Assembly: GCA_028289245.1 (NCBI GenBank)
Contig: JAQGGT010000006.1
Coordinates: 62,001-126,000, forward strand
DNA from: Candidatus Saccharimonadota bacterium
GTDB lineage: Bacteria > Patescibacteriota > Saccharimonadia > Saccharimonadales > UBA4665
Length of the DNA stretch: 64,000 bases
Direction of reading: 5' to 3'
Position numbers and translations under genes: made by a program. Below are positions 1 to 64,000 of this stretch, piece by piece. The notes beneath the pieces are model-generated. The model searched no databases. It saw only the letters and a list, made by a program, of their open reading frames with translations, and was not told where the DNA came from. Position 1 is the stretch's first letter; each line of letters begins with the position of its first letter.

Positions 1-512
1 TGCTCAATTACATCTGGAACAAGACCAAGAGTGACATGAAAAAGCGTATCTTGATCGTTGACGAGGCCTGGCAGTTGATGAAGTACGAAGACTCGGCCAA
101 CTTCCTATTTAGCTTGGCGAAACGCGCTCGCAAATACAACCTTGGCATCACGACCATTACGCAGGACGTCGAGGACTTTATGGGGTCGCGGATGGGTCGA
201 GCGATCGTGGCAAACGCCAGTATGCAAATTCTGCTCAAGCAATCAACTTCGGCCGTGGATGTGCTGGCCGATACCTTTAAGCTGACCAGTGAGGAGCGCA
301 AGCGCCTCAGCCAATTCCCGGTTGGGCAGGGGCTGTTCTTTGCCGGCCAAAACCACGTCCACATCCAAGTGACGGCCAGCCCGACCGAGACGTCGCTGAT
401 CACGACCAATCCGGAACAAGTCCAGGCTATGGCCGATGCACCCCAGCAGGGTGACTTCGATACCCAGGGCACAATTGATCTGAGTAACCGCCTCTTCCCA
501 GGTAGCGTATAA
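1..512 (+). CDS. VirB4-family type IV secretion ATPase, C-terminal part
   Basis: The reading frame is open from base 3, so the gene begins before the window and only about 169 C-terminal residues are visible. It shows a Walker B-like strand (ILIVDEAWQLM), followed by the helix-rich part and the ITTITQDVEDFM strand typical of VirB4/TraC ATPases. These proteins energise assembly of type IV secretion systems or pili at the inner face of the membrane. The three downstream genes, two of them carrying cell-wall hydrolase domains, fit a secretion or conjugation-like locus. The family is clear; whether the machine moves DNA, protein or pilin cannot be told from this fragment. Confidence 0.85.
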   Translation, partial: LNYIWNKTKSDMKKRILIVDEAWQLMKYEDSANFLFSLAKRARKYNLGITTITQDVEDFMGSRMGRAIVANASMQILLKQSTSAVDVLADTFKLTSEERKRLSQFPVGQGLFFAGQNHVHIQVTASPTETSLITTNPEQVQAMADAPQQGDFDTQGTIDLSNRLFPGSV

Positions 513-556
513 TAGTACCTGTACCAAACTTACGTGTGTAACTGAGTAAAATCAAC

Positions 557-3517
557 ATGGCAAAACAATCATTTAATGAGCTGCCAAAAAGCAGTCGTGA
601 CGTCCAGAATTCTGGTGGCGGCGTCTATGACAATAACGGCCTGCCGAAGATGAGCGACGAGGCCGAAAAAAAGCTCGACGAAAAATTCGACAAGATTGAC
701 AGCGTGCTGGCGCCCGTCAAAAAAGGCGAGGAATCCGGCGGCTTGTTTAATGGCAAGGGCGATGACAGCAAAGCGCTCGGTGCTGGCGCACTTGGTGGTG
801 CCGAGAAAGCCATAGGGGGCGCCGCTGTGGCCGGCGGAGCGGTCGGTGCCATCAGCAAGCTGGCTGGGGCGTTTGGCAATAACAAAAAAAAGACCGCCGC
901 CGGTGGCTTAAGCGTCGGTCTAGTCGCCATCGCCGTCTTTGGCGCTAGCGTAGTGGCTGGCCCACTCGAATTTATTCACCTTGCCAAAACCTTATCCGAA
1001 GCCCGCTTGAGCAGCCAGCAAGATGAGTCGAACTTCCGGCTCACTAAGGTCTTCAAGTCACTGTACTACGCCAAAAAGGACGAGGCCTACAAGACTCGCA
1101 TGGGCATCATCGGCAACGCCTACGCCGACCGAATTGAAGCCCGCTTTAACTCGGTCGGGCTAGAGTCTAAATACTCTGGGCGCCTGGGCGCCTTTAATGG
1201 CTTCGCCATTGATCGTAACGCCCCTGAATATAAGGGCAAGAATGACCCCCAGTTGACCGAATACGTCAAAGAGAAATACGGTATCGATATTAAGATTACT
1301 AACGGCAGCGCCCTCATACCCAACGACAGCGGCATTTTTGATTTTAAAGGCTATTTTAAGACCAAAAATCTGATCCGCACCAATCTAGAGGAATCCGGCT
1401 ATAGCAAGATCGGGGCCCGCATGGCGACCAGGGTGATCGGACAAAGATACGACTTAACGCTCAATCCAATCAAGAAGTTGGATGCCAAAATAACCAAAAC
1501 CGCTGACCAGAAGCTCAAAGCCTATACCGACCGGCGGTCCCGGCAGATAGACGGCGACAACAAACCCATTGGCGGTACTGCCTCAACACCGGAGACCGAC
1601 AAGGACGGGAAGCCAATACCTGGGGCAACCGAAAACGCCAGCACCGCTGAAGGCCAGGCCAAAGGAGCACTTAGCGTCGATCCCGATTCGCCCGGGAAAT
1701 TAGCGGCTTTCTCGGATAGTACTTCGCTCAAAGCTGCCGGTGGTGTGGCCGCCATAGCCGGCGTTGCCTGTATGGCCAAGGGGATCGATGATAACTACGA
1801 CCAGGTAAAAGAGGCGCAGGTGGTGGTGCCACTTATGCGTGAAGCGGGCCGCTTACTAGCTATCGGCGGCGAGATAATGAACGGTAAACCGAATGTCGAT
1901 CTGCTGCAACAGATCGGCTACGAGTCGAAGACGCTTTACAACAAAAAGACTGGGCAAACCTGGGTTAATTCATCTGGGATCAGAAAAATTACTGATGGCA
2001 CGGCTAAGGGGGTGCAGCCTGATACTATTGTAAGCAGTATTGCGAAGGGTGCGCCGTTTGCCGCCGTTACCTCCGGGCCGATCGGCGCGGCGTTAGGACC
2101 AGTCTGTAGTACCGCCGGCCAGGTGGTGGTGGGCGTAGTCGGATTCCTAGGAGGTCCGGTAAGCTTTGGCTTGGGCACGCTCGCCAGCGTTATTTTCGTG
2201 CCAACCCTTGTTTCGCATTTAGTCAGCTTCCTGGCGGGCAAGGCCGTCAACCTCAGTGACCCTAACAACTGGGGCCCAGGCATCGGTACCTACGCTGATG
2301 CCGGCACCAAAATCTTGGCCGACACCCAGGAATCGGCGGTCGGGGCCGTACGCTTAACGGCTAAGCAGCTGGGTGAGCGCTCGGCGCTGGAAACGGGGCT
2401 GCAACAGTCAGAGTTCAATAGCCAGAGTGTGGCCTACAAACTACTGAACCCCTACGATCCGCGATCGGTGGCCTCAAAACTGATCGACAATATCACACCC
2501 TCAAACAGCCAAAACGTGGCCAGTATGCTTAACGCCACCACCAACATCGGTTCGATGCTCTCCACGGTCGGCAATGCTCTTACCCCCAAGGTCCACGCCG
2601 ACAGTGCCACCGACAAAACACCGCTCGACTACGGCCTGCCGACCTACGGCTACACCGCGGCCGAGATGGACGCCCCGGAAGTCGACAACCCCTTCGAAAA
2701 CGCCAACCAAGTTGCTGATCTGCTGAATTCTTCGGCCGGTAAGGACATCATTACCCGTGTCCAAAACTGTTTTAACGTTACTCTCGTTGCCAACCAAACC
2801 TACCAGGGTGCTCAGTGGGACGCCGTCGCAGGCCAGGGCCAGCTCGTTATGTATGGCAGCAAGGCCGACGACGCCTACAACGCCAATAACTGTGGCGACC
2901 CCGGTCCGCAGTGGCTGCAAGTCCGGATGTTTATTAGCGACACCCAAACCATTAAATCGGTGGCCTGCTACGAAGGTGACGACGGCATCTGTAGCGAGCT
3001 CGGCGCCGGCAGCACAACTGGCGATGCCGCCGCCAGCACCGTCCAGTCAACCTACGGCGGCGACACCTCCGGCCAGCAGTGTAGCGCCGGTACCGACAAC
3101 GGCGTCGGTGACGGCTACCAGAACAATGAGCAGTTCAAGATCCGACTCTGCAACGTCCAGGGTATTATCGTCAATGCCCAGATTTCGGCCAACCTCAACA
3201 ACCTGCTCAACGCCGCCCACAGTGCCGGCATGGCCCTGAGCGGTGGCGGCTTCCGCAGCATGGAGGGGCAGATCGCCGCCCGTAAGACCAACGGCTGCCC
3301 AGACACCTACACCGCGCCGGCGTCATCGTGTCGTGTGCCGACGGCGAGACCGGGCTATTCTAATCACCAAATGGGCCTCGCGGTCGACTTTACGGTGGGG
3401 GGCACAACCCTCAGGGCCGGTACCAAAGAGTTTAACTGGATGAAATCTAATGCTGCCAGCTACGGCCTGAAGAACCTGCCGAGTGAATCATGGCACTGGT
3501 CGGTGGACGGAAAATAA
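557..3517 (+). CDS. Large membrane protein with C-terminal M15 (VanY-like) peptidase domain, T4SS locus
   Basis: This 986-residue protein has a Gly/Ala/Lys-rich N-terminus, a membrane segment near residues 118-138, and a hydrophobic, glycine-rich region around 495-560 that could hold more membrane helices. The last 115 or so residues carry the zinc-peptidase pattern SNHQMGLAVD (His937, Asp944) and ESWHW (Glu977, His980) of the M15B D-Ala-D-Ala carboxypeptidase family. A cysteine-containing extracellular region lies between. By position it may act as the VirB6-like or channel component fused to a peptidoglycan hydrolase; that is inference. The start is the ATG 44 bases after the VirB4 stop. 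It is followed after one base by the next gene, so the two are probably co-transcribed. Confidence 0.8.
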   Translation: MAKQSFNELPKSSRDVQNSGGGVYDNNGLPKMSDEAEKKLDEKFDKIDSVLAPVKKGEESGGLFNGKGDDSKALGAGALGGAEKAIGGAAVAGGAVGAISKLAGAFGNNKKKTAAGGLSVGLVAIAVFGASVVAGPLEFIHLAKTLSEARLSSQQDESNFRLTKVFKSLYYAKKDEAYKTRMGIIGNAYADRIEARFNSVGLESKYSGRLGAFNGFAIDRNAPEYKGKNDPQLTEYVKEKYGIDIKITNGSALIPNDSGIFDFKGYFKTKNLIRTNLEESGYSKIGARMATRVIGQRYDLTLNPIKKLDAKITKTADQKLKAYTDRRSRQIDGDNKPIGGTASTPETDKDGKPIPGATENASTAEGQAKGALSVDPDSPGKLAAFSDSTSLKAAGGVAAIAGVACMAKGIDDNYDQVKEAQVVVPLMREAGRLLAIGGEIMNGKPNVDLLQQIGYESKTLYNKKTGQTWVNSSGIRKITDGTAKGVQPDTIVSSIAKGAPFAAVTSGPIGAALGPVCSTAGQVVVGVVGFLGGPVSFGLGTLASVIFVPTLVSHLVSFLAGKAVNLSDPNNWGPGIGTYADAGTKILADTQESAVGAVRLTAKQLGERSALETGLQQSEFNSQSVAYKLLNPYDPRSVASKLIDNITPSNSQNVASMLNATTNIGSMLSTVGNALTPKVHADSATDKTPLDYGLPTYGYTAAEMDAPEVDNPFENANQVADLLNSSAGKDIITRVQNCFNVTLVANQTYQGAQWDAVAGQGQLVMYGSKADDAYNANNCGDPGPQWLQVRMFISDTQTIKSVACYEGDDGICSELGAGSTTGDAAASTVQSTYGGDTSGQQCSAGTDNGVGDGYQNNEQFKIRLCNVQGIIVNAQISANLNNLLNAAHSAGMALSGGGFRSMEGQIAARKTNGCPDTYTAPASSCRVPTARPGYSNHQMGLAVDFTVGGTTLRAGTKEFNWMKSNAASYGLKNLPSESWHWSVDGK

Positions 3518-3518
3518 T

Positions 3519-4739
3519 ATGAGTGCCAAACTTCGACTACCTTCTTACGACACGTTGTTGCGGGTTGGGCTGGCAATGTTTGTGTGGACCTTTTTGCTGT
3601 TGCATGTGTCGATGACCGTTTCGGCGCTCACGCCAGAGCAGAAGAAGGTGTTTGATAACGGCATCGATTACTACGACATCGACGAGACCGACGACGGCAC
3701 CTGTAACGTAACGGTGGCGGTGAATTTAAATGGCAACGACAACATCCAAAAAGCCTACAACTACTTGGTTGGGCGGGGCCTCACCCCCGAGCAAGCGTCC
3801 GGTGTCGTCGGCAACTTAATGCAAGAATCTGGCGTTAACCCCGCCAGCAATCAAAACGGCGGTGGTGCTGGTCGCGGCATTGCGCAGTGGTCGGTCGACG
3901 GCCGCTGGAAGGGCGTGTTGGCGCTAGCCAAAAGCGAAGGCAAAGACCCAACCGACCTAAGCGTGCAGCTGGACTTCTTGTGGTCGGAAATGTCACCCGG
4001 CGGTAGCCGCGGCGGTGTGCTAGCGGCCCTCAAGGCGACTAGCGACGTCATTAGCGCTACCACGGTGTTCGAGCAACAGTATGAAAGCGCCGGCACGCCA
4101 AACATGCCCAACCGCATCAACTACGCCCAGAGCATTCTCACCAAATATGGTGGTGGCGGCACACCAACGGTTGCTGGAACAGTAGCAGCTCCGGTGAGTG
4201 CCGGCTCAACCTGCGTCGGCTCGGGCCAGGACACCCAATTCGTCGATGGCTTCACGATTTACTCGCAATACGATCCGGCGTGGAAAGATAAGCCCTACGG
4301 CAGTTCCACCATCGGTGTGTCGGGCTGCGGCCCCAGTGCCATGGCAATGATCATCACCAACCTCACTGGTAGTAACGTCACGCCCGTCGAAACTGCTAAT
4401 TACGCTGCAAGCCAGGGCCTCTACGTTGCAGGTGAGGGTAGCAGCTGGTCGATTGGTCCGGTGCTGGCAGCCCACTGGGGCTTAAAAGCAACCGCCATTG
4501 GCAATGATATCGCCAAGATTACCGCCACCTTGCAGGCCGGTGGCTTGGTCATCGCTCCGGGGCAGGGCGGCGATCCGTATACCACCGGTGGGCACTTTAT
4601 CGTCATCCGGGGTGTAACGGCGGATGGCAAATGGAAAGTCGGCGACTCGGGTCACAAAGATACCAGTGATAAAGATTGGGACCCGCAGCAGTTAGCGGCT
4701 GCAATGCATGCCGGAGGTGTCTATGCAATTACAAAGTAG
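3519..4739 (+). CDS. Secreted lysozyme / C39-like two-domain cell-wall hydrolase, T4SS locus
   Basis: From the ATG at 3519 (406 residues) the protein has an N-terminal membrane or signal segment, then a phage-tail-lysozyme-like domain around residues 65-180 (GVVGNLMQESGVNP, GIAQWS). A papain-like C39_2-type domain follows at about 235-405, with SGCGPSA (Cys270) and GGHFIVI (His359) as likely catalytic residues. An in-frame GTG at 3483 would overlap the upstream gene and is less likely. The lysozyme part would play the role of VirB1, opening peptidoglycan for the apparatus; the second domain could be a peptidase or amidase. The domains are confident, the substrates are not. Confidence 0.8.
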   Translation: MSAKLRLPSYDTLLRVGLAMFVWTFLLLHVSMTVSALTPEQKKVFDNGIDYYDIDETDDGTCNVTVAVNLNGNDNIQKAYNYLVGRGLTPEQASGVVGNLMQESGVNPASNQNGGGAGRGIAQWSVDGRWKGVLALAKSEGKDPTDLSVQLDFLWSEMSPGGSRGGVLAALKATSDVISATTVFEQQYESAGTPNMPNRINYAQSILTKYGGGGTPTVAGTVAAPVSAGSTCVGSGQDTQFVDGFTIYSQYDPAWKDKPYGSSTIGVSGCGPSAMAMIITNLTGSNVTPVETANYAASQGLYVAGEGSSWSIGPVLAAHWGLKATAIGNDIAKITATLQAGGLVIAPGQGGDPYTTGGHFIVIRGVTADGKWKVGDSGHKDTSDKDWDPQQLAAAMHAGGVYAITK

Positions 4740-5292
4740 GTTTGCCCAGCTGAGCAAGGGCAAAAAACAATTAGCGCTGGTGGGGATGGTCATCGTTTTT
4801 GTATTGCTGCTTGTTGGCTTAACTGCCGTCACGGCGCCCAAAAAAGATACCGCAACCGGCCCAAAATCCACGACCTACAAAGACCCGTATTCCGGTGAAA
4901 GTATAACGAGTACACCTGAGACCCCCGAGAGTTTCAATGGTAGCGGTAGCAGCGTATCCATTCTAGGGTTGAGTGCATTAGTCGACCAAGGTGTCACCCA
5001 GGATCAGTTCAATGTCGTTCAGGCCCAGGTAACAGCCTTTGCTAGCGCACATTCGTACAGTGAAGTTAGCGTCGATAAGGCGTCGATTAACAATGCGCCG
5101 CGCGACCCGGAAAGCGACTCCACTGTCAATACCTACACCTTCACGATTGTTACTAATCGTAAGACCAAACACAAAGCTCAACTGGATTGCAGCGGCCTGA
5201 GCATGGCTCGGCTCCAGATATTCGACCAGTCAGGCACGAGCGAGTTCGACTCCGGCACGCTCGATGGCACCCAAGCCGAAGCAACCGACTAG
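4723..5292 (+). CDS. Small membrane-anchored protein of T4SS locus, unknown function
   Basis: The ATG at 4723 has a GGAGG five bases upstream and overlaps the end of the preceding gene, so it is preferred to the ATG at 4708. The 189-residue product has one N-terminal membrane anchor (about residues 17-37, VGMVIVFVLLLVGLTAV), a Ser/Thr/Pro-rich linker and a soluble outer domain without a motif I recognise. Tight coupling with the two upstream hydrolase genes suggests an accessory secretion-system subunit. Its stop codon shares the four bases CTAG with the convergent recF gene. Confidence 0.65.
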   Translation: MQLQSRFAQLSKGKKQLALVGMVIVFVLLLVGLTAVTAPKKDTATGPKSTTYKDPYSGESITSTPETPESFNGSGSSVSILGLSALVDQGVTQDQFNVVQAQVTAFASAHSYSEVSVDKASINNAPRDPESDSTVNTYTFTIVTNRKTKHKAQLDCSGLSMARLQIFDQSGTSEFDSGTLDGTQAEATD

Positions 5293-6344
5293 GCCAGCTT
5301 TATAATGTGGGCGTCTTTAGCGAAGTGCTTGGCAGCTACGTCAGCGTCCGTGGTGGTGATAAACGTCTGATATTCTTTGAGGTAACTAGTGAGGGCTTTG
5401 CGGCGCTCACTATCGAGCTCACTGAAGACGTCGTCGAGGAGCAGCAGCGGGGCTTCGCCGCGAACAGCGTGCAGCATGCGTAACTCCAGGATTTTAAGCG
5501 CCAGCACGGCTGTACGTGCCTCACCACGCGAAGCAGTCTCGCTGGCCAGCCGGTCTTCAAACAACACCGCCAGATCTTCGCGGTGCGGACCAGTGGCTGT
5601 AAAACCGCGCATTTTATCCAGTTGCAAGTCGTTTTCGAGCTTTTTGAGCATGTGGCTTTCGTAATGCTCGGGTCGAAAGCGGCTTTCGTAGCGTAAGCTC
5701 ACCTCAGTACCGGCGTGCGAAACATCTTTATATAATTCGCCGATGTTGGCTTGCAGCCCATCAACGAGACTAGCCCGAGCCCGGACAATCGTGGCGGCTA
5801 GCTCACTCAAGCGCACGTCCCAGGCGAACATCTGACCCTCGACAGCCCGCAGTGGCTGCTTGAGCAGGCTATTGCGCTGCGCCAGAGTCCGCTTGTAATT
5901 ACGCAGGTGAGTGGCGTAGCCGGGCTGAGTCTGCGACAGCAGCTCATCGAGATAGTCGCGACGGCGACTCGGCGAACCGGTTAACAGTTGCAGGTGATTC
6001 GGTTCAAATAGCACCACCGGCAAGGTATCTTTGAGCAGTAAACGCTTGGTGGGCTTGCCAGCCAGTTCATAACTCTTCGAGGGACTCGGTTCGGTGAGGA
6101 GCTTAACGGTGCGCAGCTCGCCGGCTTGGTTGTGGGCGTCGAGCCGAGCCCAGGACTGATTGCGCTCAATGAGATCAACGTCTTTGACGCGGTAGGAGCT
6201 GCCGGTAGCCAGCACCAGTATGGCTTCCAGTAGGTTAGTCTTGCCGCTGGCATTGGGCCCGGCAATAATCGTCACCCCAGACCGAAAATGAAAAGTTTTA
6301 TCGCCGTACGACCGGAAATGCTGCAATCGGAGGTTAGTGATCAT
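5289..6344 (-). CDS. recF: DNA replication and repair protein RecF
   Basis: RecF is an SMC-like ATPase that helps load RecA at single-strand gaps. The 351-residue protein begins ITNLRLQHFRSYG, has Walker A GPNASGKT at residues 29-36, a central coiled region, and Walker B LLLLDDVFSELD near 301-312, all as expected for the full-length family. It lies directly downstream of dnaN (27-base gap) in the classical dnaA-dnaN-recF order. It converges on the last T4SS gene, sharing the stop tetranucleotide CTAG. The start ATG at 6344 matches the conserved N-terminus. Confidence 0.96.
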   Translation of the reverse strand: MITNLRLQHFRSYGDKTFHFRSGVTIIAGPNASGKTNLLEAILVLATGSSYRVKDVDLIERNQSWARLDAHNQAGELRTVKLLTEPSPSKSYELAGKPTKRLLLKDTLPVVLFEPNHLQLLTGSPSRRRDYLDELLSQTQPGYATHLRNYKRTLAQRNSLLKQPLRAVEGQMFAWDVRLSELAATIVRARASLVDGLQANIGELYKDVSHAGTEVSLRYESRFRPEHYESHMLKKLENDLQLDKMRGFTATGPHREDLAVLFEDRLASETASRGEARTAVLALKILELRMLHAVRGEAPLLLLDDVFSELDSERRKALTSYLKEYQTFITTTDADVAAKHFAKDAHIIKLA

Positions 6345-6371
6345 ACCCTGACAGTATAACCGCTCCGAGTA

Positions 6372-7463
6372 CTAACCCTTTAGTGGCATGATGATGTGGT
6401 TGTAGTCTTTGTTATCGGCTTCACGGAGCAGCGTAGCTTCCAGCTTGCCATTAAAACTAAAGATAACCTCGTCGCTCGACAGCACGCTAAGCGCATCGAG
6501 CAAGTACTTGGAGTTGAGCGTAATGCTACCTTCGCCGCTGACTTTTGCAGTGGCCTCGGCGGTGTTCTCGCCCAGCTGACTGGCTACCGAACGAATGCTA
6601 AGGGTCTGGTTTTCTTCGCTGAGTTCGATAGTGACGCTGCCGGCACTTTCGCGGGCAAATAAGCTCGAGACTTTGGTGACGTTCACGAGATCAGCCCGCT
6701 TGAGGGTGGCCTCGGTGGAAAAACTAGTGGGAATCAACTTTTGGTAATCCGGGTATTTGCCGTCGACCAAGCGGGTGACCAACTCGACGTCGCCAACTTG
6801 GAACAAGACCTGCTGGTCATCATGGGTAATGTGGACGTCGTCGGTACCGTCACCGAGAATACGTAACAAATCGTGCATAGCTGAGGCCGGAATCAACAAA
6901 TGGATGTCATTATTATTTTTACCAATGTTTTTCTCGGCCAGGCGATAACTGTCAGTGGCGGCCATTCGTAGTTCACCGCCGCTAGTGTGCAGTAGTACCG
7001 CCGTCAATACCGGACGAGTTTCATCGTTAGAAGCCGCAAATACCACCTGCTGCAGGCCCTTCTTCAGCGTAGAGGCCGATACGGTCCAGCTTTCACCAGT
7101 GGTAATGGCTGGCATAACAGGGAAGTCATCGGCGGCAATGCCGTTGACGGTTGATTGGTACTGGTCGGTTTTAATTTTGAGCTTGGAATCATCGAGTTGC
7201 AGGTTAATAACACCATCGGGCAGACTATTAATAAAGTCCTGCATCAAACGGGCAGGGACGGTGATTGAGCCCTCGTCACTGACTTTGGCACCAATGTAAT
7301 GCGTAATTGCGATATCCAAGTTGGTAGCCGACAGGCTTAAACGATTATTACTAGTCTTAATGAGCACGTTAGCCAGTATAGGCAGGGTGTTGCGGGTGTT
7401 GGCGACACGAGCAACCGATCCGAGTGCGCGATTTAGATTTTCCTGGGTGACTTGTAGCTTCAT
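6372..7463 (-). CDS. dnaN: DNA polymerase III beta subunit (sliding clamp)
   Basis: This 363-residue protein has the usual length and opening of bacterial beta clamps (MKLQVTQENLNRALGSVARV) and ends in MPLKG, close to the conserved M-P-M/L-R terminus. It forms the ring that tethers the replicative polymerase to DNA. An AGGAG sequence lies nine bases before the ATG, and TATAAT occurs on the minus strand at 7484-7479, so dnaN probably has its own promoter in the 280-base gap after dnaA. The neighbours dnaA and recF confirm the call. Confidence 0.97.
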   Translation of the reverse strand: MKLQVTQENLNRALGSVARVANTRNTLPILANVLIKTSNNRLSLSATNLDIAITHYIGAKVSDEGSITVPARLMQDFINSLPDGVINLQLDDSKLKIKTDQYQSTVNGIAADDFPVMPAITTGESWTVSASTLKKGLQQVVFAASNDETRPVLTAVLLHTSGGELRMAATDSYRLAEKNIGKNNNDIHLLIPASAMHDLLRILGDGTDDVHITHDDQQVLFQVGDVELVTRLVDGKYPDYQKLIPTSFSTEATLKRADLVNVTKVSSLFARESAGSVTIELSEENQTLSIRSVASQLGENTAEATAKVSGEGSITLNSKYLLDALSVLSSDEVIFSFNGKLEATLLREADNKDYNHIIMPLKG

Positions 7464-7743
7464 GACAGACGGCTCCTAATTATAAGTAGTTTTTAACATT
7501 TTTAATTTGTCGTTGTCTTTATTGGCGCTGTGGATAGTGGGTATAAGTCGGCGAATGCCTTTGGTAACTGCATACATTTTATGGTGGGAAACTATGGGCA
7601 GGGACTGTGTGAATTTCTGTGCAGAAAGCCCCAAGTCATACACAGGCCGGATGGTAGCTGCGCGGCCAGCTGTGCGTAAACCCCGGTTTCGTGCCCAGGA
7701 TACCAAGCCATCGTGCACTAGCCATCCCCAGCTTATGAACAGC
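7464..7743. promoter_or_regulatory. dnaA-dnaN spacer with dnaN promoter and weak DnaA-box-like sites
   Basis: This 280-base spacer holds no convincing gene. A minus-strand TATAAT at 7484-7479 and an AGGAG Shine-Dalgarno at 7477-7473 serve dnaN. One-mismatch relatives of the DnaA box TTATNCACA occur at 7529-7537 (complement CTATCCACA) and 7636-7644 (TCATACACA). A second cluster of boxes here would resemble bipartite origins, but the matches are weak. Confidence 0.45.
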
Positions 7744-9207
7744 CTACGCATACAAGCGCTCCTTGATCTCGGACAATGTGGAGCGCAGATCGGCGTCGAG
7801 CTTGGACTCCTTCTCGATCTTTTCTACCGAATGAATGGCGGTGGTGTGGTCCTTGCGGCCGAGCTCGCGGGCAATTTTAGGGAAGCTCAGGTGCAGCTCA
7901 CTGCGCAGCATGTACATGGCGATCTGGCGCGGTACGACGATATCTTTGTCGCGCTTAGGACCAAGCATGTCTTCGATGGGGACCTGGAAATGCCGGGCGG
8001 TACGCTCGATGATTTGTTTGGCGCTCAGGTGTTTTGGCCGGGTTTTAGCGGCGCTGATGACGCTACTAACAATGCTCAGCGAAGGTTCCAGGCCGCGCAT
8101 CTCACAAAAGGCTAGGAGTTGATTGAGGGCACCTTCGAGTTCACGAATGTTAGTGGTCACACTATTCGCGAGGTACTCAACTACCTCGTTGTTGAGGACG
8201 ACGTTATGGGTTTGAGCTTTGGTCTGGACAATGGCGCAACGGGTCTCGAAGTCGGGAATTTGCATGTCGATGCTCATACCCCAGGCGAAGCGACTACGAA
8301 GCCGGTCTTCAAGGGTTGGGATCTCTTTGGGTGGTTTATCGGAGCTCAGAATAATCTGGCAGTTGGCCTGGTGCAGGGCATTGAAGGTATGAAAGAACTC
8401 TTCCTGCATCTTTTCTTTGCCGGCAATAAACTGCACATCGTCGACGATCAGTACGTCGGCCGTGCGGTAGTGGGCGGCGAAGTCGGCCGTTTTGCGAAAG
8501 CGTAGGGCATCGACAAACTCCTGCACGAACTGCTCGGTCGTAACATATAGCACCCTAGCTCGAGGATTTTGCGCCAGCACGGCGTTGCCGACAGCTTGGA
8601 TCAGGTGAGTTTTACCGATACCGACGCCGCCGTAGAGAAACAGCGGGTTGTATTTGCGGCCGGGTTGCTGAGCGATGGACTGGCAGGCGGCAAAGGCCAG
8701 TTCGTTGCCGGAGCCCACAATAAAATTATCGAAGGTGTAACGTTCGTTGATGCCCTGGCGGTAGGAATGCGATAAGCCGCCCATGCCCGAACCGGGGGCC
8801 GACATTGGCCCGGAGGCCGGACGGGGCATACCGGTCATGCCGCCCTGGTTAGGGGATGCTTGGTTGGGCGCCGGCGCGCCGGCGGTCTGCGGAGCAGCCG
8901 AAACCGAAGGGATGAAAACTACCTCATCGGCTTCCTCCTCTTTGTCACGGTTTGATTTGGGAGCGCTGCTAACGGTAAATTCAAGGCTGGTTGGCGCAAT
9001 GCCGTTTTTCAGGAGGGTTTCGCGGATCAAGCCAGCGTACTTTCGCTCTAGGGTACCGCGGAGAAAAACATTGGGCACGCCAATGGTAGCGGTAGCGGCA
9101 TCGTACTTTAAAAGCCGGGTATTTTTGAAGTACGTGACGTAGTTGCCACGCGAAACGGACAACTCAATCTCACCGAGTACTGCCTGCCATAGACTGTCTT
9201 TCTGCAT
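7744..9207 (-). CDS. dnaA: Chromosomal replication initiator DnaA
   Basis: DnaA binds DnaA boxes and opens the origin using ATP. The 487-residue protein shows domain I at the N-terminus (DSLWQAVLGEIE), a low-complexity Pro/Gly/Ala linker (about residues 100-150), AAA+ Walker A GGVGIGKTH and Walker B VLIVDDVQFI, and the domain IV signature DHTTAIHSV near the C-terminus. AAGGAG lies just upstream of the ATG. An extended -10 element (TGCTATATT, 9236-9228) precedes it, and a DnaA box overlaps the expected -35 region, which suggests autoregulation. Position next to rpmH and dnaN is classical for an origin. Confidence 0.98.
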   Translation of the reverse strand: MQKDSLWQAVLGEIELSVSRGNYVTYFKNTRLLKYDAATATIGVPNVFLRGTLERKYAGLIRETLLKNGIAPTSLEFTVSSAPKSNRDKEEEADEVVFIPSVSAAPQTAGAPAPNQASPNQGGMTGMPRPASGPMSAPGSGMGGLSHSYRQGINERYTFDNFIVGSGNELAFAACQSIAQQPGRKYNPLFLYGGVGIGKTHLIQAVGNAVLAQNPRARVLYVTTEQFVQEFVDALRFRKTADFAAHYRTADVLIVDDVQFIAGKEKMQEEFFHTFNALHQANCQIILSSDKPPKEIPTLEDRLRSRFAWGMSIDMQIPDFETRCAIVQTKAQTHNVVLNNEVVEYLANSVTTNIRELEGALNQLLAFCEMRGLEPSLSIVSSVISAAKTRPKHLSAKQIIERTARHFQVPIEDMLGPKRDKDIVVPRQIAMYMLRSELHLSFPKIARELGRKDHTTAIHSVEKIEKESKLDADLRSTLSEIKERLYA

Positions 9208-9496
9208 ACCGCTCCTTACGTAGACTTAATATAGCACTGCCGGGTGAGACTTTTCCACACATTATCCATAATTTGGTCGAAGATAGGCCTGGGCATAAAA
9301 TTTCAGTAGTCGAATTATACACAGATTTAGCTAACTCCTTACAATCTGTGGAAAGTATTTGATAAAAGGTGGAAAACTTGCTAGACTTAGGCGACTAAAT
9401 ATTGTTAATTTTACGGCCTCGCAGTCAGCACGATGCCCAGGCCGAAGATTTAGCTCTATCGTTTTCATAAACCCAGAACAGTAGTAGGATAGATGT
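9208..9496. other. Probable origin of replication (oriC) with DnaA boxes
   Basis: The 289-base gap between the divergent dnaA and rpmH genes holds no gene. DnaA-box-like sequences are seen at 9251-9259 (TTTTCCACA), 9262-9270 (TTATCCATA), 9315-9323 (TTATACACA), 9347-9355 (complement CTTTCCACA) and 9368-9376 (complement TTTTCCACC). An AT-rich stretch at 9392-9413 could be the unwinding element. Position between dnaA and rpmH is the commonest origin site in bacteria. Cumulative GC skew over the whole chromosome would settle it. Confidence 0.75.
9228..9236 (-). promoter_or_regulatory. dnaA promoter, extended -10 element
   Basis: On the minus strand the sequence TGCTATATT forms an extended -10 element about 20 bases before the dnaA start codon. 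The DnaA-box-like sites at 9251-9270 fall where a -35 element would lie, which is compatible with autorepression by DnaA. Confidence 0.5.
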
Positions 9497-9634
9497 ATGC
9501 CAAAACGAACGTTTCAACCGAAAAAGCGGAGCCGCTCACGTGAGCATGGCTTTTTAAAGCGCATGGCCAGCCGTACCGGCCGCGCCGTCCTTAAGCGCCG
9601 CCGCACCAAGGGCCGCGCCAAGCTTTCCGCGTAA
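9497..9634 (+). CDS. rpmH: 50S ribosomal protein L34
   Basis: The 45-codon frame encodes a very basic protein starting [19 protein letters not shown] and ending in KGRAKLSA, with the [13 protein letters not shown] core of L34. L34 is a small protein of the large ribosomal subunit. Its place between oriC and rnpA is the classical arrangement. It is too short for most gene-length cut-offs but unmistakable. Confidence 0.97.
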
Positions 9635-9666
9635 CACTAAATACGGGGCCTCGGCCCGGAGCCAGC

Positions 9667-10017
9667 ATGATCAACCGCGTACATCGTTTTCACGGCTATG
9701 GCAGCCTCGCGAGAGTCTACCGACGCAGCAGTGCCGCACGCGGTAGTGGGGTAAGCGTACGGTTCGCTGCCCGGTCCGCCGGCCAGCCGGCGCGGGCGGC
9801 CGTGGTAGTCAGTAAAAAAGTCAGTAAATCGGCGGTCACCCGTAACCGGATTCGCCGCCGCATCTACGAGGCAGTGCGCGTGCAGTGGCAGCCGGCAGCG
9901 CCAGTTGACCTCATTTTTACGGTCTTCGACGGCCAACTTGCTGAGCTGCCAACCGGTCAGCTACACCAAGAAGTGGCCAATCTGCTGCAAAAGGCCGGCC
10001 AAACTGGTATAGAATGA
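9667..10017 (+). CDS. rnpA: Ribonuclease P protein component
   Basis: RnpA is the protein cofactor of RNase P, which trims tRNA 5' ends. This 116-residue basic protein has the conserved block VVVSKKVSKSAVTRNRIRRR (RNR motif) near residues 45-65 and the usual length. It follows rpmH by 32 bases and precedes yidC by 40, the standard order. The ATG at 9667 gives the expected N-terminus (NRVHRFHGYGS). Confidence 0.95.
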   Translation: MINRVHRFHGYGSLARVYRRSSAARGSGVSVRFAARSAGQPARAAVVVSKKVSKSAVTRNRIRRRIYEAVRVQWQPAAPVDLIFTVFDGQLAELPTGQLHQEVANLLQKAGQTGIE

Positions 10018-10057
10018 TAGTGATATAGTTTAGAAAGATAGAAAGGGAATAGTCAAT

Positions 10058-11008
10058 ATGTTCACGACGATAATCGTCCAGCCGATTTTCAATCTGCTCG
10101 TCCTCATTTACGCCCTTTTACCCGGCCATAACTTTGGCCTGGCGCTGATCATCTTTACGGTGGTGGTGCGCTTTTTGTTATGGCCGCTAGTTCGCAAGCA
10201 GCTCCACCAGACCAAGGCCATGCAAAAACTGCAGCCTGAGATCAAAAAGGTCAAGGCCGCGAGCAAGGGCAACCGCCAAAAGGAGTCGCAGATGCTGATG
10301 GAGCTCTACAAAGAGCAGGGCATTAACCCCTTTGGCACCCTCCCAACCCTGATCGTCCAGCTAGTGGTGCTGCTTGGTCTGTATGCGGGCCTGCGAAAGG
10401 TTATCAACAATCCGGTCAGCCTCCACGATTTCGCCTATCCGTTTATCCAACACCTGCCATGGTTGCAGGATCTTTCCAAGAACCCCAAGCTGTTCGACAA
10501 TAGTCTCTTTGGTGTTATCGATCTGAGTCGGGCGGCGCTTAGTGACAAGGGAACGTACCTCGGCGGCCTACTATTGGTTACGGGTAGTGCCGTGGCCCAG
10601 TACCTGTCGGCTCGCCAGCTACTTCCGAGGTCCGAGGAGAAGCGCACCATCCGCTCGATACTCAAGGACGCCAGTGGTGGCAAGCAGGCCGACCAGACCG
10701 AGCTTAACGCTGCCGTCAGCCGCAATATGACCTTTATTTTGCCGGCCATGGTCTTCTTGTTCACCGTTCATCTGCCGTCGGCCCTTAGCCTGTACTGGTT
10801 CTCTGGTGGCGTGGTGGCCTACTTGCAGCAGCGCCGGGTGCTATCGCGCGACGAAACCGAAATGGAAGCCATTGCCGACGCACCCGCCGGTAAAGATTCG
10901 AAGGCCAAGCGGCTCGCCGACATTCCAGAAGCCGAAGTGGTTGCCGCGCCGGCGCCCAAGCCCAAGAAAACGACCTCCAAGTCCAAAGCTAAAAAGAGGA
11001 AAAAGTAG
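10058..11008 (+). CDS. yidC: Membrane protein insertase YidC/OxaA
   Basis: YidC inserts membrane proteins, alone or with SecYEG. The 316-residue protein is of the short type without a large outer domain. It has hydrophobic segments near residues 10-50, 95-115, 165-185 and 225-265, the conserved arginine in the first core helix (TVVVRFLLWPL), the cytoplasmic hairpin rich in Lys/Gln (QTKAMQKLQPEIKKVK), and a Lys-rich C-terminal tail that may contact ribosomes. AAAGGGA precedes the ATG. It abuts jag with no gap. Confidence 0.95.
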   Translation: MFTTIIVQPIFNLLVLIYALLPGHNFGLALIIFTVVVRFLLWPLVRKQLHQTKAMQKLQPEIKKVKAASKGNRQKESQMLMELYKEQGINPFGTLPTLIVQLVVLLGLYAGLRKVINNPVSLHDFAYPFIQHLPWLQDLSKNPKLFDNSLFGVIDLSRAALSDKGTYLGGLLLVTGSAVAQYLSARQLLPRSEEKRTIRSILKDASGGKQADQTELNAAVSRNMTFILPAMVFLFTVHLPSALSLYWFSGGVVAYLQQRRVLSRDETEMEAIADAPAGKDSKAKRLADIPEAEVVAAPAPKPKKTTSKSKAKKRKK

Positions 11009-11473
11009 ATGAACGACTCGATCGATGAAGCTATTTTGTATGCCAAAAAATACCTTGAAGACACCTTGTCTTTTTTTGGGCTTAATACCGAGGTACACGC
11101 CACTAGCGACGATGCCGTCATCCAGTTGTCGGTGCCCACGAGCGCTTTTAATGGCTTTCTGATCGGCCAACGCGGTGAGCACATGCGCGCCCTGCAGCAC
11201 ATCGTCGCGGCTGCCCTCAAGAACCAAAACTATGAGCATTCTCGAGTTAATGTCGATATTGCCGACTACAAAAAGCAGCGGGCCGATCGCCTTCGCGAAA
11301 AGGCCGAAACGTGGGTCAACGAGGTGGTTGAGTCGGGCGAGCCCAAGCAACTCGAGCCAATGAACGCCGCCGACCGTCGAGTAGTCCACCAGTTGGCAGT
11401 CGAGCGTGGGCTAGTCAGTGAATCGGTCGGTGAGGGCCGCGACCGTCACATTATCCTCAAGCCAGCCCGCTAA
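11009..11473 (+). CDS. khpB: KH/R3H RNA-binding protein Jag (KhpB)
   Basis: The 154-residue protein has a KH-like domain with the loop GQRGEHM at about residues 52-58 and an R3H domain (NAADRRVVHQLA) near 115-126. This is the architecture of Jag/KhpB without the long N-terminal Jag_N and linker region. KhpB is an RNA chaperone linked to cell-wall growth in other bacteria. The start codon follows the yidC stop directly, so translation is probably coupled. It abuts, base to base, the convergent glycosyltransferase gene. Confidence 0.9.
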   Translation: MNDSIDEAILYAKKYLEDTLSFFGLNTEVHATSDDAVIQLSVPTSAFNGFLIGQRGEHMRALQHIVAAALKNQNYEHSRVNVDIADYKKQRADRLREKAETWVNEVVESGEPKQLEPMNAADRRVVHQLAVERGLVSESVGEGRDRHIILKPAR

Positions 11474-12568
11474 CTACATGTCAAGCGCGTCGTTATAGAC
11501 TGCGAGCGTCTGCTGGGCCATCCGCCGCCAGGAATACTCGGCGGCTTTTTCTTTGCCGCGCTGGATCAGTTCGGTCCGGAGGCGACTATCGCTGAGAACT
11601 TCGCTAATAGCATCGGCCATGGCCGGAACGTCAAGCGGATCAAAGTAGTGGGCGGCGTCACCGTATACTTCGGGTAGGCAGGTCGCATCGCTGCTGACGA
11701 CCGGTGCGCCGTGGATCATGGCCTCAAGCCCCGGCAGCCCAAAGCCTTCACTGAGCGATGGAAAGATGTATGCCTCACAGTGCTCGTACAGCCAGCGGAG
11801 CTGGCCCTCGGTGACGAAGTCGGTAAATACCACATGAGGACGCAGCTTTTCAGGAACATTGGCCTCGATGGCGCGATAGTTGGCGTCTTTTTTGCCCGCC
11901 AGAACCAACTTAAGATCAGGGTGCTGGGCCCGGAGCAGGGCATACGCTTCGATGAGGCGGGGGAGATTCTTGTGCGGCGTTGGCCTACCCACATACATAA
12001 TAAATTTGCTTTTTTGCAAATTTGGCAGGGGACTGGGCAGGGCATCGATGCGGTCGGCCGACTCGTGTGTAACTACAATCTTCCGAGGATCAATGTCCGT
12101 AAACTCGATGAGATCGTCTTTGACGAATCCGGTCGGCGTGATGATCAGTTTGGAGTTCTTGGCCACCCGCTTAATTACTTCCTTATAGACCGCTTGTTTG
12201 AACCTAAACACCACCGGGTTTTTGGCCGGATTAGTAAACCGGGCGGTCGTCAAGTCGTGGACGGTCGTCACCGAGTGACCCCTATAGAGAATCGGTTGTT
12301 GAATCATAGTGAAGTGGACAAGGTCGGGTTTGAGTTTATTAATCTGTCGTAGCAGACCCGTCTGCTCGGCGAAGCCATACTCGTCGTAGGGGCAAGACAC
12401 AGTTAGGAAGTGTTCGCTTTTTGTTCGCCAACCCGAAATGTCTTGCGGTTTTAACAACACCAAGTACTCGTTGGTCGTGTCGAGGTCCTGCAAATAATGC
12501 AGCAGGCGCTCAACGTAGCGGCCGGTGCTGGTGCGGAGTTCCCTGGCGTCAATGACTATGCGGCTCAT
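11474..12568 (-). CDS. GT4-family glycosyltransferase
   Basis: This 364-residue protein has a GT-B fold signature of family 4: an N-terminal acceptor domain and a C-terminal nucleotide-sugar domain with MYVGRPTPHKNLPRLI (about 191-206) and the E-x7-E motif in SEGFGLPGLEA. It resembles mannosyl- or rhamnosyltransferases of surface glycan loci. It is the first gene of the large glycan region after the origin block and reads away from gmd, from which it is separated by 154 bases. Donor and acceptor cannot be inferred. Confidence 0.85.
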   Translation of the reverse strand: MSRIVIDARELRTSTGRYVERLLHYLQDLDTTNEYLVLLKPQDISGWRTKSEHFLTVSCPYDEYGFAEQTGLLRQINKLKPDLVHFTMIQQPILYRGHSVTTVHDLTTARFTNPAKNPVVFRFKQAVYKEVIKRVAKNSKLIITPTGFVKDDLIEFTDIDPRKIVVTHESADRIDALPSPLPNLQKSKFIMYVGRPTPHKNLPRLIEAYALLRAQHPDLKLVLAGKKDANYRAIEANVPEKLRPHVVFTDFVTEGQLRWLYEHCEAYIFPSLSEGFGLPGLEAMIHGAPVVSSDATCLPEVYGDAAHYFDPLDVPAMADAISEVLSDSRLRTELIQRGKEKAAEYSWRRMAQQTLAVYNDALDM

Positions 12569-12670
12569 GGTTTTATACTACTGGGTTTTGGCAAAATGTC
12601 GACTCGGTCGGCTCAAACCAGGTCGGCCGCGATCACCGGGGTAAGCGCCGTGGCATCCTACAAGGTGCGA

Positions 12671-12679
12671 TGGTATACT
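12671..12679 (+). promoter_or_regulatory. Extended -10 promoter element before gmd
   Basis: TGGTATACT gives an extended -10 (TG-n-TATACT) about 44 bases before the gmd start. A purine-rich AGAGGGAG Shine-Dalgarno follows nine bases before the ATG. No good -35 is seen, as is usual for extended -10 promoters. Confidence 0.45.
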
Positions 12680-12722
12680 AGTCGGTATTCTGATGTAAGG
12701 TAAAAAGAGGGAGACAATACGC

Positions 12723-13715
12723 ATGGCAAAACGCGCACTTATCACGGGAATTACAGGCCAAGACGGCCACCACTTAGCCGATTTGCTGCACGATAAGGGC
12801 TATGAGGTCTATGGCATCATTCGCGGCCAATATAATCCCAAGCGCACTCTGCTGGAGCGCGAACAACCTTTTATAAAGCTGATTGAAGCCGACTTGACCG
12901 ACCAGAGTTCGCTGGTCCGAGCCATGGAAGTCGCCAAGCCGGATGAGGTCTATAACCTGGCGGCCATCAGCCACGTCGGCTACTCTTTTAAGAACCCCCA
13001 GCTGACAGCCGACACCACTGGTAAGGGCGTGCTGAATGTCTTGGAGGCCATCCGCCTGAGCGGCGGCGAGAAGACGGTACGTTTTTACCAAGCTTCAACC
13101 TCGGAAATGTTTGGTGGCCTCGACTACAACCGACCGGGCGAAGGTTACGACGAAAACTCATTATTCCACCCACGCAGTCCCTACGGCGTCGCCAAGCTAT
13201 ACGGCCACTGGATCACTAAAAACTACCGCGAGAGCTATGGCATGCACGCCAGCTGCGGTATTTTGTTTAACCACGAGGGTGAGCACCGCGGCATCGAGTT
13301 TGTAACCCGCAAGATCAGCAATGCCGTAGCTCGTATTAAGCTCGGCAAGCAAGATTACATTGAACTCGGTAACCTCGACCCGAAGCGCGACTGGGGCTAC
13401 GCCGGCGACTACGTCGAGGGCATGTGGCGGATGCTGCAACAGGATGAGCCGGGCGACTACGTCCTGGCCACCGGTGAGACGCACACCATTGGTGAGTTCT
13501 TAGACCTGGCCTTCAAAGAAATTGGGGTTGATGACTGGAAGCCGTACGTTAAGCAGAATCCGGCCTTTATGCGTCCTGCCGAAGTCGATATTCTGCTCGG
13601 TAACCCAACAAAGGCTGAAAAAGTGCTGGGTTGGAAGCGCAAAGTCGACTTCCCTGGTCTCGTGAAGTTGATGGTTACTAACGACCTCAAGCTCGAAGCC
13701 CAATCAAAAGACTAA
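12723..13715 (+). CDS. gmd: GDP-mannose 4,6-dehydratase
   Basis: Gmd converts GDP-D-mannose to GDP-4-keto-6-deoxy-D-mannose. The 330-residue short-chain dehydrogenase shows the nucleotide motif TGITGQDG at residues 8-15, the active-site region TSEMFGG, the catalytic Tyr-x3-Lys in SPYGVAKLYGHW, and the NHEGEHRG segment (NHESxRRG in most family members). It faces the rmd-like reductase across a bidirectional terminator; together they would make GDP-D-rhamnose. manC and a phosphomannomutase at 36.7-38.5 kb supply GDP-mannose. Confidence 0.92.
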   Translation: MAKRALITGITGQDGHHLADLLHDKGYEVYGIIRGQYNPKRTLLEREQPFIKLIEADLTDQSSLVRAMEVAKPDEVYNLAAISHVGYSFKNPQLTADTTGKGVLNVLEAIRLSGGEKTVRFYQASTSEMFGGLDYNRPGEGYDENSLFHPRSPYGVAKLYGHWITKNYRESYGMHASCGILFNHEGEHRGIEFVTRKISNAVARIKLGKQDYIELGNLDPKRDWGYAGDYVEGMWRMLQQDEPGDYVLATGETHTIGEFLDLAFKEIGVDDWKPYVKQNPAFMRPAEVDILLGNPTKAEKVLGWKRKVDFPGLVKLMVTNDLKLEAQSKD

Positions 13716-13730
13716 GTATGCAGCTTACGC

Positions 13731-13759
13731 AAAAACGCCTGGCTGGTCCGGGCGTTTTT
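13731..13759. terminator. Bidirectional intrinsic terminator between gmd and rmd
   Basis: AAAAACGCC (13731-13739) pairs perfectly with GGCGTTTTT (13751-13759) around an 11-base loop. Because A and T tracts flank the GC core, the hairpin can end transcripts from both strands. It overlaps the stop codon of the minus-strand reductase gene. Confidence 0.75.
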
Positions 13760-14684
13760 AGCTATCACGGCTACGCCAGTCGCTGAGCACATCGGCCGCA
13801 GTAGTTTCAAACGAAATAGTGGGCTGCCAGCCGGTGTGTTCGCTGAGCTTGGCGTGGCTGCCGTAGACCACTGGGTTGTCTGCCGGGCGCAGACGAGCCG
13901 GATCTTGGATGATCTCAGGCCGGGCATCGGAACTAGCCAGCAGAGCGTTGAGAAGCTCGTGGCCGCTGCGCGGCGTGCCATTGCAAATGTTGTATAACTC
14001 ACCGGCCTGGCCTTTGTCTAGTAAGTCGATGTAGGCCCGGGCGATATCGCGGACGTCGGTGTAGTCGCGCTCGGCGTCGAGGTTGCCGACGGAGATGTGG
14101 TCGGCCGTTCCCCGTTCGATGGCTACCAGTTGCTGGGCAAGATCGGGTGCGATAAAACCGAGCCCTTGGCCGGGCCCAAAGTGATTGAAGGGGCGGGCCA
14201 ACATGCAATCGAAGCCGCGATTGCCGTAATAGCTGGCCATAAACTCTTGGCTGAGTTTGCTGACCGCGTAGGGAGAGTTGGGGCTGACGATCGAAGTTTC
14301 GGTGAGTGGCAATTCGGCGCTGCTGCTATACAAGCTACCGCTGCTGACGATTACAAACCGCGGCCGGGCGCCCTGGGCCTGGGCCGCTTCAAACAGGTTG
14401 GTTTCGATGCCGACGTTAGTGGCCACGTAGTGCAGCGGCTCATCAAACGAGGGCCCGACGGCGGCGAGGCCGGCCAGATGGATGACGCCATCGATACCAT
14501 CAAAGCTGAATGAGCTCGGATCGATCGGTTGGGTGAGGTCGAGCGCCACATATTGGTCAACGAATTGGCTGTCTTCGACGGCCTGGCCGCCCAGGCCGAC
14601 CACCGTAATGCCGCGACGGCGTAGCTCGGCGGCCACATGGCGGCCAACGAAGCCATTAACACCAGTAACGAGGACTTTTTGCAT
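13758..14684 (-). CDS. rmd: GDP-6-deoxy-mannose reductase-like NAD-dependent epimerase/reductase
   Basis: The 308-residue extended SDR has TGVNGFVGRH at residues 7-16, the YxxxK catalytic pair in SPYAVSKLSQEF and the NHFGPGQG segment typical of RMD-type GDP-4-keto-6-deoxymannose reductases. Reduction of the Gmd product by such an enzyme gives GDP-D-rhamnose. Convergence with gmd supports that pairing. GDP-talose or another 6-deoxyhexose product is possible, so the gene symbol is tentative. Confidence 0.75.
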   Translation of the reverse strand: MQKVLVTGVNGFVGRHVAAELRRRGITVVGLGGQAVEDSQFVDQYVALDLTQPIDPSSFSFDGIDGVIHLAGLAAVGPSFDEPLHYVATNVGIETNLFEAAQAQGARPRFVIVSSGSLYSSSAELPLTETSIVSPNSPYAVSKLSQEFMASYYGNRGFDCMLARPFNHFGPGQGLGFIAPDLAQQLVAIERGTADHISVGNLDAERDYTDVRDIARAYIDLLDKGQAGELYNICNGTPRSGHELLNALLASSDARPEIIQDPARLRPADNPVVYGSHAKLSEHTGWQPTISFETTAADVLSDWRSRDS

Positions 14685-14744
14685 GTCTCTAGGGTACAGG
14701 AGTGACCGGCTATTTGCTAGTACGCGCCTTTACCGATAAAATAG

Positions 14745-15554
14745 ATGGAAGTGCAAAAGCTAATACAACGGTATCGATATTCGATAATTCTACTCAAGCA
14801 GCTCGTGAAAACCGATTTTAAGCTGCGTTACCAGGGCTCGGCACTGGGCTATGTTTGGTCGCTGCTCCGCCCGCTGCTCCTTTTTGTGATTTTATTCCTA
14901 GTTTTTGACAAAGTGTTTAAGCAGGGCGACGCCATCCCGCACTATCCAGTCTATCTGCTGCTCGGTATTGTGCTATGGAATTACTTTGGTGAAGTGACGA
15001 GTGGTAGTGTCGGCGCGATTGTTGGCCGGGGTGATTTGCTTCGCAAAATAAACTTCCCCAAATATGTAATTATTCTGTCGGGCTCATTCTCGGCGTTTAT
15101 CAATTTGCTGCTCAACTTCATAGTGATTGCCATATTTATGATCATTGGCGGCGTTACCGTCAGCTGGCATGCCCTGCTGATCATCCCAATCATCGCCGAG
15201 TTATTCGTGTTCTCGATTGCCGTGGCTTTTTTCTTGAGCGCGCTGTACGTTAAGTTTCGCGACATTTCGTACATTTGGGAAGTCATCATGCAGGCTGCCT
15301 TTTACGCAACCCCAATTCTCTATGCCCTCAGCGTTGTACCGGTCCGTTATGCCAAATGGCTTATCTTGAGTCCCATGGCGCAGATTATTCAAGACGCCCG
15401 CTACGTGCTAGTGACGCCGCAGACCCAAACTATCGCCCATTTCCATAATAGTGCGTGGGTATGGGCCGCGCCGTTCGGTGTGGTAGCTATCATTACCGTC
15501 GTGGCTACAACCTACTTTAGGAACCGCTCTAAATTCTTTGCGGAGGAGATTTAA
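14745..15554 (+). CDS. wzm: ABC-2 polysaccharide export permease (Wzm/TagG type)
   Basis: This 269-residue protein has six predicted membrane segments and an amphipathic N-terminus (TDFKLRYQGSALGYVWSLL), as in permeases that export lipid-linked O-polysaccharide or teichoic acid. It is followed at once by the matching ATPase gene (Shine-Dalgarno GGAGGAG inside its 3' end), so the two form an exporter operon. The exporter would flip the finished undecaprenyl-linked glycan to the outer face of the membrane. Confidence 0.92.
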   Translation: MEVQKLIQRYRYSIILLKQLVKTDFKLRYQGSALGYVWSLLRPLLLFVILFLVFDKVFKQGDAIPHYPVYLLLGIVLWNYFGEVTSGSVGAIVGRGDLLRKINFPKYVIILSGSFSAFINLLLNFIVIAIFMIIGGVTVSWHALLIIPIIAELFVFSIAVAFFLSALYVKFRDISYIWEVIMQAAFYATPILYALSVVPVRYAKWLILSPMAQIIQDARYVLVTPQTQTIAHFHNSAWVWAAPFGVVAIITVVATTYFRNRSKFFAEEI

Positions 15555-15555
15555 C

Positions 15556-16749
15556 ATGGATGACGAAATTGTTATCAGCGTCAACCATGTCTACAAAAAC
15601 TTTGTACTTCCACACGAAAAAATCAGCTCCGTAAAAGGCCTGTTTACGAGTCTTGCCAAACGGCGCCCCAGCAAAACTAAAGAAACGCAGCGTGCCCTGC
15701 AAGACATCAACTTCCAGATCAAAAAGGGTGAATTCTTCGGTATTGTCGGCCGTAATGGTAGCGGCAAGAGCACCATGCTCAAGATTTTAGCTGGTATTTA
15801 TCAGCCGACCCGGGGCAGCGTCCAAACCCATGGTAAACTAGTGCCCTTTATTGAGCTTGGCGTCGGCTTTAATGCCGAACTTACGGGCCGCGAAAACGTG
15901 TTTTTAAATGGTGCGCTGCTCGGTTTCTCGCACAGTGAAATTGCCGCTATGTATGACGGAATTGTCGCCTTTGCCGAGCTCGAGAAATTCATGGACCAGA
16001 AGCTCAAAAACTACTCGTCGGGTATGCAAGTGCGCCTGGCATTCTCGATGGCTACCCGCGCCGATGCCGAGATTCTGTTGATCGACGAAGTGCTCGCCGT
16101 GGGTGACGCCGACTTCCAGCGCAAATGTTTCGATTACTTCCGTTCACTCAAAAAGAATAAGAAGACCGTCGTGTTCGTCAGCCATGATATGAATGCCATT
16201 CGCGAATACTGCGACCGAGCGGTAATGATTGAGGCCAACAAAATGGTCGCCGAGGGCGACCCGGAACTCGTCGCCATGGAGTACAATAAGGCCTTCATGC
16301 ACGAGGACGCTCGGAACAATAAGGATGCTACCAGCAAGCGCTGGGGCGACAAAACAATTCACTACACCAAAGTTCGTGTCGAACCCAAAGTGGTCAAAGC
16401 CCAAAAAACGATCAAAATTATCACGACCGCCAAGGCAACGGTTGACCTCGATGATCCGGTCTTCGGTTTCGTGATTAAAAATGCCGCCGGGCAGCATATT
16501 CTGGGCACCAATTCCAAAATTAAACATCAGAAATTCGAACACGTTACCAGCGGTCAAGAATTTGAATTGAGCTGGGAATTGCCGCACGTATTTGGCGATG
16601 GCAAATACTATATGGACCTTGCTATTCACCGTGACAGCGGCAGCCGAGACGCCGACTGGTGGGAAGATGCCGCCAGCTTTACCGTCTACAAAGACGAGCG
16701 CACGCCCTATATCATCTCGCCCGATGTAACGCTGACCGTAAAGAGTTAG
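15556..16749 (+). CDS. wzt: ABC polysaccharide exporter ATPase with Wzt-type C-terminal domain
   Basis: From the ATG at 15556, behind GGAGGAG, the protein has 397 residues. The ATPase part (about 1-245) carries Walker A GRNGSGKST, the Wzt/TagH-type signature YSSGMQVRL and Walker B LLIDEVLAVGDADF. Residues 265-397 form a separate beta-rich domain like the Wzt C-terminal carbohydrate-binding domain, which in O-antigen systems recognises the chain-terminating group. An in-frame TTG at 15538 is less likely. Methyltransferases nearby could supply such a terminal mark. Confidence 0.92.
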   Translation: MDDEIVISVNHVYKNFVLPHEKISSVKGLFTSLAKRRPSKTKETQRALQDINFQIKKGEFFGIVGRNGSGKSTMLKILAGIYQPTRGSVQTHGKLVPFIELGVGFNAELTGRENVFLNGALLGFSHSEIAAMYDGIVAFAELEKFMDQKLKNYSSGMQVRLAFSMATRADAEILLIDEVLAVGDADFQRKCFDYFRSLKKNKKTVVFVSHDMNAIREYCDRAVMIEANKMVAEGDPELVAMEYNKAFMHEDARNNKDATSKRWGDKTIHYTKVRVEPKVVKAQKTIKIITTAKATVDLDDPVFGFVIKNAAGQHILGTNSKIKHQKFEHVTSGQEFELSWELPHVFGDGKYYMDLAIHRDSGSRDADWWEDAASFTVYKDERTPYIISPDVTLTVKS

Positions 16750-16753
16750 TGCC

Positions 16754-17914
16754 GTGAGTCGGGCTGCCACACCGAGTACCAAAGTTTTTTTTGAGGCTAC
16801 CGTGCTCACTCAAACCCACATGAGCGGCGTCGGCCATAATGCCCTCGAAATTATTCGGGCCATGGAGCGCTTGCAGCGCCCCAGTGTTGAGATCCACCTT
16901 ATCGTAACGCTTGGCAAAAAGCAGTTCTTAGCCCGCCACAAGTTCGGTCCGGCGATAAAAGTACACGTCATTCCACTGCCGGCGCGGCTGGTGGAGGCGC
17001 TGCTGCGCGCCAAGTTATTACTGCCGATTGACCTGCTATGCGGCAAGGGACTCTATATCTTCCCGAACTACAAAAAATGGCCGTTGTTACGCTCGCGCTC
17101 GCTGCTGTATGTGCATGACGTAGTATTTATGCGTAACCCGGAATATGTGCAACCCAAAAATCTGCACTATCTGCAGAAATATCTGCCGGTCTGGATCCGG
17201 GCGGCTAGCAAAGTGGTGACCATTTCGCAGTTTTCTAAACAAGAAATCATCGATTGTTTAGGAGTCCCGGCCAGCAAAATAGTGGTGGCGCCGTGTGGTG
17301 TTGACCAAACGGTCTTCTACGAGCGCAGCCCGCACGAAATTGACGCCGTTACACGACGTCATGGCATTGCGGCCAAGCGATATGTTATCTACGTCGGCAA
17401 TCTGGAGCCCCGCAAGAATATCAAGCGTGTCGTGCAAGCCATGACCCTACTGCCCGATAGGGTCAAGCAGCAGTACGCCCTGGTTCTGATTGGCGGCGGC
17501 GGCTGGCTCAATGAAGGTATTTACGAGGCCATCGACCAGGCGCGCAGCCAAGGGGCACAGATTATCACCCCCGATCACTATGTGCCCGACGAAGATTTAC
17601 CGGCCTTACTCTCTGGTGCCACCGCGCTAGTACACCCGGCGCATTACGAGGGCTTTGGGCTCTCGGTGGTGCAGGCCATGGCCGTCGGTACGCCGGTACT
17701 GGTGGCCCGCAACTCGTCTATCCCCGAGCTCGTCGGTGACGCCGGGCTCTACGTTGATCCCCTCAGCGAGACCGATATTGCCGCTAAGTTGCAACGCATT
17801 GTCACCGACGGCCCGCTGCGCCAAAAGTTGGCCAAGCTTGGCCACGCCCAGGCCGACCGGTTTAGCTGGGAAGCGAGCGCTTCGACACTGCTTGATGTCG
17901 ACCTCTCGACCTGA
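16754..17914 (+). CDS. GT4-family glycosyltransferase
   Basis: A GTG start four bases after wzt gives 386 residues. The C-terminal domain contains YVGNLEPRKNIKRVVQAM and HYEGFGLSVVQAMAVGTPVLV, the nucleotide-sugar binding and E-x7-E region of family GT4. The N-terminal part lacks signal or membrane segments, so it acts at the cytoplasmic face. It is probably co-transcribed with the exporter and adds one residue of the exported chain; donor unknown. Confidence 0.85.
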   Translation: MSRAATPSTKVFFEATVLTQTHMSGVGHNALEIIRAMERLQRPSVEIHLIVTLGKKQFLARHKFGPAIKVHVIPLPARLVEALLRAKLLLPIDLLCGKGLYIFPNYKKWPLLRSRSLLYVHDVVFMRNPEYVQPKNLHYLQKYLPVWIRAASKVVTISQFSKQEIIDCLGVPASKIVVAPCGVDQTVFYERSPHEIDAVTRRHGIAAKRYVIYVGNLEPRKNIKRVVQAMTLLPDRVKQQYALVLIGGGGWLNEGIYEAIDQARSQGAQIITPDHYVPDEDLPALLSGATALVHPAHYEGFGLSVVQAMAVGTPVLVARNSSIPELVGDAGLYVDPLSETDIAAKLQRIVTDGPLRQKLAKLGHAQADRFSWEASASTLLDVDLST

Positions 17915-17963
17915 TTAGTGGTACTATTATAGAGACACAATAACGTAATGAGAGCCAATTAGC

Positions 17964-19064
17964 ATGCCCAAACCACTGAGACTCGAGCCCGCCTTGGATA
18001 TCCTTAATTCGCCAGCAAGTGCTTGGATCAAAACAGCCGAAGAACGTGCCCAGATGACCATTGCTTGTCAGGACGGTGCCGATATACCGCGCGTCAAAGA
18101 CGCCGGCAGCACTAAGGTGGTCGACGGCCAAAAGGTGCAGCTCATGCACAATGGCCTAAAGGTGCTACAGGGCGGCTACCAAGGCGATTGGCAGGTCGAG
18201 CTCGTCAAGCAGCTGCATGGCATCCACGAACCCCAAGAAGAAAAAGTCTTCTACGAAGTCCTTAAGCGCATTCGCCCCAAGGCCAATATGCTGGAGCTGG
18301 GCTCGTGGTGGTCGTATTACTCGATGTGGTTCCTGCATGACATCAAGCATGCCACGGCATATTGCTGCGAGCCAGACCCAGAGAACTTGGCCCTCGGTCA
18401 TGCCAACGCCCGCCTTAATGACTTCGACATAGGTACGCAAATCATCTTTCACCAATATGCCGCCGGCTCGCAAAACAACAAAAAAATTAGTTTCCCCACC
18501 CTCAAGGGAGAAACGGTCGAGGTGCCAATTCGTACGATTGACAGTATTGTCGAGCAAGAGGCCATCGACAAACTCGATATTTTGCACATGGATATTCAGG
18601 GCGTCGAGCTCGATGCCCTGCGTGGCGCGGTCAAGTCTATCGATGCTGGCAAAGTGCGCTTTTTATTTGTTTCAACGCACCACTATTCGATTTCTGGCGA
18701 CCCAATTACGCACGATAAATGCGTCGACTTCATCAAGGCTCATGGCGGTCATATCATCGCCAAGCACAGCGTGCTTGAGTCGTGCAGCGGCGACGGTTTA
18801 GTCGTGGCTTCGTTTGATGCAGCCGACAAGAACTTTACGGTACCAGTCAGCCTGCAACCGGTTGACGATTCGCTATTCCGTAATGCCGAGCAAGACTTGG
18901 CGATCGTCTGGAAGTCGCACGACCAACTCTACCAGAGAGTGCTCGAACAGGAGGCCGAAATTAGGCGACTGCACGAGCTCGCGGCCAGTAAACAGCCGTT
19001 GACGACTCGTGCCAAGAAGTCGCTCAAGCGTCGTGCCGGTAGGATTACTAAAAAAATTAAGTAG
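17964..19064 (+). CDS. FkbM-type SAM-dependent methyltransferase
   Basis: The 366-residue protein has an SAM-binding strand (NMLELGSWWSYYSMWF, about residues 110-125) and the LDILHMDIQGVELDALRGA block typical of FkbM-family O-methyltransferases. A basic C-terminal tail (KKSLKRRAGRITKKIK) may touch membrane or RNA. FkbM enzymes methylate sugar hydroxyls in glycans and antibiotics. A second FkbM gene follows directly, so two positions or two sugars may be methylated. The target is unknown. Confidence 0.8.
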   Translation: MPKPLRLEPALDILNSPASAWIKTAEERAQMTIACQDGADIPRVKDAGSTKVVDGQKVQLMHNGLKVLQGGYQGDWQVELVKQLHGIHEPQEEKVFYEVLKRIRPKANMLELGSWWSYYSMWFLHDIKHATAYCCEPDPENLALGHANARLNDFDIGTQIIFHQYAAGSQNNKKISFPTLKGETVEVPIRTIDSIVEQEAIDKLDILHMDIQGVELDALRGAVKSIDAGKVRFLFVSTHHYSISGDPITHDKCVDFIKAHGGHIIAKHSVLESCSGDGLVVASFDAADKNFTVPVSLQPVDDSLFRNAEQDLAIVWKSHDQLYQRVLEQEAEIRRLHELAASKQPLTTRAKKSLKRRAGRITKKIK

Positions 19065-19129
19065 CCAAAGGGCACGCGCATGGAAACGATTAGGCAAACA
19101 ACCGAGCGAGCAGAACAGGCGATGGCGTC

Positions 19130-20182
19130 ATGAGTTTGATTAGCTACGCCCAGAACCGCGAGGACATCATATTGCACGCCATGCTAGGCTCGATCAAAAA
19201 CGGTTTCTACATCGACGTTGGCGCCAACCACCCGGTCCATGAGTCGGTTACCAAGTTGTTCTACGACCAAGGCTGGCACGGCATCAATGTTGAGCCATCG
19301 CATCGCTTGCACGCCCTCCTCGAACTGACACGGCCGCGTGACATCAATGTCAAAGTCGGCATTTCCGACAAAGATGCTACGTTGAGTTTCCGCGAATATC
19401 TTTCTGGGGACGGTCTGTCGACCTTCTCCAAAGAAACCCAGGCCGAGTATGAAAAAAATAGTTTTTACAGCTTCTTTGCGCGCGAGTACGTTGATTACAA
19501 AGTGCCGGTAATTACCCTCAAGGAGTTGTGTACCATGCACGCCAAAGAAACCCCGATTGATTTTATGAAAATAGATGTCGAGGGATATGAATACGAGGCA
19601 ATTAGCGGCGGTGATTGGAAGCGATTCCGGCCAAAAATACTCTGTATCGAAGCCAACCACATCGTCAACGACTGGCATCCAATCCTGGAAAAAGCAAAAT
19701 ACCAAAAAGTGTTTTGGGATGGCCTCAATGAGTATTTTGTGGCTGTCGAGCACGCTGCGATCCTCAAAGATTTTTCGTATGCCAACGCCATGTTTTTGGG
19801 CGAGCCGTTCGTAGACTGGTCGGAGCAAAAAATACGCGATAGTTTGCACATTGAGAATGCAGTCCTGCAATATCAGCTCGACAAAGCGGCTATCCAGCAT
19901 CAAGCGGACGTGATAGCTTTGGCACCACCGGAGTCGAAAATCAAACACACCCTCAAGCGGGTTGATCATAAGATTACCGCCCTGCTCGGAGAGCGCACAA
20001 CCAGCCGTACGGCCAGCAATGTGCAGCCGGACATCACGAGCTTTGATGATGTCGTCAAAGAGATTCGCTTGCAGTTGGCGGTTACGCAACCGCCGTCGCA
20101 AGTCTCAAAGCGCGCGGCACTCAGGGGCTATAGCAAGGCAAAGCTGGTAGCCCGTAAGGCCGCCAAGAAAGCTCGTTCGTGA
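19130..20182 (+). CDS. FkbM-type SAM-dependent methyltransferase
   Basis: The 350-residue protein opens SLISYAQNREDIIL and shows GFYIDVGANHPVHESVTK (SAM motif I region) and IDFMKIDVEGYEYEAI, the hallmark of FkbM methyltransferases. About 110 C-terminal residues after the catalytic domain are helical and Lys/Arg-rich at the end (KLVARKAAKKARS). The next gene begins four bases before its stop (GTGA overlap), so these glycan genes are translated in series. It is not a close copy of the upstream FkbM gene. Confidence 0.85.
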   Translation: MSLISYAQNREDIILHAMLGSIKNGFYIDVGANHPVHESVTKLFYDQGWHGINVEPSHRLHALLELTRPRDINVKVGISDKDATLSFREYLSGDGLSTFSKETQAEYEKNSFYSFFAREYVDYKVPVITLKELCTMHAKETPIDFMKIDVEGYEYEAISGGDWKRFRPKILCIEANHIVNDWHPILEKAKYQKVFWDGLNEYFVAVEHAAILKDFSYANAMFLGEPFVDWSEQKIRDSLHIENAVLQYQLDKAAIQHQADVIALAPPESKIKHTLKRVDHKITALLGERTTSRTASNVQPDITSFDDVVKEIRLQLAVTQPPSQVSKRAALRGYSKAKLVARKAAKKARS

Positions 20183-21900
20183 GTCGGCCCCAGCTGATTA
20201 TTGACGGCCAATTGCTGCAGACGACAGCCTGGGATCGTGGTATGGGCCATTATTGTCGCTCACTGCTGGCCGCCTACGCTGCACTTGACGTAGCTGACAT
20301 AACGATTATTTTTAATGAGCACTTAGAGCTCTCCAATGAGCGTGCCGAAGCAATAAAACACCTCTTACCCCAGGCCACGGTGGCTCTGCTCGTGCTGCCA
20401 ACTTTGAGCGGCGACATCCTAGCCTCCAAGCAAGCCGCTACCAAAGTACTCGACGCCTTCGTGGCAAGCAGTTTTGGCGATCAGCCGGTGCACTTCTTAG
20501 AGCTACAACTCTTTACGTTCGACTACTGCGCGGCGTTTCCCACCAAAGCTCACAAACTAGTAATCTGTTACGACTTGATCCCCTTGCAACACTGGCAGAT
20601 TTTCTCGGCGGTGTTCGCAGCACACATGTATCTGCCACACTTGACCTCGCTTATCGAGGCCGACGAAGTTCTCGCCATTTCCGAGACGACAAAGAATACG
20701 GCGGTTAACGAGCTGTCGCTTGATCCGGAGCGAGTCGTCAATCTCAAAGGGGCCTACATTCCCCGTACCGCCAGCGCGAGTTTTGACGGCTTGCCAAAAG
20801 ATGTTCCGTTCATTTTGATGCCCACTGCCGACATGCCGCACAAAAACAACCGAGCAGCCGTACAAGCCTTCGCAGAGTTTAACCGCGAGCTGGGCAACGT
20901 CTTCAAATTGGTCATTACGTCTCATTGTTCTGACGATACGCGGCGACTGTTAGAGTGTTACAGTGACGACTTGATTTTTACCGGCAACGTCTCTGACGGG
21001 GAGCTAGAATACCTTTACGAGCAGTGTTCGGCACTTCTCTTCGTGTCGTCGATTGAAGGGCTCGGGCTGCCTATTCTCGAAGCCGTCCATCACCGCAAAC
21101 CAGTCGTCTGTTCGTCGATTGAGGTGTTTCTAGAAATTTCTAAGCAAGCCTTTTACTACTGTGACCCAAGTGATCCGGCCAGTATTCAAGCGGCGCTGCG
21201 TACCGTGTTTGGCGACAGCGCTTGGCCCGAAAAACTAGCGTGTTACGCCGCCATCGAAGATGAGTTTAGCTGGCAACAAAGCGCTTTGCGTTTGCAAACG
21301 GCAATCGAAATGCCGGCGCCCCGTGAGCATCGCCGATCCCGCGCCGGACTGCTCATAGGCATGCCACATCCAGCATCGACCAGCACGGAGTTAGGCCGCT
21401 TAGTACAGCGACTGATTCCTCAATTTGCGACCTATGCGGAGTTACACGTGGCCACCGGCCGTGACGATTACGTAGACGAAGCTTCGGTTGCGCTGTTTGC
21501 GCCCTATTTTGCCGAAACCTACCTGGCGGCTCGGCCACCCAGCCAACTGCCGGCCAAGGCGGTGTACTTTATCGACCACACCTCAGCCAGCGCCGATGTG
21601 GTTCGCCTCGCGCTGTTGCACCCTGGCCTGTGTTATGTCACCAAGCACAGCGATAAAAAAATGCTCGGCTACCTCGCCGACAAGGGCTATATTACCAGTG
21701 ATGTAGCCAAGGCCGCTGTTGGCATGGAAGGCTATAGTTTGACTCGGCTGCTGGAAGCGAGCGGAAACGTCGTGCAGGTGTTCGAGGTGGCCAGTCTGTG
21801 GCCGCCCGCCGAGGCGGGCAAGCCCAAAAAGAATGTAAAAGGTCCCCGTCAGTTCGTCGAGCGCGTAGTACGCGCTGTCGATGGCGAGGAACAGCCATGA
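20179..21900 (+). CDS. Glycosyltransferase, GT4 domain plus second C-terminal domain
   Basis: The 573-residue protein starts at a GTG overlapping the previous stop. Residues 1-380 form a GT4-type enzyme (MPTADMPHKNNRAAVQAF; SSIEGLGLPILEAVHHRKPVV). About residues 395-573 make a second module that opens like a glycosyltransferase N-terminal domain (AGLLIGMPHPASTSTELGRL) but has no donor-site motif, so it may be a degenerate or acceptor-binding half-enzyme. It is followed by a methyltransferase gene with ATGA overlap. Confidence 0.75.
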   Translation: MSRPQLIIDGQLLQTTAWDRGMGHYCRSLLAAYAALDVADITIIFNEHLELSNERAEAIKHLLPQATVALLVLPTLSGDILASKQAATKVLDAFVASSFGDQPVHFLELQLFTFDYCAAFPTKAHKLVICYDLIPLQHWQIFSAVFAAHMYLPHLTSLIEADEVLAISETTKNTAVNELSLDPERVVNLKGAYIPRTASASFDGLPKDVPFILMPTADMPHKNNRAAVQAFAEFNRELGNVFKLVITSHCSDDTRRLLECYSDDLIFTGNVSDGELEYLYEQCSALLFVSSIEGLGLPILEAVHHRKPVVCSSIEVFLEISKQAFYYCDPSDPASIQAALRTVFGDSAWPEKLACYAAIEDEFSWQQSALRLQTAIEMPAPREHRRSRAGLLIGMPHPASTSTELGRLVQRLIPQFATYAELHVATGRDDYVDEASVALFAPYFAETYLAARPPSQLPAKAVYFIDHTSASADVVRLALLHPGLCYVTKHSDKKMLGYLADKGYITSDVAKAAVGMEGYSLTRLLEASGNVVQVFEVASLWPPAEAGKPKKNVKGPRQFVERVVRAVDGEEQP

Positions 21901-23270
21901 AAAGTCACTCATTAGTATATCGGGACTACGAGAGCGAATGGTACAGCCGTTGGTCCAAAGAGCTGAAGCAATATAAGGGCCATCTCGAAAATCACAGCTT
22001 GTATGCCAATAAGTTCTGGCAGAACGCTGTCATGGCCGAGATCCTCTGGGAGCACGGCCTGCTCACGGACGGGAAGCGTGGGCTTGGCTTTGGGGTTGGC
22101 GAAGAACGCCTGCCGGCATTATTTGCCAAGCACGGAGTAGCGATTACAGCCACCGACCAAGACTTTACCACGCAGAAAGCCGGCTATTGGTCGGAACAAG
22201 AGCTGGCAACCGGTGTACAATCGCTCAACAAACTCAATATCTGCGACGCGGAGGCGTTTAATAAACTGGTAGCCTATCGACCGGCTGACATGAAAAAAAT
22301 TCCTCGTGCGCTGCAGAAGGCCGAGTATGATTTTTTGTGGTCTAACTGCGCCCTGGGCCACTTAGGATCAATTCCGGCCGGCTTGGAATTCATTGAGAAT
22401 AGCCTTAAATGCCTTAAGCCCGGCGGCTGGGCCGTACACACTACCGAGCTTAATATCCTGTCCAATGACGAAACGGTAACTGGCGGCAGCACGGTGATCT
22501 TCCGGATCAAAGACGTTTACGAGTTGCAGAAAAAGCTGACCGACCAGGGCTATGTTGTCAGCCCGTTTAATCTCATGATGGGCGCCCAAAAGGCCGACAA
22601 GCGTATAAGCATGTGGCCGCAGTTCGGCAATGACTACTCCAAGATACAGGTGATGGGCCACCTGGCCACCCAGATAGTACTAATTATTCAGCGCCCGATA
22701 AAGCCACGCAGCAAGGCTGCGCTGCTACGCCAAAAGTTGGCCATCGAACAAGCCTATCAGCGCAACCGCCTGGTTCTACAAAATTACCGCCGATACGATC
22801 CAACTCTCAAGCTGATCTTGAAGAGCCAAAAAGCCTCGGTCAAAGAAATTGTAGTGGCTCCCAAACGGACGGTCATCAACGTGACCATCCCTAAAGGCCA
22901 GTCGAAAGAAGTGGTTGTACCGTATACCAATCAATCTAAGATACCGCTCTTTAGTACCTTTGCCCGCTTGGGTAACAGTAACCCCATTGTCTTGGCGACT
23001 ACCAATCATCCTGACCGGGCTTCGCCGTTTGCCGATAGCAGCTGGCTGGGCCGCAACCGCAACCGCCTGCCCCCCGAGTTTTGGCAGAAGAAGGCTAGCA
23101 AATACGTCATGGCTGACCACGTTTTACCCGGTGAAGCCTTTGCATTTAAGGCGACACTCAACGCCGCGGACGTACCCAAAGGTCGGTACGATGAAGATGT
23201 CTGCATCGTGCAAGAAAACGCCGGTTGGGTAGAGCATAGCGTCGTGCGCCTAGCCGTAACTGTCGTCTAA
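21897..23270 (+). CDS. Class I methyltransferase fused to C-terminal beta-sandwich domain
   Basis: The ATG at 21897 overlaps the upstream stop (ATGA) and gives 457 residues. Residues 1-265 resemble a class I methyltransferase (GLGFGVGEERLPALFAKHGV as SAM motif I; SNCALGHLGS; CLKPGGWAVHT). The rest, about 310-457, is not catalytic. It contains PFADSSWLGRNRN, VLPGEAFAF and KGRYDEDVCIVQENAGWV, which align with the repeats of the secreted protein at 27388-29151 (MFYDSSSWLGSNRP, VWPGEIGVF, GKYREDFEMVEDG). It may recognise glycan, like a Wzt C-terminal domain; that is inference. Confidence 0.7.
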   Translation: MKSHSLVYRDYESEWYSRWSKELKQYKGHLENHSLYANKFWQNAVMAEILWEHGLLTDGKRGLGFGVGEERLPALFAKHGVAITATDQDFTTQKAGYWSEQELATGVQSLNKLNICDAEAFNKLVAYRPADMKKIPRALQKAEYDFLWSNCALGHLGSIPAGLEFIENSLKCLKPGGWAVHTTELNILSNDETVTGGSTVIFRIKDVYELQKKLTDQGYVVSPFNLMMGAQKADKRISMWPQFGNDYSKIQVMGHLATQIVLIIQRPIKPRSKAALLRQKLAIEQAYQRNRLVLQNYRRYDPTLKLILKSQKASVKEIVVAPKRTVINVTIPKGQSKEVVVPYTNQSKIPLFSTFARLGNSNPIVLATTNHPDRASPFADSSWLGRNRNRLPPEFWQKKASKYVMADHVLPGEAFAFKATLNAADVPKGRYDEDVCIVQENAGWVEHSVVRLAVTVV

Positions 23271-24622
23271 GACGAAACGGCGTCAGCAACTTGGGCGAAG
23301 GTTTTATCCCAGCTGGTGATTTTGTATTTGGCTTGGATCTCTGCTTCTTTGGCACGGCGGACGTCGACGGATAGGTATTTTTGGATCAACGCTAAGCAAG
23401 CCGGGGCGTCGTATGGTGAGAAGTATTCGATCAAGTCACCGGCAATCTCCGGCATTGATGAAGCATGCGAAGCAATGCAGACTTTGCCCTTGGCTAATGA
23501 CTCGGCGACCGGTAAGCCCCAGCCCTCGTAGACCGATGGGTAGACGGTAAAGGCACAGTTTCCGTAGAGCCAGTCAACTTGTTCGTCGGAAAGGCCGTGC
23601 AGGATTTTTACGGAGTGTCGTAGTAACGGATCGTGCTGGAATTGGTAGATCACATCACCGGTATACCAGCCCCGGCTACCAATGATGACGAGGGTCGGCA
23701 TTGGTAAATCACGCAGCTGCGCTTCTTTATAGGCGGCGTATAGCAGGGCGTGGTTTTTGCGGACTTCAATAGTGCCGACGCAGAGAATAAAGCTGCCCGG
23801 CTTCAGGCCGCTGGGGGCGTACTTATCCTCCAGCACCGTCAAGCCGTTGGGAGTATCACCGAGGCGAACAACGGTTGTTTTGGGGGTCTGGAGTAGCTCT
23901 TCTCGGCAGAAACGCGCTACGTCCTGCTTGGTCGATTTAGAAATGGCAATCACTCGGTCGGACAGCGCCAGCGCTTCGAACATGTACTTGGTGTAATTAG
24001 CCGGCAGTGGCTGCCCGAAAACTTGGGGCAAGAAGGTAGGGATCATGTCATACACCAAGTGGACAAGCTTAAACGGCTGGGCCGTTTTTTGATCACGGAG
24101 CACGTCGATAAAGGTCATCGTATCCCAAGGCTTTCCGAGTATCACGACGATGTCGGCCTTTTGGAAGTGGACGGCCGGCGCGCCGGGCACCGCGGCACTA
24201 GAAATGACCTGGCGGCGGGGCTTGACCCGACTGCTGACACTATTGAAGGTTCGGTAGGCTTTTTTTAACTGCTCACGGCGCGCGGGCGTCAGCTGCTGCT
24301 TTACCCTGAACGGCAAGTTGTGGTAGGCCTTGAGCGATTGGGTGCGCAAAACGGCTTTTGGTGACGGACGGTGGAAGCCCGACGGGCGCTTGCCTGCCTC
24401 TGCTGGCATACGAGAGGCCAAAATAGTTTGGTTAATGGGGCCAAAATCTACTTCGTAGAAATTCCGAGCTCGTTCATTGTAAGCAAAGAAGTGGACATCA
24501 CTGATCTGCTCGTAAAAACGTAGTGACATTTCGTAGGTGACGCGCTGGGTACCGGTAAAATGGCCACTCCATACGCTCAGGTCGGTTACGTCAATCCAGA
24601 TTTTTTGCTTTGCGTCGGTCAT
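23267..24622 (-). CDS. GT4-family glycosyltransferase
   Basis: The ATG at 24622 overlaps the stop of the upstream gene (ATGA), so this start is chosen over longer in-frame options; the product has 451 residues. It has GHFTGTQRVTYEMSLRFY near the N-terminus, FILCVGTIEVRKNHALLYAA and YEGWGLPVAESLAKGKVCIA, typical of GT4 mannosyltransferases that start with a fold like WbdA/WbaZ enzymes. It shares its stop tetranucleotide CTAA with the convergent methyltransferase. Sugar specificity is unknown. Confidence 0.82.
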   Translation of the reverse strand: MTDAKQKIWIDVTDLSVWSGHFTGTQRVTYEMSLRFYEQISDVHFFAYNERARNFYEVDFGPINQTILASRMPAEAGKRPSGFHRPSPKAVLRTQSLKAYHNLPFRVKQQLTPARREQLKKAYRTFNSVSSRVKPRRQVISSAAVPGAPAVHFQKADIVVILGKPWDTMTFIDVLRDQKTAQPFKLVHLVYDMIPTFLPQVFGQPLPANYTKYMFEALALSDRVIAISKSTKQDVARFCREELLQTPKTTVVRLGDTPNGLTVLEDKYAPSGLKPGSFILCVGTIEVRKNHALLYAAYKEAQLRDLPMPTLVIIGSRGWYTGDVIYQFQHDPLLRHSVKILHGLSDEQVDWLYGNCAFTVYPSVYEGWGLPVAESLAKGKVCIASHASSMPEIAGDLIEYFSPYDAPACLALIQKYLSVDVRRAKEAEIQAKYKITSWDKTFAQVADAVSS

Positions 24623-25830
24623 AATTTTACGGCCTCTTCGACGAGTTGCTTCAGGGAGTAGTGCCACTGTACGGTTTGGGCTTGTAGCTCCTGGCTTTTG
24701 CTGCGCTTTTTGAGGGGCGTGATAAGTGCTTCGGTAATGGCTGCCCGGAATTTCTCGGGGGTATCGGCAATCCAAATATTTGGCAGCGTCAAGTGTGATT
24801 CATAGCCCCGAAAAGCAAACGTCGTGGCCACGATTTTCTTGCCGCTCAAAATGGCTTCAGCGGTCTTTAAGTTGGAGCCACCGCCCTTGACGATAGGCAG
24901 TAGTATCACGTCGCTGACCTCAAGCAGGCCGCTGAGCTGACTTTCGCTCAAGAAGCCGACGCTGATAGCCCGTTGCCAAAAAGTGCTGTCGAGCATGTTG
25001 TCGTAGTCGAAATATTGTTTGAGATGACGCCCGACACCGCCGGCTAGCACCAACCGAGTATTGGCCGGGAAAAAGCCCAAGCGGAGGCCGATCATCTGTT
25101 GCATGCCCTGCATGTTCGGCAGATGCGACGAGCCAATAAAGCTGGCGATGGCATCGATGCCCTGTGCCTTGAACTGTTTGTGCCAGTAGGCCACGGCGGC
25201 CGGCGAGTGCGCCAGAGTGGCAATGCCATTCGAAGCCAGCACATAGCGTTTTGCGCCGAGAGACAAGTAGTATTCGCCGTCTTCTTTGCTCACCGCCGCG
25301 ACGAGGTCGGCGTGCTGGGCTAGATCGGTCTCGACTTCTTCGATGATGGCGAGGGCCTCAGCAACGTCGGTGTCGGCGGCGCCGGCGATCGTCATCACAT
25401 CTTCTTTGATCACGGTCTCGATATTTTGTGAATTGTAAATAATTTTGGGCCGAATGCCCATGTCCTGAATAATCTGCCGCAGCCCAATGTACGGAAAGCA
25501 TTGATCGACCTGAATGATATCGGGCTTATAACTACGGAGTAGCGCTTCGAGCTTGCGACGCAGGTCGGGGCTTTCGACCATGGCATTCCCGATACGAATG
25601 TCGCTGGTCAAGTGGTCGTGCAAGGCAGCGGTTGCCCATCTCCCGGTTAGGTAAATGTCATCGTGGTCGTAAACCGGATAGTGCTCGCGGACAAAAACAG
25701 CCACATATTTAACGCGCGCGAAGACTTTTTTGTATTCCTCGACAACGGCCGCCACACGTTTTTGGCCGCCATGGAGCGGGTCCTTGATAGGGTAACAACT
25801 GATAATGAGGACACGTTTATTGCTGTGCAT
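24619..25830 (-). CDS. GT4-like glycosyltransferase
   Basis: The 403-residue protein begins VLIISCYPIKDPLHGGQKRV, an acceptor-domain glycine loop. It has a C-terminal donor domain with VGFLSESQLSGLLEVSDVILLP and KGGGSNLKTAEAILSGKKIVATTFAFRG, as in GT4 enzymes that use a Glu-poor variant of the usual motif. It heads a two-gene minus-strand operon. A 124-base gap separates it from the divergent membrane protein gene. Function within glycan assembly is likely, substrate unknown. Confidence 0.75.
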   Translation of the reverse strand: MHSNKRVLIISCYPIKDPLHGGQKRVAAVVEEYKKVFARVKYVAVFVREHYPVYDHDDIYLTGRWATAALHDHLTSDIRIGNAMVESPDLRRKLEALLRSYKPDIIQVDQCFPYIGLRQIIQDMGIRPKIIYNSQNIETVIKEDVMTIAGAADTDVAEALAIIEEVETDLAQHADLVAAVSKEDGEYYLSLGAKRYVLASNGIATLAHSPAAVAYWHKQFKAQGIDAIASFIGSSHLPNMQGMQQMIGLRLGFFPANTRLVLAGGVGRHLKQYFDYDNMLDSTFWQRAISVGFLSESQLSGLLEVSDVILLPIVKGGGSNLKTAEAILSGKKIVATTFAFRGYESHLTLPNIWIADTPEKFRAAITEALITPLKKRSKSQELQAQTVQWHYSLKQLVEEAVKL

Positions 25831-25975
25831 AAGGCTACCTCCTAGTATATATGATTAGAAGATAGGATCGAATCATTTTTGATAATATGGCAAAAAGACG
25901 GCTCGCACGGCTGGCTAAAGCGCCCGGCGGCCGTGCTATTATTACAGCAGTAAATTGTTGGCGGAGGGCGAGGCA

Positions 25976-27391
25976 GTGAAGCAGGTATCGACAGTTCGAG
26001 GCATCGTTTCTAGACCCTGGGTGGTACCGGTTGTTTTGCTACTGGGCTGCTTCTTGGCGCTGAGCTATGTGCGTTTCCATGTCAATCACGCCGTGTCTGG
26101 TGACGAGCCACATTATCTTCTCATGGACTACAGCCTGGTCCACGACCACGATCTCAACCTCAAAAATAATTTCCAACACCAAGATTACTGGAGCTGGTAC
26201 CCTGGCCCGCTCAGCGAATCGCAACAGATTGGCGCCAGCCAAGAAAAAACTGACCGCTGGTATTCGATCCACGGCATCGGCTTGCCACTTTTGCTATTGC
26301 CCGGCTTCTTGCTTGGGCAGCAAAAAGGGGCGGCGATCGAGATGTTGTTGGTTGCCACGCTAACAATTTTCTTGCTCTGGCAGTGGGCCTGGCAAGTTAG
26401 TAAAGACCGGCGGGTGGCCTATATTTCCAGCGCCGCGTTGCTGATCTGCTATTTCTTTAATGGGCTGGCCGGCTATTTGTACCCCGATATGGTTATCGCC
26501 ACCATAACGCTGGCCGGCTTGCTGGTAATCGAGCGGTACTATCGTAACCTCTGGGCGCAAATTGGCCTCGGGGTATTGCTGGGCCTGCTCGTTCTGCTGC
26601 ATTTTAAGGGGATTGTGGTGGCTGGCCCGCTGGTTCTGGCACTGACCTATAAAACCTGCCGCAATCAGCGCAAGCTGCCGTGGGCAGTCTTGATTGCCTT
26701 AGTGCCAATGGCCGTGTATTTCTTATGGTCAACGCTCCATTGGTACGGCGTATTAAACCCGACTAAGATTTATAGCAACGTCAACCTGCATGCCTCGCCG
26801 CCACACATTCTCTCGGCCGTGCTGTTTGACTCGATGCGCGGCCTGTTGGTAAATAATCCCTTGCTGCTGCTGGTCTTTGTCGGTCTACCACTGTGGTTCC
26901 GGGCGCACCGGGAAAGCTGCCTGATGGCGGTACTGGTCATTCTGCCCTCAGTGATGTTGCTGACGACCTTCAACCTCTGGCAAGGCGGCGACGCCCCGAT
27001 TGGCCGTTACTCTTTCGATTTTGTGCCCATCCTGTTGCCAGCTGTCGGTATGGCCGTAGTGCGAATGCGTGCCCTATACCAAAAGATCATTGCCGGCCTG
27101 CTGTTTGCCGCCACCGCGTTAATTAGCCTAGATTTCTTACTCACCAAACGTCCTTTTGTACGCAGTGATGTGCGCTCGCCGTTGTTCACGCAGCTGGAGC
27201 GACATTTCGGTATCGCCTTCGATCGGCTATTGCCAACATTCTCCGAAGCCACGACACTTGTCCATCGCTACGACTTTATCAAAGTCATCGCCGGTTACGT
27301 GCTGATAGCCTTAGCGCTGATATATGGCGCCTACCTGGCGGCTGAGCCAGTCCGCGTGCTACCGAAACCGGTCCGCAAAACGAAGGCCTAG
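25976..27391 (+). CDS. GT-C type membrane glycosyltransferase-like protein
   Basis: A GTG at 25976 behind GGAGGGCGAGG is preferred to a TTG at 25955; the product is 471 residues with about eleven membrane segments. The first outer loop contains SGDEPHYLL, the Asp-Glu/His-type motif of GT-C transferases that take sugar from polyprenyl-phosphate donors. Such enzymes decorate glycans or proteins on the outer face. It shares CTAG with the convergent secreted protein gene. The exact family (GT39/GT83-like) is uncertain. Confidence 0.65.
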   Translation: MKQVSTVRGIVSRPWVVPVVLLLGCFLALSYVRFHVNHAVSGDEPHYLLMDYSLVHDHDLNLKNNFQHQDYWSWYPGPLSESQQIGASQEKTDRWYSIHGIGLPLLLLPGFLLGQQKGAAIEMLLVATLTIFLLWQWAWQVSKDRRVAYISSAALLICYFFNGLAGYLYPDMVIATITLAGLLVIERYYRNLWAQIGLGVLLGLLVLLHFKGIVVAGPLVLALTYKTCRNQRKLPWAVLIALVPMAVYFLWSTLHWYGVLNPTKIYSNVNLHASPPHILSAVLFDSMRGLLVNNPLLLLVFVGLPLWFRAHRESCLMAVLVILPSVMLLTTFNLWQGGDAPIGRYSFDFVPILLPAVGMAVVRMRALYQKIIAGLLFAATALISLDFLLTKRPFVRSDVRSPLFTQLERHFGIAFDRLLPTFSEATTLVHRYDFIKVIAGYVLIALALIYGAYLAAEPVRVLPKPVRKTKA

Positions 27392-29151
27392 GGGTTTGTA
27401 ACGTTGACGTTCTGCCAGGCGCTGCTGCCATTGACCCAGAAATTGGGGATACCGTCTTCGACCATTTCAAAGTCCTCGCGATATTTACCGGTCGGCGTGG
27501 TTGTTGTCGGGTAGGCAAGCGGGAACTGGAAGACGCCAATTTCACCCGGCCAGACGGTGTGTTGATCCGGTGTGAGCGTAGTGCCGTCGGCGGCATAGAC
27601 GTGTGTAAAGACGGATACCGGGCGATTGCTGCCGAGCCAGCTACTCGAATCATAGAACATGCTGCTGCGGTTGATCGGCCAGGAGCCCATGAGCCGGGTA
27701 CGCGGGTAATACGGCAGGGCGCTGGCATCGTCCTTCCAGAACTGTGAACCGGTATTCTTGAAGCTGTAGGATAGGGTGCCCTTGTGCCCCGGGCTGACTG
27801 ATGCCTCACCACTCTCCCCGGCAAAGGCTGCCTGGAACTGGTCTGGCACAGTTATGGCCTGCCAAGCGGTACTGCCATTGACCCAGAAGTTCGGAATACC
27901 GTCTTCGACTAGTTCAAAGTTCTCAATGTAGGTGCCGCCGGCCATGCCGCTGGCGGGATATTTCATAGCAAATTGGAAGCGAGCAATTTGGCCGGGGAAC
28001 ACGGTATGCTGGTCGGCGGCCAGCGTTACGCCATCGCTCTCGAAGACCTTACTAAAGACCGAAACAGGCCGGCTGGCACTCGTCCAGGTAGCGGGATCGT
28101 AGAAGTTGCTCGGGCGGTTGACGGGCCAGGTTGCCATCAGTCGCGTCACGGGGTAGTAGGAGGGCGCGCTGGTGCTGTCCTTCCAGAACTGTGAACCGGT
28201 ATTTTGGAAATCGAACCAAATTGTCGCCGGTGAGCCGTTGGTAACGGTGGCCGCTACCCCACTCTCGCCCATAAACGAAGCACTATACGGAATGCCGAAG
28301 GTGTTTCCGAACCAGTCGTTATAGAGACGCCAGAAGTTGCGATTGCCATAGGCGCTGCAGCCATCGCCCGTGCCGTAGAGGTTATTCAGGGCGGCAGCAT
28401 TGGGCTGGTAGGGCGTGTAATTATATAGTCCGGCGGTAGCCTGGTTTTGGAGGAAGACACTACTGCCACCACAGCTACTATTTGGGCTGTAGCTAATGGT
28501 GCGATTGGCGTTACGCTGGAAGTTAAACAACGTCGGTTTGGCGGCGTAAATTTTGTACTGGCGCGCGCCGTAGTAAATCTGGTTGAACAGCCCGCTGTAA
28601 GAGGCGTCGCACGACGCCGTGTCGGGGCAGCCGTAGCCGGTGGCGGCAGTGTACTGGTTGGGCCACGGCCAATCATCGGTGACAAGACCCTGTTCTTTTT
28701 GTAGGACAACTAATAAGACCTGAGGGCTCACACCACAGGCTTTGGCCACGGTGTACAAAATGCCTGCCGCGCTGTAACGGCCGTAGGCGATAGCTTTGCA
28801 GTATTGGTCACCGCTGGAACCGTAGTAGTCCACCATAACGTCTTTGAGGCAGGTGTACGGTGCCGGAGCGCCGTTGGCCGCGCCCCACGCTGCGCGGGTG
28901 CTATAGCCGCTATGTCCGGATGGTTGCGTGCCGTTGGTATCGCAGCTCGGTACCTTGCTGTTCAAGAAGCCCTGGATAGTCGGGATGTCCATGCCGTCGC
29001 CATTAAAGAAAACATTATCATCGATAATACGGCCAGCCTGGAAGCTGCTGCCGGACAGCGCCGCGGCCTTGTGCGGATGCACCAAGCCTAACCCGGTAAC
29101 GAGTGTAACAGCGGCTACGGAGCCAAGGAGGAAGAGACGAAGCTTGTTCAT
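27388..29151 (-). CDS. Secreted cell-surface protein with two NBR1-like beta-sandwich repeats
   Basis: The 587-residue protein has a signal peptide (residues 1-33, ending around HKAAALSG) and a cysteine-containing domain of about 250 residues. It then has two tandem repeats of about 145 residues, each with GESG, NTGSQFWKD, RLM.(S/T)WP(V/I)NR and EDGIPNFWVNGS(T/S)AWQ. The first domain resembles hemagglutinin-like secreted proteins of Actinobacteria. The repeats look like Ig-like NBR1-type domains. A possible role is binding host or own cell-wall glycan. It overlaps the upstream gene by ATGA, and a related domain sits on the methyltransferase at 21897. Confidence 0.7.
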   Translation of the reverse strand: MNKLRLFLLGSVAAVTLVTGLGLVHPHKAAALSGSSFQAGRIIDDNVFFNGDGMDIPTIQGFLNSKVPSCDTNGTQPSGHSGYSTRAAWGAANGAPAPYTCLKDVMVDYYGSSGDQYCKAIAYGRYSAAGILYTVAKACGVSPQVLLVVLQKEQGLVTDDWPWPNQYTAATGYGCPDTASCDASYSGLFNQIYYGARQYKIYAAKPTLFNFQRNANRTISYSPNSSCGGSSVFLQNQATAGLYNYTPYQPNAAALNNLYGTGDGCSAYGNRNFWRLYNDWFGNTFGIPYSASFMGESGVAATVTNGSPATIWFDFQNTGSQFWKDSTSAPSYYPVTRLMATWPVNRPSNFYDPATWTSASRPVSVFSKVFESDGVTLAADQHTVFPGQIARFQFAMKYPASGMAGGTYIENFELVEDGIPNFWVNGSTAWQAITVPDQFQAAFAGESGEASVSPGHKGTLSYSFKNTGSQFWKDDASALPYYPRTRLMGSWPINRSSMFYDSSSWLGSNRPVSVFTHVYAADGTTLTPDQHTVWPGEIGVFQFPLAYPTTTTPTGKYREDFEMVEDGIPNFWVNGSSAWQNVNVTNP

Positions 29152-29714
29152 GGCGTTAGAGTCTCTGCTGATGAAATTCCGGTGGCAGTGCTCGAGTTGT
29201 AGCTGACGGTTACCGACCAGGGAGAGCTGCCAAGCGAGACATCGCTGAGGCTAATGGGCGTGCATTGGGTGTATGAGGCATTCTTAAAGCCGCTCGAAGT
29301 TCTAGTGATTGTCTGCGCTCCTTGGGTAAGGGTGGCGGTGCAGGTACCATCGTCTTCGAATACGCCCGTAACATAGGCATTCACGGTGGTTTTATCGACG
29401 TAGGTGATGGTCGGCGTTACGGCTAAGCGGCCATCGCTATTAGTGGTCCGGGGGGTTTGGTCTTCGGCCTGCTTGGCGATGTCGTCTTTGTGCTGCTCGG
29501 ACTCTTGTTTGTCGGTAGCTGTCGGGGGTGATAAATTGACAGTACTTTTAGGTTTACTGCCTTTCGTGCTACTTGTCATCACCGAATGGTGGTGTAGCTG
29601 GCCATAACCGATGCCGGCGAGGGCAATCACTAATACGACTGCCACTGCGATGAAGAAGGGCTTTTTATTCGGTGTAGACCGGGATTTTTTGGTTTGTTTG
29701 TTTTGACGTTGCAT
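29148..29714 (-). CDS. Small membrane-anchored protein, unknown
   Basis: The start at 29714 (MQRQNKQTKKSRS) is chosen because it has an AGGGA upstream and gives a basic tail right before a single membrane anchor (FFIAVAVVLVIALAGIGYG). The 188-residue product then has a Ser/Thr/Lys linker and a small outer domain with two cysteines (CTATL, QCTPIS) that could be disulfide-bonded. Overlap by four bases with the secreted repeat protein suggests they act together at the cell surface. No family is recognised. Confidence 0.6.
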   Translation of the reverse strand: MQRQNKQTKKSRSTPNKKPFFIAVAVVLVIALAGIGYGQLHHHSVMTSSTKGSKPKSTVNLSPPTATDKQESEQHKDDIAKQAEDQTPRTTNSDGRLAVTPTITYVDKTTVNAYVTGVFEDDGTCTATLTQGAQTITRTSSGFKNASYTQCTPISLSDVSLGSSPWSVTVSYNSSTATGISSAETLTP

Positions 29715-29837
29715 AGACGATTTCCCTACTACTATTCTACCATGCATTGTAAAGCCCCGCATGTTTATTGCACTACGATCTCGAAGGAATACTTACTACG
29801 TCCGCACCTGGCTGCGTGGTACTATGAACTAAAATCC

Positions 29838-31490
29838 ATGCAGTATCTTAGCAGTATTTTCAAGCAGCGGTTCGTTTATCGGCATTTACTGGTCTTAGTG
29901 TTGGCCATCGGCATCGGCGGCTACACGGCCGTCAGTATGAAGCAGGACGTTAACTATGACCTCCTCAACTATCACTACAATAACCCTTACGCTTTACTCC
30001 ACGGCCGAGTCGTCAAAGATCTTGGCATTGGCGAGTTGGAGAGCTATCACAATCCGACTATCGACATCCCGGCCTATCTCGCCATTAATCACTTAACCCC
30101 GCGCAAAGCGGCCGGCGTGATCGGTATGATGCAGGGTGTCAACATCTGGGTGGTCTATGAGATCTGTCTGGTGATATTCCGACGGCTGAAGTTTCGGCTG
30201 CGGCGCGGTACCGTGCCGGCAATCTCGCTGGCGCTGGCCATTACCAGCTTTTATGGTGCGGCCAGTCTGTCGGAGGTTGGCAATACCATGGGCGACAATT
30301 TGGTGAGCATTCTGGTGCTGGCCGGTTTCTTATTAGTACTGAAAACTATCGAAGAGGGTGCCACCACGCGCCGCAACACCGTCATGCGCCTCGTCGGTTA
30401 CGGACTGCTCGGTGGCGCTATGGGTCTCAAGCTGACGAGCCTGATGTACACAGTCGGTTTGGTGTGCGCTGACTTAGCGACAAGCTCGGGTGCACTGCTC
30501 CGCCGCGCCAAATACTTCGGCTTAAATATCCTCGCAGTCATTACCGGCATGCTCGCCGCCGCCGGATTCTGGTACGTGCGCTTACTGTTCTGGTTTGGGA
30601 GCCCGATTTTTCCCTTTTATAACCACTACTTCCGCTCCAAATATTATCCGCCGATTAATTTCACCGATAAGCGTTGGCTGCCCATAAACACCGACAAAAC
30701 TATCATGCGGCCGTTCGACTTCATGCACAAACAGTCGATCGCTTCCGAGCTGCCATTCCGCGATCCGCGAGTGGCTTTTCTGATCATCGCCGGACTAGTT
30801 CTGTTGGTGGTAACACTCATTCGGTTGTACCGCCAGCACGGTACCAAATGTAAGTTGTACTATGGTTCGTTATCCAAAGTACATCTGGCACTATGGGTTT
30901 TTATTGTCGTTTCTTACGTGATGTGGCTCAAGCAATTCGGTTACTACCGCTACCTGATACCGGTAGAGTTACTCGCGCTGCCCGGCATTGCCCTCGCTTG
31001 TTATCAGGTCATCAAAAAGTTCATTCCGGCGACTATCGTGATTGCGGCACTTTGCATATATATCACCACCCAGACAGTCGCCATCGACTGGGGCCGCGTG
31101 CCGTGGCAAACCACGTACTTTGGCGTCCAGAAGAGCGACTTCACCGAATTGAAAGGTGCCACCATACTCGTCGGCGGCTACGCGCCCATCGGCTTTATGG
31201 TGCCCTACTTCCCGACCAGCAGCCAGACGATTCGCGTCGAAAGCGACCTCACCTCGCCAGCGACCGGCACGGTCGCCATGCAAAACTTGTTACACAAAGC
31301 TATCGAAAAACGCCAGCAACAAAAGACGCCGTTCTATGCTATTTACGCCGACGAAGAGGCAGCTCATCTCGACCAAACGTTCCGCATCTTCGGCTATACT
31401 CGCGGCAGTTGTACGGTGGTACCGGCCTACGTCCGGCAGAATAATCCGTCCAAAATACGGTTGTGCCACTTACTGCCGGTCCAGCAGTAA
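29838..31490 (+). CDS. Polytopic membrane protein, GT-C-like, unknown substrate
   Basis: Starting at the ATG at 29838 the product is 550 residues (the frame is open further upstream to 29694, but the extra part overlaps the divergent gene). It begins with a basic stretch and has about ten membrane segments. The first outer loop holds DVNYDLLNYHYNNPYALL and ESYHNPTIDIP, rich in Asp/His. The layout resembles GT-C glycosyltransferases of bacterial glycan loci, but I see no diagnostic motif. A methyltransferase gene converges on it one base away. Confidence 0.55.
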   Translation: MQYLSSIFKQRFVYRHLLVLVLAIGIGGYTAVSMKQDVNYDLLNYHYNNPYALLHGRVVKDLGIGELESYHNPTIDIPAYLAINHLTPRKAAGVIGMMQGVNIWVVYEICLVIFRRLKFRLRRGTVPAISLALAITSFYGAASLSEVGNTMGDNLVSILVLAGFLLVLKTIEEGATTRRNTVMRLVGYGLLGGAMGLKLTSLMYTVGLVCADLATSSGALLRRAKYFGLNILAVITGMLAAAGFWYVRLLFWFGSPIFPFYNHYFRSKYYPPINFTDKRWLPINTDKTIMRPFDFMHKQSIASELPFRDPRVAFLIIAGLVLLVVTLIRLYRQHGTKCKLYYGSLSKVHLALWVFIVVSYVMWLKQFGYYRYLIPVELLALPGIALACYQVIKKFIPATIVIAALCIYITTQTVAIDWGRVPWQTTYFGVQKSDFTELKGATILVGGYAPIGFMVPYFPTSSQTIRVESDLTSPATGTVAMQNLLHKAIEKRQQQKTPFYAIYADEEAAHLDQTFRIFGYTRGSCTVVPAYVRQNNPSKIRLCHLLPVQQ

Positions 31491-31491
31491 A

Positions 31492-32454
31492 CTACTTTTG
31501 ACAGACTAAGAAGAGGTTTTCGGGGATGGCGTCGCTTTCGGCAGCGATGCCGTTATCGAGTAGGATGTCATGAAAACCGACGCCGGCTTGCTTCATTTGT
31601 ACTTTGACTCCGACGCGCGTGATGGTATCAAAAAGGGGCCGCGGCGTCATATCGCGGATTGTGCGGTAGGCTAGGTTGACGGTGTGGGTGCGTAATTTTG
31701 TGTGGGGTTTGAATCGATCAATGCTACCCTTAAAAATTTTGTAAAATGTCGGGTTAACCAGGGCATCAATCCGGGTATTACGCTTGCCAAACGTCTGCTC
31801 ACCGAGGGCTTTGAGTTCCGGCATGCGGAACTCATGTTCGTGTGGTGGCACGAGACGATACTGGGGGTCCTCGGTAGGGTTAAGCGCGTACAGCTCTTGG
31901 CATTTGCGGCGTTCTGGCGTGCCCACAAACATGTAGCCGCCGTCTTTCAGTAGGCGCTTGGCTTCTGCAACGAAATCCACTGCCTGTTCGGCGGTAACGT
32001 GCTCGATAACATGCGACGAAATTACGAAGTCAAAGTAGCCGCTCTTCAACGAGGTGTCCTGGGCGGTAACATGCTTGAAGTTTACGCCGTGCTCGCCGTA
32101 CGCTTTGGCCGCGTAGGCCACACCCTCGGCTGAATAGTCGATGCCCCAGACTTCGAGCTCGGGGAAGAGCGTCTTGAGATAGGTGAGCGGCCGTCCGGAG
32201 CCTGAGCCGAGCTCGATGAGCCGCATGCCTTTTTGGGGTTTGATGGCGGTCAAGTAGCGAATAATCGCCATGTAAACGGGCAAAATAACGCCGTAGTGCA
32301 TGATCGGCGTGCGAATTTCTGAACCTGCGCCTTCGCGAGCAACTTCGGCCGGGACCGGTTCGATGGGTGTGCGCTCAGACCAGTCCCAATACTTTTCGGC
32401 TTCGTCGTGAAATGATGAATAGCTGATCTTCTGCATAATCTCCCCATTACTCAT
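31492..32454 (-). CDS. Class I SAM-dependent methyltransferase
   Basis: The 320-residue protein has SAM motif I (RLIELGSGSGRPLTYL), the post-I region WGIDYSAEGVAYAAK, and FDFVISSHVIEHV, the usual signature of methyltransferase_11/23-type enzymes. An in-frame ATG at 32436 behind GGGGAG is an alternative start. Set among glycan genes, it probably methylates a sugar or lipid carrier, but its substrate is unknown. The 105 bases upstream hold no gene. Confidence 0.8.
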   Translation of the reverse strand: MSNGEIMQKISYSSFHDEAEKYWDWSERTPIEPVPAEVAREGAGSEIRTPIMHYGVILPVYMAIIRYLTAIKPQKGMRLIELGSGSGRPLTYLKTLFPELEVWGIDYSAEGVAYAAKAYGEHGVNFKHVTAQDTSLKSGYFDFVISSHVIEHVTAEQAVDFVAEAKRLLKDGGYMFVGTPERRKCQELYALNPTEDPQYRLVPPHEHEFRMPELKALGEQTFGKRNTRIDALVNPTFYKIFKGSIDRFKPHTKLRTHTVNLAYRTIRDMTPRPLFDTITRVGVKVQMKQAGVGFHDILLDNGIAAESDAIPENLFLVCQK

Positions 32455-32559
32455 TACTGGCCCGCATAAGTCACCGGACGGTAACTTCTAGCTCAACATA
32501 TAATACCAAAAAATCGAGCAATGATAAGGCCGTCGGGCAACGTAAATGTTGTACTGCTA

Positions 32560-33441
32560 CTAAGACAGCGGCACGTCGGCCAAAATGTCATCGAGCGTTT
32601 CTGGTGCCAAGTTAAGGCGCGCCAAATCTGCCGCCGTGTCGACGGCGATTAATTTCTTGAGGCCCATGACGTTATCACGGTTAACCCCTAAGGGCAGGTG
32701 CAGAAACTCGACCACACCAGCCGCCGCCAGCAGCGCCCACAGCGGCAGTGGCACAAATAATACGCGGGTATGCGAGGCGTCTGCCAGAGCTTTGTAAAAC
32801 TGCTTATAGCTATACACCTCGACGCTCGCTACGGTTACCACGCCCGAGACTCCCCGTTGAACGGCACTGGCAATGGCCTCACCGATTTTGGTCGGACTGA
32901 CCGGCTGCAGCGGCTGGTGGCCGCCACCGAGCAACGGGGCGAGGTGCTTCGATTTCATAAACTGCACCATAGCTTGCACGATGCCGCCGTTGCCTACTAC
33001 CAGGCCGGGCCGTATCGATAGATCGCCCGGTGCAGTAAATAACTTCTCAATCGTGAATTTCTGTTTGCCATAGGATGATTGGGCTGCCTCGTGGGAAGAC
33101 ATACTAGAGATAAATATTGTCTTAGCCACGCCAGCTTGGCGGCTAGCTTGCAGTAGCTTTTCCGCACCGCTGACGTTAGCCTGAAAGGCGTTAGGGTTGG
33201 TTTTGTCCTGTTTAACGTAGGCGGCATGTACGACCACATCAACGCCCTGGAATACCGCCGCATCTAACGGCTCCAGCAAGTTGTAAGCCGCGTAGCGCAC
33301 CCCTTTTCGGGCAGGCTGAGATTCAGGTTTGCGAACCAGGGCGACTACCGACCAACCCTGCGCAGCAAAGTACGAGACCAACGCACTGCCTACGAAACCA
33401 TTGGCGCCTGTGATGGCGATCGTCGAGGGCTTTTTAGCCAT
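32560..33441 (-). CDS. NAD(P)-dependent epimerase/reductase (extended SDR)
   Basis: The ATG at 33441 overlaps the end of the GMC oxidoreductase gene by eight bases; the product is 293 residues. It has the Rossmann loop TGANGFVGSALV near its start and an SSxxS/YxxxK-like active site (SSMSSHEAAQSSYGKQKF). The C-terminal half has a hydrophobic stretch (PLPLWALLAAAGVVEFL). It resembles SDRs of the NDP-sugar epimerase and 3-beta-HSD type. Together with the two genes upstream it forms a redox trio of unknown product. Confidence 0.7.
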   Translation of the reverse strand: MAKKPSTIAITGANGFVGSALVSYFAAQGWSVVALVRKPESQPARKGVRYAAYNLLEPLDAAVFQGVDVVVHAAYVKQDKTNPNAFQANVSGAEKLLQASRQAGVAKTIFISSMSSHEAAQSSYGKQKFTIEKLFTAPGDLSIRPGLVVGNGGIVQAMVQFMKSKHLAPLLGGGHQPLQPVSPTKIGEAIASAVQRGVSGVVTVASVEVYSYKQFYKALADASHTRVLFVPLPLWALLAAAGVVEFLHLPLGVNRDNVMGLKKLIAVDTAADLARLNLAPETLDDILADVPLS

Positions 33442-35047
33442 TCTTGGCAACACTCTCAGCTACGATGTGGGCGTTGGCCATTAACGAAAAGGTGAGGCCT
33501 GGGGCCGGCAGGTAGTTGAAGCCCGAGCTGTCGGCTACGTAGACGGTTCGTGTGCCGTGCAGCCGGCCCGACTCGGCCAAGGTAAATGGTTCGTCGGTAG
33601 CGCTATAGGGAAGGGTGCCGGCATAGTGAATGCTCGAACCGTATCCCGGGTCAAGTTTTTTGAGGCTATAGGTGCCCATCTTACGCATAGCGCGAATCAG
33701 TTGGCGCTCGCGCTGGGAGCAGACTGCTTTCTCGGCATCGCTCAACTCATAATTAACATGCAACGCATCACCGGTTGGCGAACTCCCGGTCTGCATAAGT
33801 TCCAAGAACTTAGTGTCACTATGCTTGTCCGGGTGGTGAATACCCATGATAACAATACTAGAGAGCAGGTACTGCATCAGGATGCGGGCGTCGACAAAAT
33901 TGAGCGGTACGTGACGAACGATGCGGAACAGCATGAGCGATTGGTAACTGTACAGTGACGCCACCGAAGCGTCGCTATTGGTATGATCGGCATCATAAAA
34001 CAGCGATAACTGCGTAAAGCCGAGTTTTTTCGGTTCGGCGGCTTTACCAAAGAAACGCGGTTGAACACTCGGCACGTATGTATAAGGATTGCACAGTAAA
34101 GGAAGGCGTGTACTGCCGCTGCCGAGCGAGCGCAACACGATGCGGGCCGTGCCAAGCGTACTGCTGGCTAGGATCAGCTTGCGGCAGTAAAAACTAACGG
34201 TTTTATCGGTAGTGATGTCCAGGCATTTTAGCTCGGTGTAATCTTTTTTCTCGTGAAAGCTGAGTACCAGCTTGTTGCCAATATACGTAAAGTTTGGCCG
34301 TTGTTTGAGGCGATTGACCGTGATCCAAGGGCGCCAAGCACTCTGGTCGTTATCGGAGTAGAAGTCCATATCGTGGTAGGCGTAACCTTTGCGGCCGTCG
34401 CGATCCTTGGTAATCAAACCGAGGGGCGTGCGGCCTAAGTGGAAACCCTGCTTATTGAACTTCTGGCGCTTGGCCTCGTACTTCTCGTAGATATAGCGGT
34501 GATTGCGGTCCATGGCGGGAGATGGCTGGTAGCGTTTAAGGTTGCCGATAGTGTAACGGGTAGCGTCGTCGTCGGTGGCACTGATACCGATGCGGTCACT
34601 GACCGTTTGATAGGCAGCGTGCATTTTGGCCGAGTCAAGACCGGCTGCTTTGAGGTCGGCTTCGGAGTACTTCCAGCACTGCAGGCCCCAGCCGATACCA
34701 AGCCCACCATAGCCGAGGCTTTCTAGGGGCGAAAAGGTGGTCGAATCCATGGGGATATAGGTGTCGACGCCAGCCAGGATGTGTTTACGGGTTGGGGTAA
34801 TTTGCTCGCCCTTACCGACGGCACCCCAGACCACGCCGCTGGCCTTGTCGCCAATGAGGTAGCGATATTGCTCAGGATCATCCTGGCGCAGCTGCAAGAA
34901 GTCGCCATCGGGAATTGTCGGGGCTGACGGTTCGCGCTCAATCCCCACGTCGAGCATGGTAACGTGCAGACCTTTGTCAACGAGCGTCTGGGCAGCCATG
35001 GCTCCTGAGCAGCCCGACCCAACGATCAAGTAGTCATAAATAGTCAT
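33434..35047 (-). CDS. GMC-family FAD-dependent oxidoreductase
   Basis: The 537-residue protein starts with the FAD-binding loop VGSGCSGAMAAQTL (residues 9-22). It ends with YVADSSGFNYLPAPGLTFSLMANAHIVAES, the C-terminal flavin-contact and active-site region of glucose-methanol-choline and cholesterol oxidase-type enzymes. No signal peptide is seen. It overlaps the small upstream gene by ATGA and the epimerase by eight bases. Such an enzyme would oxidise a sugar or alcohol group, perhaps on a lipid-linked glycan; that substrate is a guess. Confidence 0.82.
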   Translation of the reverse strand: MTIYDYLIVGSGCSGAMAAQTLVDKGLHVTMLDVGIEREPSAPTIPDGDFLQLRQDDPEQYRYLIGDKASGVVWGAVGKGEQITPTRKHILAGVDTYIPMDSTTFSPLESLGYGGLGIGWGLQCWKYSEADLKAAGLDSAKMHAAYQTVSDRIGISATDDDATRYTIGNLKRYQPSPAMDRNHRYIYEKYEAKRQKFNKQGFHLGRTPLGLITKDRDGRKGYAYHDMDFYSDNDQSAWRPWITVNRLKQRPNFTYIGNKLVLSFHEKKDYTELKCLDITTDKTVSFYCRKLILASSTLGTARIVLRSLGSGSTRLPLLCNPYTYVPSVQPRFFGKAAEPKKLGFTQLSLFYDADHTNSDASVASLYSYQSLMLFRIVRHVPLNFVDARILMQYLLSSIVIMGIHHPDKHSDTKFLELMQTGSSPTGDALHVNYELSDAEKAVCSQRERQLIRAMRKMGTYSLKKLDPGYGSSIHYAGTLPYSATDEPFTLAESGRLHGTRTVYVADSSGFNYLPAPGLTFSLMANAHIVAESVAKNG

Positions 35048-35448
35048 GAGCGCTTTGCCCCTAATGCCACGACTAAGAGCATGCCGAGGATTGTTTTACA
35101 CACGGCCCGCACACAAGCCAGACCAACCACGAGAAAGTACAGCGGCGGCCGCTCTAGGGGCACGAATGACTGGTAATATTCCGGGCTGGCCTCCAGGATC
35201 GCCAGCATGAGGTACAGGCGGCGGCGAACCTCGGAGTAAGGCTTGAGCAGCGGCAAGGCCGCGTCGACCAAGCCGAGCAGTGACGGGTGGCGGTCTACCA
35301 ATGCCAGTAGGCGAGTATCCTTGGCGTCAAGCGGTACTTTTTGGGCCAGGGCCTGCCGGTAGAGTTGGATGGCGTGTGGCGTTGGGTCGGCATGCACTAA
35401 ATACTGCGCAAAGCGCTGGGCTTGGAGCGTGAGCTGGTCATCTGCCAT
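35044..35448 (-). CDS. Small membrane-associated protein in GMC oxidoreductase operon
   Basis: The 134-residue protein is helical and ends in a hydrophobic segment (PPLYFLVVGLACVRAVCKTILGMLLVVALG, given only in part as the anchor, about residues 100-130). It overlaps the GMC gene by four bases (ATGA), which suggests a partner subunit that places the oxidoreductase at the membrane, as small subunits do for some membrane sugar dehydrogenases. I do not recognise the family. Confidence 0.55.
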   Translation of the reverse strand: MADDQLTLQAQRFAQYLVHADPTPHAIQLYRQALAQKVPLDAKDTRLLALVDRHPSLLGLVDAALPLLKPYSEVRRRLYLMLAILEASPEYYQSFVPLERPPLYFLVVGLACVRAVCKTILGMLLVVALGAKRS

Positions 35449-35480
35449 GCGGACCCTTCTTGTTATCGCGACTGTCTAGA

Positions 35481-36209
35481 TTATCGCTTAGTATTGTAAT
35501 AAATAATATCCCAAACTGCTTCAATCCCGTCACTAAAACGAATTTTTTTGCCCTCACTCTTGCTCCGTCCGTAGTACGAGACGCTGGTTTCGCAGATCTT
35601 GAGTTTCTCTTTTTGCTTGGCGATGAGGGCAACGATCTCCGGGTTGAAGCCAAAGCGCTTAGAACGCAGGCGTGGGGCGGTGGCTCGAATCCAGTCACCA
35701 TCGAACATGATGTAGCAGGTGTGGATGTCGCTGACGTAGAGGCCGCTCAGCAAGGCCGATAGGCGGGTCATAAACTTGTTGGCGATGGTATTAACCAAGT
35801 AGACGACGCGGCGCGGCTGGCCACCGGAGAAGCGCGAGCCAAAGACGATGTCTGAGCGATCTTCGCGAAAGATGTCGAGCATACGATTGTAGTCACGTGG
35901 GTCATATTCCCGATCGGCGTCTTGTACGACTACCACATCGCCGCTGGATTCCAGAAAGCCACGCTTGAGGGCCGCTCCTTTGCCCTGATTCTTAGGTTGC
36001 GCGATGGCTCGCACTTCGGCGTGTTGTTTGGCCAACTGGTTGGCGATTTGAAGTGAGTTATCGGTCGAACGGTCGTCGACAATGATGACTTCTTTGCGGG
36101 TCTTACCAGTGTCGGCTGCTAAAACCTCTTCTACGATTAATTTGAGAGTGCGCTCTTCGTTGTAGCAAGGTATAATAATCGATAGCTTACGCAAAGTCCT
36201 TATGTCCAT
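35481..36209 (-). CDS. GT2-family glycosyltransferase (polyprenyl-phosphate sugar synthase type)
   Basis: The 242-residue protein has the GT-A hallmarks LSIIIPCYNEERTL, VIIVDDRSTDNSL, NQGKGAALKRGF and VVQDADREYDP, like dolichol-phosphate mannose synthase and ArnC-type enzymes that make polyprenyl-phosphate sugars. There is no C-terminal membrane domain. A GtrA flippase-like gene lies back to back with it, which is the usual partner: one makes the lipid-linked sugar, the other may flip it for GT-C transferases. Its start codon overlaps the divergent gtrA start. Confidence 0.85.
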   Translation of the reverse strand: MDIRTLRKLSIIIPCYNEERTLKLIVEEVLAADTGKTRKEVIIVDDRSTDNSLQIANQLAKQHAEVRAIAQPKNQGKGAALKRGFLESSGDVVVVQDADREYDPRDYNRMLDIFREDRSDIVFGSRFSGGQPRRVVYLVNTIANKFMTRLSALLSGLYVSDIHTCYIMFDGDWIRATAPRLRSKRFGFNPEIVALIAKQKEKLKICETSVSYYGRSKSEGKKIRFSDGIEAVWDIIYYNTKR

Positions 36210-36642
36210 AAATACTCCACAATTTATAACTAGAGTGTACCACAGGGTATTTGCTTATAATTTTGCTCGTTTTATCGCAATTGGCGCCATTGGCTTTGTG
36301 GTGAACTATATTGTCTTGGTATTGCTGTTCGATATATTGAGCCTCCCTATCCTGCTGTCCCAGATAATCGGCGCTGAGATCGCCCTCCTGTCGACGTTTA
36401 CCGGCAATAATTTCTGGGCTTTTAAGGATCACTCGCATATTTCGGTTCGCCGCAAACTCGTCAAATACAATGCCACGGCCGGGCTTGGTATCATTTTGAC
36501 AGCCATATTAGTAACGGTGCTCGTCAATCACGCCCATCTGTATTACGGACTCGCCTTGGTTATCTCATCTTGTGCCGGACTAGTGTGGAATTACACGCTG
36601 AATACGCTGTTAATTTTTAAGAAAAGCCCCCAACACCTCTAG
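36202..36642 (+). CDS. GtrA-family membrane protein
   Basis: The 146-residue protein has four membrane helices and the family pattern FARFIAIGAIGFVVNYIVL near the N-terminus and WNYTLNTLLIFK at the end. GtrA proteins are thought to flip polyprenyl-phosphate sugars or to support their transfer. The gene is divergent from the GT2 gene, with start codons facing across eight shared bases (36202-36209), so each promoter would lie inside the other gene unless a later start is used. Confidence 0.8.
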   Translation: MSINTPQFITRVYHRVFAYNFARFIAIGAIGFVVNYIVLVLLFDILSLPILLSQIIGAEIALLSTFTGNNFWAFKDHSHISVRRKLVKYNATAGLGIILTAILVTVLVNHAHLYYGLALVISSCAGLVWNYTLNTLLIFKKSPQHL

Positions 36643-36711
36643 CTTGCAGCCGCGAACGGCTCTTGCAAAAATGCAGTCCATATTGCCCGGAAGTTTGGTA
36701 TTATAGGGGTA

Positions 36712-37746
36712 ATGATCGCAGTTATTATTGCGGGAGGGTCAGGTACCAGGCTCTGGCCGCTGTCGACTCCCACTTACCCAAAACACCTGCTGAAAATAAA
36801 CGGCGATGATCTGTCGCTCATGCAACGGACGTATGAGCGCGCTAAAGCCTTGGCCGATAAAGTCTATGTGGTCTCCGAGGCCAGCCATATCCACCACGTC
36901 AAAGACCAGTTACCCGATTTACCTGACGAAAACTTTATCGTCGAGCCGGCCCGGCGCGGTACAGCCAGTTGTATCGTGGCGGCACTGGTAAGGATCGGCA
37001 AAACCGCTCCGGATGACGAACCGATCGCTTTCTTGTCGGCCGACCATTACATCCGTGATAAACGCGGCTTTGTTCATAGCTTAAAGATCGCCGCTAGTAC
37101 GGCCAAAAGCGAAGGACGAATCGTGCTCGTGGGCATCGAACCCGACCACCCAGCGACCGGTTTCGGCTACATTCAAAAGGGTAAACTACTGAATGATAAC
37201 AACTACGTTTTTAATGTTCACTCCTTTAAAGAAAAACCCGATTTTGACACGGCCCAAAAATATTTCGAGAGCGGCGATTACCTCTGGAACGCCAGCTACT
37301 TCGTCGGCTGTATTCGCGTCTTTAAAACGGCCATGCGGGCTAACGCGCCCGAACTACTAGCCAATTATGAGAAGCTCGATGCGGCCAGCGACCAGGAGTT
37401 TGAGCAGGTCTACCTGGGCTTCGAAAATATTTCCATCGACTACGCGCTGATCGAAAAGGTCACCGACCTGCTGGTCGTACCGGCTTCATTCGACTGGATG
37501 GATCTCGGCTCATTCGCTGACCTAGCTAAAGCCATCGGCGGCGACAAGGCCGGCAATCACCGCTTTGGCCCAAACATCGAAACTGAAGATGCCGTCAGCA
37601 CCTTCGTGCACAACTACGAAGACAAGCCCATCGCCGTCATCGGCCTCGATCACGTGGTGGTCATAAACACGCCCCACGGCCTGCTTATCGTCCGCAAAGA
37701 TATGTCCCAAAAAGTTGGCGATGTCAGCAAGCGCTTCAAGAAATAA
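36712..37746 (+). CDS. manC: Mannose-1-phosphate guanylyltransferase
   Basis: The enzyme makes GDP-mannose from mannose-1-phosphate and GTP. The 344-residue protein has the nucleotidyltransferase signature GGSGTRLWPLS at residues 8-18, PKHLL, the acceptor-site motif EPARRGTASCI (usually EPxxRNTAP), FLSADHYI and the late NISIDYALIEK. It is the short form without the C-terminal isomerase domain. It is followed nine bases later by a phosphomannomutase gene, forming a GDP-mannose supply operon for gmd. Confidence 0.92.
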   Translation: MIAVIIAGGSGTRLWPLSTPTYPKHLLKINGDDLSLMQRTYERAKALADKVYVVSEASHIHHVKDQLPDLPDENFIVEPARRGTASCIVAALVRIGKTAPDDEPIAFLSADHYIRDKRGFVHSLKIAASTAKSEGRIVLVGIEPDHPATGFGYIQKGKLLNDNNYVFNVHSFKEKPDFDTAQKYFESGDYLWNASYFVGCIRVFKTAMRANAPELLANYEKLDAASDQEFEQVYLGFENISIDYALIEKVTDLLVVPASFDWMDLGSFADLAKAIGGDKAGNHRFGPNIETEDAVSTFVHNYEDKPIAVIGLDHVVVINTPHGLLIVRKDMSQKVGDVSKRFKK

Positions 37747-37755
37747 CGGAGGATC

Positions 37756-38508
37756 ATGAAAAAAGTTATTGCTTTTGACCTTGACGACACCTTAGCGATT
37801 ACCAAATCGCCTATCGATGACCGCATGGCGGTGTTACTGACGCAACTCCTCGATCACTTTGACGTCTGCGTAATCTCGGGCGGCGCCTTTCCGCAGTTCA
37901 AAAAACAGATCATCGACCGTTTGATCGCCACGCCCCGCCAACTAGCTCGCATGCATCTCATGCCGACCTGCGGTACGCGGTACTACCGTTATGACGAAGT
38001 GACCGAGGAATGGGCCCAGCAATATGCTGAGGATTTGACGAGCGCCCAGAAGAAAGCCATCATTGCGGCGCTAGAATCAGGCGCTAAGCAGCTCGGGTAT
38101 TGGGAAGCCAACCCGGCAGGCGATATTATCGAAGATCGCGGCAGCCAAGTTACCTACTCGGCCGTCGGCCAGCAAGCCACACCGGAGGCCAAGTATGCCT
38201 GGGATCCCAGCGGCGTTAAAAAGCGAAAGCTGCAGAAACTGGTCGCGGATATGTTACCTGACCTCGAAGTCCGGGCCGGGGGCAGCACCTCGATTGATGT
38301 GACGCGCATTGGTATCGACAAAGCCTACGGTATTACCAAACTCATCGAGGCACTGACCATCGACAAAAATGAGGTACTATTCTTTGGCGACCGTCTCGAG
38401 CCAGGCGGCAATGATTACCCTGTTAAAGCGATGGGGGTGGATACCGTTGAAGTCACTCGGTGGACCGATACGGCCTTGGCGCTTGAGGCAATTCTGCATG
38501 TCATCTAG
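37756..38508 (+). CDS. Phosphomannomutase, eukaryotic-type HAD family
   Basis: The 250-residue protein has the HAD nucleophile motif FDLDDTLA (Asp8, Asp10), VISGG near residue 55, and the late motif FFGDRLEPGGNDYP that matches eukaryotic PMM1/PMM2-type phosphomannomutases, not bacterial ManB/AlgC. It would convert mannose-6-phosphate to mannose-1-phosphate for the manC product immediately upstream. GGAGG precedes the ATG. The next gene begins one base after its stop. Confidence 0.85.
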   Translation: MKKVIAFDLDDTLAITKSPIDDRMAVLLTQLLDHFDVCVISGGAFPQFKKQIIDRLIATPRQLARMHLMPTCGTRYYRYDEVTEEWAQQYAEDLTSAQKKAIIAALESGAKQLGYWEANPAGDIIEDRGSQVTYSAVGQQATPEAKYAWDPSGVKKRKLQKLVADMLPDLEVRAGGSTSIDVTRIGIDKAYGITKLIEALTIDKNEVLFFGDRLEPGGNDYPVKAMGVDTVEVTRWTDTALALEAILHVI

Positions 38509-38509
38509 T

Positions 38510-39016
38510 ATGAGTGACGAAGATATTGCCAAAGCTGCCGAGCTACTCGCCCGGTTTGAGCCGGGCTTTTTGCCGTATCCGGTGTTTGAGCAGATTGCCC
38601 GCTTAGTGGCGCTCCCAATACTCGAGTTTGTGCCGCTGCGTGCGCACAACGGCGTTATTGAGGTACTACTGATTGCTCGCCCCGAAGACGACGCATACTG
38701 GCCCGGATTGCTGCACACGCCGGGCACGGTCATCCGGGCCACTGACGTCCATACCGAAGACATGCAAAACTGGCCAGCAATTGACCGAATTTTGCACGAT
38801 GAACTACAGGATACTGAGGTCGGCGCACCGCGTTATGTCGGCAGTATTTTACATAACAGCAAGCGCGGCGCCGAACAGGCCCAGCTGTATTGGGTGGAAG
38901 TTATTGGCGAGCCGAAAGTCGGCAATTTTTATAACGTTAAGGCGCTTCCGGATGGGCTGATTGACTCACAGGTAGCGTTTATCGTCGAAGCCGCCCGCCA
39001 ATTCCAGCAGCGCTAG
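38510..39016 (+). CDS. Nudix-like protein lacking the Nudix box, unknown
   Basis: The ATG at 38510 follows the phosphomannomutase stop by one base (ATG at 38498 is an alternative). The 168-residue product has the strand pattern ILEFVPLRAHNGVIEVLLIARP and LLHTPGTVIR seen at the start of Nudix folds, but no G-x5-E-x7-REUxEExGU box. It may be a non-catalytic relative or another fold. It lies in the GDP-mannose operon and abuts the convergent glmS gene. Confidence 0.5.
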   Translation: MSDEDIAKAAELLARFEPGFLPYPVFEQIARLVALPILEFVPLRAHNGVIEVLLIARPEDDAYWPGLLHTPGTVIRATDVHTEDMQNWPAIDRILHDELQDTEVGAPRYVGSILHNSKRGAEQAQLYWVEVIGEPKVGNFYNVKALPDGLIDSQVAFIVEAARQFQQR

Positions 39017-40837
39017 CTACTCGACGGTTACAGATTTGGCAAGGTTACGCGGGCGGTCGACATTGAAGCCACGAGCGACCGCTACATGGTAGGCAAACAG
39101 CTGGGTAGCAATGGAGATCAGCAGCGGCTGGGTTTGTTCAAGCGTTGGTGGCAAGTAAATGACGTCGTCGGCTAGCTGAGCAATTGCTTCGTTGCCTTCG
39201 GTGGCGAGGGCAATAACCGGGCCGCTCCGAGCGCGGATTTCCTGGATGTTGGACATGGTTTTTTCGAGCAGTGGTGAGTCGGTAGCGATAGCAAAGGTGG
39301 GGAAGTTCTCGTCGATCATAGCCAGCGGGCCGTGCTTCATCTCGCCGGCAGCATAGCCTTCGGCGTGAATGTAGGACACTTCTTTGAGCTTGAGGGCACC
39401 TTCTAGGGCGCACGGATAGCCATAGTGGCGGCCGATGAACAAGAAGTCGCGCGCTGGGGCGTACTTTTCGGCAATTACCTTAATCTGATCGCTCAGGGCC
39501 AGCACAGCGGCGGCCTTATCAGGGAGTGATACGAGCTCTTTGAGCAGTGGCTTATAGTCTTTGGTTGAACCATTTGATAGGTGCAGGGCAATGAGCGCCA
39601 AGACCGTCACCTGGGCGATAAAGGCCTTTGTACTGGCTACTGCCTGTTCGGGGCCGGCGTGGCAGTAGACGCCGGCGTCGGTCATACGGGCGATGGTGCT
39701 GCCCGGAGCGTTGACGATGCCGAGGCGCAGGACGCCATAATCTTTGACCTTGTCGAGCGCGGCAATTGTGTCGGCGGTCTCGCCGGACTGTGAGACGGCC
39801 AAAATAGCCGTGCCGCGCGAGAACGGTTCGGAGCGGTACTTGAACTCGCTGGCCTGCTGAACCTCTACCGGAATACCGGCCAGCTCCTCAATGAGATATT
39901 CGCCAACTAAGCCAGCATAAAACGAGGTGCCGCAGGCCACGATGACAATCCGGTCGATGTAGCGCAGCTGGGCGACGACGTTGTCGAGACCGCCGAGCTT
40001 TACGATGCCCTCGTTGGCCAGCACTCGGCCGCGGATAGCCGACTGGATGGTTTGTGGCGCTTCGTTGATCTCCTTGATCATGAAGTGTTCGTAATGGCCT
40101 TTTTGAGCGTCCTCACTCTCGAGGTCGAGTAATTCAACTTCGGGAATCGTCGGCGAGTCGGACTCGAGGTTGGTAACGGCGAGGTCACCGGTGGTAATAC
40201 GAGCCACATCGAAATCGTTGAGGTAAATCACTTTTTTGGTGTGCTGGATCAGCGCGGTTGGATCGGAAGCCAGAATGTACTCGTTGTCACCAACGCCAAT
40301 CACCAGCGGACTGCTGAGACGAGCGGCGTACAGCGTGTCCGGCTCGTGGCTGGAGACGACGGCGATGGCATAGGCGCCGCGCAGGTCGCGCAGGGCGGTA
40401 TGAAAGGCGCTCTCGATCGATTTCGTCTGTTTGAAGTAGTAGTCGATAAGGTGCGGAATAACTTCGGTGTCTGTTTCTGACTTAAATTCGTAGCCTGCCT
40501 GTTGCAGCTTGGTGCGTAATTGTTCGTGGTTTTCGATGATACCGTTGTGGACGATGGCGATACTGCCGTCGGCACTGGAATGTGGGTGGGCATTGGTGAT
40601 ACTCGGCGCGCCGTGAGTCGCCCACCGAGTGTGGCCAATAGCCAGCATCGCCGACGAATCTTCGAGGATTTTACTGAGGTCGGCGACTTGGCCTACCTGA
40701 CGGGTAGTAGTTATGCGGCCGTCCGTTACGGTGCTGACTCCGGCCGAGTCATAGCCTCGATACTCCAGCGCTTGCAAGCCTTGCATGACGATGGGCGTTG
40801 CCGGACGCTCGCCAATAAAACCAACTATTCCACACAC
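39017..40837 (-). CDS. glmS: Glutamine-fructose-6-phosphate aminotransferase
   Basis: GlmS makes glucosamine-6-phosphate, the first step toward UDP-GlcNAc for peptidoglycan and glycans. The 606-residue protein has the N-terminal nucleophile Cys2 (CGIVGFIG), the glutaminase motif HTRWATHG, two SIS domains (GTSFYAG; SQSGETADT) and the terminal RNLAKSVTVE. Length and domain order are standard. No ribozyme-like leader is evident in the 12 bases between it and the upstream glycosyltransferase gene. Confidence 0.96.
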   Translation of the reverse strand: MCGIVGFIGERPATPIVMQGLQALEYRGYDSAGVSTVTDGRITTTRQVGQVADLSKILEDSSAMLAIGHTRWATHGAPSITNAHPHSSADGSIAIVHNGIIENHEQLRTKLQQAGYEFKSETDTEVIPHLIDYYFKQTKSIESAFHTALRDLRGAYAIAVVSSHEPDTLYAARLSSPLVIGVGDNEYILASDPTALIQHTKKVIYLNDFDVARITTGDLAVTNLESDSPTIPEVELLDLESEDAQKGHYEHFMIKEINEAPQTIQSAIRGRVLANEGIVKLGGLDNVVAQLRYIDRIVIVACGTSFYAGLVGEYLIEELAGIPVEVQQASEFKYRSEPFSRGTAILAVSQSGETADTIAALDKVKDYGVLRLGIVNAPGSTIARMTDAGVYCHAGPEQAVASTKAFIAQVTVLALIALHLSNGSTKDYKPLLKELVSLPDKAAAVLALSDQIKVIAEKYAPARDFLFIGRHYGYPCALEGALKLKEVSYIHAEGYAAGEMKHGPLAMIDENFPTFAIATDSPLLEKTMSNIQEIRARSGPVIALATEGNEAIAQLADDVIYLPPTLEQTQPLLISIATQLFAYHVAVARGFNVDRPRNLAKSVTVE

Positions 40838-40849
40838 AGGGGCGTTCTC

Positions 40850-41944
40850 CTATTTGCTATGCTCTTTTATAACATTTTTTATGTTTTTAGTAAAGGAAGC
40901 GACGGAATACTGTTGGGCGTGTTCGGCGATGGCCTCGTAATTAAAATTCTTGGTTTGGGCGATCTCGAGGGCTTCCACGAGGCTACTGACTTCCTGTTTC
41001 TTAAAAAACAGGCCGGTCTTGCCCGGAATAATGGTGTCTAGGGCGCCGCCTTTTTCGTAGGCAATGACTGGCGTGCCAGCTCCCATAGCCTCCACGGCCA
41101 CGATGCCAAAATCATCTTGGCCGGGGAAGATGAAACCCAGGGCAGTCTGAAAATGGTTGACGATGTCAAAATCACTGACATTCGTTAAGAAAGTAACATT
41201 GCGGCCGGCCATCTTCTCGAGCTTGCGGTGGTCGGGGCCATTGCCGATGACAATCAGTGGCACCTTGAGTTCGGTGCAAGCGGCCACGGCTAAATCAACT
41301 CGCTTGTAGGGCGTTTGGCGACCGGCAATTACAAAGCCGTGCCGCGGCTCGGGCTTGCCACGTTGCCGGAAGCGCTCGGTATCGACGGGTGGGAAGACCA
41401 CGGTTGAATCACGGCGATAAAACTTTTTGATCATGGCTTGGGTGTGGGCTGAGTTGGCCAGCATGATATCTGGCTGGGTGGCGGCTTGGCGATCCCAGCG
41501 TTTGAGCGGACCAATCAGCAGGCGCAAGCCGAGTTTGGCCAGCCAGTTGGTACCACGCGGAAAGCCAGGGTTAGCCATGTACTCGTCGTAGCGTATCCAG
41601 TAGTAATGCGTCGGCGAGTGACAATAACAGATGTGCGTAGTGTCCGGGCCGGTTTTGACGCCTTTGGCTTCGGCACCGCTGCTAGAAATGACTAAGTCGT
41701 ACTCGCTGAGATCGAGCCGGTTAAATGTCCAGGCCCGTAGCAGCGGCAAGAACTTTTTGAGGCTCTTAGGCAACTTTTGGAGCCAAGTCGTGCGCACATC
41801 GGCATCTTTGAACCAGTCGATCTTACTCGGATCGTACTGGGAGGTATAAATAGGCGCGTCAGGGTACATCCGGTGTAGCTCAAGCACGACGCGCTCGGCT
41901 CCCCCGATCCCTAGTAACCAATCGCAGACAATGGCAACTTTCAT
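40850..41944 (-). CDS. GT4-family glycosyltransferase (WbaZ-like mannosyltransferase)
   Basis: The 364-residue protein has the acceptor-domain loop GIGGAERVVLELH near its start, the segment ICYCHSPTHYYW, and the donor-domain stretch FVIAGRQTPYKRVDLAV with GQDDFGIVAVEAMGAGTPVIA, close to O-antigen mannosyltransferases of the WbaZ/WbdC kind. Its start overlaps by four bases (ATGA) the upstream priming transferase, so it likely acts on the first sugar, using GDP-mannose; the donor is an inference. Confidence 0.85.
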   Translation of the reverse strand: MKVAIVCDWLLGIGGAERVVLELHRMYPDAPIYTSQYDPSKIDWFKDADVRTTWLQKLPKSLKKFLPLLRAWTFNRLDLSEYDLVISSSGAEAKGVKTGPDTTHICYCHSPTHYYWIRYDEYMANPGFPRGTNWLAKLGLRLLIGPLKRWDRQAATQPDIMLANSAHTQAMIKKFYRRDSTVVFPPVDTERFRQRGKPEPRHGFVIAGRQTPYKRVDLAVAACTELKVPLIVIGNGPDHRKLEKMAGRNVTFLTNVSDFDIVNHFQTALGFIFPGQDDFGIVAVEAMGAGTPVIAYEKGGALDTIIPGKTGLFFKKQEVSSLVEALEIAQTKNFNYEAIAEHAQQYSVASFTKNIKNVIKEHSK

Positions 41945-43383
41945 GAGCGTGTTCCCTTATGGAACAGCACCACCCACACAGTTTTAATGATAATTACGAT
42001 ATCGCCCCAAAAACTCCAGTTCTGGACGTAGTACAGGTCAAGATTACGGCGCTGCTCAAAGCTTAAGTCATTAACGCCGGAAATTTGGGCTAGGCCCGTA
42101 AGACCGGATTTGACGCTGAGGATCAGACTCTTTTGGGCGTATTTTTCGAGTTCAAACGGCACGAGGGCCCGCGGACCAACCAAACTGATGTCACCGCGAA
42201 AAACGTTAAATAACTGAGGTAATTCGTCGAGGCTAAACTTGCGTAAAAAACGCCCGATGCCGCTAATGCGCGGGTCATTGTCGATATGGTCACCGTTTTC
42301 TCGATAAGGTTTGATGAGCTCCGGCTTGCCCATTTTGGTGAAGGCTTCTTCGGGCGTCAGGCCATTATATTTGATGCGAAACGACCGGAACTTATAGATC
42401 TGCACCGGTGTATCGTAGCGGCTGAGACGTTCCTGCCGGAGCAAAACCGAACCGCCATCGGATAATTTGACAGCCAGCGCGATCAGCAGCATAAACGGTG
42501 AGGTTAGAATCAGAAAAACTAGGCTGGCTATGACATCAAAACTGCGCTTAACCACCTGTCCCCAACCTATTAGGGGCGTTTGGTGGACGGCAATTATTGG
42601 CACTGAATGAAACAGATCAACTTCTAGGTTTCCAACGAATAGCTCGCTGTTGCCAGGCACGAAACGGTAGGCGACATGGTGTTGCTGGGCAAAGGTTAAA
42701 ACCTCGTCGTTGTCGGCCGTAGAGGGGTAGAGCTCAGTCTGGATAATAGTGTGCAGCTGCATGTCCTTGGCATTGGCCGCGGCGGCCGCAAAACTAGGGA
42801 ACTCAGTCTCAATCACGCCACGTTTGAGGGGGTGTTTGATACCGCCTACCACCCCTACGACCCGGTAACCGGTGATGCTCGTCTGGGACAGGGAATCGAC
42901 CAGTAGATGAGTGGTACGCGTGTCACCAACGATCAGGACGTTATTAACGCCAACGCCGTAGCTAAATAGCTCACGCCGTACGCCGCGGATAATCGTTCGA
43001 AAGACGAATACGAAGAAGGCTGCCAGCAAGAAGCCGTAGACCGTAACTAGCCGAGCTGGAAAGATGGTGACATTAGCGATGTAGCTATAACTTATAGCGA
43101 AGAGAATGCCGATAAACGAACCGACAATTATCCGGCCCAGTTCGCTAAAGCGCTTCTCATAGACTCGAGAGCTGTACAGCCCTAGGAGACCAAACATCAA
43201 GATCCAAAAAGGGAGCAGCGTTACCAGGACGCCGATGTAGGTAGAGGCCGAAACGTCAGCGCTTAAAATGCGGCTGCTGACCGAAACGCGCAGAATGTAC
43301 GCTACGGAAAGGGCGGCGGTAAGTGCCAGGAAGTCTCCGATAATGAGAAAGACGTTGTAGACGACGGTGGCATTGTTTCGCAT
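41941..43383 (-). CDS. Polyprenyl-phosphate sugar-1-phosphate transferase (WbaP/WcaJ type)
   Basis: The 480-residue protein starts glycan assembly by moving a sugar-1-phosphate to undecaprenyl phosphate. It has about four N-terminal membrane helices, a Rossmann-like central region (VLIVGDTRTTHLL), and a C-terminal bacterial sugar-transferase domain with KRSFDVIASLVFLIL, RQERLSRYDTPVQIYKFRSF, RKFSLDELPQLFNVFRGDIS and GLTGLAQISG. The length is that of the PHPT subfamily. The sugar is usually glucose or galactose in this family but is not fixed by the sequence. Confidence 0.92.
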   Translation of the reverse strand: MRNNATVVYNVFLIIGDFLALTAALSVAYILRVSVSSRILSADVSASTYIGVLVTLLPFWILMFGLLGLYSSRVYEKRFSELGRIIVGSFIGILFAISYSYIANVTIFPARLVTVYGFLLAAFFVFVFRTIIRGVRRELFSYGVGVNNVLIVGDTRTTHLLVDSLSQTSITGYRVVGVVGGIKHPLKRGVIETEFPSFAAAAANAKDMQLHTIIQTELYPSTADNDEVLTFAQQHHVAYRFVPGNSELFVGNLEVDLFHSVPIIAVHQTPLIGWGQVVKRSFDVIASLVFLILTSPFMLLIALAVKLSDGGSVLLRQERLSRYDTPVQIYKFRSFRIKYNGLTPEEAFTKMGKPELIKPYRENGDHIDNDPRISGIGRFLRKFSLDELPQLFNVFRGDISLVGPRALVPFELEKYAQKSLILSVKSGLTGLAQISGVNDLSFEQRRNLDLYYVQNWSFWGDIVIIIKTVWVVLFHKGTRS

Positions 43384-43440
43384 GGTTAGTAGTGTCTATT
43401 ATACCCCCCGCGCCTTTTTCCTATATACTAACTACAACTT

Positions 43441-44778
43441 ATGAAAGCGTCAGCCTTCAAGTACACAATTCTCTCAGCCGTAGCAACAATGGTGATGCTC
43501 GTGCTCGTCCTTATGCCGTTCCATGCCTTTCTGACTGTATGGCTGGCGAGCCATTTTGGCCATTACACCGCCCTGCGCCTCTGGAAAGAGCTGATATTAG
43601 TGGCGGCCGGACTCGGCGTAGTTTATTTAATGCTGACCGACCATAAAATCCGCACCCATACATTATCACGACGGCTGGTATGGCTGATTGCGGCCTATGC
43701 CGTGCTCCAGGTGGCTATTGGGCTGATAGTCTGGCATAACGGCGATGTTACCACTAAGGCTTTACTCTACGGCTGGCTAGTGGATCTGCGTTTTCTGGTA
43801 TTCTTCTTGATTTGTTGGGCAGTGGCGCTACGAACCGCTCGGCTGCAAGCTAATTGGTTTAATTTGTTGATTTTTCCGGCGCTGGCGGTGGCGCTGATTG
43901 CCGTTTTGCAGGCTACCGTCTTGCCACATGATGTACTACGCCACTTTGGCTATGGCCCCGCGACTATCGAGCCCCTAGAAACTATTAATCACAACCAGCA
44001 TTATTTGCGCGTTATGTCGACGCTTCGTGGCGCCAACCCCCTCGGCGCTTACTTGATACTACCAATCACGGCCTTGGTCATCGGCCTCTGTAAAAACCGA
44101 CGAAGCTGGCGGTTGTGGTTGGGGCTAGTGCTCTGTACCCTCGCATTGTACTTTAGTCATTCGCGGAGTGCGTTTCTCGGCGCCCTATTGGCGGCCGGCA
44201 TCGTGCTGGCGTTGAATGTACGCTCCAAGCTCGGCAAGCAGCTGCTGGCCGCAGGCGCGGGCGTGGTGGTGGTGCTCGCAGTCATCCTTAGTCTGGCGCT
44301 TCATAACAATGCCGATTTCCAAAATGTCGTCTTACACACGCAAACTAACTCCAGCTCGCCACAGAGCTCAAATGATGGACACGTTGCGGCTTTGAAGAGT
44401 GGCCTGCATGACATTCGTCATCGGCCCTTTGGCGCCGGACCCGGTACGGCTGGGCCGGCCAGCATCTATAACGACGGTAAGGCCAGAATTGCCGAGGATT
44501 ACTTTATACAACTGGGCCAGGAAGTCGGCATTGTCGGCATGCTCCTGTTTATCATCATCAACGCCGGCATTGGCTATCTGCTGTGGCTGCGCCGCCAAAG
44601 CCCGCTGGCTATGTGCCTGTTGGCGAGTTTGATTGGCCTTACGCTCGTCAATTGTTTATTGCACGCCTGGGCCGACGACACCGTAGCCTACGTCTGGTGG
44701 GGATTGGCCGGTATGGCCATGGCGACATTGCCGATTACAGAAACCAAAACAACTCGTGGCAAAAAGCAAGCGCACTAA
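43441..44778 (+). CDS. O-antigen ligase / polymerase-like membrane protein
   Basis: The 445-residue protein has about ten membrane segments and the Wzy_C/WaaL-type features HSRSAFLGALLAAG and a large outer loop (about residues 290-350) with RHRPFGAGPGTAGPAS. Such proteins ligate or polymerise lipid-linked glycans on the outer face. Because an ABC exporter is also present, a ligase joining the exported chain to a surface acceptor is likelier than a Wzy polymerase. A GtrA gene overlaps its end. Confidence 0.8.
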   Translation: MKASAFKYTILSAVATMVMLVLVLMPFHAFLTVWLASHFGHYTALRLWKELILVAAGLGVVYLMLTDHKIRTHTLSRRLVWLIAAYAVLQVAIGLIVWHNGDVTTKALLYGWLVDLRFLVFFLICWAVALRTARLQANWFNLLIFPALAVALIAVLQATVLPHDVLRHFGYGPATIEPLETINHNQHYLRVMSTLRGANPLGAYLILPITALVIGLCKNRRSWRLWLGLVLCTLALYFSHSRSAFLGALLAAGIVLALNVRSKLGKQLLAAGAGVVVVLAVILSLALHNNADFQNVVLHTQTNSSSPQSSNDGHVAALKSGLHDIRHRPFGAGPGTAGPASIYNDGKARIAEDYFIQLGQEVGIVGMLLFIIINAGIGYLLWLRRQSPLAMCLLASLIGLTLVNCLLHAWADDTVAYVWWGLAGMAMATLPITETKTTRGKKQAH

Positions 44779-45178
44779 CCAGGACCGCTTACGGCAATTT
44801 GCTAAGTATATGGCTGGCGGCAGCCTCTATTTCTGGAGTGGCTACGCTATCTTTGCCGTTACCTATAGCGGTCTGGGCTGGTCGTGGATAGGGGCAAAAA
44901 TGATGGCCGATGCCGTCGGCTGGACGTTGAACTATCTAGTACAGCGTTACTGGGCGTTTATACCTGATGGCCGCCACCTGAGCGAAATAGAACACGTCGG
45001 TCGCTATATCAGCATAGAAAGCGTGGGCTTTGTGCTGGATTACTTGATCATCGGTATCCTTAATCACTTCGGCCTTTCACCGTACATTGGATTTTTTATT
45101 TCGGCTGGCTTCTTTACCGTATGGAGCTACCTCTGGTACAAATATTGGGTTTTCCCTCAGCCCAAAAGCGTGGCATAA
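44756..45178 (+). CDS. GtrA-like membrane protein
   Basis: A GTG start inside the end of the ligase-like gene gives 140 residues with four membrane helices. The order (FAKYMAGGSLYFWSGYAIF at the start, YLWYKYWVF at the end) is that of GtrA-family proteins involved in polyprenyl-linked sugar transfer. It is the second GtrA relative in the window, and the two are divergent in sequence. It closes the glycan region; the next gene is an unrelated regulator. Confidence 0.7.
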   Translation: MAKSKRTNQDRLRQFAKYMAGGSLYFWSGYAIFAVTYSGLGWSWIGAKMMADAVGWTLNYLVQRYWAFIPDGRHLSEIEHVGRYISIESVGFVLDYLIIGILNHFGLSPYIGFFISAGFFTVWSYLWYKYWVFPQPKSVA

Positions 45179-45188
45179 TGCTTGTGTT

Positions 45189-45656
45189 ATGAACGAAAAG
45201 CAAACACCATCCGTCTCGGCTGTCCGGCCAACCAAAAAACAGCGTGAACTCCTCGGCTTTATCGAGAAGTTTATTGGCGAGCACGGTTACAGCCCTAGCT
45301 ACCGCGAAGTTATGCGCGGTCTGGACTACACGTCGGTGGCTACCGTCGCGCTGCATATCAACAGCCTTATCAAACGCGGTCATCTGCGCAAACGCGAGAA
45401 CTCAGCCCGCTCGCTCGAAGTCGTCCAGGCTGATCTGCCGACGACCATCACTACCAACGAGATTGCGCCCGGTGAAGAAAAATGGTTGGTCGAGAAGATC
45501 GAACACGCCTTTACCCAGGCCGAGCAGGCCGTCGCCGAAGCTGTCGATATCGACAACCTCTATGTGCTGGTTGGGGCGCTCAAAGTCCTTGGTCTGGACG
45601 GCGCGGCCCAAAGCTTTATTCCGCGTTTGAGCGGCTTAAAGCAGGCTGCCAAGTAG
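45189..45656 (+). CDS. LexA-like winged-helix DNA-binding protein without S24 protease domain
   Basis: The ATG at 45189 gives 155 residues. Residues 14-77 match the LexA N-terminal DNA-binding domain (PTKKQRELLGFIEKFIGEHG, SPSYREVMRGL, VALHINSLIKRGHLRKR). The rest is a helical tail (about 105-155) with no Ala-Gly cleavage site and no Ser/Lys peptidase dyad, so it cannot be a self-cleaving SOS repressor. It may bind DNA constitutively or respond to another signal through the helical tail. The next gene starts one base after its stop. Confidence 0.78.
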   Translation: MNEKQTPSVSAVRPTKKQRELLGFIEKFIGEHGYSPSYREVMRGLDYTSVATVALHINSLIKRGHLRKRENSARSLEVVQADLPTTITTNEIAPGEEKWLVEKIEHAFTQAEQAVAEAVDIDNLYVLVGALKVLGLDGAAQSFIPRLSGLKQAAK

Positions 45657-45657
45657 C

Positions 45658-46332
45658 ATGTATCGGGCAGGCCTGAAGCAACGTCGTCGACGCCGCTGGC
45701 CCATCTGGACAGCGCTGCTATTGGTGCTGGTACTGATCGGTGGCGTACTATGGGTGCCCAAGCACCTCAGCGCTCATACCCAGATCACCCAATCAAAAGC
45801 CGTAGTTACCACAGTGGTAGCCGACGATGGCGCCAAAAAAACTTTTGACGAAACCGATTTTAGCTTTAAGCTACCCATCGATTGGGTCAAACTGCCAGCC
45901 GTCCCCAGCCAGTATCATATGTATCGCTATAGTAGTGGCGGCAAGACCGCTGGTATGCAAGTTATGGAAGTCTATGAGGACACGATTCCGGCTAAGTATG
46001 CCGTCAATAACATGGTGGTAGTGCAGGGCGGCGGTACCGGCATCGCCGTCGAAGGCGAAGTTTCCGACAACTGTGCCCAGTTCACCAAAGATGCTACCAG
46101 CACCAACAATGATGGCATTCTGGCAAAATGGCAGGGAGTCGACTTCCTCTGTGACCTCGGCAACCAGTCGCGCAACGTGGCCGGTACTAGCTCCCTCGGC
46201 AATCTTAATAGCGTCGCCGTTAAGTCCACTACCGGCATCGAACACAAATTCTTTTTTAGCTATACCGACAGTGGCATTAACCCCAAATTTAGTGTTTTTG
46301 TGGCTGCCCTTAACAGCTTCGGCATGAAGTAA
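45658..46332 (+). CDS. Membrane-anchored protein, unknown
   Basis: The 224-residue product begins with a strongly basic stretch (RRRRR) and a membrane anchor (WTALLLVLVLIGGVLWVP), so the C-terminal 185 residues face outward. That domain opens FDETDFSFKLPIDWVKLPA, a pattern reminiscent of PsbP-like or Gram-positive lipoprotein domains, and holds two cysteines. The start one base after the LexA-like gene suggests one operon. No function can be given. Confidence 0.6.
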   Translation: MYRAGLKQRRRRRWPIWTALLLVLVLIGGVLWVPKHLSAHTQITQSKAVVTTVVADDGAKKTFDETDFSFKLPIDWVKLPAVPSQYHMYRYSSGGKTAGMQVMEVYEDTIPAKYAVNNMVVVQGGGTGIAVEGEVSDNCAQFTKDATSTNNDGILAKWQGVDFLCDLGNQSRNVAGTSSLGNLNSVAVKSTTGIEHKFFFSYTDSGINPKFSVFVAALNSFGMK

Positions 46333-46364
46333 ATACTACTATATCTAGCGTAAGCGCTGACTGC

Positions 46365-46370
46365 TACACT
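46365..46370 (+). promoter_or_regulatory. Extended -10 element before riboswitch-like leader
   Basis: TACACT with TG one base upstream (TGCTACACT, 46362-46370) fits an extended -10 promoter placed so that transcription would start near 46377, at the beginning of the conserved leader. No strong -35 element is seen. Confidence 0.35.
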
Positions 46371-46375
46371 ACTAG

Positions 46376-46499
46376 AACTTAACAACTTCACGCTGGAATC
46401 CCGTGCAATTCGGGAACTGTGCCGCAACGGTAAGCTCGCCTGTTAACAGAGATAGAGCAAGTCCGATACAGCTATAAGCCTCTCGAGCAAGGAGCACTC
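46376..46499 (+). promoter_or_regulatory. Cobalamin-riboswitch-like leader
   Basis: The leader contains GGAATCCCGTGCAATTCGGG followed by AACTGTGCCGCAACGGTAA. This is nearly the conserved core of cobalamin riboswitches: the E. coli btuB leader has GGGAATCCAGTGCGAATCTGG then AGCTGACGCGCAGCGGTAA (from memory). CAAGTCCGATAC at 46459-46470 resembles the B12 box. Candidate stems are CCCG/CGGG (46400-46403 with 46411-46414), ACTG/CGGT, and GCTG (46392-46395) with CAGC (46469-46472). The Shine-Dalgarno AAGGAG (46489-46494) lies in the loop of a GAG/CTC hairpin (46485-46499). The loop GTGC at 46403-46406 is complementary to GCAC at 46494-46497, as expected for a kissing loop that hides the ribosome site. 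The short form resembles class II (hydroxocobalamin) aptamers. Confidence 0.75.
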
Positions 46500-47960
46500 A
46501 TGGTCGGCACGGCCGAATTAGAACAAATACAAATTGATAATCAATTCTATGAGATTACCGGGGATTTTTTTGAAGAGGAGTATACACGCCCACCAGAGCT
46601 AGAGGTATATGGTCGCTCGTTCAGCACGGTCCACCGGCTTGGTGTGTTGATGGTCGGAGCCACCATCAACGAGTCCACCAAGAGTCCTGAAGCCGACCAA
46701 GCACGTGTCGAATTTTGTACCTCTGTAGAAGAGGGCTTTGGAACCGATATGGAACTTGGTGGCGGGCTAGAGGTTCGTGATTTTGACACGCGCCACGTTG
46801 TTGGTGGGAAGGTTATGGCTAAGGACCTCAAGACAGCGGTCTCTGATATGACAAACGCCGGACTTATCTGTGCGCAGGAAACGGTCAAAAAAGATGAACG
46901 CTTCCGGCCGCAACTCATCCGATCCAAATGGGATCATGAGAACGCCATCATAGTCGACGAAATGGCTCGCGGCGAGACGGGTTACAACACCCGTATCGCC
47001 GTCAGCCCGTTCCCCGAAGAAGCGGCCGCCGAAAGCGGCGACGAATACTGGCGAACTATTGGCTACGTGCCACACCTGAAGCGTGGCTTTGTGCAGATGT
47101 ATCACGCGACCGAAGCCGGTGAGGTCGTTGCTGGGTCGCTGTCATTTGACGGCAGTAATAAAGATCGGCTGCGCGCAGTGTTTGCCAAGCATAACGTCAT
47201 AATACCCGAAACAGAAGTCACCGATAACTGGCTGCAGTACGCGGTGACGGAAACGCTGTCCGAAGACCAAGCCAAGGCACTGGCCATGGACATTGCCGAT
47301 CAAGCCAAAGATCCCGGATACGTTAAGTCGACCAATACGGTGGATGTCACGCGTGAGTATCGAACGGTTATGGATACCGTCTTTGAGAATTCATATGTCC
47401 ATGCCTGCGAGTCACTGGCTCGAGGCTCCCAAACCCCCGGTGCTCGCAAGCTCATTTTTGAACTAGCCGATAACGCACAGCATTTTAACGATCGCTATGC
47501 TGACGCACTCTACAGTATGTGCGCTAACGAGCAGAAATTTAACGATGAGGACATGGCCGTGCTGCACGACCTGCTGGTGTATTCAACCATCGAGATGATG
47601 CGCGCCCTGCACCTTGATAAAAAACGGATAGCCGGCCATACAGAACAGCGCACCCCGTCGAGTGTAGCTTATCTTCAGTCGCTCGATGCCGTCGCCTTTC
47701 AGCACACGCTGGGTGATTTTGCTGCCGCGGGAGCCCAGAATAATCGTGTGTACTCAGCCTGCGGTCTATCGATTGCGGTTGGCGAGGCGGCTGCTATTGG
47801 TGAACAAGGCGTTTTTGGCGGGACTGAAGGCCTAACATTGCCACGTGAAGATAGGTATGGCTCGCTTGAATTCAAGTGCCCGAAAGGCCACACTAACACC
47901 CGACCACATGGCAAGCTGATTGAGAACTGTCGAATCTGCGGCACGAGCGTACGCTGTTAG
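46500..47960 (+). CDS. Unrecognised 486-residue protein with C-terminal zinc ribbon, under riboswitch-like leader
   Basis: The ATG lies five bases after AAGGAG at the end of the cobalamin-riboswitch-like leader. The soluble 486-residue protein has no signal peptide or membrane segment. The last 30 residues form a likely zinc ribbon: CPKGH (about 458-462), then CRICG and a terminal Cys. The middle part is helical (SLARGSQTPGARKLIFELAD; MMRALHLDKKRIAGHTEQ). I recognise no family. It is not an obvious ribonucleotide reductase, B12 transporter or methionine synthase, the usual riboswitch targets. It stands as a single gene, followed by nadD. Confidence 0.7.
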   Translation: MVGTAELEQIQIDNQFYEITGDFFEEEYTRPPELEVYGRSFSTVHRLGVLMVGATINESTKSPEADQARVEFCTSVEEGFGTDMELGGGLEVRDFDTRHVVGGKVMAKDLKTAVSDMTNAGLICAQETVKKDERFRPQLIRSKWDHENAIIVDEMARGETGYNTRIAVSPFPEEAAAESGDEYWRTIGYVPHLKRGFVQMYHATEAGEVVAGSLSFDGSNKDRLRAVFAKHNVIIPETEVTDNWLQYAVTETLSEDQAKALAMDIADQAKDPGYVKSTNTVDVTREYRTVMDTVFENSYVHACESLARGSQTPGARKLIFELADNAQHFNDRYADALYSMCANEQKFNDEDMAVLHDLLVYSTIEMMRALHLDKKRIAGHTEQRTPSSVAYLQSLDAVAFQHTLGDFAAAGAQNNRVYSACGLSIAVGEAAAIGEQGVFGGTEGLTLPREDRYGSLEFKCPKGHTNTRPHGKLIENCRICGTSVRC

Positions 47961-47963
47961 CGG

Positions 47964-47969
47964 TATAAT
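47964..47969 (+). promoter_or_regulatory. -10 element before nadD-like gene
   Basis: TATAAT occurs three bases after the stop of the 486-residue gene and about 44 bases before the nadD-like start. No good -35 hexamer is seen 16-18 bases upstream, because that stretch is still coding. Confidence 0.35.
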
Positions 47970-48012
47970 AGAACGGTGAATACGTCGACTAAATACTGCG
48001 AGGGTGGCCTGC

Positions 48013-48609
48013 TTGACCGCTAAACGAATCGGCATTTATGCTGGCACATTCGACCCGGTCCATGCCGGCCACATTAGCTTTGCGCTCCAAGCCATGGAAG
48101 CGGCCCAGCTGGACTGGATTTATTTCATGCCGGAGCGCCGGCCCCGCCACAAGCCTGGCGTCGAGCACTATGCCCACCGCGTCGCCATGATCACTCGGGC
48201 CGCCCAACCGCACCCCAAGTTCCGGGTGCTTGAGCTGGTTGACATCAGTTTTAGCGTCGACCGGACGTTGCCTAAACTGCTGCAAAAATTCCCCAAAGCC
48301 CAGCTGGTGTTTCTATTTGGTTCGGACGTTATCGCGATGCTGCCGCAGTGGCCGCATGTCCGCCGCCTGTTGGAGATGAGTGAGTTAGTGATCGGTGTTC
48401 GTGCCGAGGCCGATGCCGCCCAGCTGCAGCAGCAAATCAGCGATTGGACCTATCAGCCGATTGCCGTCACTATGTTCCCGAGCTTTGCCTCGGACATCAG
48501 CTCCAGCCAAATTCGCGCCGGACTACGCGACCAAAAGCCGGTGAAGGGGTTGTTGCACAGCGTGGCCCGCTACAGCAACCGGCACTGGCTATACGTATCT
48601 GTTAAATGA
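48013..48609 (+). CDS. nadD: Nicotinate-nucleotide adenylyltransferase-like protein
   Basis: The protein has the nucleotidyltransferase signature GIYAGTFDPVHAGHISFA near its N-terminus and SDISSSQIRAGLR near the C-terminus, the ISSTxIR motif of NadD/CoaD-type adenylyltransferases. At about 198 residues it fits NadD better than CoaD (about 160). NadD makes deamido-NAD. A TTG at 48013, eight bases after GAGGG, is preferred to a GTG at 48004 that overlaps that Shine-Dalgarno. Neighbours do not help. Confidence 0.75.
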   Translation: MTAKRIGIYAGTFDPVHAGHISFALQAMEAAQLDWIYFMPERRPRHKPGVEHYAHRVAMITRAAQPHPKFRVLELVDISFSVDRTLPKLLQKFPKAQLVFLFGSDVIAMLPQWPHVRRLLEMSELVIGVRAEADAAQLQQQISDWTYQPIAVTMFPSFASDISSSQIRAGLRDQKPVKGLLHSVARYSNRHWLYVSVK

Positions 48610-48629
48610 GCCTTGGCAGCCGCTAGCCA

Positions 48630-48658
48630 TTGACAAGCACAAGCATTATTGCTATAAT
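48630..48658 (+). promoter_or_regulatory. Consensus sigma-70 promoter
   Basis: TTGACA (48630-48635) and TATAAT (48653-48658) match both consensus hexamers exactly with the ideal 17-base spacer. It is the strongest promoter-like sequence in the window. Transcription should begin near 48665 and run through two hairpins into a 30-residue reading frame. Confidence 0.85.
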
Positions 48659-48664
48659 GAAACT

Positions 48665-48774
48665 ACAAATAGGGTCCAGTGCTAATTGGCCAACCCGTTT
48701 GAGACAAAAAATAAAATAAAGGGACGGTCGGCAGCAATTACCTTTGAGGTGAGTTGCCGTTGACCGAAGGTGTT
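48665..48774 (+). ncRNA. Structured leader RNA upstream of 30-residue peptide
   Basis: Two hairpins are visible after the consensus promoter. The first (48672-48696) pairs GGGT with ACCC and CCAGT with ATTGG around GCTA. The second (48725-48766) pairs 13 positions of 48725-48737 with 48754-48766, with one mismatch and two G-U pairs, and carries an inner ACCT/AGGT stem. The Shine-Dalgarno AAGG starts right at the foot of the second hairpin. I do not recognise a known RNA family. It may be a cis-regulator or an independent small RNA. Confidence 0.5.
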
Positions 48775-48867
48775 ATGTCAGTCAAGATCAAGTTTATTGA
48801 AAGCCGGGCGGAGCCTGTGCCAGTGCATGTGGAGCGCCCGACCTGGCGACAGTTTTTGGAGTATTAG
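48775..48867 (+). CDS. 30-residue peptide, unknown
   Basis: An ATG four bases after AAGG opens a 30-codon frame that begins MSVKIKFIESRAEPVPVHVE and ends in WRQFLEY. The peptide is charged, with Val-Pro repeats, and has no membrane segment. A perfect promoter and a structured leader directly upstream support real expression. It is too short for similarity by eye. It could be a small regulator or a leader peptide; the RNA itself could equally be the product. Confidence 0.5.
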   Translation: MSVKIKFIESRAEPVPVHVERPTWRQFLEY

Positions 48868-48870
48868 CGC

Positions 48871-49536
48871 TTACTGCGCAGGTGTTGCGGAGGTGGTTGT
48901 GGTAGTCGAGACGCCTTGTTTAGTCAGTTCGGCGTCGATGACTTGCTTGAACGAATCGGTGCTGTTGCCGATGTCGACCTGCTTACCATTGACGAAAAAG
49001 GTTGGCGTGCCGGTGATGCCGAGCTTGTCGCCGGCCGCGAGGTCGGCGTTGATCAGGTCGTTGACACTCGCGCCCTTGTAGTCGGCCTGGAACTTGGTGG
49101 TGTCGAGCTTGAGCGTTTGGGCGAGCAGCAGGAACTGGTCGCTTGGGCTGGTGTCGTTTACCCAGGTGCGGCTTTCGTAGAGCAGGTCGTGCATTTCCCA
49201 GAACTTACCCTGTTTGTCGGCAGCTTCAGCGGCTCGGGCAGCGGCAAAAGCGTTTTGGTGGATGCTGGTAAGCGGGAAGTTGCGGAATTGGAACTTAATC
49301 TTGTCTTTGTAGGTGCTGGTGACCTGTTGCAAGGTGGGGAAGTACTGCAAGCAGTACGGGCACTGGTAGTCTCCATATTCTACGAGTGTAACTTTGGCGT
49401 CGGCAGGACCCTCGATATGACTGGTAGGCTTGGTGGTGCTGCTAACTTTTTTGTCTGATTTATTACCAGAAAATACGGCGACACCGGCAAAGGCCAAGAC
49501 GATGACCGCAATAACTATCCAAAACTGCTTTGACAT
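48871..49536 (-). CDS. DsbA-like thiol-disulfide oxidoreductase
   Basis: The ATG at 49536 gives 221 residues with an N-terminal anchor (FWIVIAVIVLAFAGVAVFSG), a short linker, and a thioredoxin_4/DsbA fold. The active site is CPYC in YGDYQCPYCLQYFP and the cis-proline loop is GITGTPTFFVNG. Such anchored proteins form disulfides in exported proteins. Several window proteins with paired cysteines outside the membrane could be substrates. A poly-Thr tail ends the protein. GAGGAG lies ten bases before the start. Confidence 0.9.
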   Translation of the reverse strand: MSKQFWIVIAVIVLAFAGVAVFSGNKSDKKVSSTTKPTSHIEGPADAKVTLVEYGDYQCPYCLQYFPTLQQVTSTYKDKIKFQFRNFPLTSIHQNAFAAARAAEAADKQGKFWEMHDLLYESRTWVNDTSPSDQFLLLAQTLKLDTTKFQADYKGASVNDLINADLAAGDKLGITGTPTFFVNGKQVDIGNSTDSFKQVIDAELTKQGVSTTTTTSATPAQ

Positions 49537-49655
49537 GACTGTCGTACTCCTCGTTGATTTGCTACGTTTCAGTATACAGTATGAGATTCGGCTTAGAGGA
49601 TGCTGGCAAAGCGGAGGCTTCAAAAATAGCCGTAATCAGTATATGATGTCAAGTA

Positions 49656-50711
49656 ATGACCACCTTTATTTTTGCAGTTCTGTTTTTGGCAATCGCCGTT
49701 GGCAGTGTGGTGGTGCGCAAAACCTATTATTTTCTGCCCGCCAAAGAGTTAAAGCGCCAGGCGGCCCACGACCCGGTGGCGGCCCGCTTTTATGGCGCCG
49801 TGGCCTATGGCAGCAGTTTGCGGGCGTTGCTATGGGGTGTCACGCTAGTTTCGAGCACCGTTGGCGTGCTGTTGCTCGCTAAGGGGGCGCCGTTTTGGTT
49901 GAGTTTATTGCTGGTTGTGGTGCTGCTGTGGTCGGTGTTTTCTTGGCTGCCGGCTACCCGGGTCACCGGTGTCGGGGCGCGGCTGACGGCCATCGTAACG
50001 CCCGGGCTAGTTTGGGTACTGGAGCGGCTGTATCCGCTACTGAGCCGCGGCGCCGAGAAGATCGAGAAGCGCTACGCCAGCCGTAGCACCGGAATTTACG
50101 AACGCAGTGACATCCTGGAGCTGATCGAGCAGCAAGCTGAGCAAGATGACAGCCGTCTAAGCATCGAAGAGCTGGCGATTATTCAGCGAGCCCTGACTTT
50201 TGGCGACTACGAAGTCCACGATATTATTACGCCGCGGGCCCAGGTCAAGACCGTCCTGGCCAATGACACGGTCGGCCCGATCTTGATCGACGAGATTCAC
50301 CAGTCGGTATCGCCGTTTGTATTGGTGCTCGACAAGCCAAAGGGCGACGTCGTGGGCTGTGTGATTGTCCAGCAGCTCGGTATTCACAGCGAAGGCCTGG
50401 TGAGCGACCACATGCACAATCAGGTCTATTACGTCCACGAAAGCGACACGCTACGCGAAGCGCTGCACGCCTTTTTTGTGACTAACTGCCCGATGTTTGT
50501 GGTCGTCAACAGCCACGAAGAATACGTCGGTATTGTGACCATGGAAGCGGTGGTGCGTCAGTTACTCGGCCATCTGCCCGGTGAAGAATTTGAGCAGTAT
50601 GCCGACCGCGCTGCCGTGGCCGCCCGCTACCCGCGCGTCAAGCCGGCCACCAAGAAACCGGCCAAAAAAGCAGAAAAAGCCGCCGAAGATGGCTCAGAGG
50701 TGGTAAAATAA
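49656..50711 (+). CDS. CBS-domain membrane protein (CNNM/hemolysin-like)
   Basis: The 351-residue protein has about three N-terminal membrane segments (residues 1-20, 55-80, 82-100), a helical link and a tandem CBS pair (about 180-300; HDIITPRAQVKTVL and VYYVHESDTLREALHAFFVT). A Lys/Ala-rich tail follows. The layout is a shortened form of CNNM/CorC-related transporters, with a weaker membrane domain than the usual DUF21. Magnesium or sodium transport is possible but not shown. Confidence 0.7.
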   Translation: MTTFIFAVLFLAIAVGSVVVRKTYYFLPAKELKRQAAHDPVAARFYGAVAYGSSLRALLWGVTLVSSTVGVLLLAKGAPFWLSLLLVVVLLWSVFSWLPATRVTGVGARLTAIVTPGLVWVLERLYPLLSRGAEKIEKRYASRSTGIYERSDILELIEQQAEQDDSRLSIEELAIIQRALTFGDYEVHDIITPRAQVKTVLANDTVGPILIDEIHQSVSPFVLVLDKPKGDVVGCVIVQQLGIHSEGLVSDHMHNQVYYVHESDTLREALHAFFVTNCPMFVVVNSHEEYVGIVTMEAVVRQLLGHLPGEEFEQYADRAAVAARYPRVKPATKKPAKKAEKAAEDGSEVVK

Positions 50712-50730
50712 CTCCAACAAGGAGTTTCCC

Positions 50731-52044
50731 ATGAGAGTTTTAAGTTCAGACGTCGCCTCCCACATCGGTGAGCGTATTCGCGTCGAAGGTTGGTTACACA
50801 AAAAGCGCCTCTTGGGTGGCATGACGTTTATTAACGTCCGCGACCGTCGCGGCGTTGTCCAAATTGTTATTAAAGACAAAGACGAAGTCGAAAAGCTGCG
50901 CGGCCTGCAGATCGGCACGGTGTTGGCCGTCGAAGGCCAAGTTGTCGACGAGCCACGGGCTCCCGGTGCCGCCGAGTTGCGCGACGCTAGTCTGGAAGTG
51001 CTGGTGCCTGTCACTGACGAGCCACCGATCGAGATTGACAAGCCCATTCAGCACAAAGCTGAAAATCTTGACACGCTTTTCGAGTACCGCGTGCTGAACA
51101 TTCGCAACTTGCAGGAGCAAAAAATCTTCAAAATCCGTGGCGACCTGACCCGCTACATTCGCGAGTTCTTAACCGACCAAGAGTTCGTTGAGATCGACAC
51201 ACCCAAGTTTCTCGCCGAAGCCACCGAGGGTGGCGCCGAAGTCTTTAAGCTCGATTATTTTGGCAAAGAAGCTACGCTGGCCCAGAGCCCGCAGTTCTAC
51301 AAGCAGATCATGGTCGGCGCCTATGAGCGCGTCTACGAAATCGGTCACAGCTACCGCGCCGAGCCAAGTGCCACCACTCGCCACTTAACCGAGCTGACGA
51401 TGCTCGATATCGAGATGGGCTTCGTGAAGGATCACGACGAAGTTCTCGACATGGTCGGCAACATGACCCAGTACACGCTTAAAAAAGTGTATGAGCACCG
51501 AGCGGCCGACCTCAAGAGTCTCAACGCCCCCGAGTTGCTACTACCGGAAGACGGTAAAATTCCGCGCTTTACCATTGCCCAAATCCACGAAATGTACACC
51601 AAGGCCACTGGGACCGACGTCACCGACGAAAAAGACTTAATCCCCGACGAAGAACGCTGGATCTGCGACTACGCCCGCAAAGAATTGAAGAGTGACTTGG
51701 TTTTTGCAACCGAATTCCCGATCGAAGCTGCTAAGTTCTACCACAAGGTGGACGTCGAGAAGGGCGTAACCATGTGGGCCGACCTGCTGTTCCGCGGTCT
51801 AGAAATCGCTACTTGCCCACTCCGCGAAAACAACTACGATAAGATGATCGAACAAATGACCAAGGCTGGCCTCGACGTCACTCACGAAGGCTTCAAGTAT
51901 TACCTACAAGCCTTCAAATACGGCCTGCCGCAACATGGCGGCTGCGGCTTTGGCATCGACCGCCTGGTCGAAAAGACCATCGGCCTCAGCAACGTCAAAG
52001 AAGCCACGCTGTTCCCGCGCGATATTAACCGCCTCACGCCCTAA
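50731..52044 (+). CDS. aspS: Aspartyl-tRNA synthetase, short archaeal/eukaryotic-type
   Basis: The 437-residue class II synthetase has an N-terminal OB-fold (VEGWLHKKRLLGGMTFINVR), motif 2 region (YEIGHSYRAEPSATTRHLTE) and motif 3 (GGCGFGIDRLVEK). It lacks the about 150-residue GAD insertion of ordinary bacterial AspRS (about 590 residues), so it is of the short archaeal/eukaryotic type, which is often non-discriminating for tRNA-Asn. AAGGAG precedes the ATG at 50731. A DUF3467-like gene follows 17 bases later. Confidence 0.92.
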   Translation: MRVLSSDVASHIGERIRVEGWLHKKRLLGGMTFINVRDRRGVVQIVIKDKDEVEKLRGLQIGTVLAVEGQVVDEPRAPGAAELRDASLEVLVPVTDEPPIEIDKPIQHKAENLDTLFEYRVLNIRNLQEQKIFKIRGDLTRYIREFLTDQEFVEIDTPKFLAEATEGGAEVFKLDYFGKEATLAQSPQFYKQIMVGAYERVYEIGHSYRAEPSATTRHLTELTMLDIEMGFVKDHDEVLDMVGNMTQYTLKKVYEHRAADLKSLNAPELLLPEDGKIPRFTIAQIHEMYTKATGTDVTDEKDLIPDEERWICDYARKELKSDLVFATEFPIEAAKFYHKVDVEKGVTMWADLLFRGLEIATCPLRENNYDKMIEQMTKAGLDVTHEGFKYYLQAFKYGLPQHGGCGFGIDRLVEKTIGLSNVKEATLFPRDINRLTP

Positions 52045-52061
52045 CGCCGAAAGGATGTACC

Positions 52062-52298
52062 ATGCAAGACGACGAAACCCCGACCATCAATTTTAATCTC
52101 GATGTCAGCAAAGTGCCGGTGCTATTCTCCGGCGCTTACTTAATCAGCTCCGACGACAACTCGATGACCATCAACTTTGCCCAGCCAACCATCGACGGCA
52201 GTCAGCAAAACATCGTGGCCCGCGTCGCCATGACGCTGCCCCAAGCCAAAGAACTGCTCCAAACCCTCAACGACCACATCGAAAAATTTGAGATTTAG
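52062..52298 (+). CDS. DUF3467-like small protein
   Basis: The 78-residue protein has the pattern of DUF3467: an early strand pair with VPVLFSGAYLISSDDNSMTINF and a late helix MTLPQAKELLQTLNDHIEKFE. These small proteins are widespread and have no firm function. A GAAAGGA Shine-Dalgarno precedes it, 17 bases after aspS. Its stop shares TTAG with the convergent glycosylase gene. Confidence 0.7.
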   Translation: MQDDETPTINFNLDVSKVPVLFSGAYLISSDDNSMTINFAQPTIDGSQQNIVARVAMTLPQAKELLQTLNDHIEKFEI

Positions 52299-52933
52299 CT
52301 CGGCGTGTTCTCGAGGGCCCGCCAGAGGTACCAACTGGCGACGGTTTCGTAGGGGTGCCAACCGTTGACGGCGGCGATTTCGGTGACCTGTGCTGGGGTT
52401 GGGGCGTCTTCGAAGCCGTAAAGCTTGCGGACGGCGTTGCGGACGCCGAGGTCGCCGGTCGGCAGGACATCAAGCCGGCCCATGCAGAACATCAGGAACA
52501 TGTGGACCGTCCACTCGCCGACACCTTTGACGTCGGTGAGTTCTTCGATAATTTGGGCGCTTGACTTGGCCTCGATATCGTAAAAGTCGATTCGGCCGTC
52601 GAGGACGTGCTCGGCCAGGTCGACGATGTAGCGGGCTTTAGCATTGCTGAGGCCGACGCTGCGCAGCTCGTCGTGTGACTTTTCCAAAATCTGCCCCGGC
52701 GCCGGATAACTTTCGCTGCCAAACAGCTCGCAGAACCGCTTCTTAATAGATGCGGCGGCTTTGACGCTCAGCTGCTGGCCGATAATCGAATTTACTAAGG
52801 CGCCGTAATAATCGCCGTGCGGCTGGATGGTGCAGGGGCCGTACTGGTCGATAGCGGCGGCTAGCCGCGGGTCAGCGGCCCGCAAGTGGGCAGTGGCCGC
52901 GAGCAGTTGTTGTTGGTAGCCGGTGGTCTCCAT
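52295..52933 (-). CDS. DNA-3-methyladenine glycosylase II (AlkA-like)
   Basis: The 212-residue protein is a HhH-GPD base-excision glycosylase that removes alkylated bases. It has ALVNSIIGQQLSVKAAASI, the helix-hairpin-helix LTDVKGVGEWTVHMFL and the catalytic Asp in DVLPTGDLGVRNAV. It lacks the N-terminal AlkA domain of E. coli, matching short bacterial forms. It shares its stop overlap with the DUF3467 gene and is divergent from the membrane reductase gene. Confidence 0.9.
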   Translation of the reverse strand: METTGYQQQLLAATAHLRAADPRLAAAIDQYGPCTIQPHGDYYGALVNSIIGQQLSVKAAASIKKRFCELFGSESYPAPGQILEKSHDELRSVGLSNAKARYIVDLAEHVLDGRIDFYDIEAKSSAQIIEELTDVKGVGEWTVHMFLMFCMGRLDVLPTGDLGVRNAVRKLYGFEDAPTPAQVTEIAAVNGWHPYETVASWYLWRALENTPS

Positions 52934-52988
52934 GGACCTCTAGTATGCGCCCAATTGTCCACCGACGGCAATCCGTTATACTGTGGTT

Positions 52989-53762
52989 ATGATTACCAAG
53001 CTGCTCATCGTCAACGCCGCCGTGCTGTTGGTATATATGTCAGCTTGGTTTGCCGTCGCCTACAAACTCAAGCGTATCGATGTCGTCGATGCTGCCTGGG
53101 GCAGCGGTTTTGCGCTGGTCGGCTGGGTCAGCTTGATCCTGGAGCCCAGTGGCCGTAGTTTGGTCATCGCCATTCTGACGACACTGTGGAGCAGCCGCTT
53201 AACGCGACATATCGCACAAAGACTGCGCAAAAAACGTGATCCACGTTACGAAGATAGTAGCAGTAAGTGGAAGGGCAACTTCTGGCGCCGCGCTTACTTG
53301 TCGATTTATCTGCTACAAGGAGCCTTGGTCTGGCTGATCTCGTTGCCGATTATGATCGCCGCCGGCGAGCTGCGCGATGTGGCCACGATCGGCTTCTACG
53401 CCACGGCCGGCACGATTATCTGGGCCATTGGTGCTGGCTTTGAGGCCGTGGCCGACAAACAATTACATGATTTTGTGGCTGACCCCGCCAATAAGGGGAA
53501 GGTCATGGACAAAGGCCTCTGGGCCTACAGCCGCCACCCGAATTACTTCGGTGAGCTTGTATTGTGGTACGGCATCGCCGTCTTTAGTTTTCCGTCGGCG
53601 CACTGGTATGTAGCGTTTATTGGGCCGATTGTGCTCAGTCTGACGATTATTTTTGTCTCCGGCATTCCGCCGATCGAGCGTCGCCGCAAAAATGATCCGG
53701 CGTACCAGGAATATGCAAAGCGAGTTAGTCCGCTGGTGCCGCTACCGAAGATCAGTCACTAG
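52989..53762 (+). CDS. DUF1295 / steroid-reductase-like membrane protein
   Basis: The ATG at 52989 (a GTG at 52983 is less likely) gives 257 residues with six or so membrane helices and the family C-terminal motif GLWAYSRHPNYFGELVLWYG, as in DUF1295 and isoprenylcysteine methyltransferase/steroid reductase relatives. The bound cofactor in the family may be NADPH. The substrate here is unknown. TTATACTG at 52977-52984 may be part of its promoter. Confidence 0.82.
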   Translation: MITKLLIVNAAVLLVYMSAWFAVAYKLKRIDVVDAAWGSGFALVGWVSLILEPSGRSLVIAILTTLWSSRLTRHIAQRLRKKRDPRYEDSSSKWKGNFWRRAYLSIYLLQGALVWLISLPIMIAAGELRDVATIGFYATAGTIIWAIGAGFEAVADKQLHDFVADPANKGKVMDKGLWAYSRHPNYFGELVLWYGIAVFSFPSAHWYVAFIGPIVLSLTIIFVSGIPPIERRRKNDPAYQEYAKRVSPLVPLPKISH

Positions 53763-53852
53763 CGAGGCTTTGCTTGGGATGGTACAATAGATGACAATCA
53801 GTAACTACCTAGTGCTTACTAATTATATTGAACAGGCATCTTTCACCTCACA

Positions 53853-53879
53853 TTGACCGCTCCTGTAGCCTCTTATAAT
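53853..53879 (+). promoter_or_regulatory. Promoter of secreted lysozyme-like gene
   Basis: TTGACC (53853-53858) and TATAAT (53874-53879) are good hexamers with a short 15-base spacer, about 57 bases before the next ATG. An AAGGAGAG Shine-Dalgarno lies just before that ATG. The 90 bases before the promoter hold nothing that I recognise. Confidence 0.6.
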
Positions 53880-53935
53880 CACGTTAGCAAACACTTCGTC
53901 GCTGATACTAACAATTTAAAATAGAAGGAGAGCCT

Positions 53936-54604
53936 ATGCGCCCACGCGCCGAGGCTTTGCCAGCTATTTATAACACTGCCGTCGCGCTGTCACTTGTGAC
54001 ATCGATGGGCGGGTTTGTTGTAAGTAGCGTCGAAGCCGCCGACCAAGACCAAATTAATCACACTACTCACGCTGGTGTTTACCAACCCGAAGTATACGGT
54101 GGGATGGCTAAACCCGCCGAAGAATTAGCGCAAGAACGCTTTGCATTAGACCTAAGCCGGGCCTCACGTTCCGGCCTGCGTGCTCCACTACCATTGCCAT
54201 CCCCGACCGATATTCCGCAGATGGTGCCCACGCCAGTTGCCCCGCCGGTTGAAGCGCCACACGTAGCACCTACGACCCACCCGCCGCGACCCCACCCTCC
54301 AGAGGTCGCCGCCCATCCAGCCGATATAATGTCGGCCGCCGGTATTGCTCCGGCAGACTTTGCCTTTGTGGATTATATTATTAGCCATGAGGGAGGCTGG
54401 GAAGGGGTCGCCAAACACAACAAAGGTGGTAGTGGTGCCTACGGCATCTGCCAAGCACTACCTGGCGAAAAGATGGCCTCTGCTGGCGCCGATTGGCAGA
54501 CCAACCCTGTCACGCAACTCACGTGGTGTAACCAGTATGCCCTCGGTCGCTACGGTAGCTGGGCGGCGGCGCATGCCTTCTGGATCAGGCATAACTGGTG
54601 GTAG
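53936..54604 (+). CDS. Secreted lysozyme/resuscitation-factor-like protein
   Basis: The 222-residue protein has a probable signal peptide (about residues 1-35, ending SVEAAD) and a Pro/His-rich spacer (about 80-130). Its C-terminal domain has FVDYIISHEGGWEGVAKHNK, GAYGICQALPGEKMAS and CNQYALGRYGSW, the lytic transglycosylase-like fold of aggregation-promoting and resuscitation factors. The Glu in SHEGGWE is the likely catalytic acid. It probably cuts peptidoglycan in own or host wall. It has its own promoter. Confidence 0.78.
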   Translation: MRPRAEALPAIYNTAVALSLVTSMGGFVVSSVEAADQDQINHTTHAGVYQPEVYGGMAKPAEELAQERFALDLSRASRSGLRAPLPLPSPTDIPQMVPTPVAPPVEAPHVAPTTHPPRPHPPEVAAHPADIMSAAGIAPADFAFVDYIISHEGGWEGVAKHNKGGSGAYGICQALPGEKMASAGADWQTNPVTQLTWCNQYALGRYGSWAAAHAFWIRHNWW

Positions 54605-54640
54605 CCGACAAAGCCCGAATGACTGTAAAATATTTTACTC

Positions 54641-54668
54641 TTGACCGCTTACGCTTAAGGCGTAAAAT
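54641..54668 (+). promoter_or_regulatory. Promoter with CGCTTACGCTT spacer motif
   Basis: TTGACC (54641-54646) and TAAAAT (54663-54668) are separated by 16 bases. The spacer contains CGCTTACGCTT (54646-54656) and a TTACGC/GCGTAA inverted repeat. The same 11-mer followed by TAAAATAA occurs at 58564. It may be an operator. Confidence 0.5.
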
Positions 54669-54702
54669 AAAAGGTAAGAGTCACTAACATAAAAAGGGTT
54701 TT

Positions 54703-54774
54703 ATGAGTTTATACATCGCATCACGACGCCGCTTCCACGCTTTAGCACTGAACATGCTCCAGCGCTTGGCCTAG
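54703..54774 (+). CDS. Possible 23-residue leader peptide
   Basis: After AAAGGGTTTT an ATG opens a 23-codon frame (MSLYIASRRR then FHALALNMLQRLA). It lies between a promoter and a gene that lacks a Shine-Dalgarno. The peptide is basic and amphipathic. It could regulate the next gene by coupling. A hairpin (AGCTGC/GCAGCT, 54782-54797) separates its stop from the next start. Evidence is weak. Confidence 0.35.
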   Translation: MSLYIASRRRFHALALNMLQRLA

Positions 54775-54809
54775 TTATTTAAGCTGCAGTCGCAGCTAAT
54801 CAAAACACC

Positions 54810-56894
54810 ATGGCAGAAAAGAAAATTCCAATTAGTGCTTCACCGTCTGACGAAAACGTCGAAGAGCGGGTTGATGCCATCATGGAAGATGAAACGTCGT
54901 CAGTGTCTGGAGAGCCACGCAAGATCAACGTCAGTAAGTACCAACCATCGGCTAAGCTAACTACGGGAGTTCGAACCGCTCCGGAAGTACCGGGCAAAAA
55001 GTCTAAGGCGGCTGAACCGGCCACGGCCGATGACAGTAGCAGCGACAATGCGCCGGCTGAGGCTGCCGGCAGTGTCACAATTGATCAATTATTCAAAGCT
55101 GCTGCCGACGAAGATGGCGCCACGCCGCTCGACGATAAAAAGACCGACGAAGCGATCGACGAGATCGCCGCTACCGATAGCGATGATTTGTTAGCGGCCG
55201 AAGATGAGGCCAAAAAGACCGGCTCCAAGCGGCCGCTCGTAACGGGTGGCAAGAGGCGTTTTTTTAAGCGCAAACTGTTCTGGGCGGCTGTGGTTATCGT
55301 ACTGTTGGCGATTATTTTTGGCTTGCCGGTTACACGCTATAAAGCTGTTGGCCTGGTAGTCAAGAAGTCGGTGACCGTGACGGTGATCGACAACAGTACA
55401 AAGCAACCGGTCAGCGACGCGACGCTAACCATTGGCAGCAAATCCATTACTACAAATGCCAAGGGCGTAGCCACCATCAAATCCGGCGTTGGCTCGCACG
55501 ACGTTTCGATTAGCAAACAGTACTATGCTCCCGCCGACCAAGCAGTCTTTATTGGTATCTTGAGTGCCGCCAATGCTCGCATTAGCTTGACGCCAACCGG
55601 TCGCCAAGTGCCGGTGACGGTTGTCGACAAAGTAAGCGGCCAGCCGCTAGCCGGCGCGGAGATTCATATCCTGAATACCAGTGCCAAGACCAATGCCAAG
55701 GGTAAGGCCACTATAGTCCTGCCCGCCAAAAGTGCCAAACTGAGCGCCAAGTTTAGCGCCAAAGGTTATAATGATCTTAGTGGCCAAGTAGAAGTTACCG
55801 CCAGCGTCGTCGCTGCTAATACCTTTGCGGTGGTCCCGACCGGCCAGGTCTACTTCTTGTCGAACCAAAACGGCACCATCGATGTCGTCAAGAGCAACCT
55901 TGATGGAAGCGAGCCAAAAACCGTCCTCAAGGGCACCGGCAAAGAAGACCGCAACGACACCGTGCTGCTCGCCGCTCGTGACTGGAAGTACGTCGTACTT
56001 AAAGCCAAGCGCGATACCGATCAGGCAGCGATGTATCTCATCGACACTAGCACCGATAAAGTTACCGAATTTGACTCCGGTAGCGCCAGCTTTACACCCA
56101 TCGGTTGGTACGGTCACGACTTTATGTACGATGTCGCTCGCGATACGGTGCCGACCAGCCAAAATGGTCATGAAGTTATCAAGAGCTACGACGCTGACCG
56201 TAGTCAACTCAATCAACTCGACGCGACGCAGGTCGACGCCGACAAAGCGGGCACCGCCGGGGCGCTGTATCAAAGTTTCTACAACTTCTATATCTTAAAT
56301 AACCAGCTCGTCTATAGTGTTCAGTGGTACAGCAGCACCAGCAGTGGTGGCTTGAGCGCCAAAACTGACGTTATTCGCAGCGTCCAACCCAATGGCCAAA
56401 GTAAAAAAGACCTGCACAGTGAGAACGCTGGCTCGGTCAGCTACATCTCTGCCGCCTTGGCAGCTCCACAGGAAGCCTACTTTGGGTTCGCGGTCTACAG
56501 CACGAGCACCAGTGGCTACAGCACGACCTACGTCGAATACGCCAACCAAACTGCCAAAGTCACGACCGATATCTCCGACTCAGATTTTACCAAGGGTTAC
56601 CCGACTTATCTGCTGTCACCTTCGGGCAAGAAAAGCTTGTGGAGCGAGCAGCGCAACGGCAAAGCCACACCGCTGATAGGTGACGACAGCGCCCAAAACG
56701 GCCAACCGCAAACCAGCCTGATCGGTTACAGCGCCTATGGCTGGTTCAGCGACGACTACGTCCTGCTTACCAAGAACGGCAGCGAACTGTACATCGCCTC
56801 GGCAACTAACCCCAAGTCTGCCATCAAACTGGCTGACTACTACAAGCCGGACCACAGCTTCGCTGGCTATGGTTACGGCTACGGCGGCCTCTAG
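54810..56894 (+). CDS. Anchored surface protein with CarboxypepD_reg-like repeats and beta-rich ectodomain
   Basis: The 694-residue protein has an acidic cytoplasmic N-terminus of about 155 residues, one membrane anchor (residues 157-173) and a large outer part. It has two beta-sandwich repeats (about 185-260 and 265-335; TVIDNSTKQPVSDATLTI and TVVDKVSGQPLAGAEIHI, each with TNAKG(V/K)AT), then a beta-rich region (340-690) with the look of a propeller (FLSNQNGTIDVVKSNLDG). A Gly/Tyr tail ends it. It has no Shine-Dalgarno and follows a small hairpin. A role in surface contact is inferred. Confidence 0.7.
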   Translation: MAEKKIPISASPSDENVEERVDAIMEDETSSVSGEPRKINVSKYQPSAKLTTGVRTAPEVPGKKSKAAEPATADDSSSDNAPAEAAGSVTIDQLFKAAADEDGATPLDDKKTDEAIDEIAATDSDDLLAAEDEAKKTGSKRPLVTGGKRRFFKRKLFWAAVVIVLLAIIFGLPVTRYKAVGLVVKKSVTVTVIDNSTKQPVSDATLTIGSKSITTNAKGVATIKSGVGSHDVSISKQYYAPADQAVFIGILSAANARISLTPTGRQVPVTVVDKVSGQPLAGAEIHILNTSAKTNAKGKATIVLPAKSAKLSAKFSAKGYNDLSGQVEVTASVVAANTFAVVPTGQVYFLSNQNGTIDVVKSNLDGSEPKTVLKGTGKEDRNDTVLLAARDWKYVVLKAKRDTDQAAMYLIDTSTDKVTEFDSGSASFTPIGWYGHDFMYDVARDTVPTSQNGHEVIKSYDADRSQLNQLDATQVDADKAGTAGALYQSFYNFYILNNQLVYSVQWYSSTSSGGLSAKTDVIRSVQPNGQSKKDLHSENAGSVSYISAALAAPQEAYFGFAVYSTSTSGYSTTYVEYANQTAKVTTDISDSDFTKGYPTYLLSPSGKKSLWSEQRNGKATPLIGDDSAQNGQPQTSLIGYSAYGWFSDDYVLLTKNGSELYIASATNPKSAIKLADYYKPDHSFAGYGYGYGGL

Positions 56895-57745
56895 CGTTTG
56901 GCAGCAGGTTTCAGATCGATAATGGCCATGCGGCCATCGGTGTGTAGGTAGCCACGCAGGGCACGATTGTTAAGTCGAGTGGGCTTTTGCAGCTTGAGAC
57001 TGGTGACTTTTTTGACGACTTTCGCGGCGCGGAGTTGGCTAACGATCAGCTCGCGTTCTTGGTTGGTGTCGGGGTGGATCATGTGGGTGATCTGCAAGTT
57101 GTGCTTAATCGGCGCAAGGCCCGCGTCGAGCGAGGCCGCGCCCACCCAGAGTAAATTGTCTCCCTGGACGTGGGTCTTGCGGTGATGCCAGTGGATGCTG
57201 GCTACCGACAACTGCTTGCTGTCAGTAAAAGTAGTCGCCCAAAACCGGACGTGGTGGCGATTGGTGCCGCTTTTGAGGGCGATCTCAAACGCCAAGTCCT
57301 GCCGTCGCCCAAACAGATACAGGTGGCTCATCGGCGCCGTCGGATAGGGCTCTTCAAAAACAAAGCTGTATAGCTGATGCACCAGTGCTCGCAAGGTCCG
57401 CGGATCGGCCGTCTGCCAGCCGGCGGCTTCCATGGCTTGTAGCAGCTGGCGGCGCGTGCCGACGATGCCGATGTTGAGCGGATCGGAGGCAAAGCCATCC
57501 GGCGTCACGCAGTACAACGGCAAGTGCTTGGCTGGTAGAAAAATCCGCACGACGCGAATCAAAAATGGTACCAGCACATAGGCGCCGAGCACCCAAGTAG
57601 CTAAAATGGCGAAACCCAGCGGCAGCCGCTGGTCAAAATAGGGAAAGATATTGCGGACCGAGATGTAGGCTATGATTATGCCGGGAACCAGCACGATAAA
57701 ACGTTTTAAGAAGCGCACGCTATAATTAAGCATCGAGCTAATCAT
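56891..57745 (-). CDS. LssY C-terminal-domain membrane protein
   Basis: The ATG at 57745 is used (a GTG at 57760 would overlap the divergent mutY-like gene more). The 284-residue product has two N-terminal membrane segments and then an LssY_C-like domain (DPLNIGIVGTRRQLLQAMEAAGW, PMSHLYLFGRRQDLAFE, HVRFWATT). The domain is found in lipid phosphatase relatives and stand-alone proteins of unknown role. It shares CTAG with the convergent surface protein gene. Confidence 0.75.
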   Translation of the reverse strand: MISSMLNYSVRFLKRFIVLVPGIIIAYISVRNIFPYFDQRLPLGFAILATWVLGAYVLVPFLIRVVRIFLPAKHLPLYCVTPDGFASDPLNIGIVGTRRQLLQAMEAAGWQTADPRTLRALVHQLYSFVFEEPYPTAPMSHLYLFGRRQDLAFEIALKSGTNRHHVRFWATTFTDSKQLSVASIHWHHRKTHVQGDNLLWVGAASLDAGLAPIKHNLQITHMIHPDTNQERELIVSQLRAAKVVKKVTSLKLQKPTRLNNRALRGYLHTDGRMAIIDLKPAAKR

Positions 57746-57752
57746 ATCACCT

Positions 57753-58562
57753 ATGGACACCCGCGACTTCCAACAAATCGTTTATGACTATTATCACGAC
57801 GAGGGGCGGCATGATTTGCCGTGGCGCCAGGCCGGCCCAGACGGTAAGTTTGACCCATACCGGATCATGGTGAGCGAGATTATGCTGCAACAGACACAGG
57901 TTGGGCGAGTGATTCCAAAGTTTGCGGTATTTTTGACGGCCTTTCCAACGGTGCAGGCCTTGGCGGCCGCGCCACTCGGCGACGTTTTGGCGCAGTGGAG
58001 TGGACTGGGATATAACCGTCGAGCCAAGTTTCTGCACCAGACTGCTCAGCGAGTCGTCACTGATTACAACGGCGTTTTTCCGAGCACTCAAGCTGACCTA
58101 ACGGCGTTGCCGGGCATCGGCGTCAACACTGCCGGCGCCATCATGGCCTATGCGCACAACGTGGCAGTAGTGTTTATCGAAACCAACATTCGCACCGTCT
58201 ATATCCACCACTTTTTTGGCGATGAGACTGCGGTGCCGGAACCAGCCATTCGGCAGCTGGTTGCCGAGACGCTCGACCAGCAGCAGCCCCGCGACTGGTA
58301 CTGGGCGCTGATGGATTACGGCTCGTTTCTCAAACGTTCGGTCGGCAACCTTAGCCGTAGTAGCGCCGCCTACCACCCGCAGTCCAAATTTGAAGGCTCG
58401 CGGCGTCAAGTCCGGGGTAAGGTTATCCGCCAGCTTACAGCGAGCGCGGCAACGTTCGATGAGTTACAGGCCAGTATTAGCGATGAGCGGCTGGAGGTGG
58501 TCCTAGCTGAGTTGGTAGCCGAGGCGCTGATTCGCCGCGATGGCTCTCGTTACGTACTCTAA
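57753..58562 (+). CDS. MutY-like adenine glycosylase without iron-sulfur cluster
   Basis: MutY removes adenine opposite 8-oxoguanine. The 269-residue protein has VSEIMLQQTQV (catalytic Glu42), the helix-hairpin-helix ALPGIGVNTAGAI (118-130) and FIETNIRTVY, where Glu143 sits at the place of the usual catalytic Asp. The four-Cys cluster of MutY/Nth (after the MDYGSFL helix) is absent and no Cys is present there. It also lacks a long C-terminal MutT-like domain. TATAAT at 57721-57726 may be its -10. It is a glycosylase of the MutY/Nth superfamily but its activity is uncertain. Confidence 0.75.
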   Translation: MDTRDFQQIVYDYYHDEGRHDLPWRQAGPDGKFDPYRIMVSEIMLQQTQVGRVIPKFAVFLTAFPTVQALAAAPLGDVLAQWSGLGYNRRAKFLHQTAQRVVTDYNGVFPSTQADLTALPGIGVNTAGAIMAYAHNVAVVFIETNIRTVYIHHFFGDETAVPEPAIRQLVAETLDQQQPRDWYWALMDYGSFLKRSVGNLSRSSAAYHPQSKFEGSRRQVRGKVIRQLTASAATFDELQASISDERLEVVLAELVAEALIRRDGSRYVL

Positions 58563-58563
58563 A

Positions 58564-58585
58564 CGCTTACGCTTTATGATAAAAT
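58564..58585 (+). promoter_or_regulatory. Promoter-like site with CGCTTACGCTT motif
   Basis: CGCTTACGCTT (58564-58574) is followed after five bases by TAAAAT (58580-58585), nine bases before the next ATG. The same 11-mer precedes TAAAAT at 54646. With this spacing the mRNA would be nearly leaderless. Confidence 0.35.
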
Positions 58586-58593
58586 AAGCCTAT

Positions 58594-58905
58594 ATGGAAT
58601 CTGCTCCCGTCCCGGCACCACCGGAAACCCCAGATGAGCCCGCTGCAGCACCAGCTCCGCAAGCTGCGCCGGTGGATGATGACGCGGTGCATCAAGCGCC
58701 GGCTGCTGAACCGTCTGAAGCCGCCGAGGAGCCAGTCTCCGAACAGCAGCCTGCCGCCGCTGAAGCGGCTCCGGCCCAGCAAAAAGCACCCCAGCTCCCC
58801 AAAGATCCCAAAACCGGGGTTGGGCTGGCGATTACTGCCACCGTCATCATCGTCTTGGTGCTCGCCGGTCTAGCAACCTACGCCTACCTGCAGTCCTCAA
58901 AATAG
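58594..58905 (+). CDS. Tail-anchored Pro/Ala-rich protein
   Basis: The 103-residue protein has an acidic, Pro/Ala/Glu-rich N-terminal 75 residues and one C-terminal membrane helix (GLAITATVIIVLVLAGLATYAYL), so the disordered part is probably cytoplasmic. There is no domain to name. It starts 31 bases after the mutY-like gene under a CGCTTACGCTT-TAAAAT element. No Shine-Dalgarno is visible. It could link membrane to a cytoplasmic partner. Confidence 0.6.
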   Translation: MESAPVPAPPETPDEPAAAPAPQAAPVDDDAVHQAPAAEPSEAAEEPVSEQQPAAAEAAPAQQKAPQLPKDPKTGVGLAITATVIIVLVLAGLATYAYLQSSK

Positions 58906-58941
58906 TGGCGCCGTCGTCGGTGATGCGCTACAGTATTGCTG

Positions 58942-59496
58942 ATGTCAGATAATCATAGTGACCAGATACGAAAGCCCGGCGCCGTTGGCGTTATCGCTAC
59001 CGACACGGTGTATGGACTGGTGGCCTGTGCGGCCGACCAAGCTGCCGTGGCCCGACTGTACCAGCTGAAGCGCCGCGAAGCCAAGCCGGGGACGATAATC
59101 GCCGCTAGTATCGATCAGTTGGAGCAGCTGGGCATCAAGCGTCGTTACCTAACGGCCGTAGAGCAGTTCTGGCCCGGCGCCGTTAGTGTCGTCGTTCCAT
59201 GTGGCCCCGAGCTCGAGTATCTGCACCAGGGTGCCCGTAGCTTGGCTGTGCGCATCCCGGACGATCAGCCGTTGCGCCAGATCCTCGAACAAACGGGCCC
59301 GTTGCTTACCAGCAGCGCCAACCACCCCGGCGAGCCCACCAGCACCACCATCGACCAAGCCAAAGCTTACTTCGGCGACCAAGTCGACTACTACCACGAT
59401 GGTGGTGATCTCAGTAACCGCCAGCCATCAACCATTATTCGCATCGTCGATGACGCTATCGAAATCTTGCGCCAAGGCGCCGCCATCATAAAGTAA
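58942..59496 (+). CDS. tsaC: Threonylcarbamoyl-AMP synthase (TsaC/YrdC)
   Basis: TsaC makes threonylcarbamoyl-AMP for the t6A modification of tRNAs that read ANN codons. The 184-residue protein has VGVIATDTVYGLVACA, KRREAKPGTIIA, the Trp-Pro-Gly motif (FWPGAVSVVVP) and LLTSSANHPGEPTS, all hallmarks of the YrdC fold. An ATG at 58942 is preferred over an upstream TTG. It leads a three-gene run with mazG and a Nudix gene. Confidence 0.92.
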   Translation: MSDNHSDQIRKPGAVGVIATDTVYGLVACAADQAAVARLYQLKRREAKPGTIIAASIDQLEQLGIKRRYLTAVEQFWPGAVSVVVPCGPELEYLHQGARSLAVRIPDDQPLRQILEQTGPLLTSSANHPGEPTSTTIDQAKAYFGDQVDYYHDGGDLSNRQPSTIIRIVDDAIEILRQGAAIIK

Positions 59497-59505
59497 AGGA
59501 GCAAT

Positions 59506-59835
59506 ATGCAATTTAGTGAATACCAAACAGCCGCCTTGCGCACCGGCCGCGGCAAAGACGCCAAAGACGAACTGGTTCACCTCGTGCTTGGCTTGGTCGG
59601 CGAAGCCGGCGAGATCGCCGAAAAATTCAAAAAATGGGTCCGCGACCTCGACTCTGACGAGTCCAGAATCGACCGTGCCGATATCACCAAGGAACTCGGC
59701 GACGTGTTGTGGTACGTCGCCGTCCTAGCCGACTACCTCGACATCAACCTCGACGATGTGGCCACTAAAAACATTGCCAAACTAGCCGACCGCCAAAAGC
59801 GCGGTGCCATCAAAGGCTCAGGAGACGACCGATGA
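59506..59835 (+). CDS. MazG-like nucleotide pyrophosphohydrolase
   Basis: The 109-residue protein has the all-alpha NTP-PPase motif: LVGEAGEIAEKFKKW and later ITKELGDVLWYVAVLAD, giving the E-x2-E and E-x2-D metal site of MazG-type enzymes. It hydrolyses non-canonical or excess dNTPs to monophosphates. AAAGGAG is upstream. It overlaps the Nudix gene by four bases (ATGA), so they are likely translated together for nucleotide clean-up. Confidence 0.9.
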   Translation: MQFSEYQTAALRTGRGKDAKDELVHLVLGLVGEAGEIAEKFKKWVRDLDSDESRIDRADITKELGDVLWYVAVLADYLDINLDDVATKNIAKLADRQKRGAIKGSGDDR

Positions 59836-60284
59836 CCGACTATAAATATGACACCGCTGCGCCTTACATCGCGTCCTATGTACTACTGCGTCGCGACAAC
59901 ACCATAGCCTTTGTGCTGCGCCGTAACACCCAGTGGATGGATGGCTACTACAGCCTACCATCCGGCAAAGTCGAAAAGATGGAGGCGTTCTCGGCGGGCG
60001 CTATACGTGAAGCCAAGGAAGAGGTCGGCGTGACTATCGCCCCCGAAGATTTGCGGCCGGTACTAACCATGCACCGCGAAGGCGGCGACACCCAATGGGT
60101 TGACGTCTATTTCGAAGTTGATAAGTGGGAAGGTGAGCCGGTCAACGCCGAGCCACATGTTCACAGTGAGCTCGCCTGGCTCGATCTCGATAACCTGCCC
60201 GAAAATGTGATTCCTTCAGTGGTTGTGGCGCTCGAGCACATCAAAGCTGGCACCCATTTTGCTGAATTAGGCTGGCCCAACTAG
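59832..60284 (+). CDS. Nudix hydrolase
   Basis: The 150-residue protein carries a complete Nudix box, beginning GKVEKMEAFSAGAIREAKEE and continuing VGV, near residues 45-67. It is closest in look to MutT or ADP-ribose-type cytosolic Nudix enzymes; the substrate is not fixed by sequence. It overlaps mazG, and together with the DNPH1-like gene that converges on it (shared CTAG) forms a nucleotide-sanitation group. Confidence 0.92.
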   Translation: MTDYKYDTAAPYIASYVLLRRDNTIAFVLRRNTQWMDGYYSLPSGKVEKMEAFSAGAIREAKEEVGVTIAPEDLRPVLTMHREGGDTQWVDVYFEVDKWEGEPVNAEPHVHSELAWLDLDNLPENVIPSVVVALEHIKAGTHFAELGWPN

Positions 60285-60715
60285 GTTGTTTGGCGGCTGC
60301 GGATAGTGCTCAAAAACGTGCTAATGGCATGCTCGGCACTGGTGGGAGTAGAGTATTCGAAGATAGTGGCGCTCGGGCTACCGGCAATCATGGCCGATAA
60401 TTTACGCTCGCCCTCAGGGCGGAATAAGCAGAGTATAGGTTTGCCCATTTCCTGGGCTTTGGCGATCTCATAGCCGACACCGAGCGAGGGATTTGTTACC
60501 TCGGCGATCAAGGCATCGGCCTGGCCAATCCAGCGAACGTCGTTGCTCCAGATGTCACCAGCCGGCTTGTCCATGCCCGCCACCGTAAGTTTTTTATCAG
60601 CAAAAATTTCTGTCAGCACTTCAGCGTATTTTTTAACTACCGTCACTAAGTTACCATAGATTTCAGCGTCATCACGGCCACCCCTGATAGAACAGGCAAA
60701 ATAGACCTTTTTCAT
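60281..60715 (-). CDS. DNPH1/nucleoside 2-deoxyribosyltransferase-like protein
   Basis: The ATG at 60715 overlaps the murC stop by four bases (ATGA), giving 144 residues. The fold shows VYFACSIRGGRDDAEIY, DALIAEVTNPSLGVGYEIAK and KPILCLFRPE, like 2'-deoxynucleoside 5'-phosphate N-hydrolase DNPH1 and nucleoside deoxyribosyltransferases; the Glu in GVGYEIA is the likely nucleophile. It would clean up modified dNMPs, fitting the mazG/Nudix neighbours. It is cytosolic. Confidence 0.8.
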   Translation of the reverse strand: MKKVYFACSIRGGRDDAEIYGNLVTVVKKYAEVLTEIFADKKLTVAGMDKPAGDIWSNDVRWIGQADALIAEVTNPSLGVGYEIAKAQEMGKPILCLFRPEGERKLSAMIAGSPSATIFEYSTPTSAEHAISTFLSTIRSRQTT

Positions 60716-62019
60716 GAGGCGAACTCGCGCCGCAGCCATTCGTCGAGGCTGTTGCCGCCCCCACCGGCCATGCACACTACCATGTCACCGGCGTCGAGGT
60801 GATTCTGGATGGTGGTGCGGAGCATTTCGTCGCGCTCAGCGGCCACCGCAAATGATGAATCGCTCAAATAACTGATTAGCTCGGCAGGAGCCAGTACCGG
60901 CTGGGCCGGATCTTCGCGCGCCAAGTAACTGGGGATCCAGTACAGCCGCGCAGCGCCGTCAAAGCAGTCTTTATACTCTTCCTTGAGATAATGCTGACGG
61001 CGATTGGTTAACGGCTCGTAGACCACCACCAAATCCTGGCCACTTTCGTCGGCCATTTCGCGGGCCACGCTCATGGCGCCACGGATTTTCTCGGGCGTGT
61101 GGGCGTAGTCGCTAAATAAGTTGGGGGCGATCTGTTCCATCCGCCGTTGCAGGCCAGGGAAGCGGTTGACGTGCTCGACCAGCTCGTTAAGCTTGGCGCC
61201 CGTAATTTTGTGCACTGCTTGCATGGCCAGCCAGGCGTCGTGCCGGTTGTACAGACCTTTGAGCGTTAGGCGCTGCAGCGCTTCGTCATCGGGGCTGAAC
61301 AGCTTGATATCGTTGTCTAAGCCCTCCAGCCCTAAGTATTCGGCGTCGTCTTGCCACAGAAGGCTGCACTGACTCTGATTGATAAAGTCGCGAAAAGCCT
61401 GCTGATATTCTTCGCGGGTCGGAAAGATCTCGTGATGGTCCCACGACACGCCGGTAATTACACTCAATGCCGGTTCGTAAGCCAAGAAATTGCGGTCAAA
61501 TTCATCAGCTTCATAGACAAAATACTGACTATCAACGGTGTACTCGCCCATGTCTCCAAACGACGTTTTGGCCGGTAGCAGGTAACTTATCGGTGCCTTG
61601 AGCTGCTTAAAGAGCCAAACCGTCATCGCCGTGGTAGTTGTTTTACCGTGGGTACCGGCTATGGCGACCATTTTCAGATCATTTTCTAGCAGTAGTTGGT
61701 TAAGCAGCTCATCGCGTTTGCTGGTCTTGATGTCCTGCTCGGCGCAAAACTGTAGCTCGGGCGAACTTTCGGGGTGCTCCAAAGCCACTGCCGAGCTGTA
61801 GACCAACCAGTCGATTGGGGTGGCATCGTGCACCGCGGCGATAGCTTCGCGGGTCTGGCCGATGTGAATGTTAGTAATACCGTGCGTGCGTAAGTACTGA
61901 ATATACTGCGAATCTTGTTTGTCCGACCCCGACACCGTGTAGCCGGCCTGCTGGGCTATCTGGGCCAGCGGCCCGATACCCGCACCACCAATTGCCGAAA
62001 AATAAATATGCATAGACAT
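60712..62019 (-). CDS. murC: UDP-N-acetylmuramate-L-alanine ligase (MurC/Mpl family)
   Basis: The ligase adds L-Ala to UDP-MurNAc in peptidoglycan synthesis. The 435-residue protein has the N-terminal Rossmann loop FSAIGGAGIGPLA, the ATP motif GTHGKTTTTAMTV and the YAHTPEKIRGAM region of Mur ligases. At 435 residues it is a little short for MurC (about 460), and Mpl is the closest alternative. A start at MSMH (62019) or the second Met (62013) cannot be chosen. It overlaps the DNPH1-like gene. Confidence 0.85.
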   Translation of the reverse strand: MSMHIYFSAIGGAGIGPLAQIAQQAGYTVSGSDKQDSQYIQYLRTHGITNIHIGQTREAIAAVHDATPIDWLVYSSAVALEHPESSPELQFCAEQDIKTSKRDELLNQLLLENDLKMVAIAGTHGKTTTTAMTVWLFKQLKAPISYLLPAKTSFGDMGEYTVDSQYFVYEADEFDRNFLAYEPALSVITGVSWDHHEIFPTREEYQQAFRDFINQSQCSLLWQDDAEYLGLEGLDNDIKLFSPDDEALQRLTLKGLYNRHDAWLAMQAVHKITGAKLNELVEHVNRFPGLQRRMEQIAPNLFSDYAHTPEKIRGAMSVAREMADESGQDLVVVYEPLTNRRQHYLKEEYKDCFDGAARLYWIPSYLAREDPAQPVLAPAELISYLSDSSFAVAAERDEMLRTTIQNHLDAGDMVVCMAGGGGNSLDEWLRREFAS

Positions 62020-62076
62020 AAGTATATACCACCGATTAGTCGCTGCCCGGCCTGCTGCGATATAATCATAACCAAG

Positions 62077-62667
62077 ATGTTTGCAAAACTCCTAAAACTG
62101 TCGCCGCTGCCGCTTTTCGTGGCCCTTGTCGTGAGCCTGCTCGTCTGCGGCTTCTCCTTGCGCCACAACAACGAGCACATGCTCAAGCTCCGCGACGCTG
62201 TCTACAGCGCCGACAAAGCCGGCAGCGACGTCACCGTGCCGCTGCAAAGCCTCCAGGCCTATGTTACCACCCACATGAACACCAACCTCGATACCGGCGT
62301 TTATCCGCCAATCCAGCTCAAATACACCTACGACCGCCTCGTCCAGGCCCAAGGTGCCGCCACCACTGCCCAAAACAGCCAAAACTCCCAGGTCTACGTC
62401 GACGCCCAAAAAGCCTGCGAGGCCGCCATCCCCACCGGCTTTTCCGGCCGTGGCCGCGTTGGCTGTATCGAAGACTATGTCAGCAAGCACACCACCACCT
62501 CCCCCGTCGGCGCGACCATCCCCGACGCCCTCTACAAGTTCAGTTTCGTCTCGCCGCGCTGGTCCCCCGACCTCGCCGGCTGGTCCGTCGTCGCCAGCGC
62601 CGTTCTGGCGGTGCTGCTGCTCATCTCCCTAGTCATCCGCTTCGCCACCCGCAGCAAACACTCATAA
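62077..62667 (+). CDS. Membrane protein with two terminal helices, unknown
   Basis: The ATG at 62077 follows TATAAT (62061-62066) and gives 196 residues. One membrane helix lies near the N-terminus (LPLFVALVVSLLVCGFSL), the other near the C-terminus (WSVVASAVLAVLLLISLVIRF). Between them lies an outer segment of about 120 residues with two cysteines (KACEAA, VGCIED). It has no known domain. It is divergent from murC, separated by 57 bases. Confidence 0.6.
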   Translation: MFAKLLKLSPLPLFVALVVSLLVCGFSLRHNNEHMLKLRDAVYSADKAGSDVTVPLQSLQAYVTTHMNTNLDTGVYPPIQLKYTYDRLVQAQGAATTAQNSQNSQVYVDAQKACEAAIPTGFSGRGRVGCIEDYVSKHTTTSPVGATIPDALYKFSFVSPRWSPDLAGWSVVASAVLAVLLLISLVIRFATRSKHS

Positions 62668-62712
62668 AGTAGCGATACGGTATAGTTGCCGCCGTTTGGT
62701 ATCATTAACAGT

Positions 62713-63303
62713 ATGAGTAGATTAGACGACCTCAAACAAAGAGTTGAAACCTTATACAATGAGAAACAACCAGATAGGGCCGCCTGGGCTGACTGGCTCT
62801 ACGATAACCATGTGCTCTATGTGGCAACTAAGGCAAGAGAATTGGCCCAAAAATATGGTGCTGATGTAGAACTTGCTGAAGTTGCTGCACTGCTGCACGA
62901 TATCGCGGATTGCACTATGAAGCGTGAGGATCCGGGCCACGAGGCGAAGAGTTTACAACTCGCCGCTCAGCTTATGCGTGAATCCGGCTATTCCGATGAA
63001 GAGATTGAGCTAACAGTAAATGACGCCATTCGGTACCATAGTTGCCATGGTGAAGCGCGTCCAAAGAGTGCAGAAGGGCTTGTGCTAGCCACCGCGGACT
63101 CACTCGCTCATCTCAAAACCGATTTCTATATCTTCGCTACCTGGACTATGGGCAAAGACAGTACCCTAGCAGAAATAAAGGAATGGGTATTAAAAAAAAT
63201 TGAAAGAGACCTCAATAATAAAATCTCCTTCGACGCCGAACGTGAAGATGCTCGCCCAGACCACGACATCATAAAAGAACTTTTCAGTCGCCCAAGCAGA
63301 TAA
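62713..63303 (+). CDS. HD-domain phosphohydrolase
   Basis: The ATG at 62713 (196 residues) gives a classical HD fold: His in NHVLYVATKA, His-Asp in LLHDIADC, His in DPGHEAKSL and Asp in TADSLAHL, a full metal-binding set. Such enzymes hydrolyse nucleotides or phosphate esters; the substrate is unknown. There is no Shine-Dalgarno. TATCAT at 62699 could be a -10 for a nearly leaderless mRNA. It is rich in A/T-ending codons compared with its neighbour, which may hint at transfer. Confidence 0.8.
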   Translation: MSRLDDLKQRVETLYNEKQPDRAAWADWLYDNHVLYVATKARELAQKYGADVELAEVAALLHDIADCTMKREDPGHEAKSLQLAAQLMRESGYSDEEIELTVNDAIRYHSCHGEARPKSAEGLVLATADSLAHLKTDFYIFATWTMGKDSTLAEIKEWVLKKIERDLNNKISFDAEREDARPDHDIIKELFSRPSR

Positions 63304-63341
63304 GCCCTCACTAGCCGGCTTTAAGCTGGCGCGAACTCGGC

Positions 63342-63444
63342 CCAAGCAAGCAACTAGGTAAGCGGAATATGGCGCCAGCCGCGAGTGGAGGGCGGCAGAA
63401 TCCGCCCGTACGAGTTTATTCCGCTTACCTAGTTGCTTGCTTGG
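63342..63444. repeat. Perfect 28-bp inverted repeat with 47-base spacer
   Basis: Bases 63342-63369 are the exact reverse complement of 63417-63444 (arm begins CCAAGCAAGCAACTAGG). The spacer (63370-63416) contains a GGGCGG/CCGCCC hairpin and GCGCCAGC (63372-63379), which could pair with GCTGGCGC (63325-63332) just outside the repeat. CGAGTT (63411-63416) can pair with AACTCG (63334-63339). No ORF lies within. It follows the HD gene by 38 bases. It may be a mobile element remnant or RNA element; its class is unknown. Confidence 0.85.
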
Positions 63445-63462
63445 CATCAGTCGAGCCAACTA

Positions 63463-63488
63463 AAAAAGACCTCCGGAGAGGTCTTTTT
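63463..63488. terminator. Bidirectional intrinsic terminator
   Basis: AAAAAGACCTC (63463-63473) pairs with GAGGTCTTTTT (63478-63488) around a CGGA tetraloop. A-tract and T-tract flanks allow use on both strands: the end of the minus-strand gene that begins beyond the window, and of any plus-strand transcript through the 28-bp inverted repeat. Confidence 0.85.
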
Positions 63489-63504
63489 AGACTATCAAGC
63501 TACA

Positions 63505-64000
63505 TTAGCGAGTAGTAGTGGTAGTGTTAGCACCAGCGTTGCTGTTGGTGTTGGTAGTACCTTGAACGTTGTTCGTGGTGCTGGCGGCAGTAGTGTCGCT
63601 ACACTTCTGACCGTTCGGGTTTTGCTGCTGGAAGGTCTTAACGGCCTTGGCAACTTGACCAGTGTCCTGCAAGTTTTCCCAGAAGGTAACTTGTGAGCGG
63701 TTGATGACCATCTTGTCGTACGGTGAGTGTAATTCACAACCGAGCTTGACGAGCGAAACGCTCGTGTTTGCGTTGGTTGCGGTTGTACCCGTGCTAGATG
63801 TCTGTAGGTAGTAAATGTTGTTTACAACAAAGTACTTGCTGTTTAGTTCGGTCACTTTACCGAAGTAAACCTGACCAGTGCTCAGGAAGACTGCCTGAAG
63901 CTTTGATGTATCGACGAGCTTTTGCTCACCGTTGTCACTCTCGGTTCCAGTCTTGGTTGCGACTACGAAGATGACCAAAATAAGTAAGATAGCAACGACG
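63505..64000 (-). CDS. Membrane-anchored protein, 5' end outside window
   Basis: The frame is open to the window edge, so the start lies beyond 64000; about 165 residues are seen. The visible N-terminus is hydrophobic (AILLILVIFVVATK), which is a membrane anchor. The outer domain has FLSTGQVYFGKVTELNSKYF and LQTSSTG, and the tail is Asn/Thr/Gln-rich and low in complexity. I recognise no family. It ends just before the intrinsic terminator at 63463. Confidence 0.65.
   Translation of the reverse strand, partial: VVAILLILVIFVVATKTGTESDNGEQKLVDTSKLQAVFLSTGQVYFGKVTELNSKYFVVNNIYYLQTSSTGTTATNANTSVSLVKLGCELHSPYDKMVINRSQVTFWENLQDTGQVAKAVKTFQQQNPNGQKCSDTTAASTTNNVQGTTNTNSNAGANTTTTTR

Follow-up and report, generated by a model that had tools for sequence, protein, structure and literature searches.

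A cobalamin riboswitch in front of class I ribonucleotide reductase genes is a known B12-sparing arrangement. On the side of B12 use, electron transfer in one class II ribonucleotide reductase proceeds via a C-terminal zinc tail (PMC5704485); on the side of B12 capture, DUF4430 is the C-terminal domain of transcobalamin (PMC4350170). Cultivated Saccharibacteria are obligate episymbionts (PMC12206443). We found that tiny, probably host-dependent bacteria of this group combine, across most groups of one order, a cobalamin riboswitch with a protein (here called the orphan) whose family has not previously been linked to B12 within the searchable literature. Saccharibacteria depend on B12 for DNA precursors, and most sampled genomes have the orphan as their only gene under a B12 riboswitch. 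Literature searches found no earlier report of B12 riboswitches in Saccharibacteria.

The leader of the orphan gene in the window, by which we mean the whole 64-kb stretch of DNA analysed, contains a short-form aptamer with a GCUG/CAGC closing helix, a GGAA...GUGCCGCAACGGU core and GUCCGAUACAGC (Table 1). RF00174 matches this leader at 46395-46469 with 28.8 bits (E 7.8e-6), slightly under the curated cut-off of 31.5, which is exceeded in 14 of 60 relatives. The covariance model R1, built from 27 leaders, gives 89.6 bits at 46392-46493, its sole match within the window, a score that is partly by construction because the 27 include the window leader. In these 27 leaders the named helices have 93.8% standard pairs and a covariation score of 0.433 (77.3% and 0.141 in shuffles), 12 of 20 pairs change on both sides, and the alignment far exceeds shuffled and slid controls on both the paired and the covariation measures. 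When the window leader is folded by itself, the minimum-energy structure does not reveal the aptamer and is uninformative (z 0.12); pseudoknotted riboswitches are often hidden from minimum-energy folding. The earlier note had called the leader riboswitch-like, and on comparative sequence grounds it is a real cobalamin riboswitch, with cobalamin its presumed ligand. A chance resemblance without function, for which the RF00174 score just below the cut-off could be cited, is extremely improbable given the covariation, the single high-scoring match in 64 kb, the recurrence of the element in 87 of 99 genomes (nearly always as exactly one copy) and its presence before class I ribonucleotide reductase and DUF4430 genes as well.

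Table 1. Features of the riboswitch-orphan locus, in window positions
Feature	Position	Strand	Details and basis
LexA-like gene	45087..45656	+	Pfam PF01726, E 2.2e-13
Cobalamin riboswitch aptamer, short form	46392..46472	+	RF00174, model R1, covariation in 27 relatives
P13-like hairpin CUCU-CGAGCAA-GGAG	46480..46494	+	Sequence; helix conserved in relatives
Orphan protein gene	46500..47960	+	ATG start, 486 aa; usually one per genome; order-restricted family
Conserved core, residues 104-275	46809..47324	+	Alignment A1; AlphaFold2 core model
Codon of C421	47760..47762	+	Cysteine invariant in alignment A1
Exchangeable C-terminal zinc-ribbon cassette	47847..47957	+	Type YGSLxFxCxKGHxNxRPHxxLIExCxxCGxSVRC
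nadD-like nucleotidyltransferase (CTP_transf_like)	48004..48609	+	Pfam PF01467, E 2.6e-20

The link between the orphan family and the B12 riboswitch, first proposed from the window alone, proves to be real and very tight. All 40 loci picked solely by protein similarity have a riboswitch upstream on the same strand. Of the 61 loci picked by RNA (40 matches of the RF00174 search, 20 from the 99-genome survey and a second switch in the window's genome), 55 have the orphan family downstream, and the others lead into DUF4430-DUF6580 alone (4), a class I ribonucleotide reductase (1) or an unclassified ORF (1). A near one-to-one coupling of switch and orphan across dozens of genera is difficult to account for unless selection related to B12 acts on it. 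Moreover, the combination of homology to an unrelated family with leaderless homologues was looked for, and the outcome left the link standing. The locus is marked by conserved neighbours: of 101 riboswitch loci, 66 have the LexA-like gene upstream and 71 the nadD-like gene downstream. In the window, lexA and the riboswitch are separated by a gene (45658-46332) for a predicted membrane-anchored protein of 224 aa with no Pfam match, and relatives of this protein occupy the equivalent site in some genomes (for example G033, G036 and G042). Three further switch-led ORFs (L200, L201 and L203, in G074, G094 and G083) match the orphan profile poorly or fail to match it and are probably extreme orphan members or further targets. 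In G032 (L079, G032:C37, 99-2763 and downstream), a second cobalamin riboswitch lies ahead of class I ribonucleotide reductase genes, an arrangement that searchable papers do not describe for Saccharibacteria.

An expression platform can be recognised from sequence in two forms. A terminator-like stem followed by a T run stands right before the start codon, between the P13 hairpin and the gene, in 64 of 98 sampled leaders, compared with 10% of shuffles. In the window P13 adjoins the gene directly, with no terminator, and the Shine-Dalgarno sequence AGGAG (46490-46494), five bases upstream of the ATG, sits in the 3' arm of P13. P13 and its loop are conserved among leaders; in relatives 94.4% of cells of the helix are paired and three of its four pairs change on both sides. 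The complementarity of P13 to the 5' arm of the terminator is 6.0 on average versus 4.4. This layout matches that expected of an OFF switch with an antiterminator, and we infer OFF polarity.

The earlier note had described the target as a cytosolic 486-residue protein with a C-terminal zinc ribbon and no recognised family, and this description holds. Intact homologues across many genomes establish that the ORF is coding. The sequence gives no sign of a signal peptide or membrane-spanning stretch, the highest 19-residue Kyte-Doolittle mean being 1.14. Neither sequence nor profile searches found a relative of the body in Pfam, NCBIfam, PHROGs, PADLOC or the PDB, and a search for viral relatives found none. 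The ribbon reads C460-P-K-G-H ... C477-R-I-C480-G ... C486; it contains two CxxC-like knuckles, with C460, H464, C477, C480 and C486 as the putative zinc-ribbon residues, and C460, C477 and C480 are invariant or almost so in alignment A1. C421, in motifs such as SAC-G, GGC-G and SSC-P, directly precedes a flexible linker. The best PDB profile matches, to ribosomal eL43 zinc ribbons (E 4e-4 and 7e-5), cover the C terminus only.

Domain searches with 34 members against Pfam-A and NCBIfam gave no known cobalamin-binding or B12-handling family among the matches listed. The orphan has no ribonucleotide reductase barrel domain detectable with Pfam or NCBIfam, NrdJ being encoded separately in the window's genome, and no match to a PduO or CobA/BtuR domain. 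We dropped a role for the orphan as adenosyltransferase because the genomes already encode a separate CobA/BtuR. In structure prediction, which had been proposed as a check, an alignment of four sequences was used; AlphaFold2 modelled the whole protein poorly (pLDDT 44.7) and the core moderately (mean pLDDT 64.9, pTM 0.64), with a predicted helix-strand-helix-strand-strand-helix-strand-helix topology, and Foldseek with these weak models found no match at E <= 0.001 in the PDB or BFVD.

Orphan homologues turned up in 24 of 99 relatives by direct search, and a profile search of 295 genomes from the order recovered them in 117. Of 70 genomes in the window's family that are at least 85% complete, 61 carry the orphan. 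In a phylum sample of 240 genomes there were only six profile matches, all from the same order, and the family is absent from the sampled genomes outside it; the suggested CPR-specific protein thus belongs to that phylum but is limited to one order rather than found throughout the CPR. The named relatives are Candidatus Saccharibacteria. Its members are highly diverged, with a mean column identity of 19% over the 34 sequences of alignment A1, and the family is fast-evolving and restricted to one order within its phylum. One large family (f35) is mostly without the orphan. The switch is missing from G069 and G092, in G069 together with CobA/BtuR, and both genomes have only a below-cut-off ribonucleotide reductase match; this pattern suggests that the parts of the B12 system may have been lost jointly.

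Compared with the proteins of G007 and G027, the window's protein has a body 61-66% identical and a different ribbon, whereas with those of G018 and G081 the ribbon is 67-73% identical and the bodies just 22%. Over 36 members, a few of whose body/ribbon cut points were set by pattern and are hence rough, identity in the body does not correlate with identity in the ribbon (Spearman 0.03, p 0.49). By this sequence comparison, otherwise diverged members exchange ribbon tails regardless of the body, which is unusual and a finding in its own right. The window's ribbon type occurs in 14 of 99 genomes, exclusively within the orphan family, which rules out for this type (type 1) a cassette common to other proteins. 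Copying from the tail of NrdJ was also ruled out, the NrdJ tails being constant and different. Long-tailed members (for example L069, L065, L083 and L060) often end past the ribbon in LAA, VAA or AAA-like residues, ends that recall C-terminal tags recognised by proteases.

A survey for B12-dependent enzymes, which the earlier note had suggested, found the class II ribonucleotide reductase NrdJ above cut-off in 89 of 99 genomes, the window's included. The adenosyltransferase CobA/BtuR is present in 56 of 60 genomes, and a PduO-type adenosyltransferase in none. Since they encode NrdJ and CobA/BtuR, these genomes need B12. The second cobalamin riboswitch of the window's genome lies outside the window (L085, G000:C1:147000-156000, 2796-3854), before genes for DUF4430 (E 3.9e-16) and DUF6580 (E 1.4e-47). 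The best PDB match of the DUF4430 protein is transcobalamin-1, at a non-significant E of 0.49. The two proteins are a probable B12 capture and membrane uptake pair, with DUF6580 as the putative permease. They share one riboswitch operon with the orphan in G016, G033, G048 and G104, and stand in its place between lexA and nadD in G012, G036 and G042. In the window's family DUF6580 occurs in five of the nine genomes without the orphan versus four of the 61 with it (Fisher p 0.001, shared ancestry ignored); of the five, two share one genus and two another.

We propose, with roughly even confidence, that an OFF switch controls a lineage-specific cytosolic zinc-ribbon protein that assists B12 acquisition under low-B12 conditions. 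With ample B12, the riboswitch would bind cobalamin, the P13 hairpin would form and the orphan gene would be shut, in most relatives through the terminator ending just before the start codon and in the window through burial of the Shine-Dalgarno sequence in P13. Under B12 shortage, the orphan protein would be made and would aid in obtaining or assimilating cobalamin, which CobA/BtuR would convert to adenosylcobalamin for NrdJ. It is the operons shared with the DUF4430-DUF6580 pair, together with the replacement of the orphan by that pair, that favour a role on the supply side. Against such a role, neither homology nor fold ties the orphan to cobalamin, and uptake would be a strange task for a cytosolic protein that has no membrane partner. 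Nor are the orphan and the pair simple alternatives, since the window's genome and four others contain both, and some genomes with NrdJ lack both switch and orphan (for example G076 and G093). A more specific form of the proposal, possible but doubtful, is an acquisition factor of a new kind: soluble, fast-evolving, made only at low B12, with a ribbon cassette that lineages exchange to match a partner, perhaps the host, and displaceable by a transcobalamin-like uptake pair.

The orphan might instead act on demand, sparing or replacing B12 use, for instance as a partner, protector or restraint of NrdJ, or by reducing the need for deoxynucleotides during B12 shortage. Of the B12 enzymes, NrdJ alone has been shown to occur in nearly all of these genomes, it too ends in a cysteine-rich zinc tail, of the kind noted above for electron transfer, and the second riboswitch of G032 governs a class I ribonucleotide reductase in the usual B12-sparing logic. 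However, the orphan ribbons vary wildly while the NrdJ tail is constant, a poor fit for a dedicated NrdJ partner, and replacement by an uptake pair favours supply; we regard action on demand as rather unlikely. Still less probable is a factor exported or transferred to the host at low B12, with the swappable tail setting partner or host specificity. Very fast sequence evolution, tail exchange independent of the body and the episymbiotic life of the cultivated members are all consistent with it, but the protein has neither signal peptide nor transmembrane segment and its operon has no secretion gene. Zinc ribbons are frequent in nucleic-acid-binding proteins, and the orphan's ribosomal eL43 matches, together with the lack of a recognised cobalamin-binding motif, would suit a regulatory or housekeeping protein that lies in the B12 regulon incidentally, with no direct B12 role. 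Given how closely switch and orphan are coupled across genera, we consider this very unlikely. A role in B12 supply remains our preferred reading and, as the single switch-controlled gene of most sampled genomes, the orphan makes the sourcing of B12 by ultrasmall dependent bacteria directly testable.

The locus resembles known systems in its parts. The ribosomal eL43 (L37Ae) zinc ribbon is similar to some of the orphan's C-terminal ribbons, but the likeness is limited to the ribbon and the orphan has no ribosomal context. With RF00174 the element described here shares core sequence, helices, leader position, the P13 hairpin and a terminator or Shine-Dalgarno platform; it differs in its short form and in a target family not tied to B12 in the searchable literature. 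The DUF4430-DUF6580 pair (PF14478, PF20221) has the same riboswitch, locus and sometimes operon as the orphan, which, in contrast, is soluble and has no sequence in common with either protein. NrdJ with a C-terminal zinc tail (TIGR02504; PMC5704485) has the same overall plan of a body, a flexible linker and a cysteine-rich extreme C terminus, but the two bodies are non-homologous and the orphan's ribbons are of several exchangeable types.
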